Below are positions 1 through 64,000 of a DNA stretch of 64,000 bases, piece by piece (position 1 is the stretch's first letter; each line of letters opens with the position of its first letter). The stretch spans positions 41,861-105,860 of the forward strand of contig RSEH01000171.1 in assembly GCA_006503475.1 (NCBI GenBank). The letters are read 5' to 3'. The DNA comes from Stentor roeselii (lineage: Eukaryota > Ciliophora > Heterotrichea > Heterotrichida > Stentoridae). The notes below the pieces were generated by a model. The model ran no database searches and was not told where the DNA came from. It saw nothing but the letters and a program-made list of their open reading frames with translations. A program made the position numbers and the translations under genes.

Positions 1-442
1 TATAATAAAAACTCTGCAAACTATAAACCACGTCCGCCTCTCCCTGAAGTCCTAATCCCTGAAGGTCCAGCTTTGTAGCGTCGCCTTGAACAATCGAGTA
101 TTGAAAACCGCAGAGTTCATTCATCTGTCGATGCAAATCGTTGAAGGCGGGTAAAAAATCAATGGCGGTTAAATTCGGGTTGAATCTTTCCGCGATAAAC
201 CTTGAAGTTGACCCGTTCCCAGCACAGAGCTCGACGCATTTTGAATGAGTTCCAATTGCGATGTGCTCGAAGAACTCTTCGATGTAGTTGTGCCCACAGT
301 AATGAAGACTGTCGAAATGACTGAAGTCTGAAGCTTTGAAACCACCTTCAGGCTTGGAAAGTTTTACTTTGTTGACTTCGTTCCTCAGTCTGTTCATGTA
401 AGGGTCAGCGTAGAGGTCGTAGCTTGCAAAGTTATCACTCAT
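1..442 (-). CDS. SAM-dependent methyltransferase, 3' end cut by window edge
   Basis: An open frame reads from an ATG at 440-442 (minus) to the window edge without a stop, giving about 147 residues. It starts MSDNFASYDLYADPYMNRL. It carries a class I methyltransferase core: motif I as VELCAGNGSTSRFIAE near residue 70, an acidic strand-2 end in LTAIDFLP, and a motif II-like VQGDATKLDL. These are the usual SAM-binding elements of the Rossmann-fold family. The substrate cannot be told from this part; small molecule, lipid or protein are all possible. The C-terminal half lies left of position 1. The start is followed upstream by the tandem repeat array at 453-581, which would be its promoter or 5' leader. 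Sure of the fold, not of the function. Confidence 0.75.
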   Translation of the reverse strand, partial: MSDNFASYDLYADPYMNRLRNEVNKVKLSKPEGGFKASDFSHFDSLHYCGHNYIEEFFEHIAIGTHSKCVELCAGNGSTSRFIAERFNPNLTAIDFLPAFNDLHRQMNELCGFQYSIVQGDATKLDLQGLGLQGEADVVYSLQSFYY

Positions 443-452
443 GTTTATATTT

Positions 453-581
453 TCTGACGTAGGAAATGAATTTAAGGACTTTTCTGACGTAGGAAATCAT
501 TTAAGGACTTTCTGACGTAGGAATGAGTTAAGGAATTGCTGACGTAGGAAATGGATTTAGAGTTTCTGACGTAGGAAATAG
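453..581. repeat. Five direct repeats of a TGACGTAGGAAAT unit
   Basis: The core TGACGTAGGAA(A)T occurs five times, starting at 455, 485, 513, 540 and 567, so the spacing is 30, 28, 27 and 27 bp. Linkers resemble each other (often ATTTAAGGACTTT), so this is a decaying tandem array. It fills the 142 bp between the methyltransferase ATG and the FYVE gene stop. TGACGT is also the half of a CRE/ATF-type site, which makes a regulatory role possible, but that is inference. Confidence 0.85.
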
Positions 582-584
582 GAA

Positions 585-1220
585 TTATTTGGAGATTTCT
601 ATTAATGACTGGTTGTAGCCCAGGTTGTAGAGGTTCTCGTGTACGGAACTGTTGAAGTTAGTTCGACGTAGGTCGCTGATTGTCTCGACTTGACTTGAGG
701 AACGTGAGATACAGTCTTCGCAAACTCGCTGAAGGGTGATGTACCCATATATATCCAGCCGACAGTATGAAGAACAATCGTTGCAAATGCTCTTTCCACA
801 CCCTCGACAATGATGACAACGACGGAAAAGCGAAAAATCTTTAAAACACTCTTGACAGGAGGTAGAAAAAGTCCATTTCGGTCTTTTCGACAGAAATAAG
901 TGACTAGTTATCTCCTGAAAAACCGAAACCGAGTCAAATTTCAAAATATGCAAAGTCCTCGAAAAGCTTTCCAAAATCGTCAATTCAAGCATAGGCTGAC
1001 TTCTGCAAATCACTAAAAATGAGTCATCAAGTGTCAAAGACTGCGATTCAGATGAAAGGAGACCTTCATGTATTCTAAACTCAACCATTTTGAACTGTGA
1101 CTTAAATATCAGCTCTTGAGAGTCTTCCAAAGGGCCTGACTTATGAAGAGCTTTGAAATTGATCAACTTTTCTTTAATCTTTTCACTAAACGACTGTTCT
1201 TTCGGCACTTTTCCTCCCAT
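585..1220 (-). CDS. FYVE zinc-finger protein
   Basis: 211 aa from the ATG at 1218-1220 (MGGKVPKEQSF); the frame is open slightly further upstream but without an ATG. The C-terminal third is a FYVE finger: W near residue 112, paired Cys (CQEC, CHHCRGC, CNDC, CEDC), the basic signature RRCHHCRGCGKSIC and the RVC element. FYVE domains bind phosphatidylinositol 3-phosphate on endosomes. The basic patch departs slightly from the usual R-R/K-H-H-C-R by an extra Cys (RRCHHCR). The N-terminal 100 residues have mixed strand-like sequence and could be a small lipid- or protein-binding domain, but I do not recognise it. It is divergent from the WD40 gene with 53 bp between start codons, so a shared promoter is likely. 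Confidence 0.85.
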   Translation of the reverse strand: MGGKVPKEQSFSEKIKEKLINFKALHKSGPLEDSQELIFKSQFKMVEFRIHEGLLSSESQSLTLDDSFLVICRSQPMLELTILESFSRTLHILKFDSVSVFQEITSHLFLSKRPKWTFSTSCQECFKDFSLFRRCHHCRGCGKSICNDCSSYCRLDIYGYITLQRVCEDCISRSSSQVETISDLRRTNFNSSVHENLYNLGYNQSLIEISK

Positions 1221-1273
1221 ATCAAAATTCAATCAATAATAATGAAATTTTATTACTTATAAATTTTAATTAA

Positions 1274-2434
1274 ATGGAAGAGCTGAAAAAAAGTCGAGAT
1301 TTAAAAGAATCTTTAAAGATCTTAGAGAAAAATCATAAGGTGCTAGTTTCAGGACATACCGACGCAGTTTCTTGTATCGACTGCTCAGAAGATCTTTTCT
1401 ATATCGTCACGGGCAGCAATGATTCTTCAGTGCGAGTCTGGAACTTCAAGACTTTCGCACAAATAAACAAGCATCACTTTCATTTAGGTTCAATAACTTG
1501 CATCAACATCAGTAAAGACAACCAGTTCATCGCATCAGGTTCAGATGATAAAAGTATTGCAATTTTTTCATTAAAAACCTGGTCATTACTGCGCACTTTT
1601 CAAGGTCACAGCAGAAAAATCAGATGTATCAAGTTCACTTCAGATTTTAAATACCTGGTCGCTTCAGCTGCTGATCGAATGGTTCAAGTTTTTGAGTTGT
1701 CAACTTTAGAACCATTGAAAAAAATTAAAGATCATTTAGGAGATGTCTCCGCACTTGATACTTTTGAAGATCTTATCGTGACTGGCGATTCTCGAGGGAC
1801 TGTTCATTTTAGGAGACTTGGTGAATTTATTAGTTTTAAATCGGTTTTTCTTCAGAAAAGAATTACTTTGTTAAAGCTTGAAGGAAAATCTCAACTTTTC
1901 GCAGTTATCTTGAATCGAGTTATTTCTTTGATTGATGTTGATTCAACAGCTGTTTTGAAGACTGTTGAAATTTCTCAGAATGTTTTTTGTTTAAGTTTGA
2001 AACAAGATACTGCAAAATTTTTCACAGAAAATGAAATTTTTTTTTGGAATTTAAATGATGGGGAAGTCTCTGTGAGGAAGTTTGAAGAATATCATCAGGT
2101 AAGCTGTATTTGTGTTAAACAAGATTTTTTTGTTGCTGGATTTGTTGATAGGACTGTCAAGTTGTTTCATTCTTCTGGAGATTGCAAGGGTATCATGCAA
2201 GGACATCTCGGTTATGTTGAAATTGTTAAAGTTTCTCCTGATGATGTGAAAGTTGTAACATCTGGAGATGATTTTACTATCAGATTCTGGAATATTTTTG
2301 AAAAAATTCAAGAAAAAAATGTTCTTTTGCATCAAGAGCAGGTTAAAAGTTTCGCCTTTACTAAAAACGGCAAGTTTCTGTTATCGATTCTTAAAAATAC
2401 TGCCGTAATTGTCTGGAAAAATGAAAATAATTAA
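1274..2434 (+). CDS. WD40-repeat protein
   Basis: 386 aa. About seven WD40 blades are visible, with GH...D...W/F-type motifs: SGHTDAVSC...GSNDSSVRVWNF (about 25-60), HLGSITCI...GSDDKSIAIFSL (about 70-105), QGHSRKIRC...AADRMVQVFEL (about 112-150), weaker blades in the middle, and QGHLGYVEIVKV...GDDFTIRFWNI (about 300-340). It is essentially all propeller with a 20-residue N-terminal charged helix. Such propellers are protein-interaction scaffolds, and nothing here fixes the partner. It shares a 53-bp divergent spacer with the FYVE gene and is followed after 38 bp by the lipid kinase on the same strand. No intron is needed. Confidence 0.85.
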   Translation: MEELKKSRDLKESLKILEKNHKVLVSGHTDAVSCIDCSEDLFYIVTGSNDSSVRVWNFKTFAQINKHHFHLGSITCINISKDNQFIASGSDDKSIAIFSLKTWSLLRTFQGHSRKIRCIKFTSDFKYLVASAADRMVQVFELSTLEPLKKIKDHLGDVSALDTFEDLIVTGDSRGTVHFRRLGEFISFKSVFLQKRITLLKLEGKSQLFAVILNRVISLIDVDSTAVLKTVEISQNVFCLSLKQDTAKFFTENEIFFWNLNDGEVSVRKFEEYHQVSCICVKQDFFVAGFVDRTVKLFHSSGDCKGIMQGHLGYVEIVKVSPDDVKVVTSGDDFTIRFWNIFEKIQEKNVLLHQEQVKSFAFTKNGKFLLSILKNTAVIVWKNENN

Positions 2435-2472
2435 GTGTAATTAAACATGAGCATTTTCTTTATTATTAACTC

Positions 2473-3636
2473 ATGGAAATCGATGTGGTCTTCAAGAAGA
2501 CTTTTCATTGCCGGTTAATTGCAACTGAACTTTACCTTTACTGGGAAAAATCCTCTAAAACCTTCATTTTTCCCTTCGAAGACATCATCGGCAGTAAACA
2601 AAAACTCGATAAACTCCATCTGATGGTCTTCAACCGGGTGAAAGACAAACTAAAGATCTACAAAATTCATCCAATCTTCCCAGAAGACTTAATTTCACTT
2701 TCACTCTTCATCAATTCCCACATCTTCATCAACGAAAAATCCTTTGCATTATTCCTAAATCCAATAAGCGGTAAAAAGCAAGGTCCTTCAATATTCAACA
2801 AAATCTTATCAAAAATTTTAGATTTTTCTCGTATTCCTTTCAAAGTCTTCGAAATAACCTCAGCTTCTTTTTTTTCAGATTTTAACACAGAACAACTTTC
2901 ATCATTTTCACATATCTTGGTCTTAGGAGGTGATGGAACAATGCAAGAACTTTTAACAGAACTTTATAAAAAAGACAATCTTCAAAATTTTATCTTTGGA
3001 ATAATTCCTGTAGGATCTCAAAATGCCTTATCTTGTGAACTGACAGGAAAATCAATGAATAGTGCTTTATTATCAGTTGTACATGGAAAAGTCAAGAAAT
3101 TCGATTTGATGAAAGTGGTTCTTGATGGAAGGCTTTTTGTTTGCACTACTGCTGTTTCTTGGGGACTTGTCAGTGATATTTCAGAAAGGGCTCAAAAATA
3201 CAGGATTTTAGGACCTTTTAGATATGTCTTGACTAGTGTCTTAAGGCTTTGTGCACCTTGGAGGTCTTTTGATTGTGAATTTTTTACTGGAAATCAGAGG
3301 AATGCTGGACAGTTTTTAACTGTTACTATCGGAAATCATCGAGCGCAGAATTTTTATGGAAATGAAATCGTTTTTCCTCATGGGAAGTTCGATGATGGAT
3401 TTATTGATATTCAGATTGTGAAGTTTGTTGGGAAAATTGAAACTGCTAGGCTCATGGCAGCCATGAGTCGTTTTGGCTCGCATGTTTCGAGAGAGTGTGT
3501 TTCTTATCAAAAGGGGAAGAAATTTGAGATGAAAACTAGAAATCATGAGGTTTTTAACTTGGATGGAGAAATTAGGTATGGGAAGGAAGTCACTGTTGAA
3601 ATTCTTCCGTCTTATATTAAATTCTTAACGATTTAA
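2473..3636 (+). CDS. DAGK-domain lipid kinase (sphingosine/ceramide kinase-like)
   Basis: 387 aa. The catalytic DAGK domain covers about residues 90-240. FALFLNPISGKKQG is the nucleotide-binding entry, VLGGDGTMQELL is the GGDGT-x-x-E signature, and GIIPVGSQNALSCEL matches GxxPxGSxN. The segment ILGPFRYVLTSVLRL resembles the RLGPxRYxxG region of sphingosine and ceramide kinases. The first about 85 residues look like the PH-like N-terminal domain of that group, and the C-terminal half like its beta-sandwich (NLDGEIRYG near the end). It should phosphorylate a lipid alcohol (sphingoid base, ceramide or diacylglycerol); which one cannot be told. It lies 38 bp after the WD40 gene. Confidence 0.85.
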   Translation: MEIDVVFKKTFHCRLIATELYLYWEKSSKTFIFPFEDIIGSKQKLDKLHLMVFNRVKDKLKIYKIHPIFPEDLISLSLFINSHIFINEKSFALFLNPISGKKQGPSIFNKILSKILDFSRIPFKVFEITSASFFSDFNTEQLSSFSHILVLGGDGTMQELLTELYKKDNLQNFIFGIIPVGSQNALSCELTGKSMNSALLSVVHGKVKKFDLMKVVLDGRLFVCTTAVSWGLVSDISERAQKYRILGPFRYVLTSVLRLCAPWRSFDCEFFTGNQRNAGQFLTVTIGNHRAQNFYGNEIVFPHGKFDDGFIDIQIVKFVGKIETARLMAAMSRFGSHVSRECVSYQKGKKFEMKTRNHEVFNLDGEIRYGKEVTVEILPSYIKFLTI

Positions 3637-4135
3637 ATAATGTAGGTTTATGGATACTTGATTGATTAGAGTTTAATGATTAGTAAATGGATTACAGTTT
3701 GATTTCTAGGACTTGATAAATGGGTTTGAAAGAAATTCGGATTTATTTGATATGAATGGATATTTACATTTGAAATCCTTGTCTGTTGCTAATATTTAAA
3801 AATTTCCAGAATAGAATCTCAATATTCAAAAACTTGAAACATATTTATCAGCTTCAAATAGGTAAAAATAAATATTCTGTTAATTTAAAATCTGATGATC
3901 AATCTTCTAAACAAAACTGAAGAATCAATGAAAGTCTAATCAAATCAAAGTATAAGAAACTAACAACATCCATAAGATGCAATTTACTATCATTACTAAT
4001 CCTAACAACAACAATTAAATCTTATTCAAACTATACAAATCCTAACAATAACAATTAAATCTTATTCAAACTACATCCTAAACAACAAAGCAACAATAAA
4101 ATCTTATTCAAACTACATACCTTAACTTCTTCCAA
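3637..4135. other. AT-rich spacer ending in a 40-bp tandem repeat
   Basis: 499 bp between the convergent lipid kinase (+) and MGC protein (-) genes. The first 360 bp show no open frame of note. The last part is the repeat listed at 3998-4118. I see no RNA gene. Confidence 0.6.
3998..4118. repeat. Three tandem copies of a ~40-bp unit
   Basis: Units start at about 3998, 4038 and 4078. The first two are almost identical, sharing AATCCTAACAA(C/T)AACAATT and then AAATCTTATTCAAACTA. The third keeps the ATCTTATTCAAACTACAT half and has diverged in the other half. It lies immediately 3' of the gene at 4136-4921. Confidence 0.8.
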
Positions 4136-4921
4136 TTATCTCTCTAGTTTATTAATTAACATATGCACAACTTGTGATCCCAAGGTCAACCCACTGACAT
4201 TAACCTCAGCAGCTCCAGCTAAAATAATCCCCTTCAAAACTTCAAACTGTTTAACGAACTCTTTCACCCCATCGATCCACCTATCAACACCTTCACAAAA
4301 CTCTTTTCCAAACTTAATACCTTTCCTAGCATACCAGCTACTTTTAAAATCATTGACAAGAAAAAATTCCTGAAATTTTGATTCAAATCCTCTAATTTTT
4401 TCAATGATTTTTTTTCGATTGACAAGAGCTAAAAAATCATTCATTTCTTTCCAAGCTTTAAACAAAGGAATCTTTTCCAAATCTTTAGGAAAGTCGACGA
4501 AAGGAAGAGACCTGCTGAAGTTCAAAGAACTGAGACCTGACCTTGAGACTGCCAAGACTGACAAAACGATTAGTCCTTCTTTGATTGAATAATTTTTGAT
4601 GCAAACTGAATGAACTTGCTTTTCGAAATTATTTTGAAACGCTGTCAAAAAAATCCAGAATTTTCGTACTTTTAGAGTCATCAGTGAAAGTTGGTCTGAG
4701 AAGTGAAGGTCGTCAACTATGAACTTACTGAAGGGCTTCTCTAGTTTAAACTTCAAGCAAGGTTTCAGATAGTTTGTGTTTGGCTTCAAGGAAGGATTGA
4801 GAGATAGAATATTTGTGGAACTCATTGTATTTTGTGTTTCGGTTTTCAGGATGTCTGATGACTGTGACTTGGGAACTATAGAAATGATGATTTGAGTCTT
4901 TGAAAATTGATTGCAACCCAT
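4136..4921 (-). CDS. Unknown protein with N-terminal MGC lipid-anchor motif
   Basis: 261 aa. I do not recognise the family. It begins MGCNQFSK: Gly-2 with a Lys at position 8 suits N-myristoylation and Cys-3 suits palmitoylation, so membrane attachment is likely. Residues 1-45 are polar and Ser/Thr-rich. From about residue 50 on it is predicted helical with repeated amphipathic stretches (FWIFLTAFQNNFEKQV, KGIILAGAAEVNVSGLTLG) and no zinc, nucleotide or EF-hand motif. The C-terminus LINKLER is charged. The start is the only ATG near the 5' end and gives the lipid-anchor motif. It is convergent with the lipid kinase. A helical-bundle scaffold is possible but unsupported. Confidence 0.7.
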   Translation of the reverse strand: MGCNQFSKTQIIISIVPKSQSSDILKTETQNTMSSTNILSLNPSLKPNTNYLKPCLKFKLEKPFSKFIVDDLHFSDQLSLMTLKVRKFWIFLTAFQNNFEKQVHSVCIKNYSIKEGLIVLSVLAVSRSGLSSLNFSRSLPFVDFPKDLEKIPLFKAWKEMNDFLALVNRKKIIEKIRGFESKFQEFFLVNDFKSSWYARKGIKFGKEFCEGVDRWIDGVKEFVKQFEVLKGIILAGAAEVNVSGLTLGSQVVHMLINKLER

Positions 4922-5171
4922 ATTTATTACCTTTTTTGATAAATTTTATTTTGAATGGAAATGAGTGACTACCAAAACAAAGTCACCAGAAAATTCAATC
5001 TTAAAAACTCAGAAATAAAAAAATTTTCAGTTAATCAATTGTAAAAATCAAGAATATTAAAATTCCAGAGATTTTATATAAATTCACTTTTCTATATAAA
5101 CTAGGTCTAAATGCAACCTACCCACTCTAAACCTTTTATTCTCATCAAAATCCTAAAGCAGCCCATTAAAA

Positions 5172-5789
5172 ATGTTAAGACTTGGAACATTTTTAAAGCG
5201 ATTTTACTTCCGTCCTCGCGACCTTCCAATATACAAGCATGACATGATGGTTAGCATGGTGCCAAACTTCATAAATTGCCAACAAAGCCTCGAGTTTCTG
5301 CAAGTGAACGAAGGACAGATTCCCCCAAAAGTAATTGGAGACGTACTTCTAACAATCTGCTCTCTTCAATTGCCCCTCGACGAGCATTGGCCTGAGATTT
5401 GCAAACATGTGAAGACCATTATCGCTGAGTATAACAGACACGTGATTACTGATCTATTTCGAGTTACAAGGTATATGGCTGAAATAGGAGAAACTAATCA
5501 AGAATTCTGGGACTTGATTGAAAAAAAACTCATGGGCGAAGGACTTGTCAGGTACTTAAGTGAAAAAGAAGCCGCACAGCTATTGTGGGGACTTTGCAGA
5601 GTTAACCAGGGAAGTGAACAACTGTGGAAAAGACTGGAAAATGAAGTAGCTCGACATCATTTCTCACTTGATTATGATGATGTCAGGGAAGCGATATATG
5701 GACTTGAAGTGTCTGGAAAGGGTAGCAAAGAAGTGATAGCTACTTTGAAAGGACATCTTAAAGAGCACGAGCTTTCTCTTCTAGTTTAG
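5172..5789 (+). CDS. Probable mitochondrial helical-repeat protein
   Basis: 205 aa. The first 16 residues (MLRLGTFLKRFYFRPR) have no acid and several Arg/Lys spaced among hydrophobics, as in a mitochondrial presequence. The rest is built of paired amphipathic helices. The stretch SEKEAAQLLWGLCRVN followed by an E-x-L-W-K-x-L-E helix resembles repeats of mitochondrial RAP/octatricopeptide-type RNA-binding proteins, in which a helix of the form a-x-x-LLWGL is typical. No RAP domain is present at the C-terminus and the protein is short. It ends 42 bp before the telomere-like array. Function by family likeness would be organellar RNA metabolism or mitoribosome association, which is inference. Confidence 0.65.
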   Translation: MLRLGTFLKRFYFRPRDLPIYKHDMMVSMVPNFINCQQSLEFLQVNEGQIPPKVIGDVLLTICSLQLPLDEHWPEICKHVKTIIAEYNRHVITDLFRVTRYMAEIGETNQEFWDLIEKKLMGEGLVRYLSEKEAAQLLWGLCRVNQGSEQLWKRLENEVARHHFSLDYDDVREAIYGLEVSGKGSKEVIATLKGHLKEHELSLLV

Positions 5790-5831
5790 ATTCTAGATAG
5801 TTAAGCATGAAATAAAATGAAGGGCTTTAGT

Positions 5832-5863
5832 TAACACCTTAACACCCTAACACCCTAACACCC
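5832..5863. repeat. Interstitial telomere-like array, four TAACACCC units
   Basis: Thirty-two bases read as four consecutive 8-mers: TAACACCT once, then TAACACCC three times. As I remember it, the heterotrich macronuclear telomere unit is CCCTAACA (TGTTAGGG on the other strand), so the array is in the C-strand orientation. It sits between the stop at 5789 and the PX-START ATG at 5880, and the DNA on both sides is ordinary gene sequence. It is therefore not a chromosome end in this assembly. Confidence 0.8.
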
Positions 5864-5879
5864 AGTCTTATGCTAATAA

Positions 5880-7496
5880 ATGGAAGGCATAAAAAGTGAA
5901 ATCAAAATCCCAAAAACACAAATCAAGAAATCAGACTCTTTCTTCGGGTCCACCTTTACAGTACCTCCTAAATAGCTTTACGAGATCCACACGAATATTC
6001 CAGGAGTTTGTGAAATGATTACTTTAAAGCGCTATTCAGAACTTCGAGAATTATCAGAAAAAGTAACTAAAAATCAGCTAAAACCTCTTTGCGAGACTCT
6101 TGATATCTACCTTCCCAACTTTCCAGGAAAAAAACTAATGAAAAACCGAGACTCTTTAACTGAAAAGCGACGTGAAAAGATAGAACGTTGGCTTCAACTT
6201 GCTGTGAAACATTCGAGCTTATCTAAAAAAATTATGGATTTCTTGAACTTAAGTGAAGAAACTATTCAAAACGAGTTATCGGCCTCGGCGAAACCTGATG
6301 AAAACTACGTCTTAGACTTCATTGAAAAGCTTTCAGGATGCAAGAACAACAAACTGAACCAAATCGATAAATTTTGTTTCATGTTTTTCTCAAGAAAAAG
6401 AACAGTCTCTGATGCTGTTTTAAAAAAACTTCTTGAAGCATTGTTGCCTTTATGTGGATCAGATTTATGTGGAGGTAAAGTAGTTGACGTTCTAAGTAAA
6501 TTAACTTCAAGTGACTATTTCAAGGACTTTGCCTGTGTTTGTAAGGTATTTGCAAACATCGATATTTACCTTCTAAGAGAAATGAACCTAAATGATTACT
6601 TGACAAAGAAAAAATTTGTAGACAGTCAATTACAAGTGTATAAATTATGCAAGATATACGAAGAGAACTGCAGATCACCAGTTCTCAACGAACTAGTAAA
6701 ACCTAAACAGCTCTTAAACGACAAAGACGCCATTTTTGTATATAGAAACTGGGGAATGCAAACAAAGCAACCAGACCAGCAATTATCACTCGAAATCTTA
6801 TCATGGCGCCCACTGATCTCCACTGAAAACATGAGTGTAAAGTTCAGGTTCATTGAAAGACAACTAGAAATCTCTGGAGAGATCATCGTTGAATCCTCTG
6901 TACAAAAAATAATCAATATCTTAACAGTTCCTTCAGAACGTAAAAAGTGGGACATTCTTCTCATCGACATGAAACCTGTCGGTTCAAACGGTTTCATCTT
7001 CACCTATTCAAGCGAGAAGACCGTTTATGAATTCCATACTTTAATCTCAATTGCAAAAGCTTCAGAATCAGAACAAATTCCAGCAACTGTTGAATTCGTT
7101 ACAACTTGCTATGAAAAACTAGATCCTATTTCAAAGATAGGAAAAATTAACTCAAGTTACTCAATAGAGAAAATGGATGAACATGTTTCTAGCACTAAAG
7201 AAAGCCAAGATATGATTCTTTGTGGGTTGGCCAGCGACTTCGTCGCTGGCAGGGTAAAAGTGCAGTGGTCGTCGAGTTACTGTCAAACAAGCTTCTCATT
7301 AGTAAGAGGAGACGTGTTTCAAGAGGCTGATGTTCTCAAGAAAAGCTTGGATAGGCTTATTTGTGTTGCTGAAGGGCGAGAGGAACAAATGGAATCCTTA
7401 GAAAATCCGAAAAATCCACTTATTGATGCTTTTGAAAGGAAAAGACTTGACAGGGCTTTTACTTTTTGTAGTTCAAACCAGTTTCAGAGTGAATAG
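5880..7496 (+). CDS. PX-START domain protein, one 15-nt intron
   Basis: 533 aa when spliced: exon 1 is 5880-5960, the intron is 5961-5975 and exon 2 is 5976-7496. The unspliced frame would start only at 6015 and would lose the first strand of the PX domain. Splicing gives MEGIKSEI...SFFGSTFT-LYEIHTNIPG, then LKRYSELREL, NFPGKKLM and EKRREKIERWL. This is a complete PX fold (about residues 20-120), which binds phosphoinositides. A middle helical region of about 150 residues follows. The C-terminal part (about 300-490, from LSWRPLISTENM through VQKIINILTVPSERKKWD to the YSIEKMDE region) is a START-type lipid-binding domain. It looks like a phosphoinositide-targeted lipid-transfer or sensing protein. 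A second possible cryptic intron is noted at 6063-6077. Confidence 0.85.
5961..5975 (+). other. 15-nt spliceosomal intron (PX-START gene)
   Basis: GTACCTCCTAAATAG, phase 0, with an in-frame TAG at its end. Removing it joins an upstream ATG exon to the rest of a PX domain. A at position 10. Confidence 0.85.
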
Positions 7497-7534
7497 TATA
7501 AATAGATAATAATTGTTAATTAGTTATAAATTAA

Positions 7535-9085
7535 ATGAGAAATTTTCAAGAATATCTCTTTGATTTAATTGGATTTGTTTCAGGATCTGCTTCAGATTTG
7601 ATGAAAATTTCAAAAAAATTTGAAGAAAAGAAAGAATTTTCAAGGTTGGCTGTCATTTCTGCGAATATTCTTATTGAGTACTGTAAAATGATTGAAAATT
7701 GTAAACCACTTGCTTTAGAACTTGATTCAAGTTTTGTTAAATGTCAGGAAAATTTAGAGTTTTTTAGTGAAGAAGCTAGAGAGTTCTGCTTGGAACTTTC
7801 TGGGTTTGTTGAAAAGGAAGTTTTGGATGTGGAAGGAATAGTGAAGGACTTTGCATTTACGACTGATACTGAATTATCTGAGTTTTTATGGGTTGAAGAT
7901 GAATCCTGTGATCGAGATGAAGGAATTTTAAGGTTTTCGAATATGAATTACTTGGATTCGGATAATTTTTACCTGGATTCTGATTGTTTACAAGGAAAAT
8001 GCAGAGAATTTCAACATTTTTCAAGGATTTTAAATTGCTATGCGAAAATCTTGGCTAAATGTAAACAGGTCATCAAGATCTTTACTATTTTTCAAGTTTC
8101 AGCAGAAAAACACTTTAAAGTACTTGAAAATATCGTTTCTTTAATCTGTCAAAGCTCAAGAACCGATCAAAAACATGAAAAAATAGAAAAAAAACTCCAA
8201 GTTTTAAGCAATTTCGATGTAAAAATTCGAAAAAGTTTTAATAAAATCTGGGAATTTAGTAAAAATTTTCTAAATTCTCTTGAAAAACTTCCAAAAGTTC
8301 GTTGTTTCAATTTAAACATTTCAATAATCAAGATATTTTTAGGAGAAAGACTGAAAAATGTTCTTAATTCCTTCAAAAGTTGGACTGATAAACTCGAAGC
8401 TTTTCATAAAACTGAATCTTTTTCACCTCGAAAGCTTTCAATAGACTCTCAGTCCTCATCAGTGATTTCATCTAGATCAATCTTCAACTATTTCAACCTA
8501 AAGTCACAAATAGATTCAAAAATTGCGAAAGAATCTTTGATAAAATACTTAAACATTTTAATTAACGCAATTTCTTCAAATTTTCCAGAAAACAATCAAA
8601 AAAATCTTGAAATTCTAAAAAATTTGATTAATTTTTTTAGTCTTTATCAAGATTCAGGAGCTGATTTCTTGAAAAGTATTGAATTTAAGACAAGAGAAAG
8701 GAAGATTTTAATGAGAAATTTTAGCAGAAAATACGAATTTACTATTAAATTGATGAAACCTTCTGTTGATAAATTTGAAAAATATCAGAAAACTCTTTGG
8801 AGAACACGAAGTAATCAGAGAGGATTAATTGAATCTCGGCAAGAAATGATAGAACGTCCAGAAAATGATAAGATTTTAAAGAAAAGCAGGGAATCAATCA
8901 GTCTTATGAGGAATTCTCAGTCAAGTATTGTTAAAAATGAGAAAAATTTCACTCATGGAAAAGTTTTAAATAGAATCAGTTCATATACTCAAAATCTCAC
9001 TTCAAGATTAACTGGGAAGTTTTTAAGATCAAGTCATGTAAAAAAGATGCAGAAAAAGGAGGTTTATATGATGTCTTTTCGTTAA
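7535..9085 (+). CDS. Unknown long helical protein
   Basis: 516 aa; family not recognised. The sequence is Lys/Glu/Ser-rich and predicted almost wholly helical, with hydrophobic heptad-like stretches from 1 to 130, 170 to 280 and 320 to 410. Two linkers are less regular: an acidic patch near residue 120-145 (WVEDESCDRDEG, then a repeated YLDSDNFYLDSD), and a Ser-rich linker near 290-315. The basic C-terminus is disordered. There is no transmembrane segment, signal peptide or metal motif. It follows the PX-START gene on the same strand after 38 bp, so a shared role in membrane traffic is conceivable but only by position. The start is the first ATG after an in-frame stop. Confidence 0.7.
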   Translation: MRNFQEYLFDLIGFVSGSASDLMKISKKFEEKKEFSRLAVISANILIEYCKMIENCKPLALELDSSFVKCQENLEFFSEEAREFCLELSGFVEKEVLDVEGIVKDFAFTTDTELSEFLWVEDESCDRDEGILRFSNMNYLDSDNFYLDSDCLQGKCREFQHFSRILNCYAKILAKCKQVIKIFTIFQVSAEKHFKVLENIVSLICQSSRTDQKHEKIEKKLQVLSNFDVKIRKSFNKIWEFSKNFLNSLEKLPKVRCFNLNISIIKIFLGERLKNVLNSFKSWTDKLEAFHKTESFSPRKLSIDSQSSSVISSRSIFNYFNLKSQIDSKIAKESLIKYLNILINAISSNFPENNQKNLEILKNLINFFSLYQDSGADFLKSIEFKTRERKILMRNFSRKYEFTIKLMKPSVDKFEKYQKTLWRTRSNQRGLIESRQEMIERPENDKILKKSRESISLMRNSQSSIVKNEKNFTHGKVLNRISSYTQNLTSRLTGKFLRSSHVKKMQKKEVYMMSFR

Positions 9086-9158
9086 TATCCTGTAAAATAT
9101 TACTTTTATCTATAACTAGTGATAACTTGATGTTAATTCCTTTAAATTATCTTAAAAC

Positions 9159-10430
9159 TCAATAATCAAAACAAGTCTCATTCGCTTCCGACTGATTGCG
9201 TTTCCGATACTTATTCCTCAAACACGGAGAAGGTGTCCTAAGGGAAAACTGCGCAGGTCTATTCAAAACAATAAACATTCTATCAGCCGACTTTCCAAAA
9301 GCCCTTTCCCTGATTCCCCGAATATCTTTTTCAGTTAATTCCAGCTGTTTAGTTTTCCCCTTTTTCTTTAAATCACTATACAAAACTTTCCTCCTAACCT
9401 TCAAATCATCTCTAATCCTTTCAGCGAAATCAATACACTGACTATCAAACTTCAAGTCTAAAATTCGTTGAAAGTCTTTATCTTTAACTTCTCTCATAAT
9501 CCTCTTCTGCATCTGATTGCTATTAATGATCCCAATAGACTCATCAGTTCTAACTTTCAACAAAAAGTCTTTTGCCGTAATAGCAAGAAGTTCGCCATTC
9601 GTAGAATAACACCTACAAGTCATTTCTCTATTCCTTCCCAACAAAATATCATCCTCTCCAAACATCTCACCTCTAGTCAAAATCGCGACTTTTAAGTTAA
9701 ACCTTCCTTTTTTCCCCGTGATTTTCACTTTTTTACTCAATTCAAACTCTCCAGCCTTGACAATAAAACAATGACTCGCCTGTTCATTCGGTGCAAAGAC
9801 GATATTATTTCGACTGAATTTCAAATTTTTAAAAAAATGATACAAATTATCAATATTTCTTCTTCCCCAAGACTTAAAAACTGGTATTTCACGAAGCAAG
9901 TCAACAAAAAGGTTAATTTTTTGAACTTCTATTTTTCCTAAGATTCTCAGATAGTCAGATTTGTTGAGTACTGCAAAGTGACAGTCAGTTAAACAAGAAA
10001 TTGTCGCGTTTCTTGGAGCGTCTTTCAAAAGAGCCAAGTCGCCGAAGGACTTCCCGTCGGACAAGATTGCGACTTGAATCATTTGATTTGGACTGATAGG
10101 GATCAGGACTTCCACCTTCCCGTTGATGATGATGAAGAACTTCAGCCCGACTTCTCCGAAGTTGAAGACTATCTGAGTGGGTCTTACTTGTTTGTTTGCG
10201 CAGAATTCGTACTTCATTGACTGACATGACTCGAAATGGATCAGGTCTGAATTTTCAGACTGGTCTTTGAAAAATTTTACATCTCGTGTTAGGAGTCTTA
10301 ACATGTTTATGTCTTTCACTCGACGACTTGATGGAGGAATTTGGAGCAGATTTAATGTCACTTCTAATGGAATTGATTCAGTTGATTCAAGGGTTTCTAG
10401 AAAGGATTGATGGTGCTTGAATGGAATCAT
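9159..10430 (-). CDS. Cyclic-nucleotide-binding protein with tandem cNBDs
   Basis: 423 aa. Two cyclic-nucleotide-binding domains lie in tandem. The first (about 70-190) has the phosphate-binding cassette SFGDLALLKDAPRNATI, where Arg is kept and the ribose-binding Glu of the usual FGELAL is Asp. The second (about 195-310) has a weaker cassette, MFGEDDILLGRNREMTC, lacking the PR-A element, and may not bind ligand. The C-terminal 110 residues are basic and helical. Tandem cNBDs recall PKA regulatory subunits, but I see no docking domain or clear RRxS inhibitor site, so it is closer to CNBD2-like proteins. A paralogue of the same layout is at 32358-33755. Confidence 0.8.
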   Translation of the reverse strand: MIPFKHHQSFLETLESTESIPLEVTLNLLQIPPSSRRVKDINMLRLLTRDVKFFKDQSENSDLIHFESCQSMKYEFCANKQVRPTQIVFNFGEVGLKFFIIINGKVEVLIPISPNQMIQVAILSDGKSFGDLALLKDAPRNATISCLTDCHFAVLNKSDYLRILGKIEVQKINLFVDLLREIPVFKSWGRRNIDNLYHFFKNLKFSRNNIVFAPNEQASHCFIVKAGEFELSKKVKITGKKGRFNLKVAILTRGEMFGEDDILLGRNREMTCRCYSTNGELLAITAKDFLLKVRTDESIGIINSNQMQKRIMREVKDKDFQRILDLKFDSQCIDFAERIRDDLKVRRKVLYSDLKKKGKTKQLELTEKDIRGIRERAFGKSADRMFIVLNRPAQFSLRTPSPCLRNKYRKRNQSEANETCFDY

Positions 10431-12600
10431 TGATTAGAATTATAGTATTTTTTTTGGGTTAATATGGAATATAGTTTATTGGAGGAGTTTTATGCAGTTT
10501 TAGAAAAGGGATTGGAAAGTTTGAAGGAGATTGAATCAGGCTTGGCTTATCTGTGAAAAAAGACTGGAAATTGAAAAGGTTGAAAATAATTGATTTTTTT
10601 AGTGGGTTGTTTGGCTTATCTGAAGAGTTCACCTTTCTTAGTCGCCTAGGGATTGAAAACACTAGAAAGATGTAGATGATAAGGATTATAAAAATTATCT
10701 TCTTATCCAAGTCCTGTCAACATGCATCTGCCTCTTCATTCTTTTACTTATCTTATGTGTTAATCATGAATGTCTCAAAGTCCTTTCTCCAAGTACCGAG
10801 TCTTGCTAAGGTCAATTAATGTAAGATGATTTTAAAGTTATTCTTAACAAGAAGCAAATTAAAAAAAAAATTTGAAAATTTTCAGCTTGGACTTAAAGTT
10901 TTCGAGATGATTGAGAAGATTTTCATTTTTCGGGTCTTTGATTTGCTTTTTTGATAATTTCATCATCTGACACTTGGTGCATCTTGTTAGGGTTGAAGTC
11001 TCTTTCTTGCTGTTATTTCTGTTCTTGGATTTTTACTTTAATATTGAAAAAAAAAATTTGGATTTAATGATCGCGTTTAAATCATTCAAAATTAGACAAA
11101 AGAAACAAAATTTTAAAGTATATGATGGGATTGCTTTTTTAAGGAAGATTAAAGAAATTGATAAAAATAAATTTATTCTACATCAGCTGGCACAGATTTA
11201 TTAGTTTAGAACTTTAGAGCATTTGGGAATGCTCTGTGAATTTCATCACGGTTTTCAGATTTTGATTTATTTGAAAGAGATGATAAATATACTGAAATGT
11301 ACTTGATGATTATTATTACATATAACCTCTCCGGTAATTATCACAAAATTATTAGGATTTTTCAATACTTTCAGTAAAAGTGGTGAAAATTGTTGAGCAA
11401 GTCTTACTGCTTCTATATTTTCTTGAAAAATTTATTTGAGTACTGAGGTTAAATGAAAATGATTAATTGATTTGACTTCATCATTGAAATGAATATCTTT
11501 TAACTAAAAATATTTTCTCTGAAAATAACTCGACTTTTTTTATGAAAATATTGGATCTGGAAAAGTTTCTTAGGTTTAGGAAAACTTAAGGGTTGTAAAT
11601 TTGAGTTTTTGGTGCCAGACTATTATAAAAAATTCTGAAAAATATCTCATTCATTATCAATCCATTATACAAATTTGGATTATATAAAGAGGAGTTCTAG
11701 AATGTCTATCATCATTAACACACTTTATATTAATTGGCAGCTCCATGCAAAGGAATAATTCTGATTGTAACAAAGATTTTTTTCAAAGGGGTTCACAAAT
11801 AAAAAGTAATTTTTCTAAATTCTTTATTATTTTCGAGGTCTCTAAAAAAAATCTTGACTTAAAACAATTATTGAAATCCAGTCTTGATACAATCAACAAA
11901 AGGTAGATTCTGTAAAATATTTAAAAATATCAGTCTCAACAAAGAAATAAATAAATTTCTTTACTTACTTCAGGGTAAAAGAACTAATTTGTATTGCAAA
12001 AGGTATTCTACCATAAAATTTTAGCTGTTTAGATAGTTAAATCCAATTAGGTTTTTAAACTGATGAATTTATTCAGGAAATAGTAAAAAGAATTTGGAAA
12101 GTAGCATTTGTTATCATCGCCGATAGAAAATATACTGAAGCTAACTCTTATATAATAATTCTTGTTGATAATTAAAATGCGCTGAAATAAGCATGGTTTA
12201 AACTTTATTCTAAAAATCACTTTTAACAAATTCCAATTTCAGTCTTCCAAAAAATCTATTCAAAATTATAAACTTGATAATCAAAGAATTCCTATCACTA
12301 CTCTAAAAATTAAACCCATACAAATTCACCAAATAATAAAGTTCTCAAAACTAAACCCAGATTAAATCTAAAAACTAAACTCAAAGACATTACTCAAAGT
12401 ATCTAAAAATACCAATTTTCTAATCCAATAATTTATAACCCTGATAAGTTTCATTCATCAAAAAGGTCTAAAAACAAATAATCCCTAAATCTAAAACCCT
12501 TGAATAAAATTCCTCACAATAATTAAATCCCAATTCAAATCCAAAATAATACTAAACCATTTTTCCCTAATCCTCTTGTCAATCAATTCCAATCATAAAA
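10431..12600. other. 2.2-kb gene-poor AT-rich stretch
   Basis: No frame with an ATG and convincing protein sequence was found on either strand. The candidates are short, AT-driven and mostly lack ATG starts. One clean hairpin is listed at 11216-11235. A single TGTTAGGG at 10985-10992 is within chance. I see no tRNA- or snRNA-like box elements. It could hold a lineage-specific noncoding RNA. Confidence 0.5.
11216..11235. other. Perfect 8-bp hairpin, TGGG loop
   Basis: AGAGCATT-TGGG-AATGCTCT is an exact inverted repeat with a 4-nt loop, and is relatively GC-rich for this spacer. It lies 12 nt after the TAG of a doubtful 45-codon frame (11067-11204). Function unknown. Confidence 0.55.
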
Positions 12601-13878
12601 ATGAGTCTAATTTGTTCTTATGGGTCATGCAGTGACATTCCAGAATTCTACTGCAAATGTAAAAAACTCGACTTTTTCTGCAAATTTCACGCAGATCTTC
12701 ACTCCTCAGAAGATGAATCAACACACGACCTAGAATCAGCATTTCTCTTCATTCCAACAAGTGAAAAAGGCAAGTCAATCACTCTTCTTCAAGATTTAAT
12801 CCAAGAAAGTGACGATTTCCTTTCGGAAATCAAAGTCCTTACCCAAAAAATCATGAAAATGAGTGAAGACTCGATAAAAAAACTATCAGGTTACAAAAAA
12901 CTACTGAAATGGAACTTAAAAGAACTGATTCAGAATAATCGAGTTTTTTCAGCACCTGAAACAGAAAAACTTGCAACAGAAGAAAAGGTTTACGAAACTT
13001 TGATGCAGTTGAAGACTCAGTTTTTTAGAAATGAAAATTTGAGAGCTTTTGGAACGAAGCTTAAAGGAAACTTGAAATATTTTCAGGAAATTTATAATTA
13101 TTACTCGAAAGACAATCATGAGAGATTTGTTAATAGAAACCTTTGCTTTTTTGTTAGAAATTCGAATAAAATCGTACATTTTGATGCTTTTAAACAGAGT
13201 TTTAAATCGTTTGAAGTAGAATCGATTCAAACTCAGGGATGTTTGGCTTCGATTTGCTTTGTTAATAGTAAATCGGTTTTTTGCTATGGAGGGCATTCGA
13301 TTAATGATAAAAGTGAAGCGTTTTTGATTAATGTGGAAAATCGATGTGTCAAGATTTTACCGAAGGGGGTTCCTAGGTCTTGTGCTTCTGCACAGTACTG
13401 GAATAACCGAGTATATGTTTTTGGAGGGTACAGCACAAGTATCATGAAAAGATCTCATTATTTTGATTTGATCAATGAATCTTGGGTTCCTATTGCGGGT
13501 TTACCTAGCTTTCAGCAAGATACTAGCACAGTCAGCGTTTCAGGAAAGATTGTTATTTCAGGATATACTGACTTTTTATATGCTTATGACATAAAGGAAA
13601 ATAATTACTTGAAATGCTGTGATCATGTAAAAACTTCATATAGCAATATTCTGATACCTTACTTAAATAATATTATTTTACTGATGAACAGATTAATTTA
13701 TATTGCTGGAAAATCTGATCTTTTTAATTGGACAGTTCATAGTTGTTTATGCTCTTTTGAACAGACAACAAGTAAACCCGCGGTTCGAGGGAAATATGCT
13801 TATTTCTATACCATGACAAATGATATTTATCGATTTGATTGCGAGTCCTTTTGCTTAATTAGGTTTAATCATGAATAA
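12601..13878 (+). CDS. B-box-like / Kelch-repeat protein
   Basis: 425 aa. The first 35 residues hold a B-box-like zinc cluster (C5, C10, C18, C20, C27, H30, H34: CSYGSC, CKCKK, FFCKFHADLH). A coiled-coil-forming region of about 120 residues follows (about 55-175). The C-terminal half is a Kelch propeller: FCYGGHS, then VYVFGGYSTSIMKRSHYFDLINESW, then further blades with degenerate GG pairs. This B-box-coil-Kelch layout is common among ciliate and protist scaffold or ubiquitin-pathway proteins, but there is no RING, so it would not be an E3 alone. The start is preceded by a long AT-rich spacer. A second Kelch protein in this window (59135-60010) differs at its N-terminus. Confidence 0.75.
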   Translation: MSLICSYGSCSDIPEFYCKCKKLDFFCKFHADLHSSEDESTHDLESAFLFIPTSEKGKSITLLQDLIQESDDFLSEIKVLTQKIMKMSEDSIKKLSGYKKLLKWNLKELIQNNRVFSAPETEKLATEEKVYETLMQLKTQFFRNENLRAFGTKLKGNLKYFQEIYNYYSKDNHERFVNRNLCFFVRNSNKIVHFDAFKQSFKSFEVESIQTQGCLASICFVNSKSVFCYGGHSINDKSEAFLINVENRCVKILPKGVPRSCASAQYWNNRVYVFGGYSTSIMKRSHYFDLINESWVPIAGLPSFQQDTSTVSVSGKIVISGYTDFLYAYDIKENNYLKCCDHVKTSYSNILIPYLNNIILLMNRLIYIAGKSDLFNWTVHSCLCSFEQTTSKPAVRGKYAYFYTMTNDIYRFDCESFCLIRFNHE

Positions 13879-13988
13879 TTCATTATTTTTTAGGTTTAAG
13901 TAAGTCTAATACTTTATATTATTATACCATGCAAATACTTAAATATATTCAATCCCTCATTAATTTCCTTTAAATACTATTAAAACTA

Positions 13989-16900
13989 TCATAATCTTTC
14001 TTCAAACACAGTATTATCTCCAGGAAAATCCTCATCAGGGTCTCTAGGAGTGATACTAAACTGGGTATAACCTAACTTTCTACTTTCTACAACTCCTCTT
14101 ACATAATTTCTCCACCCTTTCAAAATACTTTTAAGCAAAATTTTTTCTAAGAAGAAATTTGTAGAAGTTTCTTTATGATCTTCTAAAATCTTCTGCTTCC
14201 AATATTTTTTCTGCTGTTTTTTTGTTAGTTTCGAGATGATTGACTTTGTTTTTTTTTCTTCATTTCCAACAATTTTGCGAAAATAAGTATTTGAGTCTTT
14301 TTTCAAGAACTTTTTTTTTAATATTGCGAAAAGAAACTGGTTATAATAAATAAATCCTTCTTTATCAGTTTCTATTTGAAGAGCTTTAAGAAATCTCATT
14401 ATTTTTAAGTGGTCTGTGTTGAAATTTATCCCGAATTCATTTAAGTTTTTCATTATTTCAGGAAGGTCACTGATTTGAACTCGTATTCCTTTTTGATCCT
14501 TTGAGAAGAGGTTCCAGATGGTTTTGATGGGATAGACTGCCTGCTCAAATATAAAAGCTACAGTTTGCGGGTTTTTATCATATTCTTCATAAGACTGTAT
14601 AATAACCATGATAAACAAGTTAAGCATGACAAAAACAACAAGAATCATGAAACTCAGAAAGTAAGTTTCAGCAAGTACCATTCCCTGAGCCTTGCCACAT
14701 TCAAACATGATTTTATACCAGTCCTCGCCAGTTGTACATCTGAACAAAGTAAGCATGGCAAGTCCAAAACTAGCGAACCTCGCAGAATTCAAGGTTCCAA
14801 AAAAATGGTAGCCTAAAATCGCATATATGTAGAAAATCAGCACAAGCAATGCCATCACATTTCCAAAAGCAGGTAATGAGTAAAAAATTATATCTAGTAG
14901 CTTTTTTAATGGTTTGAGTATTTTAAACAAACGTATAAACTTCGATATTCGAAAAACCTTTATCGACCTAATTAGCTGAGGCCCTTTTCTCAATAAGATG
15001 ATACTAGATCCAAGAATAAACGTCAAAAAGATATCCACAAACGAAATAATAACCACACCAAAATCAAAAACATTAGAAAAGCTCGAAAAGTATCTCCTCA
15101 ACCCTAATCCAACGACCTTAAAAATCGCTTCTACCAAGAAAAAAAACGTAAAAATCAAATTACAAGTATCAAGAGCATACAAATAGTCCTTTCCCGCGTC
15201 TTCATACACAATTGCCATAGAAATCATATTACAGATGATAACAAAAACCACAACCACTTCAAAATAACTACTTTCAATAACCCCAAAGCAAAACTTCCTA
15301 ATTTTCCCAGAAGGTGTCTGACAATTTCCACCAGCAGAAGAAGCTTTAATAATAAGTTTCTGCATTTCAATCCAAGTCATCTGCTCCTTAGTTAAAATAG
15401 ACGCTGCAAGTGAGGACTCATGTTTTCTAGCTTCATTAAACTTCTCATAAACGACTCCAACAAACAGGTTCATGAAGAAAAAAGAAGAAATCGTGATAAA
15501 AATCACGAAATAATAAGAAACGTTTGGGTTGAAGTCCTTTACAGGCGCTTTGTCCACATCAGTGGCGTCAATCGCGGAGTACATGATTTCCGGCCACCCT
15601 TCTTCTGAACTAAGAATCATCAAAGTAATAAAAGTATTCCACACATTATCGAAATTCGGCCAAAGAACCTGCCAAGAAAATCCAGATTTTTCGCATAAAT
15701 TTCTATCAAAACTTTGATTTTCCTTACAAATGTAAAGTTTTCCTGCAAATAACGAAACTCCTAAAATAGCGAACATCAAAACAACGATAGCTTGGACTAT
15801 TATCACGTTTAAAATAGCGACAATAGATTGAAGTAATGAAATAACTACGATTTTCATAGAGTTGTTATAGTTTATGTACCGGAAAGGTCGAAGAGTTCTT
15901 AGAAGTCTCACGACTTTTATGTGGGAAATTTGAATGTTGGCAAAAGCGAAGTCGAATATTGAAGAAAGGACGACGACTAGGTCGATGTAGTTCCATTTGT
16001 CTTTCATGTAAGAAGAGTCGCCGAAGATAAACCCACGACTGATGATTTTTATCAGAAACTCAAGGAAAAATATCACAGAAAATATCTTGTCAATCACGTC
16101 AAGTTTACTAATCATCTCATCTGACAAATAAGTGTCAACTGCCAGTTTTACACTACTCACTAAAATAATCATCAAAATAAAATACTCAAAAATCTGAGAA
16201 AACGACAAAAAAATGCAGAACTTTCTAAATTTATTCTCAATTGAAAATAAAAAAAGACTCTTTCCAGGATTTGCTAAAATCGTATTTTTCACTGATTGAG
16301 AATGATTTAAATTCTGTTCATCTTCACTATCACTATTCATTTCATCAATCATTCTCAAATTTCTCTGTAGTCTTTTCGACATCCTAATAGAATGACCTTC
16401 AAAGATCCTTTCCTTCCTTTCCTTAACATCATCTTCAACGTTATTTTCCGAGAAATTTTCAAGTAAAATCGCTAGAAACAAGTTCAAAATAATATAATTT
16501 CCCAAAACAATCCAAGAAATAAAATACAAACAACTGACATACCCAGCGTCAGAATTCATCGCTGCATAAAAAATGCTCTGCCAGTTCTCAACTGACAAGA
16601 CTTGAAAAGTGCTGAGAAGACTTGCGTGAAAAGAGTCAAAATTCGCTCTTGTTGATGATTTGAACTTGCCACTGAAGATTTGCATTCCTAGAATAGTGTA
16701 GACCATTATCAGGATAAATAAGAGAAGGCCGATGTACATGTAACGAGTGACTGACTTGCTGATAACTGCGATGATATGAGCCATTGAGTGCAGGTAACGA
16801 AAAAGCTTGGCAACTCGTAAGATTCTTAAGACTTTAAACAAGCGAAAGACCCGAGCCGTTCGAAAAGCACTTAAGACTGACTTGGTGCCTGATGTGAATG

Positions 16901-19193
16901 ACAACTCGACGATACTTAGAACAACTATCGACCCATCAAAAAGATTCATCAGGTCTTTACAGTACCCTTGCAACCCAAGCGCCAGTACTTTCAAAAACAT
17001 CTCAAAAATAAAAATATAAGTAAAGCCTAGATTGATGTTTAACAGAACTGTTTGCATCTCTTCAGTGATCCCGTAATGATCGATACTTAAAACCAAGGTA
17101 TTCGCCAATACACTGAAAATCAGTAAAATGTTAAAAGTTCTAGATTCAATAAAAACTCGTAAAGGAAATCGACACTTTTCAAAAATTCCCCAAATGTTCT
17201 TGTTCCAAATACGAAATTTCATGTTGTTTAAACTAGTCATCACTTGAACACTGCTTATCTCTGAAACTTCTCTTCCTGACCAGATCCCTTCAATATACCT
17301 TGTTTCTTCTTCGATTTTTTCTAGTTTTTTACAGAAAAAAGAAACTTTCTGATTAATCAGTTCAAAAGCAGCTTCTTCATTGTACTTTAAAGTCAACTTG
17401 CTGAATATTTTAAAGTCAGAAACAGGTCCTGCAAAGCTTTCATTCAGAACTTCTCGGGTCAAGTTGTGGTCCCAGGTCCTGATAGGATTTTCCATAACTT
17501 CTTCAGGCAACTTATGTAAAAAGGTCCTGCTGGGCACCCTGGCGAAGTTGTCAAGAGTTAAACTTCTGTTTATTGGTTTGATGTCTAAACTTGAGCTATT
17601 CCAAAGTAAAAATTCCTTTAAAATGACTTTAGTTTTAAAGAGCTGGTCACCTTGAGTCACTTGGTCCAGAGCTACTTTAGAGATGGGAAGTTTTGAATTC
17701 ATTCTTTGAAATAAACTCTCGACTTTTACAGAATTTGAATTGAGAAGTGATTGAAATTTTTCGGAAAAATCGATTTGTAAGTCACTTGGCTTTTTACTGT
17801 TTAAGTCGCAGGTGATTCGTTCTACTCCGTCGTTTTGATGATCGATTCGCAGTTCGGAATATTGAGGGTTAGGGATATCGCTTCTAAAGGGTGAAAAGTC
17901 TTGATTTTCACCGTTTTCAGCAAGTTTTGATGAAAGTTGTCTTGAATCGATCCAGTTATTTGAGGATTTCTTTGAATTCTGACCTTTTATTATTGTTTTT
18001 GTTAAAGCTGACTTGATTATCACCATGAAAAGGTTCAGGAAGACTAAGGAACCGATGAAGACGAGAGGAAGGAAGTAAAGGATTGTTAGATTGCTGAAGG
18101 TTTTTTCAGTTATTTTTAAAATTTCTACCCAACCTTCTAAAGTTATGCACTGGTAAACTATTAGTGATGCAAAAAATATGTTGTCGAAGTTCACGATTCC
18201 TGAACCTGGGTTGGTTAAACTTCGAACGCATTCTTCAGATGGCGGGCAGATTAAATTACCGCAGCTGGATGAACGGATCACTCCTGAATTTAGGTCCATG
18301 CATTTGTAGTAAAAGAGACCTGACCATAACTGCATACCTCCAATTGCAAAAATCAAAATAAAAAGCAAGAACAAACTCATAGCAGCCGACAAAGGCCTAA
18401 TAGAAGTCCCAATCGAAACAATAATAATCCTTAAAGCCTTCAAACTACTGATGCTTTTTAAAGGCCTCAAAATCCTTAACACCCTAAGAACCTGAAGATT
18501 AAAGCTAGAATTCAAAGAATAGTCCAGCCAAAACGTAAGCAGCAAAGAAAAGTCCAAAACATTCCACTTCTTCTTAAAATAATTTTTTTTTCCTCCGAAC
18601 ACCCCAAGACTAAAAATTTTGACAAAAAACTCAAAAGTAAAAACCGCTAAAAAAAACTCTTCTAAAGCCTTGCCACTCGAACTAGACATCGAAGGACTAT
18701 CCAAGGCCAAAGTCAAGGTATTCGCAATAATAACTAAAAAAATAACTACTCGAAAAGTGAAAGTTTTCATAATTTTCATGCAAACTTCACTTACCCCAGC
18801 AGCGATTCTACGAAAAGCGTTTTTAAAATCTTGAAAATTTGAGAAATTTTGTGAATTTTCAATGATTTCATAGCTATTTTTTTCAATTATTTGCAAACAT
18901 TCTGAGTAGTTAATTTTTTCATCTATTTTAAGGTCGTGATCTTTGAAGACTTTGAATGCGCTTAGTTCTGAAATTTCGAAGTCGTACATTGGAGAGATTT
19001 CTGAGTTTTTTGTGTTGGATCTGATCAGGTTCACAAAGGTCGGACCTCGAAGTAAGCCCAGGAGTAAAGGCGATCGAATCTGGGCGGAACTGGGAGGGTT
19101 CGAGTCTAAAGATTCTGAAAAGGAATCTGGGTCTTTCACTGTGATTATGTTTAGGTGAAGAGCCTTTCTTGGGCTTTTATGCATTCTTTCCAT
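13989..19193 (-). CDS. Four-domain voltage-gated calcium channel alpha subunit
   Basis: 1734 aa, intronless. Four homologous 6-TM domains lie at about 145-400, 685-912, 1002-1250 and 1310-1540. Each has an S4 with periodic Arg/Lys (for example VLRVLRILRPLK and RVFRLFKVLRILRVAKLFR) and a pore loop. The selectivity-filter positions are Glu in all four: TLEGW (E353), SVENW (E869), SSEEGWP (E1198) and TTGEDW (E1490). EEEE marks Cav-type calcium selectivity, against DEKA (Nav) or EEKE (NALCN). The I-II linker is long (about 285 residues) and polar. The C-tail after domain IV has an EF-hand-like helical region and basic segments. In Paramecium such channels are ciliary and trigger reversal; a ciliary place here is inference. 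Confidence 0.92.
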   Translation of the reverse strand: MERMHKSPRKALHLNIITVKDPDSFSESLDSNPPSSAQIRSPLLLGLLRGPTFVNLIRSNTKNSEISPMYDFEISELSAFKVFKDHDLKIDEKINYSECLQIIEKNSYEIIENSQNFSNFQDFKNAFRRIAAGVSEVCMKIMKTFTFRVVIFLVIIANTLTLALDSPSMSSSSGKALEEFFLAVFTFEFFVKIFSLGVFGGKKNYFKKKWNVLDFSLLLTFWLDYSLNSSFNLQVLRVLRILRPLKSISSLKALRIIIVSIGTSIRPLSAAMSLFLLFILIFAIGGMQLWSGLFYYKCMDLNSGVIRSSSCGNLICPPSEECVRSLTNPGSGIVNFDNIFFASLIVYQCITLEGWVEILKITEKTFSNLTILYFLPLVFIGSLVFLNLFMVIIKSALTKTIIKGQNSKKSSNNWIDSRQLSSKLAENGENQDFSPFRSDIPNPQYSELRIDHQNDGVERITCDLNSKKPSDLQIDFSEKFQSLLNSNSVKVESLFQRMNSKLPISKVALDQVTQGDQLFKTKVILKEFLLWNSSSLDIKPINRSLTLDNFARVPSRTFLHKLPEEVMENPIRTWDHNLTREVLNESFAGPVSDFKIFSKLTLKYNEEAAFELINQKVSFFCKKLEKIEEETRYIEGIWSGREVSEISSVQVMTSLNNMKFRIWNKNIWGIFEKCRFPLRVFIESRTFNILLIFSVLANTLVLSIDHYGITEEMQTVLLNINLGFTYIFIFEMFLKVLALGLQGYCKDLMNLFDGSIVVLSIVELSFTSGTKSVLSAFRTARVFRLFKVLRILRVAKLFRYLHSMAHIIAVISKSVTRYMYIGLLLFILIMVYTILGMQIFSGKFKSSTRANFDSFHASLLSTFQVLSVENWQSIFYAAMNSDAGYVSCLYFISWIVLGNYIILNLFLAILLENFSENNVEDDVKERKERIFEGHSIRMSKRLQRNLRMIDEMNSDSEDEQNLNHSQSVKNTILANPGKSLFLFSIENKFRKFCIFLSFSQIFEYFILMIILVSSVKLAVDTYLSDEMISKLDVIDKIFSVIFFLEFLIKIISRGFIFGDSSYMKDKWNYIDLVVVLSSIFDFAFANIQISHIKVVRLLRTLRPFRYINYNNSMKIVVISLLQSIVAILNVIIVQAIVVLMFAILGVSLFAGKLYICKENQSFDRNLCEKSGFSWQVLWPNFDNVWNTFITLMILSSEEGWPEIMYSAIDATDVDKAPVKDFNPNVSYYFVIFITISSFFFMNLFVGVVYEKFNEARKHESSLAASILTKEQMTWIEMQKLIIKASSAGGNCQTPSGKIRKFCFGVIESSYFEVVVVFVIICNMISMAIVYEDAGKDYLYALDTCNLIFTFFFLVEAIFKVVGLGLRRYFSSFSNVFDFGVVIISFVDIFLTFILGSSIILLRKGPQLIRSIKVFRISKFIRLFKILKPLKKLLDIIFYSLPAFGNVMALLVLIFYIYAILGYHFFGTLNSARFASFGLAMLTLFRCTTGEDWYKIMFECGKAQGMVLAETYFLSFMILVVFVMLNLFIMVIIQSYEEYDKNPQTVAFIFEQAVYPIKTIWNLFSKDQKGIRVQISDLPEIMKNLNEFGINFNTDHLKIMRFLKALQIETDKEGFIYYNQFLFAILKKKFLKKDSNTYFRKIVGNEEKKTKSIISKLTKKQQKKYWKQKILEDHKETSTNFFLEKILLKSILKGWRNYVRGVVESRKLGYTQFSITPRDPDEDFPGDNTVFEERL

Positions 19194-19537
19194 TAGATTA
19201 TTTCTAAAATGCTGTGGAGATTACAGTTATTTGGTATTGGAAAATTTATTATGGTAAATGGAGGAAATTAGGTCTGTGGCTTGAGATGGGTGGAATTTTT
19301 GAGATTTTTTAGAGGATATCTGTGATTGGGTTTTAGGTGAAATTGAGAAAGAGGAATTTTTTTGATTAATTTTATTTTATTGAAATTGGCTTTTTTGTGG
19401 CATGGTTAGAAGGTTGAATAGGTTTAATCATTCGAGAGATATTTTAAGTTTTAATAAATTTAATTTTTAAGATTGAAATGGGTAAAAAGTTAAGTTATTA
19501 TTAATTATAATTTTGGTTTAATTGAAGTTTATTCTGT
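19194..19537. other. 344-bp AT-rich spacer
   Basis: Lies between the channel start (minus, at 19193) and the 3' end of the PG-rich-repeat gene. It should hold the channel promoter. It is G/T-rich on the plus strand. I see no gene, repeat or RNA element. Confidence 0.5.
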
Positions 19538-19885
19538 CTAAAATTTTGGTATTGTTGGATAAATTGAATGCAAAACAGAAACATTATAAAATTTGTAAGG
19601 AATCACTGGAGGACTGTCAACACTAATCGCTCTACAATGTTTCGTCACAATTTTCTCAGGAAATTTACAAATATTATAACTTCCAGGTCCGATTCCCTGA
19701 GTTTTCCTAGCATCATCCAAATACTGAGAAAATCTTTTACCCTTAGCAAAGTTTCTTTTCCTTTCAACCCAATCAAATCCACTAAAATTTCCAACACCTT
19801 TAACCTCAGGTAAAAAAAACTCAGAATTATTTTCCTTCGGAGACCTAAACTGCATATAAGTAGCTCTCATAATAATGACCACCAT
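19538..19885 (-). CDS. Small PG-rich-repeat (SHIPPO/STPG-like) protein
   Basis: 115 aa from the ATG at 19883-19885 (MVVIIMRATYMQF); the frame is open 18 nt further up but has no ATG there. The motif TQGIGPGSYNI near residue 75 is a sperm-tail PG-rich repeat (P-G-P-G-x-Y). Upstream, FSGFDWVERKRNFAKGKRF also fits the spacing of such proteins, many of which lie on or in ciliary microtubules. Only one clear repeat is present, against several in typical family members. It shares a 54-bp divergent spacer with the large coiled-coil gene. Confidence 0.65.
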   Translation of the reverse strand: MVVIIMRATYMQFRSPKENNSEFFLPEVKGVGNFSGFDWVERKRNFAKGKRFSQYLDDARKTQGIGPGSYNICKFPEKIVTKHCRAISVDSPPVIPYKFYNVSVLHSIYPTIPKF

Positions 19886-19939
19886 TTCCCCAAAAAAAAT
19901 CAAGTCTTTCCCCTAACTGTTCCATTGTCTAATAAAATA

Positions 19940-22918
19940 ATGAAATCTTCAGCTCTAGAAGAACTTTCAAACCCTTCAACAAACAACATCAGCCTCTCAC
20001 ATCACAAGCCAAGCATTTCAATCATGACTCAAACAATTCCAAAGAGACACGAAAGCATTCAACTCAACTACGAAGAAGCCAAATCAACTCTCGATTCATT
20101 AAAAAGAGAAAAAATGCTGACCAGGTCCGAATACCAAAAAAACTTGTTAGAAATCGACGACAAGATAAAAAAAAATCGAGAAAGTATTTCAAAAATCGAC
20201 AAAAAACTTGAAAGACTCGAAACTTCGAATATAAAGTTACAGAGAAGTATCTCAAATGAAAAAATCGTCAGAATTGAAGAGTTTAAAACAGCTCTTCAGC
20301 CTTTGCAGGCCTCGGCAGACGTGATCGAAACAACGAAAACGAAAATAGCAGAAAAAATTGAACAATTGAAAAATGAACTGGAAGTATTGAACTTTAAGAA
20401 AGACCTGCAACAAGAGAACCTTGAGGAGAAAATATTGGAACTGAACAAAGTTCAGTTCGAGTTTCAAGTCTGTAAAAGAAAAATCGAGGAAATCTCGAAA
20501 GAACATGCCTGGGACCATATGCAAGTTTTTCAAGAAACAAAAGCGAGGTCTAATGTGGCGAGGATTAAACAAGAAAAGAAGAAAATTAAAGAAGAATTAT
20601 CATCTATTGACTTTGAAATCGCAAATTTAAACAATTCAGTCGAATCAGAAAGTAAAAAAATGGAAGAATTCGAACGTCCTGAAGATTTTCATGCTAAAAT
20701 TAACGACTTGGAGGTAGAAATTCGTCAACTTGAAGAATTTTTAAATCTTTCTAGTGTGAAACACAACTGCAAAGGCCTTTGGGAGGTCCTTACAGACCTT
20801 TCACAGAAGCAAAACTACTCAATTCTAGACAGTATCGGCAAAGAGCAGGTCAACTGCATGAAAATGAAAAAACTCTCCATGATCGACGAGGACAAGCAAT
20901 CTGAATGGACTTATGAAAACCAGTTCTTAGAACTAAATGCAGAAATCAGGCAACTCGAAGTCCAGTACTTCGAAAACGTAAAAAGTGAAAAAAAAAATCT
21001 TGCTTTAGAAAAAGTCATGAACAGCAAAAAGAAAAACTTCACAAAACTCAATGAAAACTACGAAGTCCTTAAAAAAAGAAACTCTGTAAAACTCTCAACT
21101 ATCAATAAATGGCTTGAAGTTAATAGAAAACTTCTTGCAACTAATGAAAACCTCGAATTTCCAAATGATGAGGAAGTTGTTCAAGAGTTTCTTCTTGAAT
21201 TTTCAATGAAAAATGTAGAAAAAAATGAAATTGAAGCTATTCAAAATGTGGTCAGAAGGTATCTTGAAATGGTCAATGAACGAAATATTCTTTTTTTTCG
21301 CATTAATGAGTCAGGTGAGAATGAAAAAAAGATTTTGGATGAACGTGCAGCGCTACTTGCTCAGGTTAAAGCTGAGATTAAAAGTAAAGATATTGAAAGA
21401 GAAAAAATTTATGCACAGGTCGGTGTTTTGCAAGAGCAGGAAAAGGTTTTGCTGAAACAGTTGGAAGGATTTAAACTGGAAATTGACTCTGGAAGGAGAA
21501 AGGAAATTGCGGAATTGGTGAACCAGGCGAAAAGTGGTAAAGGTGGAAAGTCTCAGGTGAATGTGGAAGAAATTAAAGAAAAGTACTCACGGACTACCTC
21601 TTCTAATGTTCAAGTGCTTAGAGTGCTCTGTGAGGCCAAAGCAGGGCTGAAGGCCTCAAAGTTAGAACTCTCATCCCTCGTCCGAGACGAACTCCAACCA
21701 AAACTCACATCTCAAATCCGAGAAGTCCAAGAAAAGACCTGCGAAATAAAAAGCCTAGAAGAAGACCTAATAGTTCTAGAAAACTCAAAAGAAGAGCTCT
21801 TAACAAAGCTCGGATATCTCGCAGACAAAAAGCGAGAAGAACTCTACAGCAAGGTCAAAGATCTCAGCAAAAAACACGGAAGTTCCCAATTCAACTCAAT
21901 AGAAAAACTTTACATTTTACGTTCCTCAAAAGAATCTGAAATCGTTGAACTCGAACTAGAAAGCATTCGACAACAGAAGCTTCTTTCTGAAAAAGAATTA
22001 AAAAACAGTCTCGAAATCGTCAAAGTTTCCACAAGGGCAGAAGTCCTCGAACGTGAGTTACGGTCTTTAAAGCGAAAACAAAACAAAAGGTTCGTCCATC
22101 AAAGCTGCATCGACATCGGCGCTAGTTTTTTAAATGAAAAGTCAGAAGCCAGTCGATTTCAAAACTCTTGTGGAAAGTTAAAGCCTTATCGGCAAATGTC
22201 AGAAACTATGAACAACTCTGAGTCAATCAGAAACTCGATGAAAACTCCTGAATGTTCTTTTCGGTCTCATGACTTTTCTAATGACCTGGTCTTTGAAATT
22301 CCTCTTCCTGTTGAACCGAAATTTGAATTAACTACTTGTTCGAATGATGCTGAAAAACAGCTTTTTAGAGAAATTTTACCAATTCTTGAAGGAACTGTTT
22401 TGTTTAAGAAAATTGGAAAAAATGCTGAAAATTTTGATCCTCTTGAGTTTTCGATTAAATCGCCTGAGGACTGTGGGTTTGTTTCTAGGAAGTTCAAGAT
22501 TAATAAACAGTTAACGAAAATTGATATTAGAGTTGTTGGAAAACCTGGAATTGAAAGTTATATTATGATTGATTCACTTATTTCGATTAATCCTGTTTCT
22601 ATCACTAATTTTATTATCAAAGCACAGAATTTGAAATGTGAAAAAAATGATTTTTCTTTAGAGTATTTAGCGAAATGTACTAAAGAGTACAGGGAAATGA
22701 AATATGCTGGAAAAGTTAATTATCATTCTAATTATTTTATTGCGAAAAGCAGGGAAACGCATTTTTATCCTTTTTATTTAGGGTTGAAAACTGGAAAAGT
22801 TGAATTGATTGCTGAGAGTTTTAGGGATTATTTGGCTTGGGTTCATGGATTGCAGAGGTTGATTAAAAATAAAAATATGCTTGAAAAACTGAAGTTTAAG
22901 ATTAAGACTTTAGAATAG
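19940..22918 (+). CDS. Long coiled-coil protein with C-terminal PH-like domain
   Basis: 992 aa from the ATG at 19940. Residues about 40-720 are nearly continuous coiled coil, rich in E/K/L with few Pro or Gly, including a break near 520-545 (SGRRKE, SGKGGKSQ). A polar linker follows (about 720-800). The C-terminal about 130 residues look like a PH fold: alternating strands end in the helix FRDYLAWVHGLQRLIK after LKTGKVELIAES, which is the usual last strand and helix of PH domains. The overall design suggests a membrane-tethering or cytoskeletal golgin-like protein, but I recognise no named family. It is divergent from the PG-rich-repeat gene. Confidence 0.75.
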   Translation: MKSSALEELSNPSTNNISLSHHKPSISIMTQTIPKRHESIQLNYEEAKSTLDSLKREKMLTRSEYQKNLLEIDDKIKKNRESISKIDKKLERLETSNIKLQRSISNEKIVRIEEFKTALQPLQASADVIETTKTKIAEKIEQLKNELEVLNFKKDLQQENLEEKILELNKVQFEFQVCKRKIEEISKEHAWDHMQVFQETKARSNVARIKQEKKKIKEELSSIDFEIANLNNSVESESKKMEEFERPEDFHAKINDLEVEIRQLEEFLNLSSVKHNCKGLWEVLTDLSQKQNYSILDSIGKEQVNCMKMKKLSMIDEDKQSEWTYENQFLELNAEIRQLEVQYFENVKSEKKNLALEKVMNSKKKNFTKLNENYEVLKKRNSVKLSTINKWLEVNRKLLATNENLEFPNDEEVVQEFLLEFSMKNVEKNEIEAIQNVVRRYLEMVNERNILFFRINESGENEKKILDERAALLAQVKAEIKSKDIEREKIYAQVGVLQEQEKVLLKQLEGFKLEIDSGRRKEIAELVNQAKSGKGGKSQVNVEEIKEKYSRTTSSNVQVLRVLCEAKAGLKASKLELSSLVRDELQPKLTSQIREVQEKTCEIKSLEEDLIVLENSKEELLTKLGYLADKKREELYSKVKDLSKKHGSSQFNSIEKLYILRSSKESEIVELELESIRQQKLLSEKELKNSLEIVKVSTRAEVLERELRSLKRKQNKRFVHQSCIDIGASFLNEKSEASRFQNSCGKLKPYRQMSETMNNSESIRNSMKTPECSFRSHDFSNDLVFEIPLPVEPKFELTTCSNDAEKQLFREILPILEGTVLFKKIGKNAENFDPLEFSIKSPEDCGFVSRKFKINKQLTKIDIRVVGKPGIESYIMIDSLISINPVSITNFIIKAQNLKCEKNDFSLEYLAKCTKEYREMKYAGKVNYHSNYFIAKSRETHFYPFYLGLKTGKVELIAESFRDYLAWVHGLQRLIKNKNMLEKLKFKIKTLE

Positions 22919-24488
22919 TAAATAATAGGATTAAGGATTTTTATTGTTGGATTAAATTGATGGACTTGAGATATTTTTTATGATAGTAGTTGAATAGAGA
23001 ATTATCTTTCTTGTTATATTTACTTATGCACTTTTTCGTTATTTTAGAGTAATAATATGTTAAACTTCAAATGAAGTTTATAAAACTAGCAAATATAAAT
23101 TTATCTCGAGAAATTAATCTTCTGATTCCACTATCTATATTACTTAAAGCATAATCAATACGATTATAAGATTCCTAAATACACCCTTTAAATTTTAAAA
23201 CTTGAAAAATAGGATTCATAATCTTATCCTTGCTCGATCACCATTACGTGATAATACAAAAATAAACAAATTAACACTCACATAAAGATAATCAAATACG
23301 AAATAAGTGAAAAACTGGATAATATATTCAGTTTCTGTATAGATCTTTAATCTTATATTCTATATCGTAATATTCGTTATCCTAATATTTTAAAAGAAAT
23401 TTAAGATAAGTTTCAATTTATTCATAAGTTGTTGTGTGGTTATGCAGAATAAACAGCATCACAAATTACATACTATACCTAATTACCAAGCAATTAATTT
23501 TGCAACAAAATATTAAATATCCTAAATAATTAACCATTAAATGCAAAGTATTTTCTTCTAAGAAAGTATTTAGAGATAAAGATTAAAAGATTTATATATA
23601 AGCTTAAATTATCTCGATTGAAGAGATAGTTTAAGTGCCAGTTTATATCAAAAAAGAGAAAGCAACTTACGGCCTGCAATTAAAATTTATTAGTTAAAAA
23701 TTTCTAGATAGAACTAGATAATACAGAATAGTAAGAAAAAAAATTTGAAATTTTATAGGATATTTTTATTATTCTATGCCGGCTATTCAGCAATATTTTC
23801 AAGGATTTACTGTAATAAGCCTTTAGTTTACTGCTAGCTCTACTTTTAATTAGTTCTTTCAAGATCTAAATGTATAGCCCGATAAATTTGGTTTATATTA
23901 TGTGATTGTTTTTTGAGTTTAGTTTGTTTGAGATCTGATTATAGCCTTATGCAGATTAATGTCATAAAAATATTTGAATTCTATTTTTTTGATATAATTG
24001 AAATTTTAAACATAGTTATGGATTCATATTTACACAGATATTATCATATATCATTTCAATTCTAGGTAAGAGAAATTTTTGACTATGCCTAGCAAATAGA
24101 ATTTCCTCTTTTTATTTAATTCCTATTATTCCTCAAATTAACTTTTCTACTTAGTCTTAAGTTAAAAAATCAATTTCTTTTGATATCTAAAATGCAAGAT
24201 TATATTATGACATAATATATCATTCTTATTAATAATATTCATAATTGGGATGAAAATAAAACCCTAAACTAATCCAAAATTTTAAAAATTATATTCATAC
24301 TCATCAAAGCTATAATTTAATTTTTTTGTTTATTATCATGAGTAATTTAAATTTGGTCTTATCAAAAGCAAAAATATCTTCGAAATAAGCCACAAAACCT
24401 GAAAATTTCAAAAATAGATATATAATTATATTAACTTAGGACATATTTGCAAAATCAATAGATCATGCCCTAATCTCTATTGTAATTA
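22919..24488. other. 1.57-kb gene-poor AT-rich stretch
   Basis: Very AT-rich with stops in all frames; no plausible coding segment. It contains the strong hairpin listed at 23603-23635. No tRNA boxes and no U1/U2/U6-type motifs were recognised by eye. Confidence 0.5.
23603..23635. other. Strong 13-bp hairpin with 7-nt loop
   Basis: CTTAAATTATCTC (23603-23615), loop GATTGAA, then GAGATAGTTTAAG (23623-23635). All 13 pairs form, with one G·T wobble. It lies alone in a gene-poor stretch. It could be part of an unannotated structured RNA or a 3'-end signal; no family recognised. Confidence 0.6.
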
Positions 24489-24980
24489 ATGGCTGAATTT
24501 ATTTTCGATCCATCGAACCTAGATCAAGTTTCCAAGAGTTTTGAAAACAGTGATCGATTCTTAAACTTTTTAACTCGTTTAGACCAGGTCGAACTAAGAA
24601 AAGTATCAAAGGCAATATTATACAATTACACAAACCGGAACTGGGAATCACTATCAAAGGATTGCAACTACTTAAAAGACCTGTCAAGTTTTCTTTACTT
24701 CCAGACACTCTCCCGAGTTTGTGAAGTATTACGAGGCCAGCTAAAACTTTCAAGTGTGAATTCGAAAGCAGTCAACAAGTACATTTATGAAGTCCTTCTT
24801 CATTTGGAGCACTTGTCGACCTCGATCAAGGACTATCTCGAGAGCTGTTCGTCAGGAAGACTTGAATACCGAAAAGAAGACTTCGAGTTGTTTAGCTACA
24901 GCTCCATACGGTTTAAAGATTTGAAGATAATAAAAACGATTCCACCTTCAATGAAGTCGAATTCTCCTTTAGACCTGTAA
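24489..24980 (+). CDS. Small helical protein, HPt-like but without the histidine
   Basis: 163 aa, mostly helical. The middle (about 50-118: CNYLKDLSSFLYFQTLSRV, then a helix ending HLSTSIKDYL) follows the layout of histidine-phosphotransfer (HPt) four-helix bundles, AH-x-LKGSS...L...C..L...E.....Y. The phosphate-accepting His aligns with Asn (CN-YLKD for AH-TLKG), so if it belongs to this fold it should not relay phosphate. The C-terminal 40 residues are polar. The fold assignment is my inference from spacing and is weak. It is convergent with the TKL kinase gene (94 bp between stops). Confidence 0.6.
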   Translation: MAEFIFDPSNLDQVSKSFENSDRFLNFLTRLDQVELRKVSKAILYNYTNRNWESLSKDCNYLKDLSSFLYFQTLSRVCEVLRGQLKLSSVNSKAVNKYIYEVLLHLEHLSTSIKDYLESCSSGRLEYRKEDFELFSYSSIRFKDLKIIKTIPPSMKSNSPLDL

Positions 24981-25074
24981 TGGTATAATATTAACTAAGA
25001 TTAAAGAGAACTCTAGAATTAAAGAATACAAGAATAAAACCATCATATAAATAAAAATGGTTTCAAATGTTTAG

Positions 25075-26880
25075 CTAAACCATATTATTATATATCTCAG
25101 TAAGTCGAATTCTGATCATTTTACTTGTCGGACGAGCAGCTGGGTCAGTTTTCCAAGTCTCTCTAATTAATTTCGTGAGTTGTGGGTGTTCAATTTCAAT
25201 ATTTTCAGGGATTTTCGGAGTTCTTTTATTGTTATAAATTTCATTATAAAACACATTTTTTTCCAATTTCCTCTTAGGTCCCTGGTTCAAATAATCATAA
25301 GGTCCAATTCCAGTGATAACAAAATACAAAGTCATTCCAAAGCTCCAGACATCAACTTTAGGACTCATGCAATGTCCTTTAATCTGTTCAGGAGACGCAT
25401 AAGTTAAAGTAAATCCAGTTTTTTTCAGTCCTTTTTCAGTCAATCTCTGACAAAGTCCAAAGTCTGCGATTTTCGGCTTCAAGTCATTATCAAGTAGAAT
25501 ATTATGAGGCTTGATATCAAGATGCACAATTCCTTTCATATGCAAATATTCAATAGCTTTAAGCACATCCAGCATAATTTCAAGTTTTTTCTTGATTTTC
25601 ATTGACTGGTTCAGTCTTATCACATTGTTAAGTCCTCCAGCAGGACATAATTCCATCACAATTCCGAATTTTCCTTGAACATCAACGAATCCGAAGGTTT
25701 TTATTATGTTTTCATGGTCTAAAGACTGAAGAATTTTGTATTCCGAGATAAGCTTCGAGATCTGTCGACCGTTCAATGCGTCAGACTTTGGAAATTTTAT
25801 AGCAACTGGGATGTCAAATAAGAAATTTTTATAAATTACTCCGAATCCTCCACTGCCGATGGTATTATCAGGCGATTTCACATCAAACAGCTGAAAATGA
25901 GACCTTTCAATGATATGAACCTGGTTTTTTTTAATGATGTTCACCGAGTCTACCTTGTAAGACTCTGCCAGGTCTCGATTCAGGTTCATCAACAAATCAA
26001 CTGAGTATTTATTAAAGTTTTCAAGAGACTTATCAAAGACTTCACTTAAATACTTGAATTTAGGAACAACCAGCCTAGAAATCGACCCGTCTTGTACTTC
26101 GATTAACAGTTTTTTTGTTTTAATATCAAGAAATTCAATACCTGCATAATAAATTTTTTCTATCATTTCAAGGAACTTAGAGCAGTTTATCGTGTCTTTT
26201 AAGTAGTCTAAAGCTGAGACTCCTGATGATTCTTGCCCTGAAGAGATTGTGATGACTTTTGAAAGATACTCGTGGGTATTGAGAAGGGCTATTAAGGACT
26301 CAGAAGGCTTGTTTTGACTGCTTAAGTCTGAACTCATGTCGTCTGAGTCTTTTTCTGAGGAAAGATCTGAAATCTTTCCGTTGGACCTTTTGATGCATTC
26401 TCGTAAAAGAGCTGGAAGGTCACTTGCACCTGAGATGATTCTCACGAAAGCACAAGCGAAGTGTTTGTACATTGTTAGAGAGTTTCTTATTGAATCGTCG
26501 ATTATCTTTTCCCACCAGTTCTGAGGAATGAGGGAGTAAAGAGTGAATTGTTTCAAAGAAATGTTTCCTTTTGCTTGATTCATTTTAAAGGTGGTTGTTG
26601 ATGATTTTTTGTTTATCATCTGAATGGCTTCTAAGGCAAGGAGCTTCATTGGGCCTTTGAAACTGTAGACTTTACTGTTGTAGTTGAATATCACTGATAT
26701 CACGAAGTAAGTCGTTTTAAATTCGATTACTACTAAAAAGGTCTTCCAGCTGTCTTCTGTTGATTGTCCTTTGTTTGTTATTGAAAAATTTATCTTGTTG
26801 TTACGAGTGTTTAGGCTTGTAAAACCTAAAGAATATAGTTTTTTACTGAAAACATCTATGATTTCTTTTCGATTGTCCAT
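25075..26880 (-). CDS. TKL-type protein kinase with HLD catalytic loop
   Basis: 601 aa. The kinase domain fills about residues 330-600: glycine loop IGSGGFGVIYK, VAIK lysine, a Glu in the alpha-C helix, catalytic loop VHLDIKPHNILL, DFG in IADFGLCQ, and SPEQ for APE. It has TKL/RIPK character. The HRD motif reads HLD, so the activation-loop-sensing Arg is missing; Asp, Lys and Asn are kept, so activity is expected. Residues 1-320 form a separate region without a motif I know, with strand-rich sequence at 20-90, acidic Ser clusters (SSEKDSDDMSSDLSSQ) near 175-195, and helices. Start ATG at 26878-26880. The upstream neighbour is the SNARE gene on the same strand (55 bp). Confidence 0.85.
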   Translation of the reverse strand: MDNRKEIIDVFSKKLYSLGFTSLNTRNNKINFSITNKGQSTEDSWKTFLVVIEFKTTYFVISVIFNYNSKVYSFKGPMKLLALEAIQMINKKSSTTTFKMNQAKGNISLKQFTLYSLIPQNWWEKIIDDSIRNSLTMYKHFACAFVRIISGASDLPALLRECIKRSNGKISDLSSEKDSDDMSSDLSSQNKPSESLIALLNTHEYLSKVITISSGQESSGVSALDYLKDTINCSKFLEMIEKIYYAGIEFLDIKTKKLLIEVQDGSISRLVVPKFKYLSEVFDKSLENFNKYSVDLLMNLNRDLAESYKVDSVNIIKKNQVHIIERSHFQLFDVKSPDNTIGSGGFGVIYKNFLFDIPVAIKFPKSDALNGRQISKLISEYKILQSLDHENIIKTFGFVDVQGKFGIVMELCPAGGLNNVIRLNQSMKIKKKLEIMLDVLKAIEYLHMKGIVHLDIKPHNILLDNDLKPKIADFGLCQRLTEKGLKKTGFTLTYASPEQIKGHCMSPKVDVWSFGMTLYFVITGIGPYDYLNQGPKRKLEKNVFYNEIYNNKRTPKIPENIEIEHPQLTKLIRETWKTDPAARPTSKMIRIRLTEIYNNMV

Positions 26881-26935
26881 TTATAGAGTTAATAGTTTTG
26901 GATTGAAAGTTTTCTTTTGGTCTCTAGCGAATAAT

Positions 26936-27616
26936 CTATAAGAAAAATATAATCACTAAAATTACTGCAATCAAAACCAAAATAACAGTAAGCAAGCAGC
27001 AATCATTGCTTTTATAAATCAATTCCTTCATGCGAAAGTTAGTTTTATCAATTCGAACTTGTGTTGTATCAATATTTTTATTAACATCATCAAGTAACCC
27101 TTCATGTATCGTAAGTTCATCAGTCATATTCTGCGAAATACTAACCAAATTCTGGGTACTTCCAAGAATAGCTTCCTCAACAGCACCCTGATCCTTCATC
27201 ATTTTAACCTGAGCCTGCTGCAAGTCCCTATTACTCAAATTCCTGGTAGATTCATTCTCCTCACTTCCATCCCTTCTAAAATTAACCCCAACTCCAACAA
27301 CAGCATTTTTATTTCCACTTTTGACTTTAATCTCCAATTCATTCAAGTCTTTTTCAAGTTCTTCAACAAGTAAAGTCCTTCTCTCAAGTTCCTTTACACT
27401 AAGTCGAGCTCTTTCAGGGTTGACTTTATAACTTTCAAGCTGTCTTTGCAACGAGTCGAAGTTGACAGCGAAGTCTTTAAGCCACCCTCTTAACTTCGAG
27501 TCAAGATACCCGTCAGTTTCGCCTCTACTATTTTTAAGAGACCTTTCTTCAAGTCCTGAAAGAATCTGATTGCGTGACTTTGAGGCGCTGGCCAGTTCTC
27601 GGGCGAAGTCGTCCAT
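26936..27616 (-). CDS. Qc-SNARE, syntaxin-6/8-like, His at zero layer
   Basis: 226 aa from the ATG at 27614-27616. A three-helix N-terminal region (1-100) of the syntaxin-6 sort is followed by a SNARE motif (about 138-195) and a single C-terminal anchor (about 205-226, VILVLIAVILVIIFFL). The register matches STX6/STX8 without gaps: SISQNMTDELTIHEGLLDDV against SQRIGGELEEQAVMLEDF. At the ionic zero layer, the expected Gln is His171 (codon at 27104-27106). Two Cys just before the anchor (NDCCLL) suit palmitoylation. It should act in endosome or Golgi fusion. It is divergent from the CUE-UIM gene with only 23 bp between start codons. Confidence 0.85.
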   Translation of the reverse strand: MDDFARELASASKSRNQILSGLEERSLKNSRGETDGYLDSKLRGWLKDFAVNFDSLQRQLESYKVNPERARLSVKELERRTLLVEELEKDLNELEIKVKSGNKNAVVGVGVNFRRDGSEENESTRNLSNRDLQQAQVKMMKDQGAVEEAILGSTQNLVSISQNMTDELTIHEGLLDDVNKNIDTTQVRIDKTNFRMKELIYKSNDCCLLTVILVLIAVILVIIFFL

Positions 27617-27639
27617 CGTTATTTGTAAGACTCTTATTA

Positions 27640-28242
27640 ATGGACGTCGCAAGAAAATCTGAAAAAATTGCTGACCTTGCTTCGATGTTTGCTGATTTTG
27701 AACTTGATATCATTGAGAATGTTTTGGAGATGTGTCAGGGAAAAGTCAATAGGGCTGCTGAGGTCTTGCTTAAGATGCAGGAAGATGAGATGGAAGATGG
27801 GGGGAAAGATAGTCAGAGTGGAAAACTTGATGAAGATTTCTTGGAGATTGGGGATCAGAAAGATTTTCAGGAAAGGGTGGATAGGGATCCTAGGCAGGTT
27901 GTTTTGGAAAATGAGAATTTGGAGAAGGAGTATCTGGAAGAAATGCAAAGGGCTATTGAACTTTCGTTGGAACAGGAAAAGGGAAAAAAAGGGACTGCGA
28001 GGAAATTGGAAGTGAAAAATGTTGGCAGGAATTCAAAGGTTCTTGAAAACAGGGAAAAACTCGCTCAAAACATCAGAAAAAATGAAAAATCAGAGACAAA
28101 AGAAAAACCTCAGAAAATCGAAAAATCCCATCAAAAAGATCAACCAAAAGAAACCGACATCCAAGTATCTGATCCAAACGAAGAAGTAATCCAATTCATA
28201 TTTCCAGGTAAAACCTTCATAAGAGGAGAAACCCTTGCATAA
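27640..28242 (+). CDS. CUE-UIM ubiquitin-binding protein
   Basis: 200 aa from the ATG at 27640 (MDVARKSEKIADL); the frame is open upstream into the SNARE gene but has no earlier ATG. Residues about 8-45 form a CUE domain (IADLASMFADFELDIIE, then VLEMCQGKVNRAAEVLLKM). Near residue 107-120, EEMQRAIELSLEQE is a UIM, with the A-x-x-x-S core. The remainder is charged and disordered, Lys/Glu-rich, ending EEVIQFIFPGKTF. Both domains bind ubiquitin, so it is likely an adaptor in endosomal sorting or ER quality control. The divergent SNARE neighbour fits endosomal work, by position only. Confidence 0.8.
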   Translation: MDVARKSEKIADLASMFADFELDIIENVLEMCQGKVNRAAEVLLKMQEDEMEDGGKDSQSGKLDEDFLEIGDQKDFQERVDRDPRQVVLENENLEKEYLEEMQRAIELSLEQEKGKKGTARKLEVKNVGRNSKVLENREKLAQNIRKNEKSETKEKPQKIEKSHQKDQPKETDIQVSDPNEEVIQFIFPGKTFIRGETLA

Positions 28243-28274
28243 TTAGTTATCTATTCCAATTAAATCGATAATAA

Positions 28275-29015
28275 ATGTTTTTGCTCCTGTTTCTTCAGTC
28301 AGTCAATTCAGCGACCCAAGAAGAATGCTTGAACCAACTTTCAAACTATTCCCTCGACTCAACCTGCACAATTTTACTAATAAGCAAGTCCTTAGGCTAC
28401 ACCTTCGTCCTCCTTTCATTTATTCTAAAGTTCCCCCAAATCCTAAAAATAATCAACAGCCAGTCAGTCTCAGGTATTTCCTTGACTTCATTTTACATCG
28501 AAACTCTCGCTTTTTCTATCTGTGCTGCTTATGGAGTACATCGGGGAATGCCCATCAGCACTTATGGCGAACATGTTGTAATTACCATTCAATGTCTCAT
28601 TCAAAATATTTTATATTGGAAGTTTAGTAATTTGACTTCAGGACATAAAATAAAAGCTGTAAGTTTTTACTTGTTTTTATGGATTCCGATGATTTTAGGC
28701 GAAAATTTCCCGGAAATCGTGAAAATTCAGCTTCCTGAGGTTTTTTGGATGTATGTGCCTTTTTATATTGCTGGAATGAATGTTGTTGTCAAGTGCAGTC
28801 AGATAAAAACTAATTATCAAGGAGGGTCTACTGGAAATTTAAGCTTTGTTACCAGTTTTTTTAATTTATATGGAACGACTTTAAGAATCGTTACGACTTT
28901 GACTGAATTAAATGACTTTGCCTGGCTTAGCATGTATTTGATTGGGTTTAGTTTGAATGTAGTGATTATTTCTCAGTTTTGGTGGTACTGGAATGGGAAG
29001 AAAAAAGTAGAGTAG
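28275..29015 (+). CDS. MPDU1: MPDU1-like PQ-loop membrane protein
   Basis: 246 aa, with about seven hydrophobic segments and a signal-like N-terminus (MFLLLFLQSVNSA). The first PQ-loop is LKFPQILKIINSQSVSGISL, with the PQ pair and the S-x-x-G-x-S/L tail as in MPDU1 (KVPQ...S.EGLSL). The second repeat, near 180-200, reads TGNLSFVTSFFNLYGTTLRI. MPDU1 is needed for use of dolichol-phosphate mannose and glucose in the ER, in N-glycan and GPI-anchor assembly. Length matches the family (about 247 aa in human). The second loop lacks a plain PQ pair, as is common. It begins 32 bp after the CUE-UIM stop. Confidence 0.8.
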   Translation: MFLLLFLQSVNSATQEECLNQLSNYSLDSTCTILLISKSLGYTFVLLSFILKFPQILKIINSQSVSGISLTSFYIETLAFSICAAYGVHRGMPISTYGEHVVITIQCLIQNILYWKFSNLTSGHKIKAVSFYLFLWIPMILGENFPEIVKIQLPEVFWMYVPFYIAGMNVVVKCSQIKTNYQGGSTGNLSFVTSFFNLYGTTLRIVTTLTELNDFAWLSMYLIGFSLNVVIISQFWWYWNGKKKVE

Positions 29016-29437
29016 TTTAGATATGTTAAGAACTTTAGAAGGATTTTTTTGGGAATAGAGATTGAAAAAAGTATTTTGTTTTATATGTGGTTGAATATAA
29101 ATTTTACATAATGTATAAAAATGTGGAGCTTCACTATTCGAATAATGTTGAATCACTCTCATTCCATAATTTTCATTCAAATATCTGACATTCAAGATGA
29201 ATCTTGAAATTCATAAAAAAAATTCCGATCTTCCATCCAAACAATTCAAAATTTAAAGCTCTTCAAATTTCCCTTCCCATTGAAAATTCCCTGAAATATC
29301 TTCTTATCTATTCCATATCTTTTTTTCATTCACAGATAATCCTTATATCGATACATGTCACAAAAATGAAGAATATTTGATTTTTGTAATTTTCATGGTA
29401 AAAAATGAATGGTTGACACTAGGAATAATAAAAATTA
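29016..29437. other. 422-bp AT-rich spacer
   Basis: Between two plus-strand genes. No frame with ATG of useful length and no repeat or RNA motif seen. Confidence 0.5.
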
Positions 29438-29920
29438 ATGTCTAGACAAAGAGGATGCCTAACAACTGACTTTAGAAGACTTCGAAACGACGTTCAAATC
29501 TTCCAGGCAAGTGATGCTGAAATCCAGTCAGATTTAACTAAGTTAAAATACGTAAAAAAAGTGGAACCACAGCCGGAAGTCGTTATTAAGCAGGAATTAC
29601 CGAAAAAACGGAAAGCCCCTGTAGACGACGATAAATACGTCATTGATGGACTGTTGCGACTGCAGTCTACTAAAGCTCCTGAAGTAAAAAAGAAACAAGA
29701 AGAAGTAGTCGAAAAAAAACCTGAAGTGCTAAATAAGCCCCAGTATCAGCAGCTAAACTGGATGAACTATTTTGCATTACAGAATCAGTATATGATGAGA
29801 GGATATTTTATGCCTCCTGCCATAGGAATGATCCCGAACTTTCAATGTCAGTCTTCAGCAGATCGACATTTGAAAATTGCAATCTTTATTCAGTCACACA
29901 AAAACACGAAAAGGACTTAG
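29438..29920 (+). CDS. Small unknown protein with SV40-type nuclear signal
   Basis: 160 aa; no family recognised. The N-terminal 35 residues are a mixed helix (FRRLRNDVQIFQASDAEIQ). Residues 55-59 are PKKRK followed by AP, a classical monopartite nuclear localisation signal. A Lys/Glu/Val-rich linker follows (about 80-100), then an aromatic, Gln/Met-rich C-terminal part (QQLNWMNYFALQNQYMMRG). It may be a small chromatin or transcription factor subunit, but nothing proves that. The gene is isolated, with 420 and 940 bp of AT-rich DNA on its sides. The last 25 residues look less constrained. Confidence 0.6.
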   Translation: MSRQRGCLTTDFRRLRNDVQIFQASDAEIQSDLTKLKYVKKVEPQPEVVIKQELPKKRKAPVDDDKYVIDGLLRLQSTKAPEVKKKQEEVVEKKPEVLNKPQYQQLNWMNYFALQNQYMMRGYFMPPAIGMIPNFQCQSSADRHLKIAIFIQSHKNTKRT

Positions 29921-30860
29921 TAGAGTACGGTACCTGAAATATTTAATATATAGGTCTTCTAATTCTTCCACTGTTAATCATGTCTTGACCGACATGAAGA
30001 TTTTAAGGTTTCATCAGATCAAAGAAAGATTAGCAAGTCTTTAGTATCTGCATGATAAGAATTCCGAATATTTGATCAAATGATTGATCTGGAGGAAGAA
30101 AGCAGGTTTTTTAATTAGACTCTTTAGAAATAGATTGATTATTGGTAAGAGGAAGGGTTTTTAATAGTTTAGACTACTGGATTAAAAGTTTAATTACTGG
30201 AGTGCTTATTATATTGAAAGAAGAAGGGTGACAGTTGTTTGTAGAGTAAAAGTATTAAGGAAAATTAGGAGTTTATTAAAAAACCATTTGAGGCTTTAGA
30301 TATGTAAATTTTCAATACTGTCTATATTACTTAATGCTCTCTAACATTCTTTAAGATATGCCAGGAAACATCTAAGAATAACTAAGAACTTTTAATACTA
30401 AAGGAAACTTGATGAAAGTATTTAAAAAATTACAATTTATACATTTTTCTTCAGTTTCAACAAAGAAGAGTTTCCAATCATTCTAAGTATAAAATAGCTA
30501 CTTATTTGTTATTACGAGAACATTTAGTTATAATTCGAAACAAACAACTATTCTAAACAACATCAACCTCTAAAAAATCATAAAACTGATAATTATCAAA
30601 ATAGATAGTTAATCTTAGAAATATTATCCAAAATAATTAGAAATTTCTACATTCTACAAACCTAAATACCTTATCATCCATAATAATATCATCCTTCTAA
30701 TAATTATCTAAAACACCACAAAAAACAATATCTCTCCATTTAAATCTTATCCACCACATCTAAATTTAATTAACCCATAAACCCTCTCAATCCTCCAAAC
30801 CTCAAAAACCACAAACTACCCTATAAACCAAAACATGAAAAAATCCTAAAATAATAAGAT
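29921..30860. other. 940-bp AT-rich spacer
   Basis: Separates the convergent NLS-protein (+) and TPR (-) genes. No coding signal. A short inverted repeat CATGTC-TTGACC-GACATG lies near 29979-29996. Nothing else of note. Confidence 0.5.
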
Positions 30861-32021
30861 CTACATAAGGTCATCACCTTGTGTCGGTGTTTCTCGATTA
30901 GAAATGATAATTTTTTCCTGTTTGGCCTGCACCTTAAGACTTTCCAGTTCCTGCAACAAAAGTAGTGTCTTCGATCTTAAAGAGCTAGGCTTTGTCTTAA
31001 CCTGCAAAGTTTTACTAAAAATTTCTTTTCCTTTAAGTTGTTGAAGTCCAACGGATTTGATCCTCATAGTATGATGAGGAGCAGTGATAACGACTCTATT
31101 TTTCGTCCTTGCAGGAGAAAAGTTTCTGGGTGTAAAATTATTGATATTCGGAGTAAGACTCACCGATTTAGTCCTTTGATTCGCTTTGATAAGACTGACC
31201 AAAATATTACCGTCAGTCACTTCTTCCAATCCACCCAGTTCAACCTGTCCATCAGAGAGTCTCTTTCTCAACACCTTCGGCCTCTTCAAAGTCTTATAAG
31301 GAAAATTCCGAAGAACATCCATCTTATCTTGAAGTTTCAAGAGTTTTTTGTTTTTTTCCCTTTTGGGATTGAAATACTTTAAATTTGATTCTTGCTTATC
31401 GATTTCTTTAACTATTGCCATTAGTTCATGCTCTTGAATAGCTTTTTCTGCTTTTCGATAGTCTAAAGTAGTTGAAACTGTTAAAGGATGATCAGTTCCC
31501 AATTGTTTTTCCGCTGTTTCGCAGGCAAGTTTGTAAAACTCAAGAGAAACTTTAAAGTCTTTTAAAAACTCGTACTCGACAGCGACATTATGATAAGCGA
31601 TCACGAGAGTACTGAAAAAGTTTTCACTTTCTTCAACTGTTTTTAATAAATTCAAAGCTTTTTGACTTTCTTCTAAGGCGAGTTTGTGCTTTCCCATCGT
31701 TGAAAAAATTGCGCAGATGTTCAAAAACGTCCCTGCTCGAGTAACAGGCTCGATTTCTGCTTTTTGTTCGTTTTCTGTTGCGAGTTTCAAGTATTTTAAG
31801 GCGGTAGCTGCCTTTTTCCTTTGCTTGTAAATGCATGCCAGGTTATTTTGTGTCGTTGCTAATAGTTTGAACTTGGCTTCGTTTTCTTTTGCTAGTGAGA
31901 GAAGATTTAGAGATTCTTTTAGGAGGGTTAAAGATGCTTTGAAATCGTTTCCTTTGATGAAGTTCATCGCGTTTTTGTTTAAGGAAATGACTCTTTCGTG
32001 GAAATCTTTGGTTATTTCCAT
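30861..32021 (-). CDS. TPR-repeat protein
   Basis: 386 aa from the ATG at 32019-32021 (MEITKDFHERVI). Four or so tetratricopeptide repeats cover about residues 10-190. Examples are AMNFIKGNDFKASLTLLKESL, a second with NNLACIYKQRKKAATALKYL, a third with LNICAIFSTMGKHKLALEES and a fourth with YHNVAVEYEFLKDFKVSLEFY, followed by GTDHPLTVSTTLDY as in kinesin-light-chain-type TPRs. The C-terminal half is basic and disordered (KTLKRPKVLRKRL, NFTPRNFSPARTKNR). It is likely a cytosolic or axonemal scaffold. The family is too broad to name a partner. A 336-bp spacer separates it from the cNBD gene upstream. Confidence 0.8.
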   Translation of the reverse strand: MEITKDFHERVISLNKNAMNFIKGNDFKASLTLLKESLNLLSLAKENEAKFKLLATTQNNLACIYKQRKKAATALKYLKLATENEQKAEIEPVTRAGTFLNICAIFSTMGKHKLALEESQKALNLLKTVEESENFFSTLVIAYHNVAVEYEFLKDFKVSLEFYKLACETAEKQLGTDHPLTVSTTLDYRKAEKAIQEHELMAIVKEIDKQESNLKYFNPKREKNKKLLKLQDKMDVLRNFPYKTLKRPKVLRKRLSDGQVELGGLEEVTDGNILVSLIKANQRTKSVSLTPNINNFTPRNFSPARTKNRVVITAPHHTMRIKSVGLQQLKGKEIFSKTLQVKTKPSSLRSKTLLLLQELESLKVQAKQEKIIISNRETPTQGDDLM

Positions 32022-32357
32022 CAAGTATGGATTATAGGGTTTGGGTCATTTTGATTAAAGTGTGAGCGGGATGATTGTTTGAATAATTTTAGGTGTTGAT
32101 TTAGTGGATTAGAATTTATGGAAAATTTGGGGATTTGGTAGGAAGGATTTTTTTTGGTAGATAAAGATTAGAATGATGATGGGTTGTTAGTTGTTTATTG
32201 AATAAAAGATAATATAATATTGATAGCCTTTCATTTTAGTCACTAATAATAATGAATATTTGAAATATGATGTTCTAGTGTAACTTTAAGGATATCATAT
32301 AAAAGATTTTCATGGATTCACTACTTTCAAAACTTGCAATTTTTAAATATACATTAA
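32022..32357. other. 336-bp AT-rich spacer
   Basis: Upstream of the TPR gene and downstream of the second cNBD gene, both minus strand. Nothing recognisable beyond AT-rich DNA. Confidence 0.5.
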
Positions 32358-33755
32358 TTATTCATTATCTTTACTCTGTAATAATCTTTCATTAAGTAAC
32401 TCTCGAGTCTTCGCAAAAAATCTTGAAGCCTGAAAATTTTTAATAGATGCAGAAGTTTTGTGAATATTATTAAAAAATTCATGTTTCCTGACAAATATTT
32501 TCTTTTTTTTCCCAAAAGGTTCTAATCTAAAAAAGATTTCAGTTGAATTTTTGATACCATGATCTTCCGGCCCTTTCTCAAAATTTAACTTTGCGTGACT
32601 TTTAGGTCTTATCTCTCCTTTAGTGATAGAGATTAAATATTCAGTCATGCTTTTGCTTTCATTTTCGATTTTTTGCCTTGAAATCGCTGAAAATCTATCA
32701 AAAGTAAACTTTTGAGTCGGTGAAAACCTTTCTCTTATATTTCTTTGTTTGTTGTTTGGGGTTTGGCTTAAGTTGATTTTTCGGAATGGTGAAGATTCTC
32801 TTTCATGAATTGCTTTAGTGATTGAAAGAATCGAGGACTCGTGAATTGCATCTTTCAGTTGTTTTCTCTGCTTAATTGTGTTGGTTATTTCTCGAATGTT
32901 GAGACGTTTGGTGAAGTCGTTGATTGATAGTTTTAAGACAGTAACGAGTTTAGAACTACAGATTGCTGTGTTTGCGTAGAAACCTTTTTCTATATCGTAA
33001 ACTCCCAGAAATTCTCCTTCGCCCATCAAGGAGATTTCGGCTTTTTGGGTAAATTTTTTGTTGAGTTGGTCTTTGTATTTGTTGCAACCTTCGAAGTCAA
33101 CTTTTTTCATCACAATTTTTTTCGTTAATTTGACTTCTCCGGACTTGACCAGATACAAAAAATCAACTTTATTCCCTTCATGAAACAAGATAAAATCCTT
33201 ACCAAAATATTTTTCTTCAAAGCAATAACTTAATTTTGCAAGACTTCCTTTAGTAAAACTTTTAAAAATTGACTGAGTCTGTAAAAAGTCGACAAGTTCC
33301 ATTTTCTTCTGTTTCATGATACTAGCCAAGATCCTCTGGTAGTTACTTCTATCAAGTACTGCGAAATGGCAAGTTTCCAAGGTCCTTATAGAAGCAGCTC
33401 GAGGTTTATTATCGATTAACGCCAAGTCACCGAAGCTGCTTCCTGACTTAAACTTAATGATTTCCTTCATTTCCATCGAATCACTTTTAACCGGCACTAG
33501 AACTGAAACTTCTCCTTGAATGAGAATATAAAACTTATCTCCATAGTCTCCTAGTTTAAATATAAACTCATCTGGTCCAAAACATTCATAAGTCAGATAA
33601 GCACAACATTCACCAAAAACCGGCTTGTTTTCACGAAGTGATTCAAAAAATTTGATATTGTAAATCTGAGCAGCTATTTCTCGAATGTCTTCACCGGTTC
33701 TAGAATTAGAAGGCTTGTTTAAAATTGCTTTTATTTTTTCCACTGGGGTCGACAT
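32358..33755 (-). CDS. Cyclic-nucleotide-binding protein, paralogue of 9159-10430
   Basis: 465 aa. Two tandem cNBDs. The first (about 40-160) has the cassette SFGDLALIDNKPRAASI: Arg conserved, Glu replaced by Asp. The second (about 165-300) has LMGEGEFLGVYDIEKGF in place of the cassette, so it is degenerate. The connector LDRSNYQRILASIMKQKKMELVDFLQ closely parallels LNKSDYLRILGKIEVQKINLFVDLL of the other cNBD gene, which makes them paralogues. The C-terminal 165 residues are basic, Ser/Thr/Lys-rich and disordered (SPFRKINLSQTP, RERFSPTQKFTF) with several SP/TP sites. It may be a cAMP/cGMP sensor unrelated to PKA. It is divergent from the tetraspanin gene (168 bp). Confidence 0.8.
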   Translation of the reverse strand: MSTPVEKIKAILNKPSNSRTGEDIREIAAQIYNIKFFESLRENKPVFGECCAYLTYECFGPDEFIFKLGDYGDKFYILIQGEVSVLVPVKSDSMEMKEIIKFKSGSSFGDLALIDNKPRAASIRTLETCHFAVLDRSNYQRILASIMKQKKMELVDFLQTQSIFKSFTKGSLAKLSYCFEEKYFGKDFILFHEGNKVDFLYLVKSGEVKLTKKIVMKKVDFEGCNKYKDQLNKKFTQKAEISLMGEGEFLGVYDIEKGFYANTAICSSKLVTVLKLSINDFTKRLNIREITNTIKQRKQLKDAIHESSILSITKAIHERESSPFRKINLSQTPNNKQRNIRERFSPTQKFTFDRFSAISRQKIENESKSMTEYLISITKGEIRPKSHAKLNFEKGPEDHGIKNSTEIFFRLEPFGKKKKIFVRKHEFFNNIHKTSASIKNFQASRFFAKTRELLNERLLQSKDNE

Positions 33756-33923
33756 GTGGTTTAAATTATTTAAAGAAAGGTTTGAATAAGACTTAAGAGT
33801 TTGATAAGTTTCTAAAATTGACTAAAAAAAATCCTTCCAATCTTCAAGTAAAAAAATTAAATTAATCACCAATTTCTATTCATTTCTGTTGTCCAGTATT
33901 TGCATTATGGATGAAGGATATAA

Positions 33924-34883
33924 ATGTTGCTGTACAAGTTTGAACTACACATCCGAAGAGCTCTGTTGATATGCAATCTGATCACTTTAACCTCTGGATG
34001 TGTTCTGATCTGGATGGGTTTTCTAATTTCCTCATCATCATTAGTCCAATCGTTGAACTACGATTCAATCGGCGCATTATCCACAGTAAGTGGTTCGATT
34101 TTACTGCTTTTATCATTCGTCGGTTTTTACGGAAGTTACAAGTACGACATTCGCTTTTTAATGATTTTAGCCGTAGGTGGAACATTGGCTGGTTTAATTA
34201 TTCTCCTGATGAGCGGTTTCGTTCTTCACATCAAGTCGATCTCAGGAGAGGTTCTGATGTCGAAATCACAGTGTCTGAAGAACTTCAAACCAGCAGAATC
34301 CCTGACTTCGAAAGGAGTCGATGTCCTCTGCTCCAAGTACTGTCCTTGCGAATTACCCAAGCAAGGCTTCTTCGAAGGCACTGCGGCGAAGGTGACTGAC
34401 TGCAACCCTTGCGAAAACATTCAATTTTACGAGGTTCAGAGCCAATCAGAAGTCATTCAGTGGATCAGTGATAATCTCAGATTCAACGTGACTTCAACTG
34501 CTTGCGCTATCACTGCTGATGACTTCGTCAGCAGGTTTTACTCGTCGGAAGATACAAGTTTTATTGAGTTTGTGTCTTGGATGGAAAAAGAATTCCAATG
34601 CTCGGGAATGTGTCATGAGCAGGACATCTTTTTGTTTAGTGATGTTACTAATGGAAAACCGAATGGACCTTGTTACCAGATGTTGAAAGTCTGGGCTACT
34701 CGAAGTTTTTTAGCTTTTGGGATTGTTTCAGTCATTTTTGCTGTTTTCGAGATTTTGACTTCAGTTTTGAGTATTTTTTATATTGTTATTTTGAAGAAAA
34801 AAAGTAAGGAAATGCCTACACAAGTAGAAGTAACACATGAAAAGAAAGACTGCTCCGTGATTTCAGAAAATTCTAACTGTTAG
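33924..34883 (+). CDS. Tetraspanin-like membrane protein
   Basis: 319 aa. Four transmembrane helices lie at about 14-37, 46-70, 77-101 and 262-290, with a small loop between the first two and a large Cys-rich loop (about 102-260) between TM3 and TM4. The loop has eight or more Cys (CSKYCPCE, CNPC, TACAI, CSGMCH, GPCYQ), as in the tetraspanin second extracellular loop, though without a plain CCG. The tail is Lys-rich and ends CSVISENSNC. An upstream ATG at 33907 is out of frame, so 33924 is chosen. Tetraspanins organise surface membrane domains; nothing more specific can be said. Confidence 0.75.
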   Translation: MLLYKFELHIRRALLICNLITLTSGCVLIWMGFLISSSSLVQSLNYDSIGALSTVSGSILLLLSFVGFYGSYKYDIRFLMILAVGGTLAGLIILLMSGFVLHIKSISGEVLMSKSQCLKNFKPAESLTSKGVDVLCSKYCPCELPKQGFFEGTAAKVTDCNPCENIQFYEVQSQSEVIQWISDNLRFNVTSTACAITADDFVSRFYSSEDTSFIEFVSWMEKEFQCSGMCHEQDIFLFSDVTNGKPNGPCYQMLKVWATRSFLAFGIVSVIFAVFEILTSVLSIFYIVILKKKSKEMPTQVEVTHEKKDCSVISENSNC

Positions 34884-34934
34884 TGTAAATAATTTTACTT
34901 GTTTTGTATTCGATTGCGTCATATTTTCCTTATC

Positions 34935-35549
34935 ATGGAATCACACATCACCCGCACCTGTGTAATCGCTGGAGGAGTTAGAAGGCTTCATTCAACCTAC
35001 CCCGACGGCACTGAAATCGTTGAAGAGTTCAATATTTCCACTCACGAGTTATTAAACCGGAAAGTAAAACATTTATCTAAACTAGGAGAAGGCAAATGGG
35101 AATGGGAAGTAGGAGAAGGTCCAAGACAAGAAAGCGAGATCAAACAAAGTGGAGAAAACGTAATGAAAAATCAGCCAATCTTCCTTAGAAAAGACACTCT
35201 TCAAGAATTTCAATGGAGAGTCAGGAACCTGCCGTACCCGCCTTCGACATATTCAGTGACAGGCGATGGACAGACAGGGAAAATAACGATAAGGACAACA
35301 AACAAGAAATATTTTAAAGTCTTTTCTGTTCCTGACCTGGCAAGAGTAAGAGCTCATTTGGACCCTGGCTTAATCAGGTGGGGACATGAGTTTAACACCC
35401 TGGTCATCAGCGTAATTCAGAAATAGTACCCAAAACCCAGGCAGGTCCTGGAATACGAAAACTCACTCAAGGCTCAACTGGAGCAAGCGAGAAAAAATAG
35501 AGGAAATCGACCTCCGAATGAAGGGGATGTTGAATGTGTTCAGCAGTAG
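34935..35549 (+). CDS. DPCD: DPCD homologue, one 15-nt intron
   Basis: 199 aa when spliced: exons 34935-35411 and 35427-35549. The start is the ATG of MESHITRT; the frame runs further up without an ATG. DPCD signatures are plain: EGKWEWEVGEGP, QPIFLRKDTLQEFQWRVRNL followed by PYPPSTYSV, and IRTTNKKYFKVFSVPDL. Without splicing the protein stops at 35426 and lacks the tail. Splicing adds YPKPRQVLEYENSLKAQLEQ, giving the LVIS-YPKP joint that matches IISYQKP of animal DPCD, and nearly the human length (203). DPCD is a cilium-associated protein that works with R2TP/RUVBL chaperones in dynein assembly. Its stop lies 24 bp from the convergent TMEM41 stop. Confidence 0.92.
35412..35426 (+). other. 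15-nt spliceosomal intron (DPCD)
   Basis: GTAATTCAGAAATAG, phase 0, in-frame TAG. Splicing restores the conserved DPCD C-terminus. A at position 10. Confidence 0.92.
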
Positions 35550-35573
35550 TGGATTATTATTAGAAATCGTTAG

Positions 35574-36344
35574 TTAAGGACTTTTCTGTTTTGATCGGTT
35601 TATGAATAAGGTTGGAATTAGTGCTAAAAAGGCTAGAATCCCTAAAAATATTAGAGAATCGTATGTTAAACCCACTTTTTTTATACTTGCTAGAGTCATG
35701 CCTGTGTTTATGTGGATTATGTTCGCTGGCATCAGACCGAAGAATGTTGCCATGAAAAATACTTTGAAGGGAACTCCGAGGATTGGACTTGATAGGTTTA
35801 TTATTAGGTTGGGGACGATTGGAGTGATCCTCAAAAACAACAAATAAAAAAACAGATGATTTTTGTGTTCTTGAATCTTCTTATTGGCTTCCACTATTTT
35901 TTCAGGATATTTTCTAACAACAAGTCCTTTTCCGAAGAAATGAGATAGGGTATAGCATAATGAAGCTCCACTTGTCGCACAACAGCTCACCACAAACAAA
36001 CCAATCCATCTTCCAAATAACGTTCCAGCTAAAATACTCAATATTAGAGGTCCAGGAATCGCGAAACTTTGAAGAAGGAGGTACAAAAAGCAGAAAAAAG
36101 TAAGAATATAATAATAAGACTCATTCGTATAGTTCATAATAGCATTACTCAACATCTGAATTTCCTCAACATTCCAAGGTACCTTCCAAAACAAATCACG
36201 ATCCTCATTCCTAACAACAGGAGCAAGATAAACAAGTAACCCAAGAACAACAAGTCCAGCACAAAACAAAGAGACAAGTACCTGTTTTGACCTATTAAGT
36301 CCTTCTTCAGTTTCCCTCTTGATCCTTTCAATATCAAGTTCCAT
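35574..36344 (-). CDS. TMEM41: TMEM41-like VTT-domain scramblase
   Basis: 256 aa. The VTT (SNARE-associated/DedA) domain is clear: QSFAIPGPLILSILAGTLFG, the serine/tyrosine segment GASLCYTLSHFFGKG, then LRITPIVPNLIINLSSPI with the loop LGVPFKVFFMATFFGLMPA. These match TMEM41A/B in order and spacing. About six hydrophobic segments, with a charged cytosolic N-terminus (MELDIERIKRETEEG). TMEM41B is an ER lipid scramblase needed for autophagosome growth and lipid mobilisation. The ATG lies only 2 bp after the TAG of the RING/PHR gene on the same strand. The next Met is at residue 65, inside the fold region, so this start is probably right. Confidence 0.88.
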   Translation of the reverse strand: MELDIERIKRETEEGLNRSKQVLVSLFCAGLVVLGLLVYLAPVVRNEDRDLFWKVPWNVEEIQMLSNAIMNYTNESYYYILTFFCFLYLLLQSFAIPGPLILSILAGTLFGRWIGLFVVSCCATSGASLCYTLSHFFGKGLVVRKYPEKIVEANKKIQEHKNHLFFYLLFLRITPIVPNLIINLSSPILGVPFKVFFMATFFGLMPANIIHINTGMTLASIKKVGLTYDSLIFLGILAFLALIPTLFINRSKQKSP

Positions 36345-36346
36345 AT

Positions 36347-39300
36347 CTAATTAACTGTAAAGTAAAAGTCCCGAAGTGGTCCATGAACTTCATGACTTCC
36401 GTTTTCAATATCAGGTCCTTCATACTTCGTCTTCTCAAAAGTAAAGCTTACTCCATTCGAACTCGGCTGATTATTTGCCATGGTTCCTCGACATACAGGG
36501 ACTCCAGGTTTATACTTAACCATCAAGGTATACCAGTTATCAGGTGTGAGCGTCACAGGAGCCTCTAACAAGATCTTCACAAACCGACTTTCTTCTCCAG
36601 TATTAATCAACTTGACCTTTTCTTTATGCTTATAAACCTTACTACGGCCTTGAGTACTTTTACCTTCTTTTATCTGCACCTTTTTTACTACTACTTTTTT
36701 TTGTTCCTCGTGAGCGTTGCCGATTCCTACTGCTGTCAATTTGACGATCATTGAAGGCTTGAATGAAATCGCCTCGATTTGCTTGCCGTCTGTGTTCACG
36801 TGCCAACTACTGCCGATGTTGCTGTATCTGCTTACTTTGAACTCTTCGGTTTTTACTTGGGCGTTTACTACCTGAGGAGCGATTTTAGGATGTAACTTTG
36901 AAAAAACAGAGGAAAATAACTCTGAACTTGTGATTTTTGATGAGTTGAAGTAAAATAGTTGAAGGATTGGACCTCCGGTTTCGTTGTCTCCGTTGGCTTT
37001 GTCTCCGTCTTTCAAATCGGTTTTCATGTTTCTGAATAGAATTGAGTCTTTTCCGGTGATGTTTTCGCCTTTGAAGCCTTTTCCTTTGAAGACCTTTTCG
37101 TTACCTTTCATCACTACTTTTAGAGAGTAGGTTTTTTTTGCCTCGATTTTTACAGGACGAGAAAACTTAACTTTTACCACTGGATTATGATCTCCACTGT
37201 TAAAAATATTGAAAACTCCAGGATGCTCATAAATAGCAGGCGAATTCGATGACTGCCCAAGAAGTACATTCAAAGTTTCAACACTAACAAAGCAATTCGC
37301 TTTCACACAGTTCCCAAGTGAAACCCCAGTCAAAAGCACCTCTTCAGAAAAGTTAAAAGAAAAACACTCAACCTGCCCTTCAGTGTTAATGCTCCAGCCT
37401 GGTTCAAACGATTCGAATCGTTTGATAGTCATTTCTCCAGAAATTTCTTCGAGAAAATTGTCAGGAATGACGATTTTCGTGAAGTTGCTGATTTCTTCTA
37501 AACAATTTCCTTGAATTCCTAAGATTATCGAGTTCTCTAAAGCGTCTCGGAACATTTCGTTTGGAGACTTCACTGGTTTTAATGTAATTTGGTTGATTGT
37601 GACTGGGGTAGACAGGCCTTGATCTGATTTAAACACTGATTGGCAGGACATATCGAGGAGAATAGAGTAGTTTATGTGAGATTCAAGAGGAATTGACTGG
37701 TCAAAGCTGACCTGACAGATAAATGTTGAGGGCTGGAAGCGATATTCTATTTTTTTAGTCGATGAATAAAGTTTATCTGAAAAGTTAGAATTTTTAAACA
37801 ATTCGACTTTCTTCAGAACTAAAACTGAGTCTTCTTTGTTTGGAGAAGGAACTGAAAAAGAGGTAAGATTAATCGGTTTGCTTACATTGAACGTAAAAAG
37901 AAAACTAGGTCGATTTTCTGGAAGTTCTTGACTCGTTTGCGGGTTGAATTCATTAGAAAAGTTCAAAAGGGCTTGAGAGTCAATGACAGTTTTATAATAA
38001 ATGTCGAAAATCGGTCCATCATCAGCATTTTCTCCATTTTTCACATCATCACCTGAATACACAGTATTTTTAAATTTGAAAACGAGTCCATTTTCTCCAT
38101 TTCTTGTACGAGTCGTGTTCCCTCCACGAAAGACTCCAGCGCCACCTCTAAGTACAAGTTTGATAGTAAAGTCTACATTTTCCTTGATTTCAACCGGTTT
38201 TTTGAAAGGAATCTTCACAACTTTCGGCCCAGTCGCTTCATATATCAAATCAATCCCAACATCATCATAAACAGCAGGAGAAGAAGTTGTGCCACCTTCC
38301 AAGATTGAAATTTTCTCTATTTTCACAATTTTTCCAGCATGATAAGCGTTTCCAATGCCAAGTCCCGTCATATAAACCTTCTGATTAACAGAAAAAGTAA
38401 CAGCTTCAATTTGGTTACGCCCTTCAAAGATACCCCATCGATTAGTTGGCGGGTTAAACCTCGCAAGTTTTTTTTCACTAATATCAGAATTTTCGCTATT
38501 TCCCTTAATAAGCAACATCGGCGACTCTACAATCAAAGTCGTCAAATTCAAGAGTTTTGCAGGAATTTCAGTTTTAAATGAAAAGTCAAATCCTGAAACA
38601 GCAAGTTTTTTTATGTCCTGAGCAGAGCCTAGGTCAGTGATGCCTGATAAACTTGTTATCAACTGTTGAGCTTTTATTTGGCCAAGACGGGTGAAGGCTT
38701 CATCGATTTTAGCTCCGATGGTCTTTAACAGGCTGAGAGAGTTGAAGATTTCTTTTAAGTTCAGAAGTTTTTCGTGTTCTTTTGATAGGACGTTTAGGAC
38801 TTTTGACTTGACTGAGTGAAAATGGCTTTCGATGCTTGCTAGAACTTCAAGGTACTTCTCGTCGATGTATTGAGAAAGGCGAAACTTCTGGTTTTCGAGA
38901 CTTTCTGCGAGTAGAGATGAAAAAGATCCGCGCTCTTTTAGATCGTTTGGACTTGCAAGATCGAAAAGACTTTTGAAGAGCTGCATACGGTCTGAGATCT
39001 CTTTTTTGGAGATTTCGCAGAGGTCGATGTTGTTTTGGAGATGGAGACACTCGCAGCAGAGAAGCTTTTTGGTTTTTTGACAGATGTAGATGATTGACTC
39101 GATTGGGTGGATCTTGCATAACCAGGGGTCTTCTGTGGTCGGATGCGAATATGAGTACTTAAGCACTAGATCTGTTACAAGATAATTTTTTGGCAAGTCT
39201 TTGGCATTTCTCGTATCTTCTTTGTTACAATTCGGACATTTGATGACAGCCTTGCTCGAAAGCAATGATTTTATGCAATCGGAACAGAATGTATGCCCGC

Positions 39301-39379
39301 AGACTAAAAGAAGAGGCGCCCTTTTGTGATCATTAAAGTTTTCCAGACAGACTGAACAGCTCAGAAAATCTTCCGACAT
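36347..39379 (-). CDS. TRIM-like RING/B-box protein with three PHR domains
   Basis: 1010 aa. RING C3HC4 at residues 8-51 (C8, C11, C27, H29, C32, C35, C48, C51). B-box at about 88-120 (CKIHPIESIIYICQ, CCECLH). Coiled-coil about 125-270. Then three PHR-type domains at about 295-470, 660-820 and 850-1010. Each has the form EAVTFSVNQKVYMTGLGIGN, a KVEL-like strand, VKIPFKKPVEIK and a G-rich FKF...YSGDDVKNG...GPIFDIYY end. A fourth, weaker block sits at 490-640. PHR domains are otherwise known from MYCBP2/highwire and BTBD1/2. A RING E3 ligase with PHR substrate readers is inferred. Stop and next start (TMEM41) are 2 bp apart. Confidence 0.85.
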   Translation of the reverse strand: MSEDFLSCSVCLENFNDHKRAPLLLVCGHTFCSDCIKSLLSSKAVIKCPNCNKEDTRNAKDLPKNYLVTDLVLKYSYSHPTTEDPWLCKIHPIESIIYICQKTKKLLCCECLHLQNNIDLCEISKKEISDRMQLFKSLFDLASPNDLKERGSFSSLLAESLENQKFRLSQYIDEKYLEVLASIESHFHSVKSKVLNVLSKEHEKLLNLKEIFNSLSLLKTIGAKIDEAFTRLGQIKAQQLITSLSGITDLGSAQDIKKLAVSGFDFSFKTEIPAKLLNLTTLIVESPMLLIKGNSENSDISEKKLARFNPPTNRWGIFEGRNQIEAVTFSVNQKVYMTGLGIGNAYHAGKIVKIEKISILEGGTTSSPAVYDDVGIDLIYEATGPKVVKIPFKKPVEIKENVDFTIKLVLRGGAGVFRGGNTTRTRNGENGLVFKFKNTVYSGDDVKNGENADDGPIFDIYYKTVIDSQALLNFSNEFNPQTSQELPENRPSFLFTFNVSKPINLTSFSVPSPNKEDSVLVLKKVELFKNSNFSDKLYSSTKKIEYRFQPSTFICQVSFDQSIPLESHINYSILLDMSCQSVFKSDQGLSTPVTINQITLKPVKSPNEMFRDALENSIILGIQGNCLEEISNFTKIVIPDNFLEEISGEMTIKRFESFEPGWSINTEGQVECFSFNFSEEVLLTGVSLGNCVKANCFVSVETLNVLLGQSSNSPAIYEHPGVFNIFNSGDHNPVVKVKFSRPVKIEAKKTYSLKVVMKGNEKVFKGKGFKGENITGKDSILFRNMKTDLKDGDKANGDNETGGPILQLFYFNSSKITSSELFSSVFSKLHPKIAPQVVNAQVKTEEFKVSRYSNIGSSWHVNTDGKQIEAISFKPSMIVKLTAVGIGNAHEEQKKVVVKKVQIKEGKSTQGRSKVYKHKEKVKLINTGEESRFVKILLEAPVTLTPDNWYTLMVKYKPGVPVCRGTMANNQPSSNGVSFTFEKTKYEGPDIENGSHEVHGPLRDFYFTVN

Positions 39380-39592
39380 TATTTATTATGAGATATATTC
39401 TAGATTCCACTACATACAACTATTAACACAAACTAAATGAAACTAGAATTTCTACAATAAAATAATTCACTGAAACCTCTTCAAACGACACAAGTTTCAA
39501 CTAACATTCACAACTATTCCAAAATGAAAACCATTCATTTCTCTCTCTCCCAAATGATCAATCACTACCTAAATAAACAAAAAAATCACTAT

Positions 39593-42500
39593 TTAGTACT
39601 TATTAGACCCATCAGGAACCGGGTAATAACACGCAACTAAAATCCTAATCGATATCATTTTCGATGAATAAGGAAAAACCCTGGCAGCGACCGCCCACTT
39701 GATATTTTTATAATTCACACAAAAGAAGTCCTTAGCCTGATCAATAAACAACGAGGCAATTCGATCAGGTTCCGGGTAATTAAAATGTGCAGGATAAGCA
39801 CTAAACCTAAACATTGTCGGCATGAACTGCCTCATGGTCATAGCCCAATCTCTTTTAATTTTATTGATAGACTCCTCTTCAACTTCTCCACGATCGACTT
39901 TTTCCAGGAACACGAGATGTTCTTCAAGTAGTTGAACACAATAATCATTTTGATTTTTCCAAGAAGTTCCTAAGTTTTTTCCACTTCTTAAAGCACTGAT
40001 TGAAATTTTCATTTCTTTGATAATTGAAGAGTGAAGCTTTTTAGACTGGGCCAAACTTAAAGGTGGCACCATTATTGGAGGAGGGTAAAAAGCAGGGTAA
40101 GCTTTGAAGTTATTTTTTACAAAAGGGTACCAAAGGGTGTCGTCGTAAATGTCGTAGATTAATCGAGTTGGGTCGAAATGTTGAAGATTCATGAAAATGT
40201 TCTTGTTGTTGAAGATTATGTCGATTGTTCTGTAAGGAGTGTCGATGTCTGTCGCGCCTTTTAGGATTTTTGGCTCTTGAACGATACTTGCGTAGTTTTC
40301 TTTTTTGTTTTCTTCGATGTTGCGTTTTTTTTCTAGGTAGTTGGATTCGGATTTCTTTTTTATTGGCTCCTCTCTCATGCTTAAAGGCTTGAAACGAAAT
40401 TTCGTGTTTCGGTCGAGGTCGAATTCAGAGATTTTCATGTCTTTTATCACTCTTTTGTTACCGACACCTTTGTCCTCGTTTTCTTGGTCCTCGGAAACGT
40501 CGTCTCCTGAGTCATCATCGAGAATATCTTCAAGGATTTCATTCATATCTTCTTTATTGGATTCTTGCTTTATTTCTTCTACTTTTTCCTTCTGTACTGA
40601 GGTTTCGACCTCTTGTTTGTTTAAATATTTTTCAAGATTTTCTGGATCTTTTACTCTTACTTTTAACTCGTAGCTTGTGTTGTTAGTTGGCTCCCAAAAC
40701 GTAACACCTTTATAATCACTATGAATAGTCATAACCCATGCATGAGGTAATTTTCTTTGTTTAAGCGACCCGATACATACAAAAACCCGATTTTCCATAT
40801 TAGACTCACTCTCATCACTTACCCTAGTAGACTTAAGCTCCCTCATGGTATCAATCTTCGAACTAATCATATCCTTTAAACCGCCCATTTCAGATTCAAG
40901 CGGAACATCACTGGCAGTTTCATATTTAACACTGGACATAAGACAAGCAAGAAAAATCGCATGATCCTCGACTTCTCCTTTTTTCATATGAATGAGAAAC
41001 TCAGGAGAAGTCCAGATGCTATTCGGTATTCCAGTGTAAGTGATAAGAGAAGCATAATAATTACACTCAGCAAGAGTTTTAATGCTGAAATAATCAACCG
41101 GGTACTTCACAACTTCAGTCGAACCTCTCGTCGCAGGGTCAGGGTATCCAGTTTTACTGATAAACATTGGCAAAAACTGTTCAATATCCTTCTCGTCTTT
41201 TGCCTCACAAATGAAATCTCTTTGAGTTTCTTCAGGAAAGGCTTCTTTTATTTCAAGTGCTTTTTCATTCCATTTTTGTTTCAGATCTAAAAAGTTATCT
41301 GGCTTGTTCACCACATCTTCTCTCGGCAAGTCGTCATAATCCAAGGTTTTTTCATGTTCGTATAACACCCAAACTTCAAAGAACAAGTTAGAAACTTCTC
41401 CTTTTTCAATAAATGGGGAAGATAATTGTTTTTTGCCTGACCAAGTTCTTACTTTCATGATTCGGGTGCTTTGAACTTTTTCATCGAAGAATTCCTTTTC
41501 TTGGATTGTAGAGTTTTGAAGTTCAGTGATGAAAAAGCCGCAGTTTCCTAAACTGTCATTCGCGAGTTGTTCATCGATAGAAAAGAAGTTAAATTTGATA
41601 GACCCGTATAAGTTAAGTTCTTTCAATATCAGCTTATTCCGCTTTCGGTAGTTGTCGTCATCGATATCGTGGGTGAGGTTTATAGGGAAGTAAAAAGTGT
41701 CGTTAAAGATAGGTTTATAAGATCTGAAAGCAGTTTTAGTTCGTTTTAAGTACCCTCCCCAGGAGACCTCAATGAAAGAATTGACAACACCTTTATCATG
41801 TGCGAGGATGACATTATCAACTCTCATGATATTCACACACAAATATTGATTTTCACTGCTGAGCATAATGATATCCCCAGTCTGTCGGTATTTCGGCACC
41901 CTTAAAATATTAATCCTGCCTTTGATCGAGCACTGATGCAAGGTCACATCACGAGTTTTCAAAGCAACATCCGTAGAAATAATTCCGCAGTCTAAAATTC
42001 CTTTCAAATCCGTTATTTTCGAGCCAACCAGAGTTTTATTGATAAGTCCTCCATCATAAATCTCAATTCTCAACTTCTGATTTTCCAGTTCATTAGTAGT
42101 TCCTCTAAACGAAATAGATCCTTTAATAGTAGGCCAGGTAGGGTTAGGTTCATTATCAATAACCTTCGTTCTAATCTTCGTCCGAAAAATTCCTTGTCCA
42201 GCAAGTGAAAGTCTCAAAGAAGGTGACGGGTCCTGATTGATATCAATTGCCTTGATTTTCGAGCCACTCCAATCACTGAATCCCAATTCAAAGTCCCAGA
42301 CTTCCTGAAAAGAAATCGTGAAACTCAAACGAGCCAATTTCACTTTTTTCTTTTCTCCTGACTTGTTAACTAAGAACTCCTGGTCAACGTCTCCTTGGAC
42401 GAGGTCAATGAGAGGAATTTCGACTCTTCCAAGGAATTCATTGAGATTCCAGTTCTCGTGGTCCCAGATGTCAATTCGCAGAAATTGCTCTTGAATGTCG

Positions 42501-42997
42501 AAGTAAGAACCTTGGTACTCGCAGGATACTCGAGTTGAGAACATTGATGAAACTTTTGACTCGAGGTTTGAAATCACTTCGGTTTTCTTGGAGTATCCAA
42601 GGGTTCCTACGTATTGGTTTTCTTTTTTACCTTTTTTTACTGTTTTTTCGATCACTCGGAAATCACCTCCTACTACGAACTCGATGAATGGGTCGTATGG
42701 CTCTTTGAAAAGGTTTTCTATTGAAATGTTGGTGATTCGAACTGCCCAACGACGGATCTGGGCCATCTCCATCCAACGCTCACGGGTCATTGGAGGACGC
42801 TTTCGGGAAACTGAGGTTATTAGAGGAGGAATGTTTCGGTGACGCTTTTGGACTTGATTATCGTTTTTGGCTTCTTTGTTTTCTTCCTTGTTTTCTTCTT
42901 TTTTATCTTCTTCTTCTTCTTCTTTTTCATCCTCTTTTTTTTCTTGGTCTTTATCATCTTCTTTGGCTTCCTTCTTGATTTGTTTGAAGTACTGCAT
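39593..42997 (-). CDS. Multi-C2, transglutaminase-like protein (CC2D2A/CEP76-like)
   Basis: 1134 aa. An acidic-basic low-complexity stretch (about 15-45) is followed by three C2-type beta-sandwiches: about 80-235 (DPFIEFVVGGDFRV, LRIDIWDHENWNLNEFLGRVEI), 240-385 (LRIEIYDGGLINKTLVG) and 385-550 (VVNSFIEVSWGGYLKRTKT). From about 600 to the end comes a transglutaminase-like region: VEDHAIFLACLM, RVFVCIGSLKQRKLPHAWVM, VTFWEPTNNTSYEL and TPYRTIDIIFNNKNIFMNLQ. A C2 plus inactive transglutaminase-like fold is the hallmark of CC2D2A (transition zone) and CEP76. An acidic insert splits the last domain at about 810-850. A ciliary base role is inferred. It is divergent from the CDPK. Confidence 0.7.
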   Translation of the reverse strand: MQYFKQIKKEAKEDDKDQEKKEDEKEEEEEDKKEENKEENKEAKNDNQVQKRHRNIPPLITSVSRKRPPMTRERWMEMAQIRRWAVRITNISIENLFKEPYDPFIEFVVGGDFRVIEKTVKKGKKENQYVGTLGYSKKTEVISNLESKVSSMFSTRVSCEYQGSYFDIQEQFLRIDIWDHENWNLNEFLGRVEIPLIDLVQGDVDQEFLVNKSGEKKKVKLARLSFTISFQEVWDFELGFSDWSGSKIKAIDINQDPSPSLRLSLAGQGIFRTKIRTKVIDNEPNPTWPTIKGSISFRGTTNELENQKLRIEIYDGGLINKTLVGSKITDLKGILDCGIISTDVALKTRDVTLHQCSIKGRINILRVPKYRQTGDIIMLSSENQYLCVNIMRVDNVILAHDKGVVNSFIEVSWGGYLKRTKTAFRSYKPIFNDTFYFPINLTHDIDDDNYRKRNKLILKELNLYGSIKFNFFSIDEQLANDSLGNCGFFITELQNSTIQEKEFFDEKVQSTRIMKVRTWSGKKQLSSPFIEKGEVSNLFFEVWVLYEHEKTLDYDDLPREDVVNKPDNFLDLKQKWNEKALEIKEAFPEETQRDFICEAKDEKDIEQFLPMFISKTGYPDPATRGSTEVVKYPVDYFSIKTLAECNYYASLITYTGIPNSIWTSPEFLIHMKKGEVEDHAIFLACLMSSVKYETASDVPLESEMGGLKDMISSKIDTMRELKSTRVSDESESNMENRVFVCIGSLKQRKLPHAWVMTIHSDYKGVTFWEPTNNTSYELKVRVKDPENLEKYLNKQEVETSVQKEKVEEIKQESNKEDMNEILEDILDDDSGDDVSEDQENEDKGVGNKRVIKDMKISEFDLDRNTKFRFKPLSMREEPIKKKSESNYLEKKRNIEENKKENYASIVQEPKILKGATDIDTPYRTIDIIFNNKNIFMNLQHFDPTRLIYDIYDDTLWYPFVKNNFKAYPAFYPPPIMVPPLSLAQSKKLHSSIIKEMKISISALRSGKNLGTSWKNQNDYCVQLLEEHLVFLEKVDRGEVEEESINKIKRDWAMTMRQFMPTMFRFSAYPAHFNYPEPDRIASLFIDQAKDFFCVNYKNIKWAVAARVFPYSSKMISIRILVACYYPVPDGSNKY

Positions 42998-43131
42998 GTA
43001 TTATAAACAAAATGTATCTTTTTAAAATTCCAAATAAATTTTTTTACAATTTCCAAAATAATATCTATCAAGCAAATATCTTCTTAAACCCCTTCCACAA
43101 ATTTCAGAAACTTTTAAATAATTCAATCGCC

Positions 43132-44529
43132 ATGAACATCTCATCCCACGATTTCATTTCTCAGAACTCAGGTCAATTGCGGGACAACTACGAGGTAAAA
43201 GAACTTCTAGGCGAAGGTGCTTACGGCTCAGTGCGAAAGGTGACTTTTCGTCCAACAAGAGAAGACAGAGCCGTCAAAATCATATCAAAAAAAACCATAA
43301 AAACCTCAGAAGACCGAAGAACCATAGAAAAAGAAGTTGAAATACTTGCAAGTCTCGACCACCCAAACATCTTAAAGCTTCATGAAACGTTTGAGGACAA
43401 GTTCAGCTTCTTCATTATTACTGAGCTTTGCTCAGGTGGAGAGCTTTTTGATAGAATTACCGCTTGTCGAGTTTTCTCGGAAGCCGTTGCTGCAGATTTC
43501 GCGAAACAAATCTTATCTTGTCTTCTTTACTGTCATGACCGTCACATCGCGCATCGTGACTTGAAACCTGAAAACTTTTTAATGACGAGTTCTTGCAATT
43601 CAGCGAGTTTGAAATTAATTGACTTTGGAGCTGCCGAGCACTGCCCGGCAGGAACTTTAATGCAGAAGAAAATAGGGACTTCTTATTACATAGCGCCAGA
43701 AGTGATTGACAAGCAGTACAATGAAAAGTGTGATATTTGGTCAGCAGGAGTGATTTTATTTGTTATGCTTTCAGGATCTCCTCCTTTTGACGGTGCGAAC
43801 GACGTGGAGATCTTGAACAATGTGAAGAAAGGAAAGTACTTTTTTAATGGAAAGGACTGGGATGGAATCAGCAGTGAGGCTAAAGATTTGGTAAGGAAAA
43901 TGATGGATGTGAACCCTGCGAGTCGAATTTCAGCCCGGGAGGCTTTATTACATCCTTGGTTTGGACAAGCGATGCGCCATCCTCTTGATCCAGGCCAGGC
44001 TAGTAGAATTTTGGGGAATCTTCGAACGTTCCACTGGGAGAAAAAACTTCAAAAAGCTACTTTGTCGTTTATTGTCACACAGTTGACTACTAAAGAAGAA
44101 AGAGAAGAAATGCTTGAACTTTTCAAGTCACTTGATAAGGATAATAACGGAACTCTTAGCAGAGAAGAAATTGAGGAAGGGATGGCAGTCTTTGCTAGTG
44201 CTTCAGGACTTTCTGCTGAAATCGACCAGATCATGAGACAAGTGGACTTTGATGGCTCTGGGGAAATTGACTATACTGAGTTCATCACGGCCACTATGAA
44301 CCGCTCTAGGCTTTTATCACAGGAACGGCTTGAAATGGCTTTTAAGCTTTATGATATTGATGGAAGCGGAACTATCACGAAAGATGAACTGAAAGCGATT
44401 TTAGGAAAACATCACTCGTATGACGACTCCATCTGGACCAGCATGATTCAAGAAGTTGACAAAAATGGCGACGGCGTTATCGACATTCATGAGTTTTCAG
44501 AGATGATGCTTAGTTTGAACAATAACTAA
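43132..44529 (+). CDS. Calcium-dependent protein kinase (CDPK)
   Basis: 465 aa from the ATG at 43132 (MNISSHDFISQNSG). Kinase domain about 20-285: LLGEGAYGSVRK, AVKII, AHRDLKPENFLM, LIDFGAAEH, APEV. The autoinhibitory junction follows (FHWEKKLQKATLSFIVTQL), then four intact EF-hands: DKDNNGTLSREE, DFDGSGEIDYTE, DIDGSGTITKDE and DKNGDGVIDIHE. This is the standard CDPK order of plants and alveolates, a Ca2+-activated Ser/Thr kinase. The frame is open up to an ATG at 43012, which would add 40 residues of AT-driven sequence (rich in F/N/I/K) lying within 15 bp of the divergent gene. I prefer 43132. The stop is 7 bp from the convergent SPAG17 stop. Confidence 0.93.
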   Translation: MNISSHDFISQNSGQLRDNYEVKELLGEGAYGSVRKVTFRPTREDRAVKIISKKTIKTSEDRRTIEKEVEILASLDHPNILKLHETFEDKFSFFIITELCSGGELFDRITACRVFSEAVAADFAKQILSCLLYCHDRHIAHRDLKPENFLMTSSCNSASLKLIDFGAAEHCPAGTLMQKKIGTSYYIAPEVIDKQYNEKCDIWSAGVILFVMLSGSPPFDGANDVEILNNVKKGKYFFNGKDWDGISSEAKDLVRKMMDVNPASRISAREALLHPWFGQAMRHPLDPGQASRILGNLRTFHWEKKLQKATLSFIVTQLTTKEEREEMLELFKSLDKDNNGTLSREEIEEGMAVFASASGLSAEIDQIMRQVDFDGSGEIDYTEFITATMNRSRLLSQERLEMAFKLYDIDGSGTITKDELKAILGKHHSYDDSIWTSMIQEVDKNGDGVIDIHEFSEMMLSLNNN

Positions 44530-44536
44530 GATTAAC

Positions 44537-47500
44537 TCAATTCACCACTCTCGGCAGTTTCGGTAAATTTCCATCTGAAGAGGTGCTTTCTCCCCATCTC
44601 ACTGTTGACTGTTGACTTGTTTTCGCTTTGACTGAAGGTTTCAAGATATTCCTTCCATGCAGCCTAATAGCTTCTTCATTGATTTTCTCATAATCCTCAT
44701 GTGGAACCGCATTGGCAAAAACCGGTATTTTATAAATCTCAGTTTTTGTAGCGATTTCAAATTCACTTTCAAGTTTTTCCCCTTGTTTCAAGCAGATCTC
44801 AACAGCGAGTTTAACAAACATGCCAGGTGCAATAGGAGCCGGTTTAAACAAAACTTTGACTTCTTTCCTCAAAGGCTGCCTGACGACGTACCTGAGCAGT
44901 TGATTGTCTTCGTTTTTCAGCAAAACCTGCATTTCGTAGATTTCATTGATTTTGACGACTCCGAAGCGAAGCGAGGCAGGAATGACCTGCAGACTTCTCT
45001 TTAAAGGGTCAGTGGTGTATGCAGAAATCATCATATTCTGAGTTTCAATCATTTCCTTGTAAGACTGTTTTTTCATCAAGGCCTTGTACAAAACATTGTG
45101 AGTCCCTTCGCGTCGCATGTCCTGCACGGTAGGCGCTTTGATATGCGCTCGTTTTGACTGAGAAATCGTGCGCAGTCGACGGTCAGTCGCACTTTCAGTC
45201 AAGATAAACTTCGCATTAGGAGCTGCATTTGGAGAAGAGCTTCTTAAAACCTGGACTGTTACTTTTTCAGTCCTTGGATTTCCATAAACGTTGAAGTTCT
45301 TGCTTTTTATCAGGCTGTACTCTTCAGCTGAGTCTTTTTCTGCCTGTTCTCGCAACTTCTGAAGTCTTTCAACTTCTGCGAAAACGCTGGGCTTTGTTAC
45401 TGGTTTGAGAATCACGGGCTTTGCTTGGTACTTGTCCTTTGAATGTAGTTCAGGTTCTAGTGACACGAAAGGATTTTCACCGGTTTTAGGTTTTGACTGA
45501 GGTTTTGGAGAAAAATTACTTTTTTTGCTTTCGAATATTTTTTGGTCCTCGGCGAAGATTTCGTCGTTTTCTTGGTCTTTTAGAGGAGGGACTTCAGTTG
45601 AGACCACTCGGGCTAAAGGCGGGTTTTCTTGAAGGTAATCGTGGCCTTCTTTTGAGTGGAAGTAGTTGACGAAGGACTTGGACTGATAAGCGACTTCTGG
45701 TATCTCCTGAGTGACTTTTTCAACAGCCTTGCGAGGTTTATGCTCTTTGACGAAGACAGGTTTGGGTTTGATCATGGTCGCTTGCCTTTCTTTAAACATC
45801 CTTTCTTCAAGTCTTCTCCTTTCTTCATCTTCCTCAGCCTGGATCATGGAAAATACGCAGTCAAGCATTTTTTCTTTGTACTCTTCATAAGTCTCAACTT
45901 GTGTCAAGGCAGGGTCTTGTCGATACTCAATGATTTTTTTCTTTATCTCGAATTCAACTCGACGAGTTTCAGCTTCTCGCAGGTCTTCTACTCCAAACTC
46001 GTGTCTTGCTGTGACTTGAGTCGTTTTCCAGGCTTTGTACTTTTCCAGGTCTTCTAAAAACTGTGACTTTTTTTCCACGTCGATTTCTGGGTGCTGGATA
46101 AAACTGCGAAAAACGCTTATATTGGACTTCGGGGAAGACTTGTTCTCGTTTTGATGACTTTTTACTGTTGAGAAGGCTGCTGAGTAGTTGTAAGGCGACA
46201 ACACGCTTTCGAATTGCTTGCTTTCGTGAATCGGTTCGTAAAAACAGTGAAAGACTTTCTCTTGCTCTTGAAAAAGTCGAGGTTCAGATGAGAGAAGTCG
46301 TTTCAACCCTTCCATTTGGACCTGGTCCATGATTTCGAATCCTTCGTCGTTATTTTGAATTAAAAAAATTCTAGGAATGACTGAAGTTCGATTGATATTC
46401 ACAATGTTCGTCTCAAGTTTCCCTGAAAGATTGACAGTGAAAGTATTATTAAGTTGGTCCTGTACTTTAATAGAAGAATTGTATAAGTCAAACTGATAAA
46501 CTCCAGGAAGTCCTGATTCCAGTTCATTTTCCACATCAAAATTCTGACTTTGAAGATAATTCACAGTTTCACCAGTAAGAAAATAAGCGAAATTTGAATT
46601 GACTTTAATGATCCTCATATCATGTGCATAGAAAGTGATTTGTCCTGAAGCAAGACGTACAATTGACTGATCAGGTAAATAAGTTTCGATTTCAATTGAA
46701 CTTTGCATTAAGAGTACCTTGACAGGTGCATACCCTGGTGATTCAATAGAGATCAGGCCAGTTTCCGCACTGATTCGGGTGCCGTCGGCATGTTCAGTGA
46801 TCCAGGACCCGTCAGTGTTATAAATAACGACCACCCCGTCATCTCGAGTCATGGTCCTTACCAGGGTGTAAGGGTCAGTCACTTCCGCGCAGGGCATCGA
46901 CTCCAGTTCTTCAACAAGGCCTTCCTTGTTCTTCCTTCTCAAGCCCTTGTTATTCACACTGATCCACCCAGGGTCCTCATAAGAATACCTGCTCACATTT
47001 CCATTCGCAAATAAAACTTCAACGCCCCATTCAAAATAACGAATCACTGAACCTTTCCCTGTCACTACTCGATTCACCTCGTTATTCAACTTCGGCTCTT
47101 TCACTGAAAGCTCTTGAAGTACTTCTCCTTCAGAAAAACGAAGAACTAGCCCTTCAAGAGTAATGCTTAATTGACGTGGTTCGACTAATGCTGAAGAGCG
47201 GTCTGGAAATGAGAACCATGCTTCTTTTTCGCGCATTCCGAAGAAACTGCCGTGTTTTGAGATGTAGTTTAAGAACTTGCTGGTAAAGAGGTCTTCTCGA
47301 GAGTCCTCTGTGATTACTCGAGGACCTACTGTGAACTCCTTTATTGTTATGCAGCTGCTGTCAGAAGGAAAGGCTACAGTTTTTTTTTCCATCAGAGGAC
47401 CGACAAGGCCTTCGTCAATGTCGTAGAAGTCCAGGATGGGAATCTCGGCATTGAAGTACTTGAACCATTGATGAAAGTTCGGCCGGACCCTCCACTTGCC

Positions 47501-49390
47501 TTCCCAGGTGAAAGCCTTGATGCCTGCGGGAGGGACAATATAAGTCAGCACTAATATCAAGCTATCATCTCGGGGGTAGTAAATCGGGTGGACTTCAGGG
47601 TCAAATATCAAAGCCTCTGAAATCCTCTGCTTTAAAAGTTCACAAGAAAGTTTTTCCCAGTAGTTCCTGGCACTTAAATCAACAATTTCATTACTTTTCT
47701 CGCTAAGGTAATCTTCAACGTGCTTCAACATCAACAGCCGATCGAATTCTTTTAAAGAAAAACTGGAAAACGCGTAAGTCTCGCATCGATTCAAGTGTCG
47801 AGGGCCGAAACTCTTCTCAGGCAAGGCAGGCATCAAGTTCCTGCCGACTCCAGGAACGACTAACTGCGCCAAGACTTGTTTTTCCACATCAGCGACTTTG
47901 AGGCCTTCTGAAAAGCTGCAGTTTCGAGCGGTTCTTTCTGCAACGTTCGCGTGGTCTACTATCCCTGAACGGAACTCTAAAGACTTTGAGGGGAAATGGG
48001 CTGTTAGACGCTTTTTAAAGGCTCTGAAAAGCCCAGAAGGCGCGTTTAGAGCTTCTTGAATGTAAAAGTCGGAGTTTTGCAAGGACTGTAGAAGAACTGC
48101 TGAAAAGTACTCAGCGTTTGCGCAGATGTCGTCGTTTTGGAATAATAACTTGTGTAGCACTCGCAAGTCCCAGGCTTTTGCGCTGTCGTCTTGAGATGGA
48201 ATGTCGGACAATAGACGCTGAGGCTCTGGAGTCCCTTGTGGAGAACCTCTTTCAGTTCCTACTGCCAATGACTCCAGGTCTGCATGGGTTGAAGGGAAAA
48301 GAGGACGGAGCTGGACGATTTCTTTCCAGTTTGAGTATTTTATGAAAAGGACTGAAAAGTCTAGAATTTTTTGAACGAGTTCTAAGACGAATACCTTTTT
48401 AGGGTCTGGCGGGGTGTTATCAACGACTTCTGCCTTTTCTTCTACTTTGACCTCCTCTTCTTTTTTCTTATCTTCTTTGATAGTTTTTTTAGGGTCGACT
48501 TTTTTTTTTGCTTCTTCAATTTTTTTCCGTTCTTCTTCTTTTTTCTTCTCCTCTTCTTTTTTTTTCGCTTCTTCCAGTTTTTTCTGCTCTTCTCTTTTGC
48601 GCTCTTCAAGTTTTTTCAGCTCTTCTTTTCTCTTCTCATCTTCCTTTCTTCCCTTTTTCTTCCCCTTACCTTTTTTCTCTTCTTCTTCTTTAGTTTCAAC
48701 GACTTCCTGCGGTTTATTTAGTTGAAACTCAACAGGAAAAAGCATCAAATTCCTCAAAGGTGAGTTTTTCTGACTTTTATAAAGCGAGTTCTGAAGAAAT
48801 TTCCAAGAATCTGGAAAATCCGGAGGATTTTCCGCATCTTCAGGAAGTTCAGCCCTATACAAAAGTAGTTCACTAGGATGTGGGCGTACATAAACAAGAA
48901 GATTGACAGAATTATTATACCTTCCAAGTGCGTCAGCTTCTTCTTGAGTTTTAGGAAAGCCGGTTAATAGGTAAATGCGGTCAGGCTTGCTAGGATTATG
49001 AAGAACGATCGGATTTTCAGCTGGAACTTGGCCTTTCTCAATAGCTTCAGCCCGCTGTTTTTCAGCCAGTTCGTATTTTTGAATAGTTTCTTTTTTCGCT
49101 TTGCGGCCCTGAACATCAAGACTGAAGAGTTTTTCTTTTAATCCTCTTCCAAGAAGATCTGCAGGGACTGCGGAGTCCTGAGTTTCAGGAGTTATAAAAG
49201 TCTTCTCACGGCCGAAACTGATGATTTCTTCTCGCGTCAAGGCGAAAAACTGGCTGAAGGGAAAGTGCGATTTTAAGTCAGCGACATAAGGATGCCACTC
49301 GACTACCAGCAAAAAAGACGACCAGGGCGGGAGGGTGTTTAAGTCGATCTCTTCTTCTTGTTTTTTCTCATCTTTCCGCTTGGGTCTCAT
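44537..49390 (-). CDS. SPAG17: SPAG17/PF6 central-pair protein
   Basis: 1617 aa, intronless. Family marks: a long Lys/Glu low-complexity block (about 225-320, built of KKEEE units), beta-rich central repeats like the SPAG17 'FANGNVSRY...DGSWITEHADGTRI' region (about 790-900), charged helices (about 1090-1250), and a C-terminal ASH-like domain, LQVIPASLRFGVVKINEIYE, with PIAPGMFVKLAVEI (about 1480-1590). SPAG17 (Chlamydomonas PF6) forms the C1a projection of the axonemal central pair and is needed for motility. It is shorter than human SPAG17 (about 2220 aa). TGA is the stop, direct evidence that TGA is not a sense codon here. ATG at 49388-49390, 56 bp after the F-BAR gene stop. Confidence 0.9.
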   Translation of the reverse strand: MRPKRKDEKKQEEEIDLNTLPPWSSFLLVVEWHPYVADLKSHFPFSQFFALTREEIISFGREKTFITPETQDSAVPADLLGRGLKEKLFSLDVQGRKAKKETIQKYELAEKQRAEAIEKGQVPAENPIVLHNPSKPDRIYLLTGFPKTQEEADALGRYNNSVNLLVYVRPHPSELLLYRAELPEDAENPPDFPDSWKFLQNSLYKSQKNSPLRNLMLFPVEFQLNKPQEVVETKEEEEKKGKGKKKGRKEDEKRKEELKKLEERKREEQKKLEEAKKKEEEKKKEEERKKIEEAKKKVDPKKTIKEDKKKEEEVKVEEKAEVVDNTPPDPKKVFVLELVQKILDFSVLFIKYSNWKEIVQLRPLFPSTHADLESLAVGTERGSPQGTPEPQRLLSDIPSQDDSAKAWDLRVLHKLLFQNDDICANAEYFSAVLLQSLQNSDFYIQEALNAPSGLFRAFKKRLTAHFPSKSLEFRSGIVDHANVAERTARNCSFSEGLKVADVEKQVLAQLVVPGVGRNLMPALPEKSFGPRHLNRCETYAFSSFSLKEFDRLLMLKHVEDYLSEKSNEIVDLSARNYWEKLSCELLKQRISEALIFDPEVHPIYYPRDDSLILVLTYIVPPAGIKAFTWEGKWRVRPNFHQWFKYFNAEIPILDFYDIDEGLVGPLMEKKTVAFPSDSSCITIKEFTVGPRVITEDSREDLFTSKFLNYISKHGSFFGMREKEAWFSFPDRSSALVEPRQLSITLEGLVLRFSEGEVLQELSVKEPKLNNEVNRVVTGKGSVIRYFEWGVEVLFANGNVSRYSYEDPGWISVNNKGLRRKNKEGLVEELESMPCAEVTDPYTLVRTMTRDDGVVVIYNTDGSWITEHADGTRISAETGLISIESPGYAPVKVLLMQSSIEIETYLPDQSIVRLASGQITFYAHDMRIIKVNSNFAYFLTGETVNYLQSQNFDVENELESGLPGVYQFDLYNSSIKVQDQLNNTFTVNLSGKLETNIVNINRTSVIPRIFLIQNNDEGFEIMDQVQMEGLKRLLSSEPRLFQEQEKVFHCFYEPIHESKQFESVLSPYNYSAAFSTVKSHQNENKSSPKSNISVFRSFIQHPEIDVEKKSQFLEDLEKYKAWKTTQVTARHEFGVEDLREAETRRVEFEIKKKIIEYRQDPALTQVETYEEYKEKMLDCVFSMIQAEEDEERRRLEERMFKERQATMIKPKPVFVKEHKPRKAVEKVTQEIPEVAYQSKSFVNYFHSKEGHDYLQENPPLARVVSTEVPPLKDQENDEIFAEDQKIFESKKSNFSPKPQSKPKTGENPFVSLEPELHSKDKYQAKPVILKPVTKPSVFAEVERLQKLREQAEKDSAEEYSLIKSKNFNVYGNPRTEKVTVQVLRSSSPNAAPNAKFILTESATDRRLRTISQSKRAHIKAPTVQDMRREGTHNVLYKALMKKQSYKEMIETQNMMISAYTTDPLKRSLQVIPASLRFGVVKINEIYEMQVLLKNEDNQLLRYVVRQPLRKEVKVLFKPAPIAPGMFVKLAVEICLKQGEKLESEFEIATKTEIYKIPVFANAVPHEDYEKINEEAIRLHGRNILKPSVKAKTSQQSTVRWGESTSSDGNLPKLPRVVN

Positions 49391-49446
49391 ATTTATTAGA
49401 CTAGCTCTGCGGTTATCGAGTTTAGGGATATCAGGTTAGATTAGTT

Positions 49447-51129
49447 TCAACTAGTTTTGTCCTTTGTGAGCAGTTCTGATAAGGTCTTCGCTCCTCTTCT
49501 CACTTGCGTTGTTGAGTTCTCCAAGTCCTGCAACCAAGAAGGGATGCCTCTTTGGACTTCTCGACTTTGAACTTCTTTTTCCTTTTTCCCATTGACTGAA
49601 GTGAGAAGGACTTCAAGATCAGTCATGGGCAGGTCGTACTTAGCGACGAATTTCTGCATGTTATCAACGATAATGGCAGAAGCGAGCTGAAAGCTCGTCA
49701 TAATCTCGACGATACCTCCTAATTGGCAAAAAACAATATTTCTGATGATTTTTTTTCTATCTTCTTCTTTCGAAGTGTAAGAAAAAACATTGTGTGAAAA
49801 GATTTCATCGTTAATGTAAAGCTCGATGACTCGTTCCCAGACTTCAGCCCTGGTCCAAAGCGAGTGATTGCAGATTAGTTTATGCATCAAGTGCTTCTGC
49901 CCTGCAGCGAGTTTGTAAAAAGTTGAGGAAAATTGAAGAGTTGTCTTAGTTGTCTGATAATCAGCAGTTCTTTCACACTAAATACTTTTTACTTCATTTA
50001 AAACTGAAAGCATGAGTTCTCCTAAATGAATGTAGCCCTTGTCACTTAGAAGTGGGTCAGTTTTTTTTAAACTCATTGACCAGACCCAAGCTCTTCTTCC
50101 GAGTGAGTCTTTGATAAGTGAGTTGAATTGGATGAAGTCTTCTGAAATGAGTTCATGTCCTTGAGTGGCTTTAAGTGTGATGATGTCGATTTCAGTTTTA
50201 TACATTTCTTCAATTGACCCTTGAAATACGATTTCTGACCATTTCGCTTCTTGCACGGGTAGTGGAATTGGAATAGAAAGGCCGTTCGGGTTAATTGCCT
50301 TGAACGATGGGTGGCTTCCTCTGTACGGCTCGAACTCAGGCTTGGTCCAAGGAAGTGTCTGAGGACAGAAGTCGATTAAATCAGCTTCCACGTGAATTTC
50401 TTCCATGTTCTTCGCGAGGCCGTCGATTTCATACTGCATGCTCCTGATGTAAGAAGCCTCATAAACCACGTACTTCCGCAGCTGGTCCTTTATTCCCATC
50501 AGACGGTTCAACTCGACCCTTTCATAAGATGCGAGGATCGGCAGGACCAGCGGCTGATAGTTCGACATGAAGTCTTCCCAGCTGTTGATGTGGTCCTCGT
50601 ATTGTTTCAAGTCGATGTCTAACTGGTTTTTGTGCTTTTGTAACTTCTGAAGATACTTCTCTCGCTGGGCTTGGGATTGAGGCTGTTCTAAGAAATTCGT
50701 GATTTTTTCACATTCTGAACATGATTTGAAAAATTTGTCTTTTAAACGTGAAAGCTTTTCTAAGTAATGGTCTTTTAACTTCTGTACTTTTGAAGATTCG
50801 CTGAATAGAGACTTGCTTGATTCTTGGATTGAAGATGAGACTTGTTGAAGAGGTTTTATTAGGTCTTGTTGAAGGTTGTCGATGAATACTCGAAGCTCTT
50901 TTGAGTTCTTTAGAAGGTCTTGCTTTAGTGATTGGCAGGCCTCGAATGTGGAACCTCGTAGAAGAAGGAATTGGAAATTTGAGAGGGTTTCAAGGTTTTT
51001 CGCGTAGGTTTCTTGTGTGTTGCAGAGCTGCTTGAAGAATTGAAGAAGTTCTTCTACTGCTTTTTTACCTAAAAGACTGTGTTGGTTCGCTAGGGTGAAG
51101 TTGTCAAAAAGTTTATCAGAAAATTTCAT
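49447..51129 (-). CDS. F-BAR protein with SBF2/KIAA0513-like C-terminal domain, one intron
   Basis: 555 aa when spliced: exons 51129-49993 and 49977-49447. Exon 1 alone looks like a complete gene ending in TAG, and exon 2 like a separate gene without a proper start. But the TAG is the last codon of GTAAAAAGTATTTAG, and removing it reads MLSVLNE-CERTADYQTTKTTLQF in one frame. N-terminal F-BAR: FCH element LANQHSLLGKKAVEELLQFFKQ and long helices (1-260), expected to bind and bend membrane. A Pro-rich linker follows (NGLSIPIPLPVQ). The C-terminal about 230 residues (VWSMSLKK to RKKIIRNIVFCQLGGIVEIM) resemble the SBF2/KIAA0513 domain. Ends with TGA. It may act in endocytosis or contractile-vacuole traffic, by inference. 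Confidence 0.85.
49978..49992 (-). other. 15-nt spliceosomal intron (F-BAR gene)
   Basis: GTAAAAAGTATTTAG on the minus strand, phase 0, with an in-frame TAG at its end. Splicing joins two frames that otherwise look like separate genes. A at position 10. Confidence 0.85.
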
Positions 51130-51378
51130 GTTTATTGAGATACTGGAATATTGTGAAAATTTTTAGAGGATGTTGAGATGTGGTGGGATGTTAAGCTTTC
51201 ACTCTAAACTCACAGAAATTTCAAAACATGGCCGAAATTCGAAAAGCTAGAGAAGCCAAATCTAAAACACTAAAGCTAAATTTCCATTAAAAAATAATAT
51301 CAAGGTTTTAAATTCTTTATTTCCTTCCTCAATCATTAAAATAATTTAAAGCTTCTACCCTGAATTATAATCCATAAA

Positions 51379-51996
51379 ATGAACATGGAGTTTGGGTATA
51401 TTGATGACGAGGACAGTGGAATTATCGACCATCCTCCAGTTCAAATCGAAAAATCCTTCAACGAGAAGAAAGGTTTTTTCAGAAAAACAAAAAAAAAATC
51501 AGATAAAATCCAAGCGTCTTCCAGCAAACAAGTGTCGAGAAGGACATCAATTGACATAAATCGCCCTTCAGATGAAAGCCTTCCAAGCACAACCCCTCAA
51601 AGCATGATAATCTTCAATGAAGAAAAGCACATCGAGCGAAAAGGAACAGGTTCCAAGTTCGAACAACCCGAATCTAAAAATAATGCAAAAGGAGACGAAA
51701 TCAAAAAAAGTGCAGAAATCAACTCATCAAGTGAAGACCATTCTAATCCTGAATGTCCTTCATCAAAACATTCACGAAAGGCTTCTGATAAGCAGACAAT
51801 AGTTTCAAGTGAAATAGATTTACCCGATGATAAAATTCGAAATACTTTTTCTACCAACTCTGACTTAAGACCCGCATTTGAAGAAAACTCGAAACTTTCC
51901 AATTCTTTGGTGATGATGCGTCAAAAGGAAATAAAGAAAATGAAGTCCAAGGAATACAAGTCCTCTAAAGCGTGCGTGAAATGCTTAATATTTTAA
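51379..51996 (+). CDS. Disordered protein with CaaX prenylation tail
   Basis: 205 aa; no family recognised. Highly polar, Ser/Lys/Glu-rich and without any predicted fold, with many SP/TP-like and basic sites (RRTSIDINRPS). The C-terminus is KSSKACVKCLIF. The last four residues CLIF fit a CaaX box (X=Phe favours geranylgeranyl), and the Cys three residues earlier plus the lysines resemble the palmitoylated, basic hypervariable tails of small GTPases. It is therefore likely a membrane-tethered, phosphorylated linker or adaptor with no GTPase domain. It is convergent with the AGC kinase, 13 bp between stops. Confidence 0.65.
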   Translation: MNMEFGYIDDEDSGIIDHPPVQIEKSFNEKKGFFRKTKKKSDKIQASSSKQVSRRTSIDINRPSDESLPSTTPQSMIIFNEEKHIERKGTGSKFEQPESKNNAKGDEIKKSAEINSSSEDHSNPECPSSKHSRKASDKQTIVSSEIDLPDDKIRNTFSTNSDLRPAFEENSKLSNSLVMMRQKEIKKMKSKEYKSSKACVKCLIF

Positions 51997-52009
51997 TAAG
52001 TTAAAAGTA

Positions 52010-53236
52010 TTAAAGTAAGGTTAAGGACTTCCGATTGTGATATACGCGACTTTCATTCAGTCTATTGTCAAAGCTGTAACCAATGAACAATCCTTGCGAA
52101 CTGGTCAAATCAATTGAAAAGTCGAGTTCATCTTTAAATTCACTGCAGGCTTTTGGGTCGAAAGACTCCCTTAACTTAGGTTTAAACGGAGGCAAAGCTG
52201 ATTGAGTTTCAATCGCTTCCCAGTTCGTGTCTTTCAGCCAAGAATGCTTTGAGATCTCTTCAAATCCTCCTGACCCCAGCCTGTAACAAGCCTTTCGAGT
52301 CATGAGCCTGTTCACAAAATCTGAAAGTTCCTTCGAAACATTCGCAAAACCTTCAATTAATTTAACCTGCTTGCAAATCATACTTTCTCTAATCTCCCTT
52401 CTTTCCTTTCCAGCATAAGGCCTTTTTCCCGTCACAAGTTCAAAAAGAACAGTGCCAAGTGCATAAAAATCAACAGAAAACGAGTGATTTTGCCTGAAAA
52501 TGACTTCAGGAGCCATATATCCCGGAGTTCCAGAAGTGTCTTTCTTGTTATCAGGTCTGAAATTTCTAGAAATCCCGAAGTCAGTTATATATAAAAACCC
52601 AGCCTCGTCAAATACTAAGTTTTCAGGTTTTACATCTCGATGAATGACGCCTTTTGAATGAATGTACTTCAAGCCGAGGAGGATACAACAAGTAAAAAAC
52701 TTGAGTTGTTCTTCTGTGAACTTCTTTGATTTTGCCATTTGGTACCTCAAGTCGCCGCCTTTCTTGAAGTCCAGGACCAGGTAAAGATGTTCTCGGTCTT
52801 GGAAGGCGTAGTGCATGTTGACTATGAAAGGACTTCTAAGGGTTTCTAAGATGATTCTTTCGTTCATCACTGAATTCACTGATCTTTTACTGATTATTCG
52901 AAGCTTGTGCATTTCTTTCAGAGCGAAGAAGGTTTTAGTTCGCTTTAACTCGACTTTCCATACTTTTCCGTATCCTCCTCGACCTACTGCGAAGTGGAAG
53001 TGAAATGCGCTTCGATTTATGAGACCTCGGAATAACTGGTCTGAGTTCAGCTGGTTTATTATCAGACTTGAATGTCTTGGCGACTGCTGAGAAAAGATCA
53101 GACGATGCTTTGCAGACTTTTTAATGGATGAGAGGAATTCTGGTTGTAGCAGTTTATATTCAATAAGTACAGAGGATAGTATAAAAGTTGAATTAATGGC
53201 AGAGAGATTAAAGTAATGCTTAGTTAATGTAAGAGG
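52010..53236 (-). CDS. AGC kinase (STK32/YANK-like), start not found
   Basis: The frame is open from 53236 down to the stop at 52010, about 408 codons, with a TAA just above (53237-53239). The kinase begins well above the only in-frame Met (52912): GRGGYGKVW (glycine loop) and FALKEM (ATP lysine) lie at about 52920-52975, so a start at 52912 would delete the N-lobe. Then come HRDVKPENLVF, TDFGISR and APEV, a GGDLRY hinge as in STK32/YANK, and LGSGGFEEI near the end. The 85 codons before the glycine loop are coding-like (SPRHSSLIINQLNSDQLF). No ATG occurs in frame there, and no 15-nt intron leading to one was found, so the 5' end given is a limit, not a start. Confidence 0.75.
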   Translation of the reverse strand, partial: PLTLTKHYFNLSAINSTFILSSVLIEYKLLQPEFLSSIKKSAKHRLIFSQQSPRHSSLIINQLNSDQLFRGLINRSAFHFHFAVGRGGYGKVWKVELKRTKTFFALKEMHKLRIISKRSVNSVMNERIILETLRSPFIVNMHYAFQDREHLYLVLDFKKGGDLRYQMAKSKKFTEEQLKFFTCCILLGLKYIHSKGVIHRDVKPENLVFDEAGFLYITDFGISRNFRPDNKKDTSGTPGYMAPEVIFRQNHSFSVDFYALGTVLFELVTGKRPYAGKERREIRESMICKQVKLIEGFANVSKELSDFVNRLMTRKACYRLGSGGFEEISKHSWLKDTNWEAIETQSALPPFKPKLRESFDPKACSEFKDELDFSIDLTSSQGLFIGYSFDNRLNESRVYHNRKSLTLL

Positions 53237-53435
53237 TTATTGTCTTGATAGAAACTTAAACTAACTAAAATAAAAGTTTCTATAAATAAAAATTTATTTC
53301 TATCATAAAGTAATAACAATCTTTAAAGCTCTTATAATTCAAAAATAATTCCAAATCATTTTCCACAATTTTCATTGACTCTCATTCCAAATTCATCTTC
53401 ACCTTGATAAACCTTCAAAGTTTTCTACGATAAAA

Positions 53436-54170
53436 ATGTCCTTTAATAAAACCAATCACTCGAATTCCTTCAGTGCAAGTCCTTTAATGAGCCCATCGAA
53501 AACCCACTTCAGAGAATGGTCATCATCAAACATGTACCGAACGTCTTACCACGACATGCATAAATCTTCTCCAATCAAAAACAAAAGCTACGCAATTCCA
53601 GGTTATTCAGGACACATTCCAGGTCTTTCCTCAGACAGTGACTACGGAAAGCGTTTCACAATCGCTACTCGTGAGCAGTTTTCACGTGAAAAGTACCTTC
53701 CAGTCCGTTTAACTTCAAAATTTCCCCAACGGCCTGCAAGTCTTTCGCCTTCAAATTCCACAAAAGGCCGATTCGGTGGCGGAATATCAGAAGAATACCA
53801 TTCAATCTCTCGATTTCATGGAAAAAGTACAATTCCCACAACTCACCCGAACTACTCCCCAAGTGACTGGTCAACGAACTACGGTTTATCCTTTAAAAAC
53901 CAAGAAAAGCAAAGACATTTGCTTTACAGGAAAAATAATTCAGAAGATATTAAAAAAGGTCCTGTTTTGAAGTCTCCTAAAGTACAGGCTTCAGGATTTG
54001 TGCAGAACTCGACGTTGTTTGATGGACATGGGTGGATGCCGATGAAGCACTTGCATGGCGATTCGAGTTTCAGTGAATATCGGAATCGTTTTAACTCAGA
54101 AGTGAACTTTCACCCCAGGTCTTTAAAGGTGTCTGTTAGGAAGTTGCATAGAAAAAGGCTAGTTTATTAG
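53436..54170 (+). CDS. CIMIP2/FAM166-like ciliary microtubule inner protein
   Basis: 244 aa, basic, Ser/Tyr/His-rich and probably lacking a globular core. The motif YAIPGYSGHIPGL near residue 52, followed by YGKRFTIATRE, is the hallmark of the FAM166/CIMIP2 family (IPGYTGHIP...YG), proteins found inside or along ciliary doublet microtubules. A second G-rich Y motif is in KGRFGGGISEEYHSIS. The rest has spaced aromatic residues, typical of microtubule inner proteins. The start is the first ATG after an AT-rich leader. It is followed after 10 bp by another small axonemal-type gene on the same strand. Family call from one strong motif. Confidence 0.7.
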   Translation: MSFNKTNHSNSFSASPLMSPSKTHFREWSSSNMYRTSYHDMHKSSPIKNKSYAIPGYSGHIPGLSSDSDYGKRFTIATREQFSREKYLPVRLTSKFPQRPASLSPSNSTKGRFGGGISEEYHSISRFHGKSTIPTTHPNYSPSDWSTNYGLSFKNQEKQRHLLYRKNNSEDIKKGPVLKSPKVQASGFVQNSTLFDGHGWMPMKHLHGDSSFSEYRNRFNSEVNFHPRSLKVSVRKLHRKRLVY

Positions 54171-54180
54171 TTGGATAAAA

Positions 54181-54636
54181 ATGAGTTCTTATTATAGAAC
54201 TGAAGCGCTGAAGACTAGTCACTACTTCTGTAATGGAGAAGGACGGGATACTTATATTCATGTCAATAATGGAGGGGTTGAACGGAATACTTATCCTTAT
54301 AAGTTTCCTGATGACGGAAGAAGTAACAAGCGTTACTTTTACGCTGGAAGCCCGAATCTTGGGGCGAAACCTGTCAAGTACAATACTAATGGAAGTGGAA
54401 GGGATACTTATATTGCCTTTAATCATGGGGGACTTGCTTCACCTCAGAGTAAAAAAACGTTTTATAACTCGCTTAGGACTCCTTCACCTGGATGCGTCAA
54501 AATGTATAAAACTCAAACTAACTGGCAGTATGCTCAACAGATGAAAACTAGGAAAATGCAAAGAGATGCGTCGATGAGACTTTCTGCACCGAAGTTCTTC
54601 CCTAGTAGGAATAAGTCTAAGAATGCTAATTTATGA
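54181..54636 (+). CDS. Small protein with GxGRDTYI repeats, probably axonemal
   Basis: 151 aa. Two copies of one motif: NGEGRDTYIHVNNGG (about residue 18-32) and NGSGRDTYIAFNHGG (about 70-84), each followed by aromatic, basic sequence; KSHYF/KRYFY-like segments precede. The C-terminus is basic (QQMKTRKMQRDASMRL). Short, basic, Tyr/Gly-rich repeat proteins of this sort are frequent among ciliary microtubule-associated proteins, but I cannot name the family with certainty. Only 10 bp separate its ATG from the stop of the CIMIP2-like gene, so the two may be read together. The stop is TGA. Confidence 0.65.
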   Translation: MSSYYRTEALKTSHYFCNGEGRDTYIHVNNGGVERNTYPYKFPDDGRSNKRYFYAGSPNLGAKPVKYNTNGSGRDTYIAFNHGGLASPQSKKTFYNSLRTPSPGCVKMYKTQTNWQYAQQMKTRKMQRDASMRLSAPKFFPSRNKSKNANL

Positions 54637-54869
54637 GAAGTTTAGCAGTTTTAATTAACTGTTGAAAATTGGATGAAGAAACTTTGGCTGAAAAGGTTAT
54701 TTTTATGGGATTAGAGAAGAAGAGAAAAAAAGAATTTTTCTTTAAGATTTTAAGTGTTTTTAACTAAAACTTTAAAAATTTTGAAGAGTTTAAGTAATTG
54801 GAAAATAATTAAAAGATTACATCAACACTTATCACTATCTATCCAATCTTCAATCAATTTCTCATCAAA

Positions 54870-55643
54870 ATGAAACTAATAAATATGACTGAGATAAACA
54901 GTGATCAAGTATTCATGCGTCTCAAGCAAAATCCAAGCAACACTCACTGTTTCGAATGCAATACAAACGAATCATCCTGGTGCTCCGTAAATTTAGGTAT
55001 TTTTTTATGTCTTAAATGTGCAGGTCAACATCGAAGTCTAGGAGTTCATCTAAGTTTTGTAAGGTCTCTAACAATGGATTCATTTTCTCCAAAGCAACTT
55101 GCGATGATGTCTGTCGGCGGAAATAATGAACTCTCAGAATTTTTCAACTATTATTCCCTTGAGTCACTTTCTTTAGAGCAAAAATACAGAACAGTCGCTG
55201 CATATTTTTACAGAGAAAAACTTTCATTTGCCTCTGATGGAATTTTTATTGACAAACAAAGGCCGAGTAGTCAAGACGGTAGACAAATTTTAGAAGAAGA
55301 AAGAAAAGTTTTTGTATCTTCAAATGTCGAACAGCCTAAAAGCACTTTTTCTACTTTTATTGAAAAAACAGTGGAGTCGACTAAAGAACTTAAAGATAAA
55401 ATGACTGAAATTTCTATGAAAGATGTGGAGGATAAGGTTAGGGAAAGTATTCACTCTGCTGGGATTAAGGAAAAATTGAAAAAGGCGAAGAAGTCAGCTG
55501 GGAAGTTTTATCATCATTTTGCTAGTGGAGCGAAAAATGTTTTTAAGAATAATAACAAGGAGGTCTGGTATGAGGGAAAACTGTTTCCGGGAGAAGATGA
55601 GTTATTGCTTGACCCAGAGCACTGCAAGGAGGTGAAAAATTAA
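54870..55643 (+). CDS. ArfGAP1-type ArfGAP
   Basis: 257 aa. ArfGAP domain at about 12-125: zinc cluster CFECNTNESSWCS...FLCLKCAGQHRSLGVHLSFVRSL-type (CxxC-x16-CxxC) with the arginine finger in QHRSLG, and MDSFSPKQLAMMSVGGN as in ArfGAP1. The C-terminal part is Lys/Glu-rich helical (ELKDKMTEISMKDVEDKV) and could form an ALPS-like or coiled membrane-sensing helix. It should stimulate GTP hydrolysis by ARF in Golgi or endosomal traffic. The protein is shorter than ArfGAP1 (about 400 aa). An earlier Met at residue 1 and another at 6 are both possible starts. Confidence 0.88.
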   Translation: MKLINMTEINSDQVFMRLKQNPSNTHCFECNTNESSWCSVNLGIFLCLKCAGQHRSLGVHLSFVRSLTMDSFSPKQLAMMSVGGNNELSEFFNYYSLESLSLEQKYRTVAAYFYREKLSFASDGIFIDKQRPSSQDGRQILEEERKVFVSSNVEQPKSTFSTFIEKTVESTKELKDKMTEISMKDVEDKVRESIHSAGIKEKLKKAKKSAGKFYHHFASGAKNVFKNNNKEVWYEGKLFPGEDELLLDPEHCKEVKN

Positions 55644-55922
55644 TAAAGTGAATGATATTCAAGAGATGAGATAGCTACTAATGTGATTATTTATTAAAGC
55701 CTTTACTACACCCTAATAAATTCAATACTTTTCAGTTCATTATTAACACCTAAACATGTAACTATTGACCTTCCCTTGTAATTCAATCCAAAAAAAAAAA
55801 AAAACTATCAAATCATTTCTTTTCTCTCTTCAACTGCAACAAGTAATCATCTACATGCCAATTAATTTCCCTTTAATTACTGAAAATGAATAAACATGCC
55901 TGCCAAGGTCGTTATAATAAAA

Positions 55923-56276
55923 ATGGGCTGTTGTGCCTCCTTTTCTATTGAACATGAAGCTGAAAATTTGATCCTTGACTCAAAACCTGAAAACACTGCA
56001 AACGTTTCCTTCGCTGATCTCAGTATTCGATCTGATTGTGAAGATCAGCCCGTCTTTTTAAACACTGAAGAACTGAACTTTACCAGGTCCTCCAGACTCA
56101 GGTCAACAAGTTGCAATAGTTTGCGCTATAGCAATCAACTTGAATCTGCCTTTCTTATGAGTGGACCTTTGAAAAGTGATCGAATTATATCAAAAAGTGT
56201 CAACTTAAAAAATTGCGAAACGCTGTTAGAAGTCAATTGTTTTGCTTACTCACCTAATGAAACCAGTAGATTGTAA
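55923..56276 (+). CDS. Small MGCC-start lipid-anchor candidate
   Basis: 117 aa from the ATG at 55923. An upstream in-frame ATG at 55896 would add nine residues (MPAKVVIIK) and mask the motif. MGCCASFS gives Gly-2 for myristoylation and Cys-3/Cys-4 for palmitoylation, so I choose the second ATG. The rest is acidic then Ser/Arg-rich (SRLRSTSCNSLRYS) and without a fold I recognise. A small membrane-bound signalling adaptor is possible. The spacer before it has a run of 16 A near 55790. Confidence 0.55.
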   Translation: MGCCASFSIEHEAENLILDSKPENTANVSFADLSIRSDCEDQPVFLNTEELNFTRSSRLRSTSCNSLRYSNQLESAFLMSGPLKSDRIISKSVNLKNCETLLEVNCFAYSPNETSRL

Positions 56277-56696
56277 AGAGTAATAATTCGAGTAATTTAA
56301 ATTTAATTGAATTTCAGAGGATGTGAGTTGTGGAGTTAGTTTTGGAATTGGAATGTTTTTTTGGGAAGTTAAATTTTACCTGGACTTTTGGTATGAAATT
56401 ATGATATGTTTGATTTTAGGTGGTATATTAAAGTTTTTTGGTTATTTAATATTCTTGAAATTGCTTTTTCAGGGTTTTTAAAATTGATGGTTTATTGACT
56501 ATCACTTAATATATGTAATCTGTGGGTAGGTTTTTAACATTAAAGTCATTATATCTTTCGCTTCCTTAATAATTTAAGAATATCTTTTCTCATTATATTT
56601 GAACATTATTATAGAATTACTCCAATAGTATCTAATATTGAATTTATTTAATTCTTAGCCATATCAAATCTGATTAAATCAAATAGAACTATAATA
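56277..56696. other. 420-bp AT-rich spacer
   Basis: Between two plus-strand genes. T-rich first half, no useful open frame, no repeat or RNA motif seen. Confidence 0.5.
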
Positions 56697-57752
56697 ATGA
56701 GTAATTCAAGAATTAAACTAAGAATCGAGGATAAAAAGCTCAACAAATCATTTAAGCAGGCTTCGAGCCTTGAACCCTTGATAAGGGTAAAAAATCACAA
56801 GTATAAAAATCCAGCAGTACATTTTTCTCCGTATTCTAGTCAAAACCTCAAGTTTCAATCATTCGAAAAAGCGACAGATATCTTAAACCAACATATTCAA
56901 GTGAACTCCCAAGCTAAACTTTCAAACATAACCAGAAATTCTAGTAAAAATATCAAATCATTAAGTAGTCTTTTAGGAGATGAAAGAGCTCCTAAGCTAG
57001 ATATTTTAAAGACGAGTAAAAAGCTCTTAAAAAAACTTGAAGATATTTATGAGTCTCCTGAATATTTAGATGTATATTTCGACATTTTTGATGAGGTGAT
57101 TTCGAATGATAGAGATTTTGGGTCAGTCCTATCACTTTTAAAGAATCGTATCAGATCTATATTCAAAGACATAAAAAAAGACAACGACCTACTCCAAAAA
57201 AACCTAAAAGAAACCTCAAACCTTCGAAACTGTTTAGAAGCCGAGCACAAGCGAGTAACAATGGAAAACCTGCAACTTCAATCCAACCTAGAAAAAATCC
57301 ACGAAAAATTCACAGATCTCTCAGACAAGCTGATAAAATTAACAAAAATCGATTTAAAACCGGGAGAAGTCACCGACGAGAACTTCAAAAAACTAAAACA
57401 AGAAAACCTAATCTACCAAGACCTGATATTCAAAATGAGAGACGAGATAAAATTTTTCAAAGGAAAATCAAAAAAGCTTTCCAACCTTCTAAACGTTTTA
57501 GAATCCAAAGGGATCCCAGTGGAGGACATCTACCTAAAAGAAGTAAAAAAGGTGAAAAAGTTGCCGAAGTATTCAGGAGACAGCGAAATCGAGAGCTGTT
57601 CAGACAACGAGAACCTTGTTTCAATGCGTCAAGAACTTCAAATGAAACCAGTTCAAGTCCCATCCTTAGGACTTCTAAACCTTGACCGTTCATCCTCAGA
57701 CGATTCATTCATTTCATCATTGACTCCAACACCTTCCATGCTGGAGATCTGA
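56697..57752 (+). CDS. Coiled-coil protein, TSNAXIP1-N-like
   Basis: 351 aa. The N-terminal 90 residues are basic and disordered. About 95-250 is helical: LEDIYESPEYLDVYFDIFDEVI then RDFGSVLSLLKNRIRSIFKDI. It resembles the N-terminal domain of TSNAXIP1-like ciliary proteins (Y..IFD..I..D..YG..L..IK..Y), followed by coiled coil to about 275. The C-terminus is acidic and Ser-rich (SSSDDSFISSLTPTPS). Family call is tentative. The stop is TGA. The next gene on the strand starts 39 bp later and is also coiled coil. Confidence 0.6.
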   Translation: MSNSRIKLRIEDKKLNKSFKQASSLEPLIRVKNHKYKNPAVHFSPYSSQNLKFQSFEKATDILNQHIQVNSQAKLSNITRNSSKNIKSLSSLLGDERAPKLDILKTSKKLLKKLEDIYESPEYLDVYFDIFDEVISNDRDFGSVLSLLKNRIRSIFKDIKKDNDLLQKNLKETSNLRNCLEAEHKRVTMENLQLQSNLEKIHEKFTDLSDKLIKLTKIDLKPGEVTDENFKKLKQENLIYQDLIFKMRDEIKFFKGKSKKLSNLLNVLESKGIPVEDIYLKEVKKVKKLPKYSGDSEIESCSDNENLVSMRQELQMKPVQVPSLGLLNLDRSSSDDSFISSLTPTPSMLEI

Positions 57753-57791
57753 GCAAAAATCTAATACCTCTAAGAAAGACTATTAATCTAA

Positions 57792-58451
57792 ATGGTAATC
57801 ATCATCTAGGAGTCCTCACTTTCGCTTAAAAACATTCGGCCTCTTTCAGCAAGAAAAATCAAGCCCATCAAGACAGGGCGGAAAAAAACAGGAAAAGCTC
57901 AGGATTCAAGTAAACTTCTTAGAAGAATCTCTCCTAAAATACTCAGTCCCAACGCTTTTGAATCTTCTTCAGTGCGAAATCAAACAAGTGGAAGGACTCT
58001 TAGCACTGAGTTCACTTTAAACTCTCCTGAAGTAAGTAAAGCTCTTGTTAAACTGGAAAAAGAACACTCGGATCTTTTGAGTCTTTACAGCAAGATGAGT
58101 GATGAACTTTTACATTTAAAAACACTTGAAAAACTTGATAAACAAAGAGAAAAACAGATTCAGCAAATAAAGAATAGACTTAATTCGAATACTCGCGAAA
58201 CGAATGAAATTCAGAATAATTTGAAGTTTTGTGAAGGGATTTTTAAGGAATTTGTGAAAAGAATGGAAAAAGGAGGACTTACTGCTGAGGAAAAAAAAAT
58301 CTTGGCTAGACAGATTCAGAACTTTTTTGGAGAACTTGGGATTCAGATTGATGAGGTTGATAAAAATGAAGCTTGTCTTGGGGAGCTTTGGAATCTTATT
58401 CCGAAAACTGAGAAATTGCTGTTAAGACTAGAAAATAATTTGAAAGTTTAA
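57792..58451 (+). CDS. Coiled-coil protein with intron directly after ATG
   Basis: 214 aa when spliced: exon 1 is only the ATG at 57792-57794, the intron is 57795-57809, and exon 2 runs 57810-58451. Exon 2 is open throughout but has no ATG for its first 80 codons; the 54 codons before the first GTG (57972) are coding-like (basic, KIKPIKTGRKKTGKAQ, SSKLLRRISPKILSPN). Splicing gives MESSLSLKNIRPLSARK. The rest is coiled coil: LEKEHSDLLSLYSKMSDELL, then a helix with ETNEIQNNL, and a charged C-terminal helix. No known family. It is convergent with the next gene, with 7 bp between stops. Confidence 0.7.
57795..57809 (+). other. 15-nt intron immediately after the start codon
   Basis: GTAATCATCATCTAG follows the ATG directly, in phase 0, and ends in an in-frame TAG. 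A at position 10, as in the other five introns. Confidence 0.75.
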
Positions 58452-58458
58452 GATACAG

Positions 58459-59004
58459 TCATTTATTGAGAATGGATTTCTGTAGACAGTCAAGCAAAAA
58501 CTTTGATTTCTTGTGAAACATTTTCATGTAACTTTTGACATTTCCCAATTTTTCACAATTTTTTTTATTTCTTCTAATATCAGTTGACAAGTTTCTTCTC
58601 GGAATTTTCCCGAATCCCTCATTCTCACAGAGTTCAGATTTCTTAGAAAAAGAGTGAAATTTCTTTCTTTTCCCTTGAATTTTAATATCATCAATAATCT
58701 TCTTACTTCTTTCAAAGTTCCTAAGATCATTTTTCTTGTTCGACAGTAGTTCAGAAGTAATCCTTTCAATTTTCTTTTTAGTCTTATCAGAAAAAGTGTT
58801 AATTTCAGCCTGCGTTGAAGAGTCAACTGCGAAGTTCAAGTCAGGTTGTTCCAAATTCGCTCTTTTCACATAAAAATTCGGAGACACTGATTTGACCGGA
58901 GATGGTTTATAAATGAATAACTTTGAGTTAATGTCATTGTTGTTGATTTTTATCTCAGAATACTTGCTGTGGTGCTTCGCATGTTTAGTGATGAAAAAGT
59001 CCAT
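58459..59004 (-). CDS. Unknown small basic protein
   Basis: 181 aa; not recognised. Lys/Ser/Asn-rich and probably disordered, with short helices (KKKIERITSELLSNKKNDL, SKKIIDDIKIQ). No transmembrane segment, zinc motif or repeat. The N-terminus MDFFITKHAKHHSKYSEIKI has a His-rich patch. The ATG at 59002-59004 is the first Met after stops. It is convergent with the coiled-coil gene. A weak similarity in composition to ciliary microtubule proteins is not enough for a call. Confidence 0.55.
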   Translation of the reverse strand: MDFFITKHAKHHSKYSEIKINNNDINSKLFIYKPSPVKSVSPNFYVKRANLEQPDLNFAVDSSTQAEINTFSDKTKKKIERITSELLSNKKNDLRNFERSKKIIDDIKIQGKRKKFHSFSKKSELCENEGFGKIPRRNLSTDIRRNKKNCEKLGNVKSYMKMFHKKSKFLLDCLQKSILNK

Positions 59005-59134
59005 TTGTAAGTTATTATTTCAGAGATTTGGTCAAATGATTAACTGGTTTTAGATGAAAAGATCTGAGATGAGGAGAAGTTTAAAGGGAGATTTGTTGAT
59101 GATTGTTTCATCATTAGGGATTTTTATTGTTTAA

Positions 59135-60010
59135 TTAAGTATAAAGACTTATCTGCTTGTAGTGAGGGTCGTATTCTAGGATTAAACCAGAACCCATCAG
59201 ATATGTGTTCTCCTGGAAAAAACTGCCTGAATTGTAGAAGAATGAGTGAAAGTTCGTCATTCGGATCTGAAGAAATTGCTCAGTTGATATGTCGAATTCC
59301 CAGGCTGCTAAGTTGTAACCTGATCCTATCACTTCGCCGCCTACTACGAGGATTCTACCTTCCAAAGGGGATAGACCGATTCGGTTTATGAAGTTTGGTA
59401 GGCGGAATGATAATATTATCCATCGACCTTGCAATTTTTCTATGGTGTCTGTCTTAAAACCACCAAAAACGTAAACGCAGTCTTGATGTTCTATTGAAGA
59501 ATGAAAACTTCTGCTGATGTTAAGACTTGAAATTGGTATCCATGATTCTCCATCGAACATTTCACTGTTATTGACTTCGTTCCCATTAATCTCCCCTCCA
59601 GTAACTAAAATTTTCCCTTCAAAAGAAGTAACAGAAAAGTTCTTCCGTGGCGAGTTCATAGGCCTAAAATGTATTTTTTTAAGAGATGGAAAAGCAACCT
59701 GAGTGCAAGACTTGCTGGAAATGACTAAAATAGAATAATTAGTATTTTGATACACCCTACTATCAGCAGAAACAGGTATATTGACAGCAGTCGAGGAGCT
59801 AGTTCTAAGATCAAGAAGAACTGGTATTCCTGAGCTATGGTCTATTAAAAAAGGTGAAGACCTACAAGGTTTCGATTTAACCAAGTACTGAGTAGGTAAA
59901 GGCTTTTCTAAAATTTCACTTTTACTAGATTTCTCCACTTTTTCATAAAATTCATCAACTGGAAGCTGCTTTACTTTGATTAAAGTCTTTTTACTTGAGC
60001 TGCTTCCCAT
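59135..60010 (-). CDS. Lipid-anchored Kelch-repeat protein
   Basis: 291 aa. Starts MGSSSSKKTLIKV: Gly-2, Ser-6 and Lys-7/8 fit the N-myristoylation consensus. After a polar linker (to about 85), Kelch blades follow: ILVTGGEINGNEVNNSEMFDGESW, then VYVFGGFKTDTIEKLQGRW, then RILVVGGEV, with Gly pairs and aromatic ends. About four blades, fewer than the usual five to six, so the propeller may be partial. It could anchor a signalling or cytoskeletal complex at a membrane. Its ATG is only 8 bp from the divergent ATG of the 56-aa micro-gene. Confidence 0.75.
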   Translation of the reverse strand: MGSSSSKKTLIKVKQLPVDEFYEKVEKSSKSEILEKPLPTQYLVKSKPCRSSPFLIDHSSGIPVLLDLRTSSSTAVNIPVSADSRVYQNTNYSILVISSKSCTQVAFPSLKKIHFRPMNSPRKNFSVTSFEGKILVTGGEINGNEVNNSEMFDGESWIPISSLNISRSFHSSIEHQDCVYVFGGFKTDTIEKLQGRWIILSFRLPNFINRIGLSPLEGRILVVGGEVIGSGYNLAAWEFDISTEQFLQIRMTNFHSFFYNSGSFFQENTYLMGSGLILEYDPHYKQISLYT

Positions 60011-60018
60011 TCTTATAA

Positions 60019-60189
60019 ATGGAAACTGCGAATATCAGGACTTGGCTGCTAGCTCAGAATATTCCTGAAGCGACTGTGAGTCAAATTTTAGTCAATTTCG
60101 AGAAAAACCTGAAAAAAATGATCAACTCCCTTTCTTTAGATGACTTGGAAAGTCTAACTCAAGAGCAATTCACCAAATATTTAGCATAA
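60019..60189 (+). CDS. 56-aa micro-gene, possible SAM-like helical protein
   Basis: An ATG at 60019 opens 56 codons to a TAA at 60187-60189, in a gap of 190 bp between two minus-strand genes. The product begins METANIRTWLLAQNIPEA and continues in amphipathic helices (VSQILVNFEKNLKKMINSL, DDLESLTQEQFTKYL). Trp followed by LL and the late DLESLTQ recall SAM-domain helices. The residue mix is protein-like and unlike AT-driven chance frames. Its start codon is 8 bp from the Kelch start, and its stop is 11 bp from the next gene's stop. Support is by sequence character only. Confidence 0.6.
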   Translation: METANIRTWLLAQNIPEATVSQILVNFEKNLKKMINSLSLDDLESLTQEQFTKYLA

Positions 60190-60200
60190 TTAAGCTTAGA

Positions 60201-61139
60201 CTACTGAGTGTTACATGAACTTCCACAATGCTCGGCGTATAAATCAGTTGATTTCCGTCGAAGTCCTTCAAGGGTCTTACGGGTTTTGTCTAAATACTCA
60301 GGAACGCTTTCCAGCTCTAAGCAGAAATCGTTGCTTATCAATTTAGAAAAATCTAAAGATTCTTTTTTCAATAAAGCTCCGGCCACGTAAGAAATCTTTA
60401 AAATGTCTGAAAGGATTAACTTCAGATCTAGGCAGATACTCGATGGGTTGACTGATGAAGAATTTTTCTTTTTAGAGTCGATTAAAGTTTGTTGGAGTTT
60501 TGAATTTTCATTTAGTAGTGTTTCCAGTTTTTCATCGAGTTTTCGCTTTAGTTTGGTTTTTTCTTGGAATTCTAGAACTGTTGTTTTTTTACCTCCGAAT
60601 TTTTTTAGATTGAGTTTTAGTGATTTGATGCTTTTTCGAAGGTCTTCATTATCTTTAGCTAGATTCTGAATTTCTTCCAACTTTTCTTTTCGAGCTTTAA
60701 GCAGGTTTAAATCAGTTAATCTGATGAGCTTTTCTTTGAGTAATTTGATTTCGGATTCATGCTCCTCAACTAATTCTTTACCTTTTTGGAGATTCGAATC
60801 ACTTTCAATTTGACTGGATTTGAAAGTATTGATAGTTTCCTTTAACACTCGATTTTCTTCCAGCTTATTTCTTAAGTTTTTAATCTGGTCACGTCTTGAC
60901 GACTTCGGAGCTGAAAAATTCTGACTGATCTTCTGAATTTCTTCAAGACTAGGTATCTGAATCGAAAAAGGCAAAGCAGCGACATCAATTGAGTTCCTTT
61001 TAAACGACCTCCTAGTTTCCCTAATCCCATTATTTTCACTAGACCAATTCCTTGCCTCAGAACTCCTAATCCCACCTAATGACTCTCTGAATCCTTTTCC
61101 TTCACGAGTACTAATCCTGCAAAACACGCAGCTTTCCAT
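60201..61139 (-). CDS. Coiled-coil protein
   Basis: 312 aa. The N-terminal 80 residues are polar, Arg/Ser-rich and disordered with CVFC at residues 4-7. Residues 80-240 are a regular coiled coil (KNLRNKLEENRVLKETINTF, HESEIKLLKEKLIRLTDLN). A Ser break follows, then a short helical C-terminal domain (ICLDLKLILSDILKISYVAG) ending CGSSCNTQ. No known family. It may be a structural or kinetochore/cilium coil. It is divergent from the exchanger gene with 51 bp between ATGs. Confidence 0.65.
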   Translation of the reverse strand: MESCVFCRISTREGKGFRESLGGIRSSEARNWSSENNGIRETRRSFKRNSIDVAALPFSIQIPSLEEIQKISQNFSAPKSSRRDQIKNLRNKLEENRVLKETINTFKSSQIESDSNLQKGKELVEEHESEIKLLKEKLIRLTDLNLLKARKEKLEEIQNLAKDNEDLRKSIKSLKLNLKKFGGKKTTVLEFQEKTKLKRKLDEKLETLLNENSKLQQTLIDSKKKNSSSVNPSSICLDLKLILSDILKISYVAGALLKKESLDFSKLISNDFCLELESVPEYLDKTRKTLEGLRRKSTDLYAEHCGSSCNTQ

Positions 61140-61190
61140 TCAAAAATATCACCGTTAAGAATCAACAAACCTAAAAAAATCAATAAACAA

Positions 61191-62615
61191 ATGGAATCCG
61201 ATTCAATAAGCGGAGGCATTTTGGTGTTACTGCTGATTCTTTTCCTAGCAATAATCGGAGGAAACTTGCTGCGTCAAAGAGATATCGAGTACATCCAAGA
61301 CGCAGGCCTAAGCACTTTACTCGGACTTCTCTTCGGGTTCATTCTTGAAGTGCTTGGAGAGACGCCTCAGATAAAGTCAGTGACGACCTTGAACTCAGAA
61401 TTTGTACTTTTCGTCCTTTTGCCTCCGATAATCTTCCAAAACGGGTACAACATCGACAAAAAGAAGTTCTTCGGCAACTTCGGGGCCATCATCGCCTTCG
61501 CTTTTTTCGGGATCTTTATTTCAACACTTATCATCTCTTGGGGACTGTTTCTTTTGAGCAATTTTGGACTGGTTAATTTTTCTTTTACACTTCCTGAATG
61601 TCTTATATTTGGAGTTCTTATTTCGTCGACGGATCCAGTGTCGGTCCTGCCGATTATGCAGAAGACGCATATGGACAGCAGCTTATATAATATTATTTTA
61701 GGAGAAGGGCTTTTAAACGGGGCGATTTCAATTTCACTTTACAGGACAATACTTGAAACGACATCTGAAGGTTCTGATAGTAACTTTGTATCAGCTCTTA
61801 CTCAGTTTTTGTTGATTTTTTGTGGAAGTTTCTTGATTGGTGGACTTTTGGCTTTAGTGATTTCTTGGATTTTGAAAAAGGTTTCAGGGGTGAGTAATCA
61901 AATGAATGTTGAAGCTACTGCAGTGATTTTTGGACCTTATATCTCGTATTTGATCTCTGAAGGACTTGGCATGAATGGGTCGGTTTCGATTTTGTTTTGT
62001 GGGATTTTCATGGCGAGATATACAAACCCCAACCTTTCGAGCATGACCCAGACGATGATTTTGAAGGGGTATTCAGTTATTTCTTATGCTGCTCAGAATC
62101 TTGTGTTTATCTTCCTTGGAATGGGACTTTTTAGCTTCAATTTGCCTTATAAGTAATTTTTATACAGCAAAATTAGAGCTTTTGACTTGTTTGCACTTTT
62201 TTTTCTATTGATTTTTGCTAGGGCTAGTGGAGTGGTTGGGTGCTCTTGGATTTTGTCGTGGATTGGACATCATATTTCTGGAGGGTTTCAAATTATGCTG
62301 TTTGCTACAGGGTTAAAAGGAGTCATTCCTTTCGCATTAGCGACTCGAGCTTTGAGAGAATTACCTTCAGGGGATTTGATGATAACCTTCACAATATTCT
62401 TCTCAATAACCGGGGTAAAAAAAACATAGCTTTTATCAGTAGGAACCTTCCTAAAAAAACTAATCGAAAAGCTCGACGTAAGCGAGAAGCCAAAACAAGA
62501 AGAAAAAATATCTCCATTCAAAGACTACATCGAGCACTTAGAAGAAAAGTACCTTTACCCTATCTTCGTGAACCTAGCACAAGACAGCGAAGCAGAGCAG
62601 ATAGACGTAGAGTAG
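61191..62615 (+). CDS. Na+/H+ exchanger (NHE/CPA1)-like, two introns, Asp of ND motif lost
   Basis: 464 aa when spliced: exons 61191-62152, 62168-62414 and 62430-62615. About 12 transmembrane segments. Family marks: LLPPIIFQNGYNIDKKKFF, SSTDPVSVLPIMQ, LGEGLLNGAISISLY, LFCGIFMARYTNPNLS, LIFARASGVVGCSW and GLKGVIPFALATR. In CPA1 exchangers the core reads GE-x-x-x-ND; here the Asp is Gly177 (codon 61719-61721), while the nearby Glu is kept. Exchange by the standard mechanism is therefore doubtful. The N-terminus resembles endosomal NHE/NHX types. The short cytosolic tail (about 60 residues) is carried mainly by exon 3. It is 17 bp before EMC8/9 on the same strand. Confidence 0.88.
62153..62167 (+). 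other. 15-nt spliceosomal intron 1 (exchanger)
   Basis: GTAATTTTTATACAG, phase 2 (AA|C makes Asn). It restores the frame after a TAA that would otherwise cut TM9 onward. The only one of the six ending CAG. A at position 10. Confidence 0.9.
62415..62429 (+). other. 15-nt spliceosomal intron 2 (exchanger)
   Basis: GTAAAAAAAACATAG, phase 0, in-frame TAG. Splicing joins the last membrane helix to a 60-residue tail that reads in frame to TAG at 62613-62615. A at position 10. Confidence 0.88.
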
Positions 62616-62632
62616 TTTTTGTATAGGTAAAT

Positions 62633-63124
62633 ATGGCTTCACCCTCACAAAAGGCTCTAAAAAAAATCCTCCTGCATGCCGCTCGACACTCAGCACAGGA
62701 CGTTTTAGGAGTCTTTTCCAATGAAGACGCTTTTCCATTATTTCATTCAAGAGTCACAACAGTTGCCATGGAAGTCGCCCTGACTTTACTCAAGGATGTA
62801 AAAATTTCAGGGTTTTATGAAAGTCGAATAAGAGCAAGTGGGACTTCTTTAGAACCAAGTCGACTTGCTTGCAACTTGGCTCTCGCTTTAAAGGCAAAAG
62901 GAACTGCCAATGTTTGGGTCCTTTGTGTCGAGTGTGACTGGGAAAAAAGTCATCCTGTTGTTTTGTTTGAATTGATTGGGAATGGCCTGGTGAAAAGAAA
63001 TGAAATTTCGAAAGAGCAACTTAGAGAAGCACTTCAAGAAGTGGATAAATCGACTGAGATCTTTGATTTTGATGACCATTTTGATAATCCTATGGTTGAC
63101 TGGAAAAATTCGCAAGTTGTTTAA
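62633..63124 (+). CDS. EMC8: ER membrane complex subunit 8/9
   Basis: 163 aa. EMC8/9 (UPF0172) features in order: KALKKILLHAARHSAQDVLG at the start, VPLFH-like AFPLFHSRV, AMEVALTLLKD, ISGFYESRIRASGTSLEPSRLA (family: [20 protein letters not shown]) and the closing IFDFDDHFDNPMVDWKN (family: LVDFDNHLDDIRNDW). EMC8 and EMC9 are cytosolic JAMM-like subunits of the EMC membrane-protein insertase, and the metal site is not kept in the family. Slightly shorter than human (210 aa). The single copy leaves EMC8 versus EMC9 undecided. It starts 17 bp after the exchanger stop. Confidence 0.85.
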   Translation: MASPSQKALKKILLHAARHSAQDVLGVFSNEDAFPLFHSRVTTVAMEVALTLLKDVKISGFYESRIRASGTSLEPSRLACNLALALKAKGTANVWVLCVECDWEKSHPVVLFELIGNGLVKRNEISKEQLREALQEVDKSTEIFDFDDHFDNPMVDWKNSQVV

Positions 63125-63182
63125 ACTGGTAGTTTAATTATTCATGGGATTTAGAGAAACTATTCTAATGCTAGTTAAATGA

Positions 63183-63710
63183 CTAGTTCATTGCCTTGTC
63201 CGCTCCGTTTCTACCGTGATAGTAACCAGGCGGAGTATAGGTAAAGTTAGGCGGCACTGAATACGCGTGAACGTGAGGGTGCTCAGGAGGTGGCACTGGG
63301 TAGACAACTGTGGGATGCTCTATTCTCAATCCTCTTTTCTCTTCAAAAGAAAAATCAACTGACAATCTCATATAAACCTTTCCTTTATGAGCTAGAAGAA
63401 TCATTCCTTTATACTTCCCTTGAATGACAGCAGTCTGAATAGGGACCAGAGCTGATGCAACTTTATAATCAGTTGAATTGTTTATCATCCAGCACTCAAC
63501 ACAAATAGTTTCTTCGGAAGTTCTCATGAGTTTCAAAGAATCTTCCCATTTTAACAGCCCAGCTGAAGAAACCGAAGTACTGGTAGTGAAATATTGTCCT
63601 CCAAATGAAATTTTCAGATAAAATTGATGGTTTTGGTAAATTGAACTTGATACTGATAATCGAGCCTCGTTGAACTTGAGACTTAGAAATCCTACTCTTG
63701 TTGTATCCAT
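63183..63710 (-). CDS. C2-domain protein with Pro-rich tail
   Basis: 175 aa. Residues about 5-125 form one C2 beta-sandwich: VGFLSLKFNEARLSV, YLKISFGGQYFTTSTSV, LLKWEDSLKLMR, ETICVECWMIN and KGMILLAHKGKVYMRLSVDFSF. The acidic loop residues of calcium-binding C2 domains are mostly missing, so lipid or protein binding is likelier. The tail (130-175) is Pro/Tyr/His-rich (VPPPEHPHVHAYSVPP), like plant SRC2-type proteins. It sits at the right end of the window and is convergent with EMC8/9. Confidence 0.75.
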   Translation of the reverse strand: MDTTRVGFLSLKFNEARLSVSSSIYQNHQFYLKISFGGQYFTTSTSVSSAGLLKWEDSLKLMRTSEETICVECWMINNSTDYKVASALVPIQTAVIQGKYKGMILLAHKGKVYMRLSVDFSFEEKRGLRIEHPTVVYPVPPPEHPHVHAYSVPPNFTYTPPGYYHGRNGADKAMN

Positions 63711-64000
63711 TTATATAAGGGTTTTGTGCTGGATTTTTAACTGGATTTGATATATGGTCTTGCTTTTTGCGTATGGCTTTTAATGGATTGCTTTAGGAGA
63801 GGATTTTAGGTTTTTTTTATTTTTGGTCGAAAGATGATGAGTTGAAAGGATTATGTATTTAGGTGATTGTTAATGGAAGTTGAAACTTTTCTTGAGAGTT
63901 ATTGGAAATGATTTAGTTGTTTGTAATGAATAGGTAGGATTTGAGATCGATGAATGATTATTAAGATTTAGAGTTTCTTTGAATATTTTATTAGATGAGA

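What the first reader, a model, noticed from the sequence alone, without database searches (positions are those of the whole stretch)
5832..5863. Internal heterotrich telomere repeat array between two genes
Four in-register 8-mers (three exact TAACACCC, one TAACACCT) match the CCCTAACA telomere unit known to me for heterotrichs, but sit in the middle of ordinary gene DNA in a 90-bp spacer. By chance 32 nt of this order is very unlikely. It could mark a site where telomeres are added in some macronuclear copies (alternative chromosome ends), a scar of an old chromosome fusion, or a regulatory use of telomere-binding proteins near the PX-START promoter.
Basis: partly seen in the sequence, partly recalled or inferred. 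Interest (0 to 1): 0.78.

Follow-up and report, generated by a model that had tools for sequence, protein, structure and literature searches.

The report
Internal telomere-unit array before a gene
A ciliate's gene spacer carries four copies of the species' telomere unit, and this is one local multiplication of a telomere-like DNA word that is strikingly common in its genome, even inside genes, for reasons not yet known.

Summary
The array is real: 5832-5863 is TAACACCT + 3x TAACACCC. TAACACCC is this genome's telomere unit, since sampled contig ends carry arrays of it. It is not unique. The exact 32-mer occurs at 11 internal places, and 75 internal loci with two or more units were examined. 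They lie mostly between genes (40 of 45 loci with long flanks) and tend to read TAACACCC toward a downstream start codon (38 of 53; 41 of 61 with short loci added). Longer arrays carry a CCT unit not seen inside sampled telomeres. Neighbouring copies share one strand, and the unit is better conserved than the rest of the minisatellites carrying it. A fusion scar is disfavoured. Flank comparison gives no support for an alternative chromosome end, but reads are needed to settle that. The unexpected finding: the single unit is over-represented genome-wide. In the coding DNA sampled it is the most over-represented 8-mer against synonymous-codon shuffles (21 vs 2.3), and TAACACCCTGG occurs 372 times (5-6 expected). 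Best reading: the array is a slippage-grown cluster of a dispersed telomere-unit DNA motif, probably bound by a telomere-repeat protein. Binding and function are inferred, not shown.

The parts
5832..5863 (+). array of four 8-mers: TAACACCT (5832-5839) then TAACACCC x3 (5840-5863); right flank AG, left flank T
   Evidence: same 32-mer at 10 other internal places
5790..5879 (.). 90-b intergenic spacer holding the array
   Evidence: own HMM gene finder
5172..5789 (+). upstream gene, 205 aa, no Pfam domain
5880..7496 (+). downstream gene with PX domain; its ATG is 16 b after the array; best named relatives are Stentor coeruleus proteins (45 and 42% identity)
5961..5975 (+). inferred 15-nt intron GTACCTCCTAAATAG (in-frame stop inside, frame kept on both sides)
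   Evidence: read; no transcript data
18477..18484 (+). single dispersed unit TAACACCC inside a predicted voltage-gated calcium-channel gene (13989-19193, minus strand); encodes RVLR, aligned without gap to a T-type channel
35393..35400 (+). single dispersed unit in the context TTAACACCCTGG, inside a predicted coding stretch
41363..41370 (+). single unit TAACACCC in a predicted gene (flank AA)
48412..48419 (-). single unit TAACACCC in a predicted gene (flank CG)

Best explanation
The array is a short tandem expansion, in 8-b steps, of a dispersed DNA motif whose core is one telomere unit (TAACACCC followed by A/T and often G). The motif is over-represented genome-wide, on both strands and in coding DNA too. 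In spacers it can be multiplied by replication slippage or local duplication without breaking a gene, giving arrays and minisatellites; in exons it stays mostly single. Duplicating TAACACCC adds a CCC unit, and duplicating TTAACACC adds a CCT unit on the left, which accounts for the T-left, C-right order seen here. The motif most likely works as a binding site for a telomere-repeat-binding protein (Rap1- or TRB/Myb-like). Next to start codons a cluster would act as a promoter-proximal element, as telo boxes do in plants. Shown: recurrence, placement, orientation bias, shared strand, motif conservation, genome-wide excess. Inferred: the slippage history, the binding protein and the regulatory effect.
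For: Exact 32-mer at 11 internal places, reversed control 0, while matches of window 5400-6300 elsewhere are confined to the array and at most 31 b beside it. Of 45 loci with long flanks 40 are intergenic although about 16-17% of the DNA is non-coding. The neighbour on the array's right presents its start codon in 29 of 41 loci and 9 of 12 later loci, together 38 of 53, one-sided p 0.0011; median distance 55 b in the first set. Direct pairs within 60 b number 199 against one head-to-head and one tail-to-tail pair in the window and 75 loci. In 14 minisatellites motif columns differ in 12/795 cells against 138/2373 in spacers; 12/571 after removing the ascertained doublets, p 1.2e-4. Coding DNA: TAACACCC 21 vs 2.28 expected, rank 1 of 32,896 8-mers; more than 600 b from arrays 16 vs 1.84, and TAACACCC[AT]G 10 vs 0.35. 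TAACACCCTGG 372 genome-wide, control 1, 5.1-6.4 expected. Last unit never CCT in 26 arrays of three or more units, first unit CCT in 12.
Against: No binding or expression data. The later set alone gives only p 0.073. In 17 short internal loci my gene finder saw a start to the right in 3 (L087, L088, L089), an end in 5 (L081, L083, L090, L094, L096), nothing in 6 and the array inside a gene in 3; with these 8 the count falls to 41 of 61, p 0.005. Seven of 41 arrays lie between convergent genes and 5 in tandem spacers pointing against both genes. Downstream genes share no obvious function. Single units far from arrays are not enriched in spacers: 2 in 26,987 b against 18 in 152,778 b of coding DNA. 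Orientation bias could instead come from selection against G-rich RNA in untranslated regions. Several CCT arrays lack a T on the left (L056, L070, L087, L090, L092), which simple slippage does not predict.
Confidence: 0.45

Rival explanations
1. Neutral interstitial telomeric sequence. At a germline break telomerase added one or a few whole units, the ends were rejoined, and slippage grew minisatellites. Arrays survive between genes because they do harm elsewhere, and orientation reflects selection on RNA, not regulation.
For: Internal arrays keep the phase of real telomere joints: next base A/T in 75 of 75 loci and at 23 of 23 sampled contig ends, with spacer G+C 27%. Precedents: mammalian ITS at repaired breaks (PMC2246262, passages) and a telomerase model for plant telo boxes (PMC3022908, discussion part 1).
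Against: Two single units in coding DNA align without gap in conserved domains (CDC14, calcium channel), so these are not insertions. CCT is present in 17 of 17 internal arrays of four or more units; in 23 sampled ends it appears only at the chromosome joint of two (L104, L127). The right flank is [AT]G in 43 of 93 internal arrays against 4 of 23 ends, p 0.017. The motif is better conserved than its minisatellite.
Confidence: 0.33
2. Alternative telomere addition site: in some macronuclear copies the chromosome ends here and the array seeds the telomere that caps the fragment holding the PX gene.
For: The heterotrich Blepharisma has 46,705 potential such sites (PMC9942806, passages); the orientation suits a left chromosome end; the unit would be a perfect telomerase primer (inference).
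Against: No second contig matches this region beyond the array and 31 b beside it. Sampled contig ends have mostly TA-type flanks, none TG[GA], so they do not sit at the favoured form of the motif. In Blepharisma the sites are spread over the genome and most rest on one read.
Confidence: 0.1
3. Assembly artefact: telomere-bearing reads were folded into the consensus at internal places.
For: Telomere-bearing reads are very common in a related genome (one in eight).
Against: The CCT unit is not inside sampled telomeres, arrays begin and end at a favoured phase, units sit in minisatellites with diverged spacers, and both neighbouring reading frames are open.
Confidence: 0.04
4. Scar of an old telomere-telomere chromosome fusion.
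For: Telomere unit inside a chromosome.
Against: Single orientation, only four units, no unit on the other strand within 500 b; head-to-head pairs almost absent in 75 internal loci; the same 32-mer recurs at 11 places. Head-to-head pairs were not searched genome-wide (one search tested the opposite arrangement and found 2 sites).
Confidence: 0.03

Closest known systems
Plant telo box (AAACCCTA), short interstitial telomere motif
   Same: One telomere unit placed near gene 5' ends, far above chance, with one favoured phase (PMC3022908: abstract, section 5 and part 1 of 2 of section 9 read)
   Different: Plant telo boxes are low in coding DNA and tied to ribosome-biogenesis genes; here single units are also over-represented in coding DNA, arrays are tandem, and no gene class stands out
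Yeast Rap1 rpg box
   Same: Telomere-like C-rich word (ACACCC core) used at gene promoters by a telomere-binding protein (as described in PMC3022908 section 9)
   Different: No binding protein known here; no link to highly expressed genes was tested
Interstitial telomeric sequences inserted at double-strand breaks in rodents and primates
   Same: Short internal telomeric arrays with unrelated flanks (PMC2246262, passages)
   Different: Here a stereotyped 32-mer with a CCT unit recurs, and the two coding copies aligned are not insertions
Alternative telomere addition sites of Blepharisma
   Same: Heterotrich macronucleus, telomere unit a permutation of CCCTAACA (PMC9942806, passages)
   Different: Those are seen as telomere-bearing reads, not as encoded arrays; sampled contig ends here do not show the motif's TG[GA] flank
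Sequence for elimination (SFE) motifs of nematodes
   Same: DNA motifs at or near places where somatic chromosomes are cut and capped (PMC13370393, passages)
   Different: No link found between the present motif and sampled chromosome ends

Membership tests
interstitial telomeric sequence (ITS) | tandem copies of the species' own telomere unit at an internal place | tested here: met
telo-box-like promoter element | preferential position near gene starts | tested here: met
   arrays: 38 of 53, 41 of 61 with short loci; but single units are not spacer-enriched
telo-box-like promoter element | association with a gene class such as translation genes | tested here: not met
   25 of the 29 downstream genes were scanned against Pfam; 13 matched a family, with no shared class; no formal enrichment test
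telo-box-like promoter element | bound by a telomere-repeat protein and affecting transcription | not testable with these tools
   needs experiment
alternative telomere addition site | telomere-capped reads ending at the site | not testable with these tools
   no reads held
alternative telomere addition site | flank like that of real chromosome ends | tested here: inconclusive
   A/T rule shared (23 of 23 ends, 75 of 75 loci), but [AT]G flank 43/93 vs 4/23
telomere-telomere fusion scar | head-to-head inverted arrays | tested here: not met
   no opposite-strand unit within 500 b of the array; 1 head-to-head pair in the window and 75 loci
telomerase insertion at a break | empty ancestral site in a relative | not testable with these tools
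   no relative's DNA held; two coding copies aligned are not insertions

The most novel reading that the evidence does not exclude
The macronuclear genome of this heterotrich carries a genome-wide chromosomal DNA signal, TAACACCC[AT]G, identical in its core to the telomere unit, kept on both strands of coding and non-coding DNA by choice of synonymous codons. It would mark the chromosomes for a telomere-related machine (partition, repair, fragmentation or chromatin), somewhat as Chi or KOPS words (recalled) mark bacterial chromosomes. The arrays in spacers would be local multiplications of that signal.
Probability: 0.3. Interest if true: 0.85.

Novelty: new variant of a known kind. Interest (0 to 1): 0.6.

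Why it matters
If the excess is confirmed on the whole genome, the telomere unit of a ciliate is also one of the strongest DNA words inside its genes. That would link telomere biology with the upkeep of a fragmented somatic genome. It is directly testable with existing heterotrich genomes, reads and expression data.

Tried and rejected
Rejected: chance; telomere-telomere fusion; a tight promoter box (single units far from arrays: spacers 2 in 26,987 b, coding DNA 18 in 152,778 b); a class-specific regulon; single coding units as insertions or transposon footprints (gap-free alignments to CDC14 and calcium channels; two cases only); sampled contig ends at the motif (0 of 23 with TG[GA]).

Led nowhere: the Rfam ciliate telomerase RNA rang nowhere, controls included, so it says nothing. 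The codon-score gene caller was too weak and was replaced by the HMM. The Stentor genome paper is not held. Ten paper searches showed in their listings no report of an internal telomere-unit motif in a heterotrich. Of papers I saw passages of PMC9942806, PMC2246262, PMC13370393 and PMC2633312 (the last, held no telomere-like internal motif among its passages), and the abstract with section 5 and part 1 of 2 of section 9 of PMC3022908; the rest are listings only. The library holds only part of the literature. The species was not identified.

Limits: gene calls are my own HMM without transcripts; for short loci I used a lower start penalty than for long ones. Loci were chosen because they hold arrays, and not every internal locus was fetched. 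The orientation idea arose, so only the 12 loci are independent, and alone they give p 0.073. In one search L052 is counted as intergenic although one search placed a small predicted gene across it; L040, L062, L077 and L078, with arrays inside predicted genes, were left out. The 17 short internal loci are not in the 53; 3 show a start and 5 an end on the right. By eye an ATG also follows the array in L082, L090, L092 and L093, unconfirmed (for L090 against the gene finder). Expected counts 0.70 and 2.04 are scaled. An earlier codon shuffle that still held array genes gave 33 vs 2.79. One search covered only one inverted arrangement, and not the one that a fusion would give.

Full report
1. 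The observation. Window 5832-5863 reads TAACACCT TAACACCC TAACACCC TAACACCC; Tandem Repeats Finder reports period 8, 4.0 copies. The 32-mer with up to 3 mismatches occurs once in the window and in none of 100 dinucleotide shuffles. A gene finder that I trained on the window and loci puts it in a 90-b spacer (5790-5879) between two genes on the + strand, 42 b after a stop and 16 b before an ATG. The downstream gene has a PX domain; no START domain was found. It carries an in-frame 15-nt insert GTACCTCCTAAATAG (5961-5975), like the 15 and 16 bp introns reported for Blepharisma (PMC9942806 passages). Its best named relatives are Stentor coeruleus proteins at 45 and 42% identity, so this is probably a heterotrich, but not that species.

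2. It is the telomere unit. The window lies in G000, 44.4 Mb in 522 contigs. TAACACCC runs sit at contig ends, reading into the chromosome at left ends. At 23 sampled ends (21, two more) the chromosome begins right after a CCC with A or T (20 T, 3 A).

3. It is one of many internal arrays. Two adjacent units preceded by a non-C base occur 89 times (two at contig starts, C174 and C276), 16 further matches are preceded by C (several at contig ends), and TAACACCTTAACACCC occurs 32 times. None of the 32 lies within 9 kb of a contig start, and the 29 on contigs of known length are at least 9 kb from the end. The exact 32-mer of the window occurs 11 times, all internal. Reversed-pattern controls gave 0 in these four searches. 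Matches of window 5400-6300 to the rest of the genome are confined to the array and at most 31 b beside it. I examined 93 arrays in 75 internal loci. The base after the last unit is A or T in 75 of 75 loci, with G+C 27% in spacers. Of 17 arrays with four or more units all contain a CCT unit; of 26 with three or more, the last unit is never CCT and the first is in 12. In the 23 sampled ends TAACACCT appears only at the chromosome joint of two (L104, L127), not inside the array.

4. Where they sit. Of 45 loci with long flanks 40 are intergenic and 5 overlap predicted genes; non-coding DNA is 16% of the window and 17% of 20 loci. Read as TAACACCC, the array is followed by a gene start in 29 of 41 loci and 9 of 12 later ones (of 15 fetched, two were contig ends and one lay in a gene): 38 of 53, one-sided p 0.0011; the later set alone gives 0.073. 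In arrays of three or more units it is 12 of 14 in the first set. Seventeen short internal loci are less favourable: a start on the right in 3, an end in 5, nothing seen in 6, array inside a gene in 3. With these 8 the count is 41 of 61, p 0.005. Also against a simple promoter element, 7 of 41 arrays lie between convergent genes and 5 in tandem spacers pointing against both genes. Downstream genes are diverse: of 25 scanned out of 29, 13 match a Pfam family, among them a Bud23-type methyltransferase, mitochondrial pyruvate carrier, chaperonin, glutathione transferase, Ras-type GTPase and DHHC transferase.

5. Clusters and minisatellites. Within 60 b there are 199 direct pairs, one head-to-head and one tail-to-tail pair in the window and 75 loci. 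Genome-wide, direct pairs with a non-telomeric spacer match 73 times (about six at contig ends; control 1), and the tail-to-tail arrangement occurs at two sites. Many loci are minisatellites with unrelated repeat sequences that share only the unit, whose copy number changes between neighbouring repeats (for example 2 and then 5 in L081). In 14 of them motif columns mismatch in 12 of 795 cells against 138 of 2373 elsewhere. None of 20,000 random rotations reaches this, and after removing the doublet that brought each locus in it is 12 of 571, p 1.2e-4.

6. The wider finding. Single units are common in coding DNA. Against shuffles that keep every protein and the codon usage of each gene, TAACACCC occurs 21 times where 2.28 are expected (highest of 60 shuffles: 7), rank 1 of 32,896 8-mers (170 segments, 170,583 b, genes holding an array dropped). 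More than 600 b from any array it is 16 against 1.84, TAACACCC[AT]G 10 against 0.35, and the reversed word 0 against 2.64 (146 segments, 135,651 b, 300 shuffles). Both strands take part (9 sense, 7 antisense). In the window alone it is 4 in 51,966 b, about 0.70 expected by scaling. Genome-wide TAACACCCTGG occurs 372 times (control 1; 5.1 to 6.4 expected from Markov models of the window) and ATTAACACCCTG 159 times (control 0; 2.6 to 3.2 expected); some of these lie in minisatellites. Two coding copies that I aligned fall gap-free in conserved domains, the loop HCKAGLGRTGT of CDC14 and a segment of a calcium channel that I take for S4. These are not insertions; the codons make the word.

7. What it most likely is. 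The array looks like a tandem expansion of this dispersed word in a place that tolerates it. Duplication of TAACACCC adds a CCC unit, and of TTAACACC a CCT unit on the left; this would give the observed order without point mutation (inference; five CCT arrays without a T on the left do not fit). The right flank here is AG, of the dispersed-motif type: [AT]G in 43 of 93 internal arrays against 4 of 23 telomere joints, p 0.017. The function I consider most likely is binding of a telomere-repeat protein, with a promoter-proximal effect where clusters face a gene. This is inferred by analogy with plant telo boxes and yeast Rap1 sites (PMC3022908). A neutral origin through telomerase and slippage is nearly as likely for the arrays, but does not explain the excess in coding DNA.

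8. Novelty. Arrays and telo-box-like motifs are known kinds. A telomere unit as the most over-represented 8-mer of sampled coding DNA was not among the listings of my ten paper searches; most subscription journals are not in that library.

Noticed in passing
G000 contig ends C9, C216, C251, C511: Outer parts of some terminal arrays are C-rich and irregular, perhaps consensus errors at contig ends.
   Followed up: no
window 13989-19193 (-): Predicted voltage-gated calcium channel of about 1740 aa with four Ion_trans stretches in one open frame.
   Followed up: partly
window 4002-4127: 40-b minisatellite (3 copies) without the telomere unit, so spacer minisatellites are not all of the telomere-unit type.
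   Followed up: no
predicted genes of window and 44 loci: Predicted stops are 84 TAA, 61 TAG, 20 TGA; whether the 20 TGA are true stops was not tested.
   Followed up: no
coding DNA of window and 44 loci: Other 8-mers also exceed synonymous shuffles (AAGACCTG 40 vs 10.5, AGTCCTTC 40 vs 12.9, GGACTTGA 33 vs 9.9); unexplained.
   Followed up: no
L046, L070: Arrays sit beside predicted genes that I read as TATA-binding protein (L046 left), and ribosomal protein P1 and profilin (L070); names are recalled from the translations, not searched.
   Followed up: no
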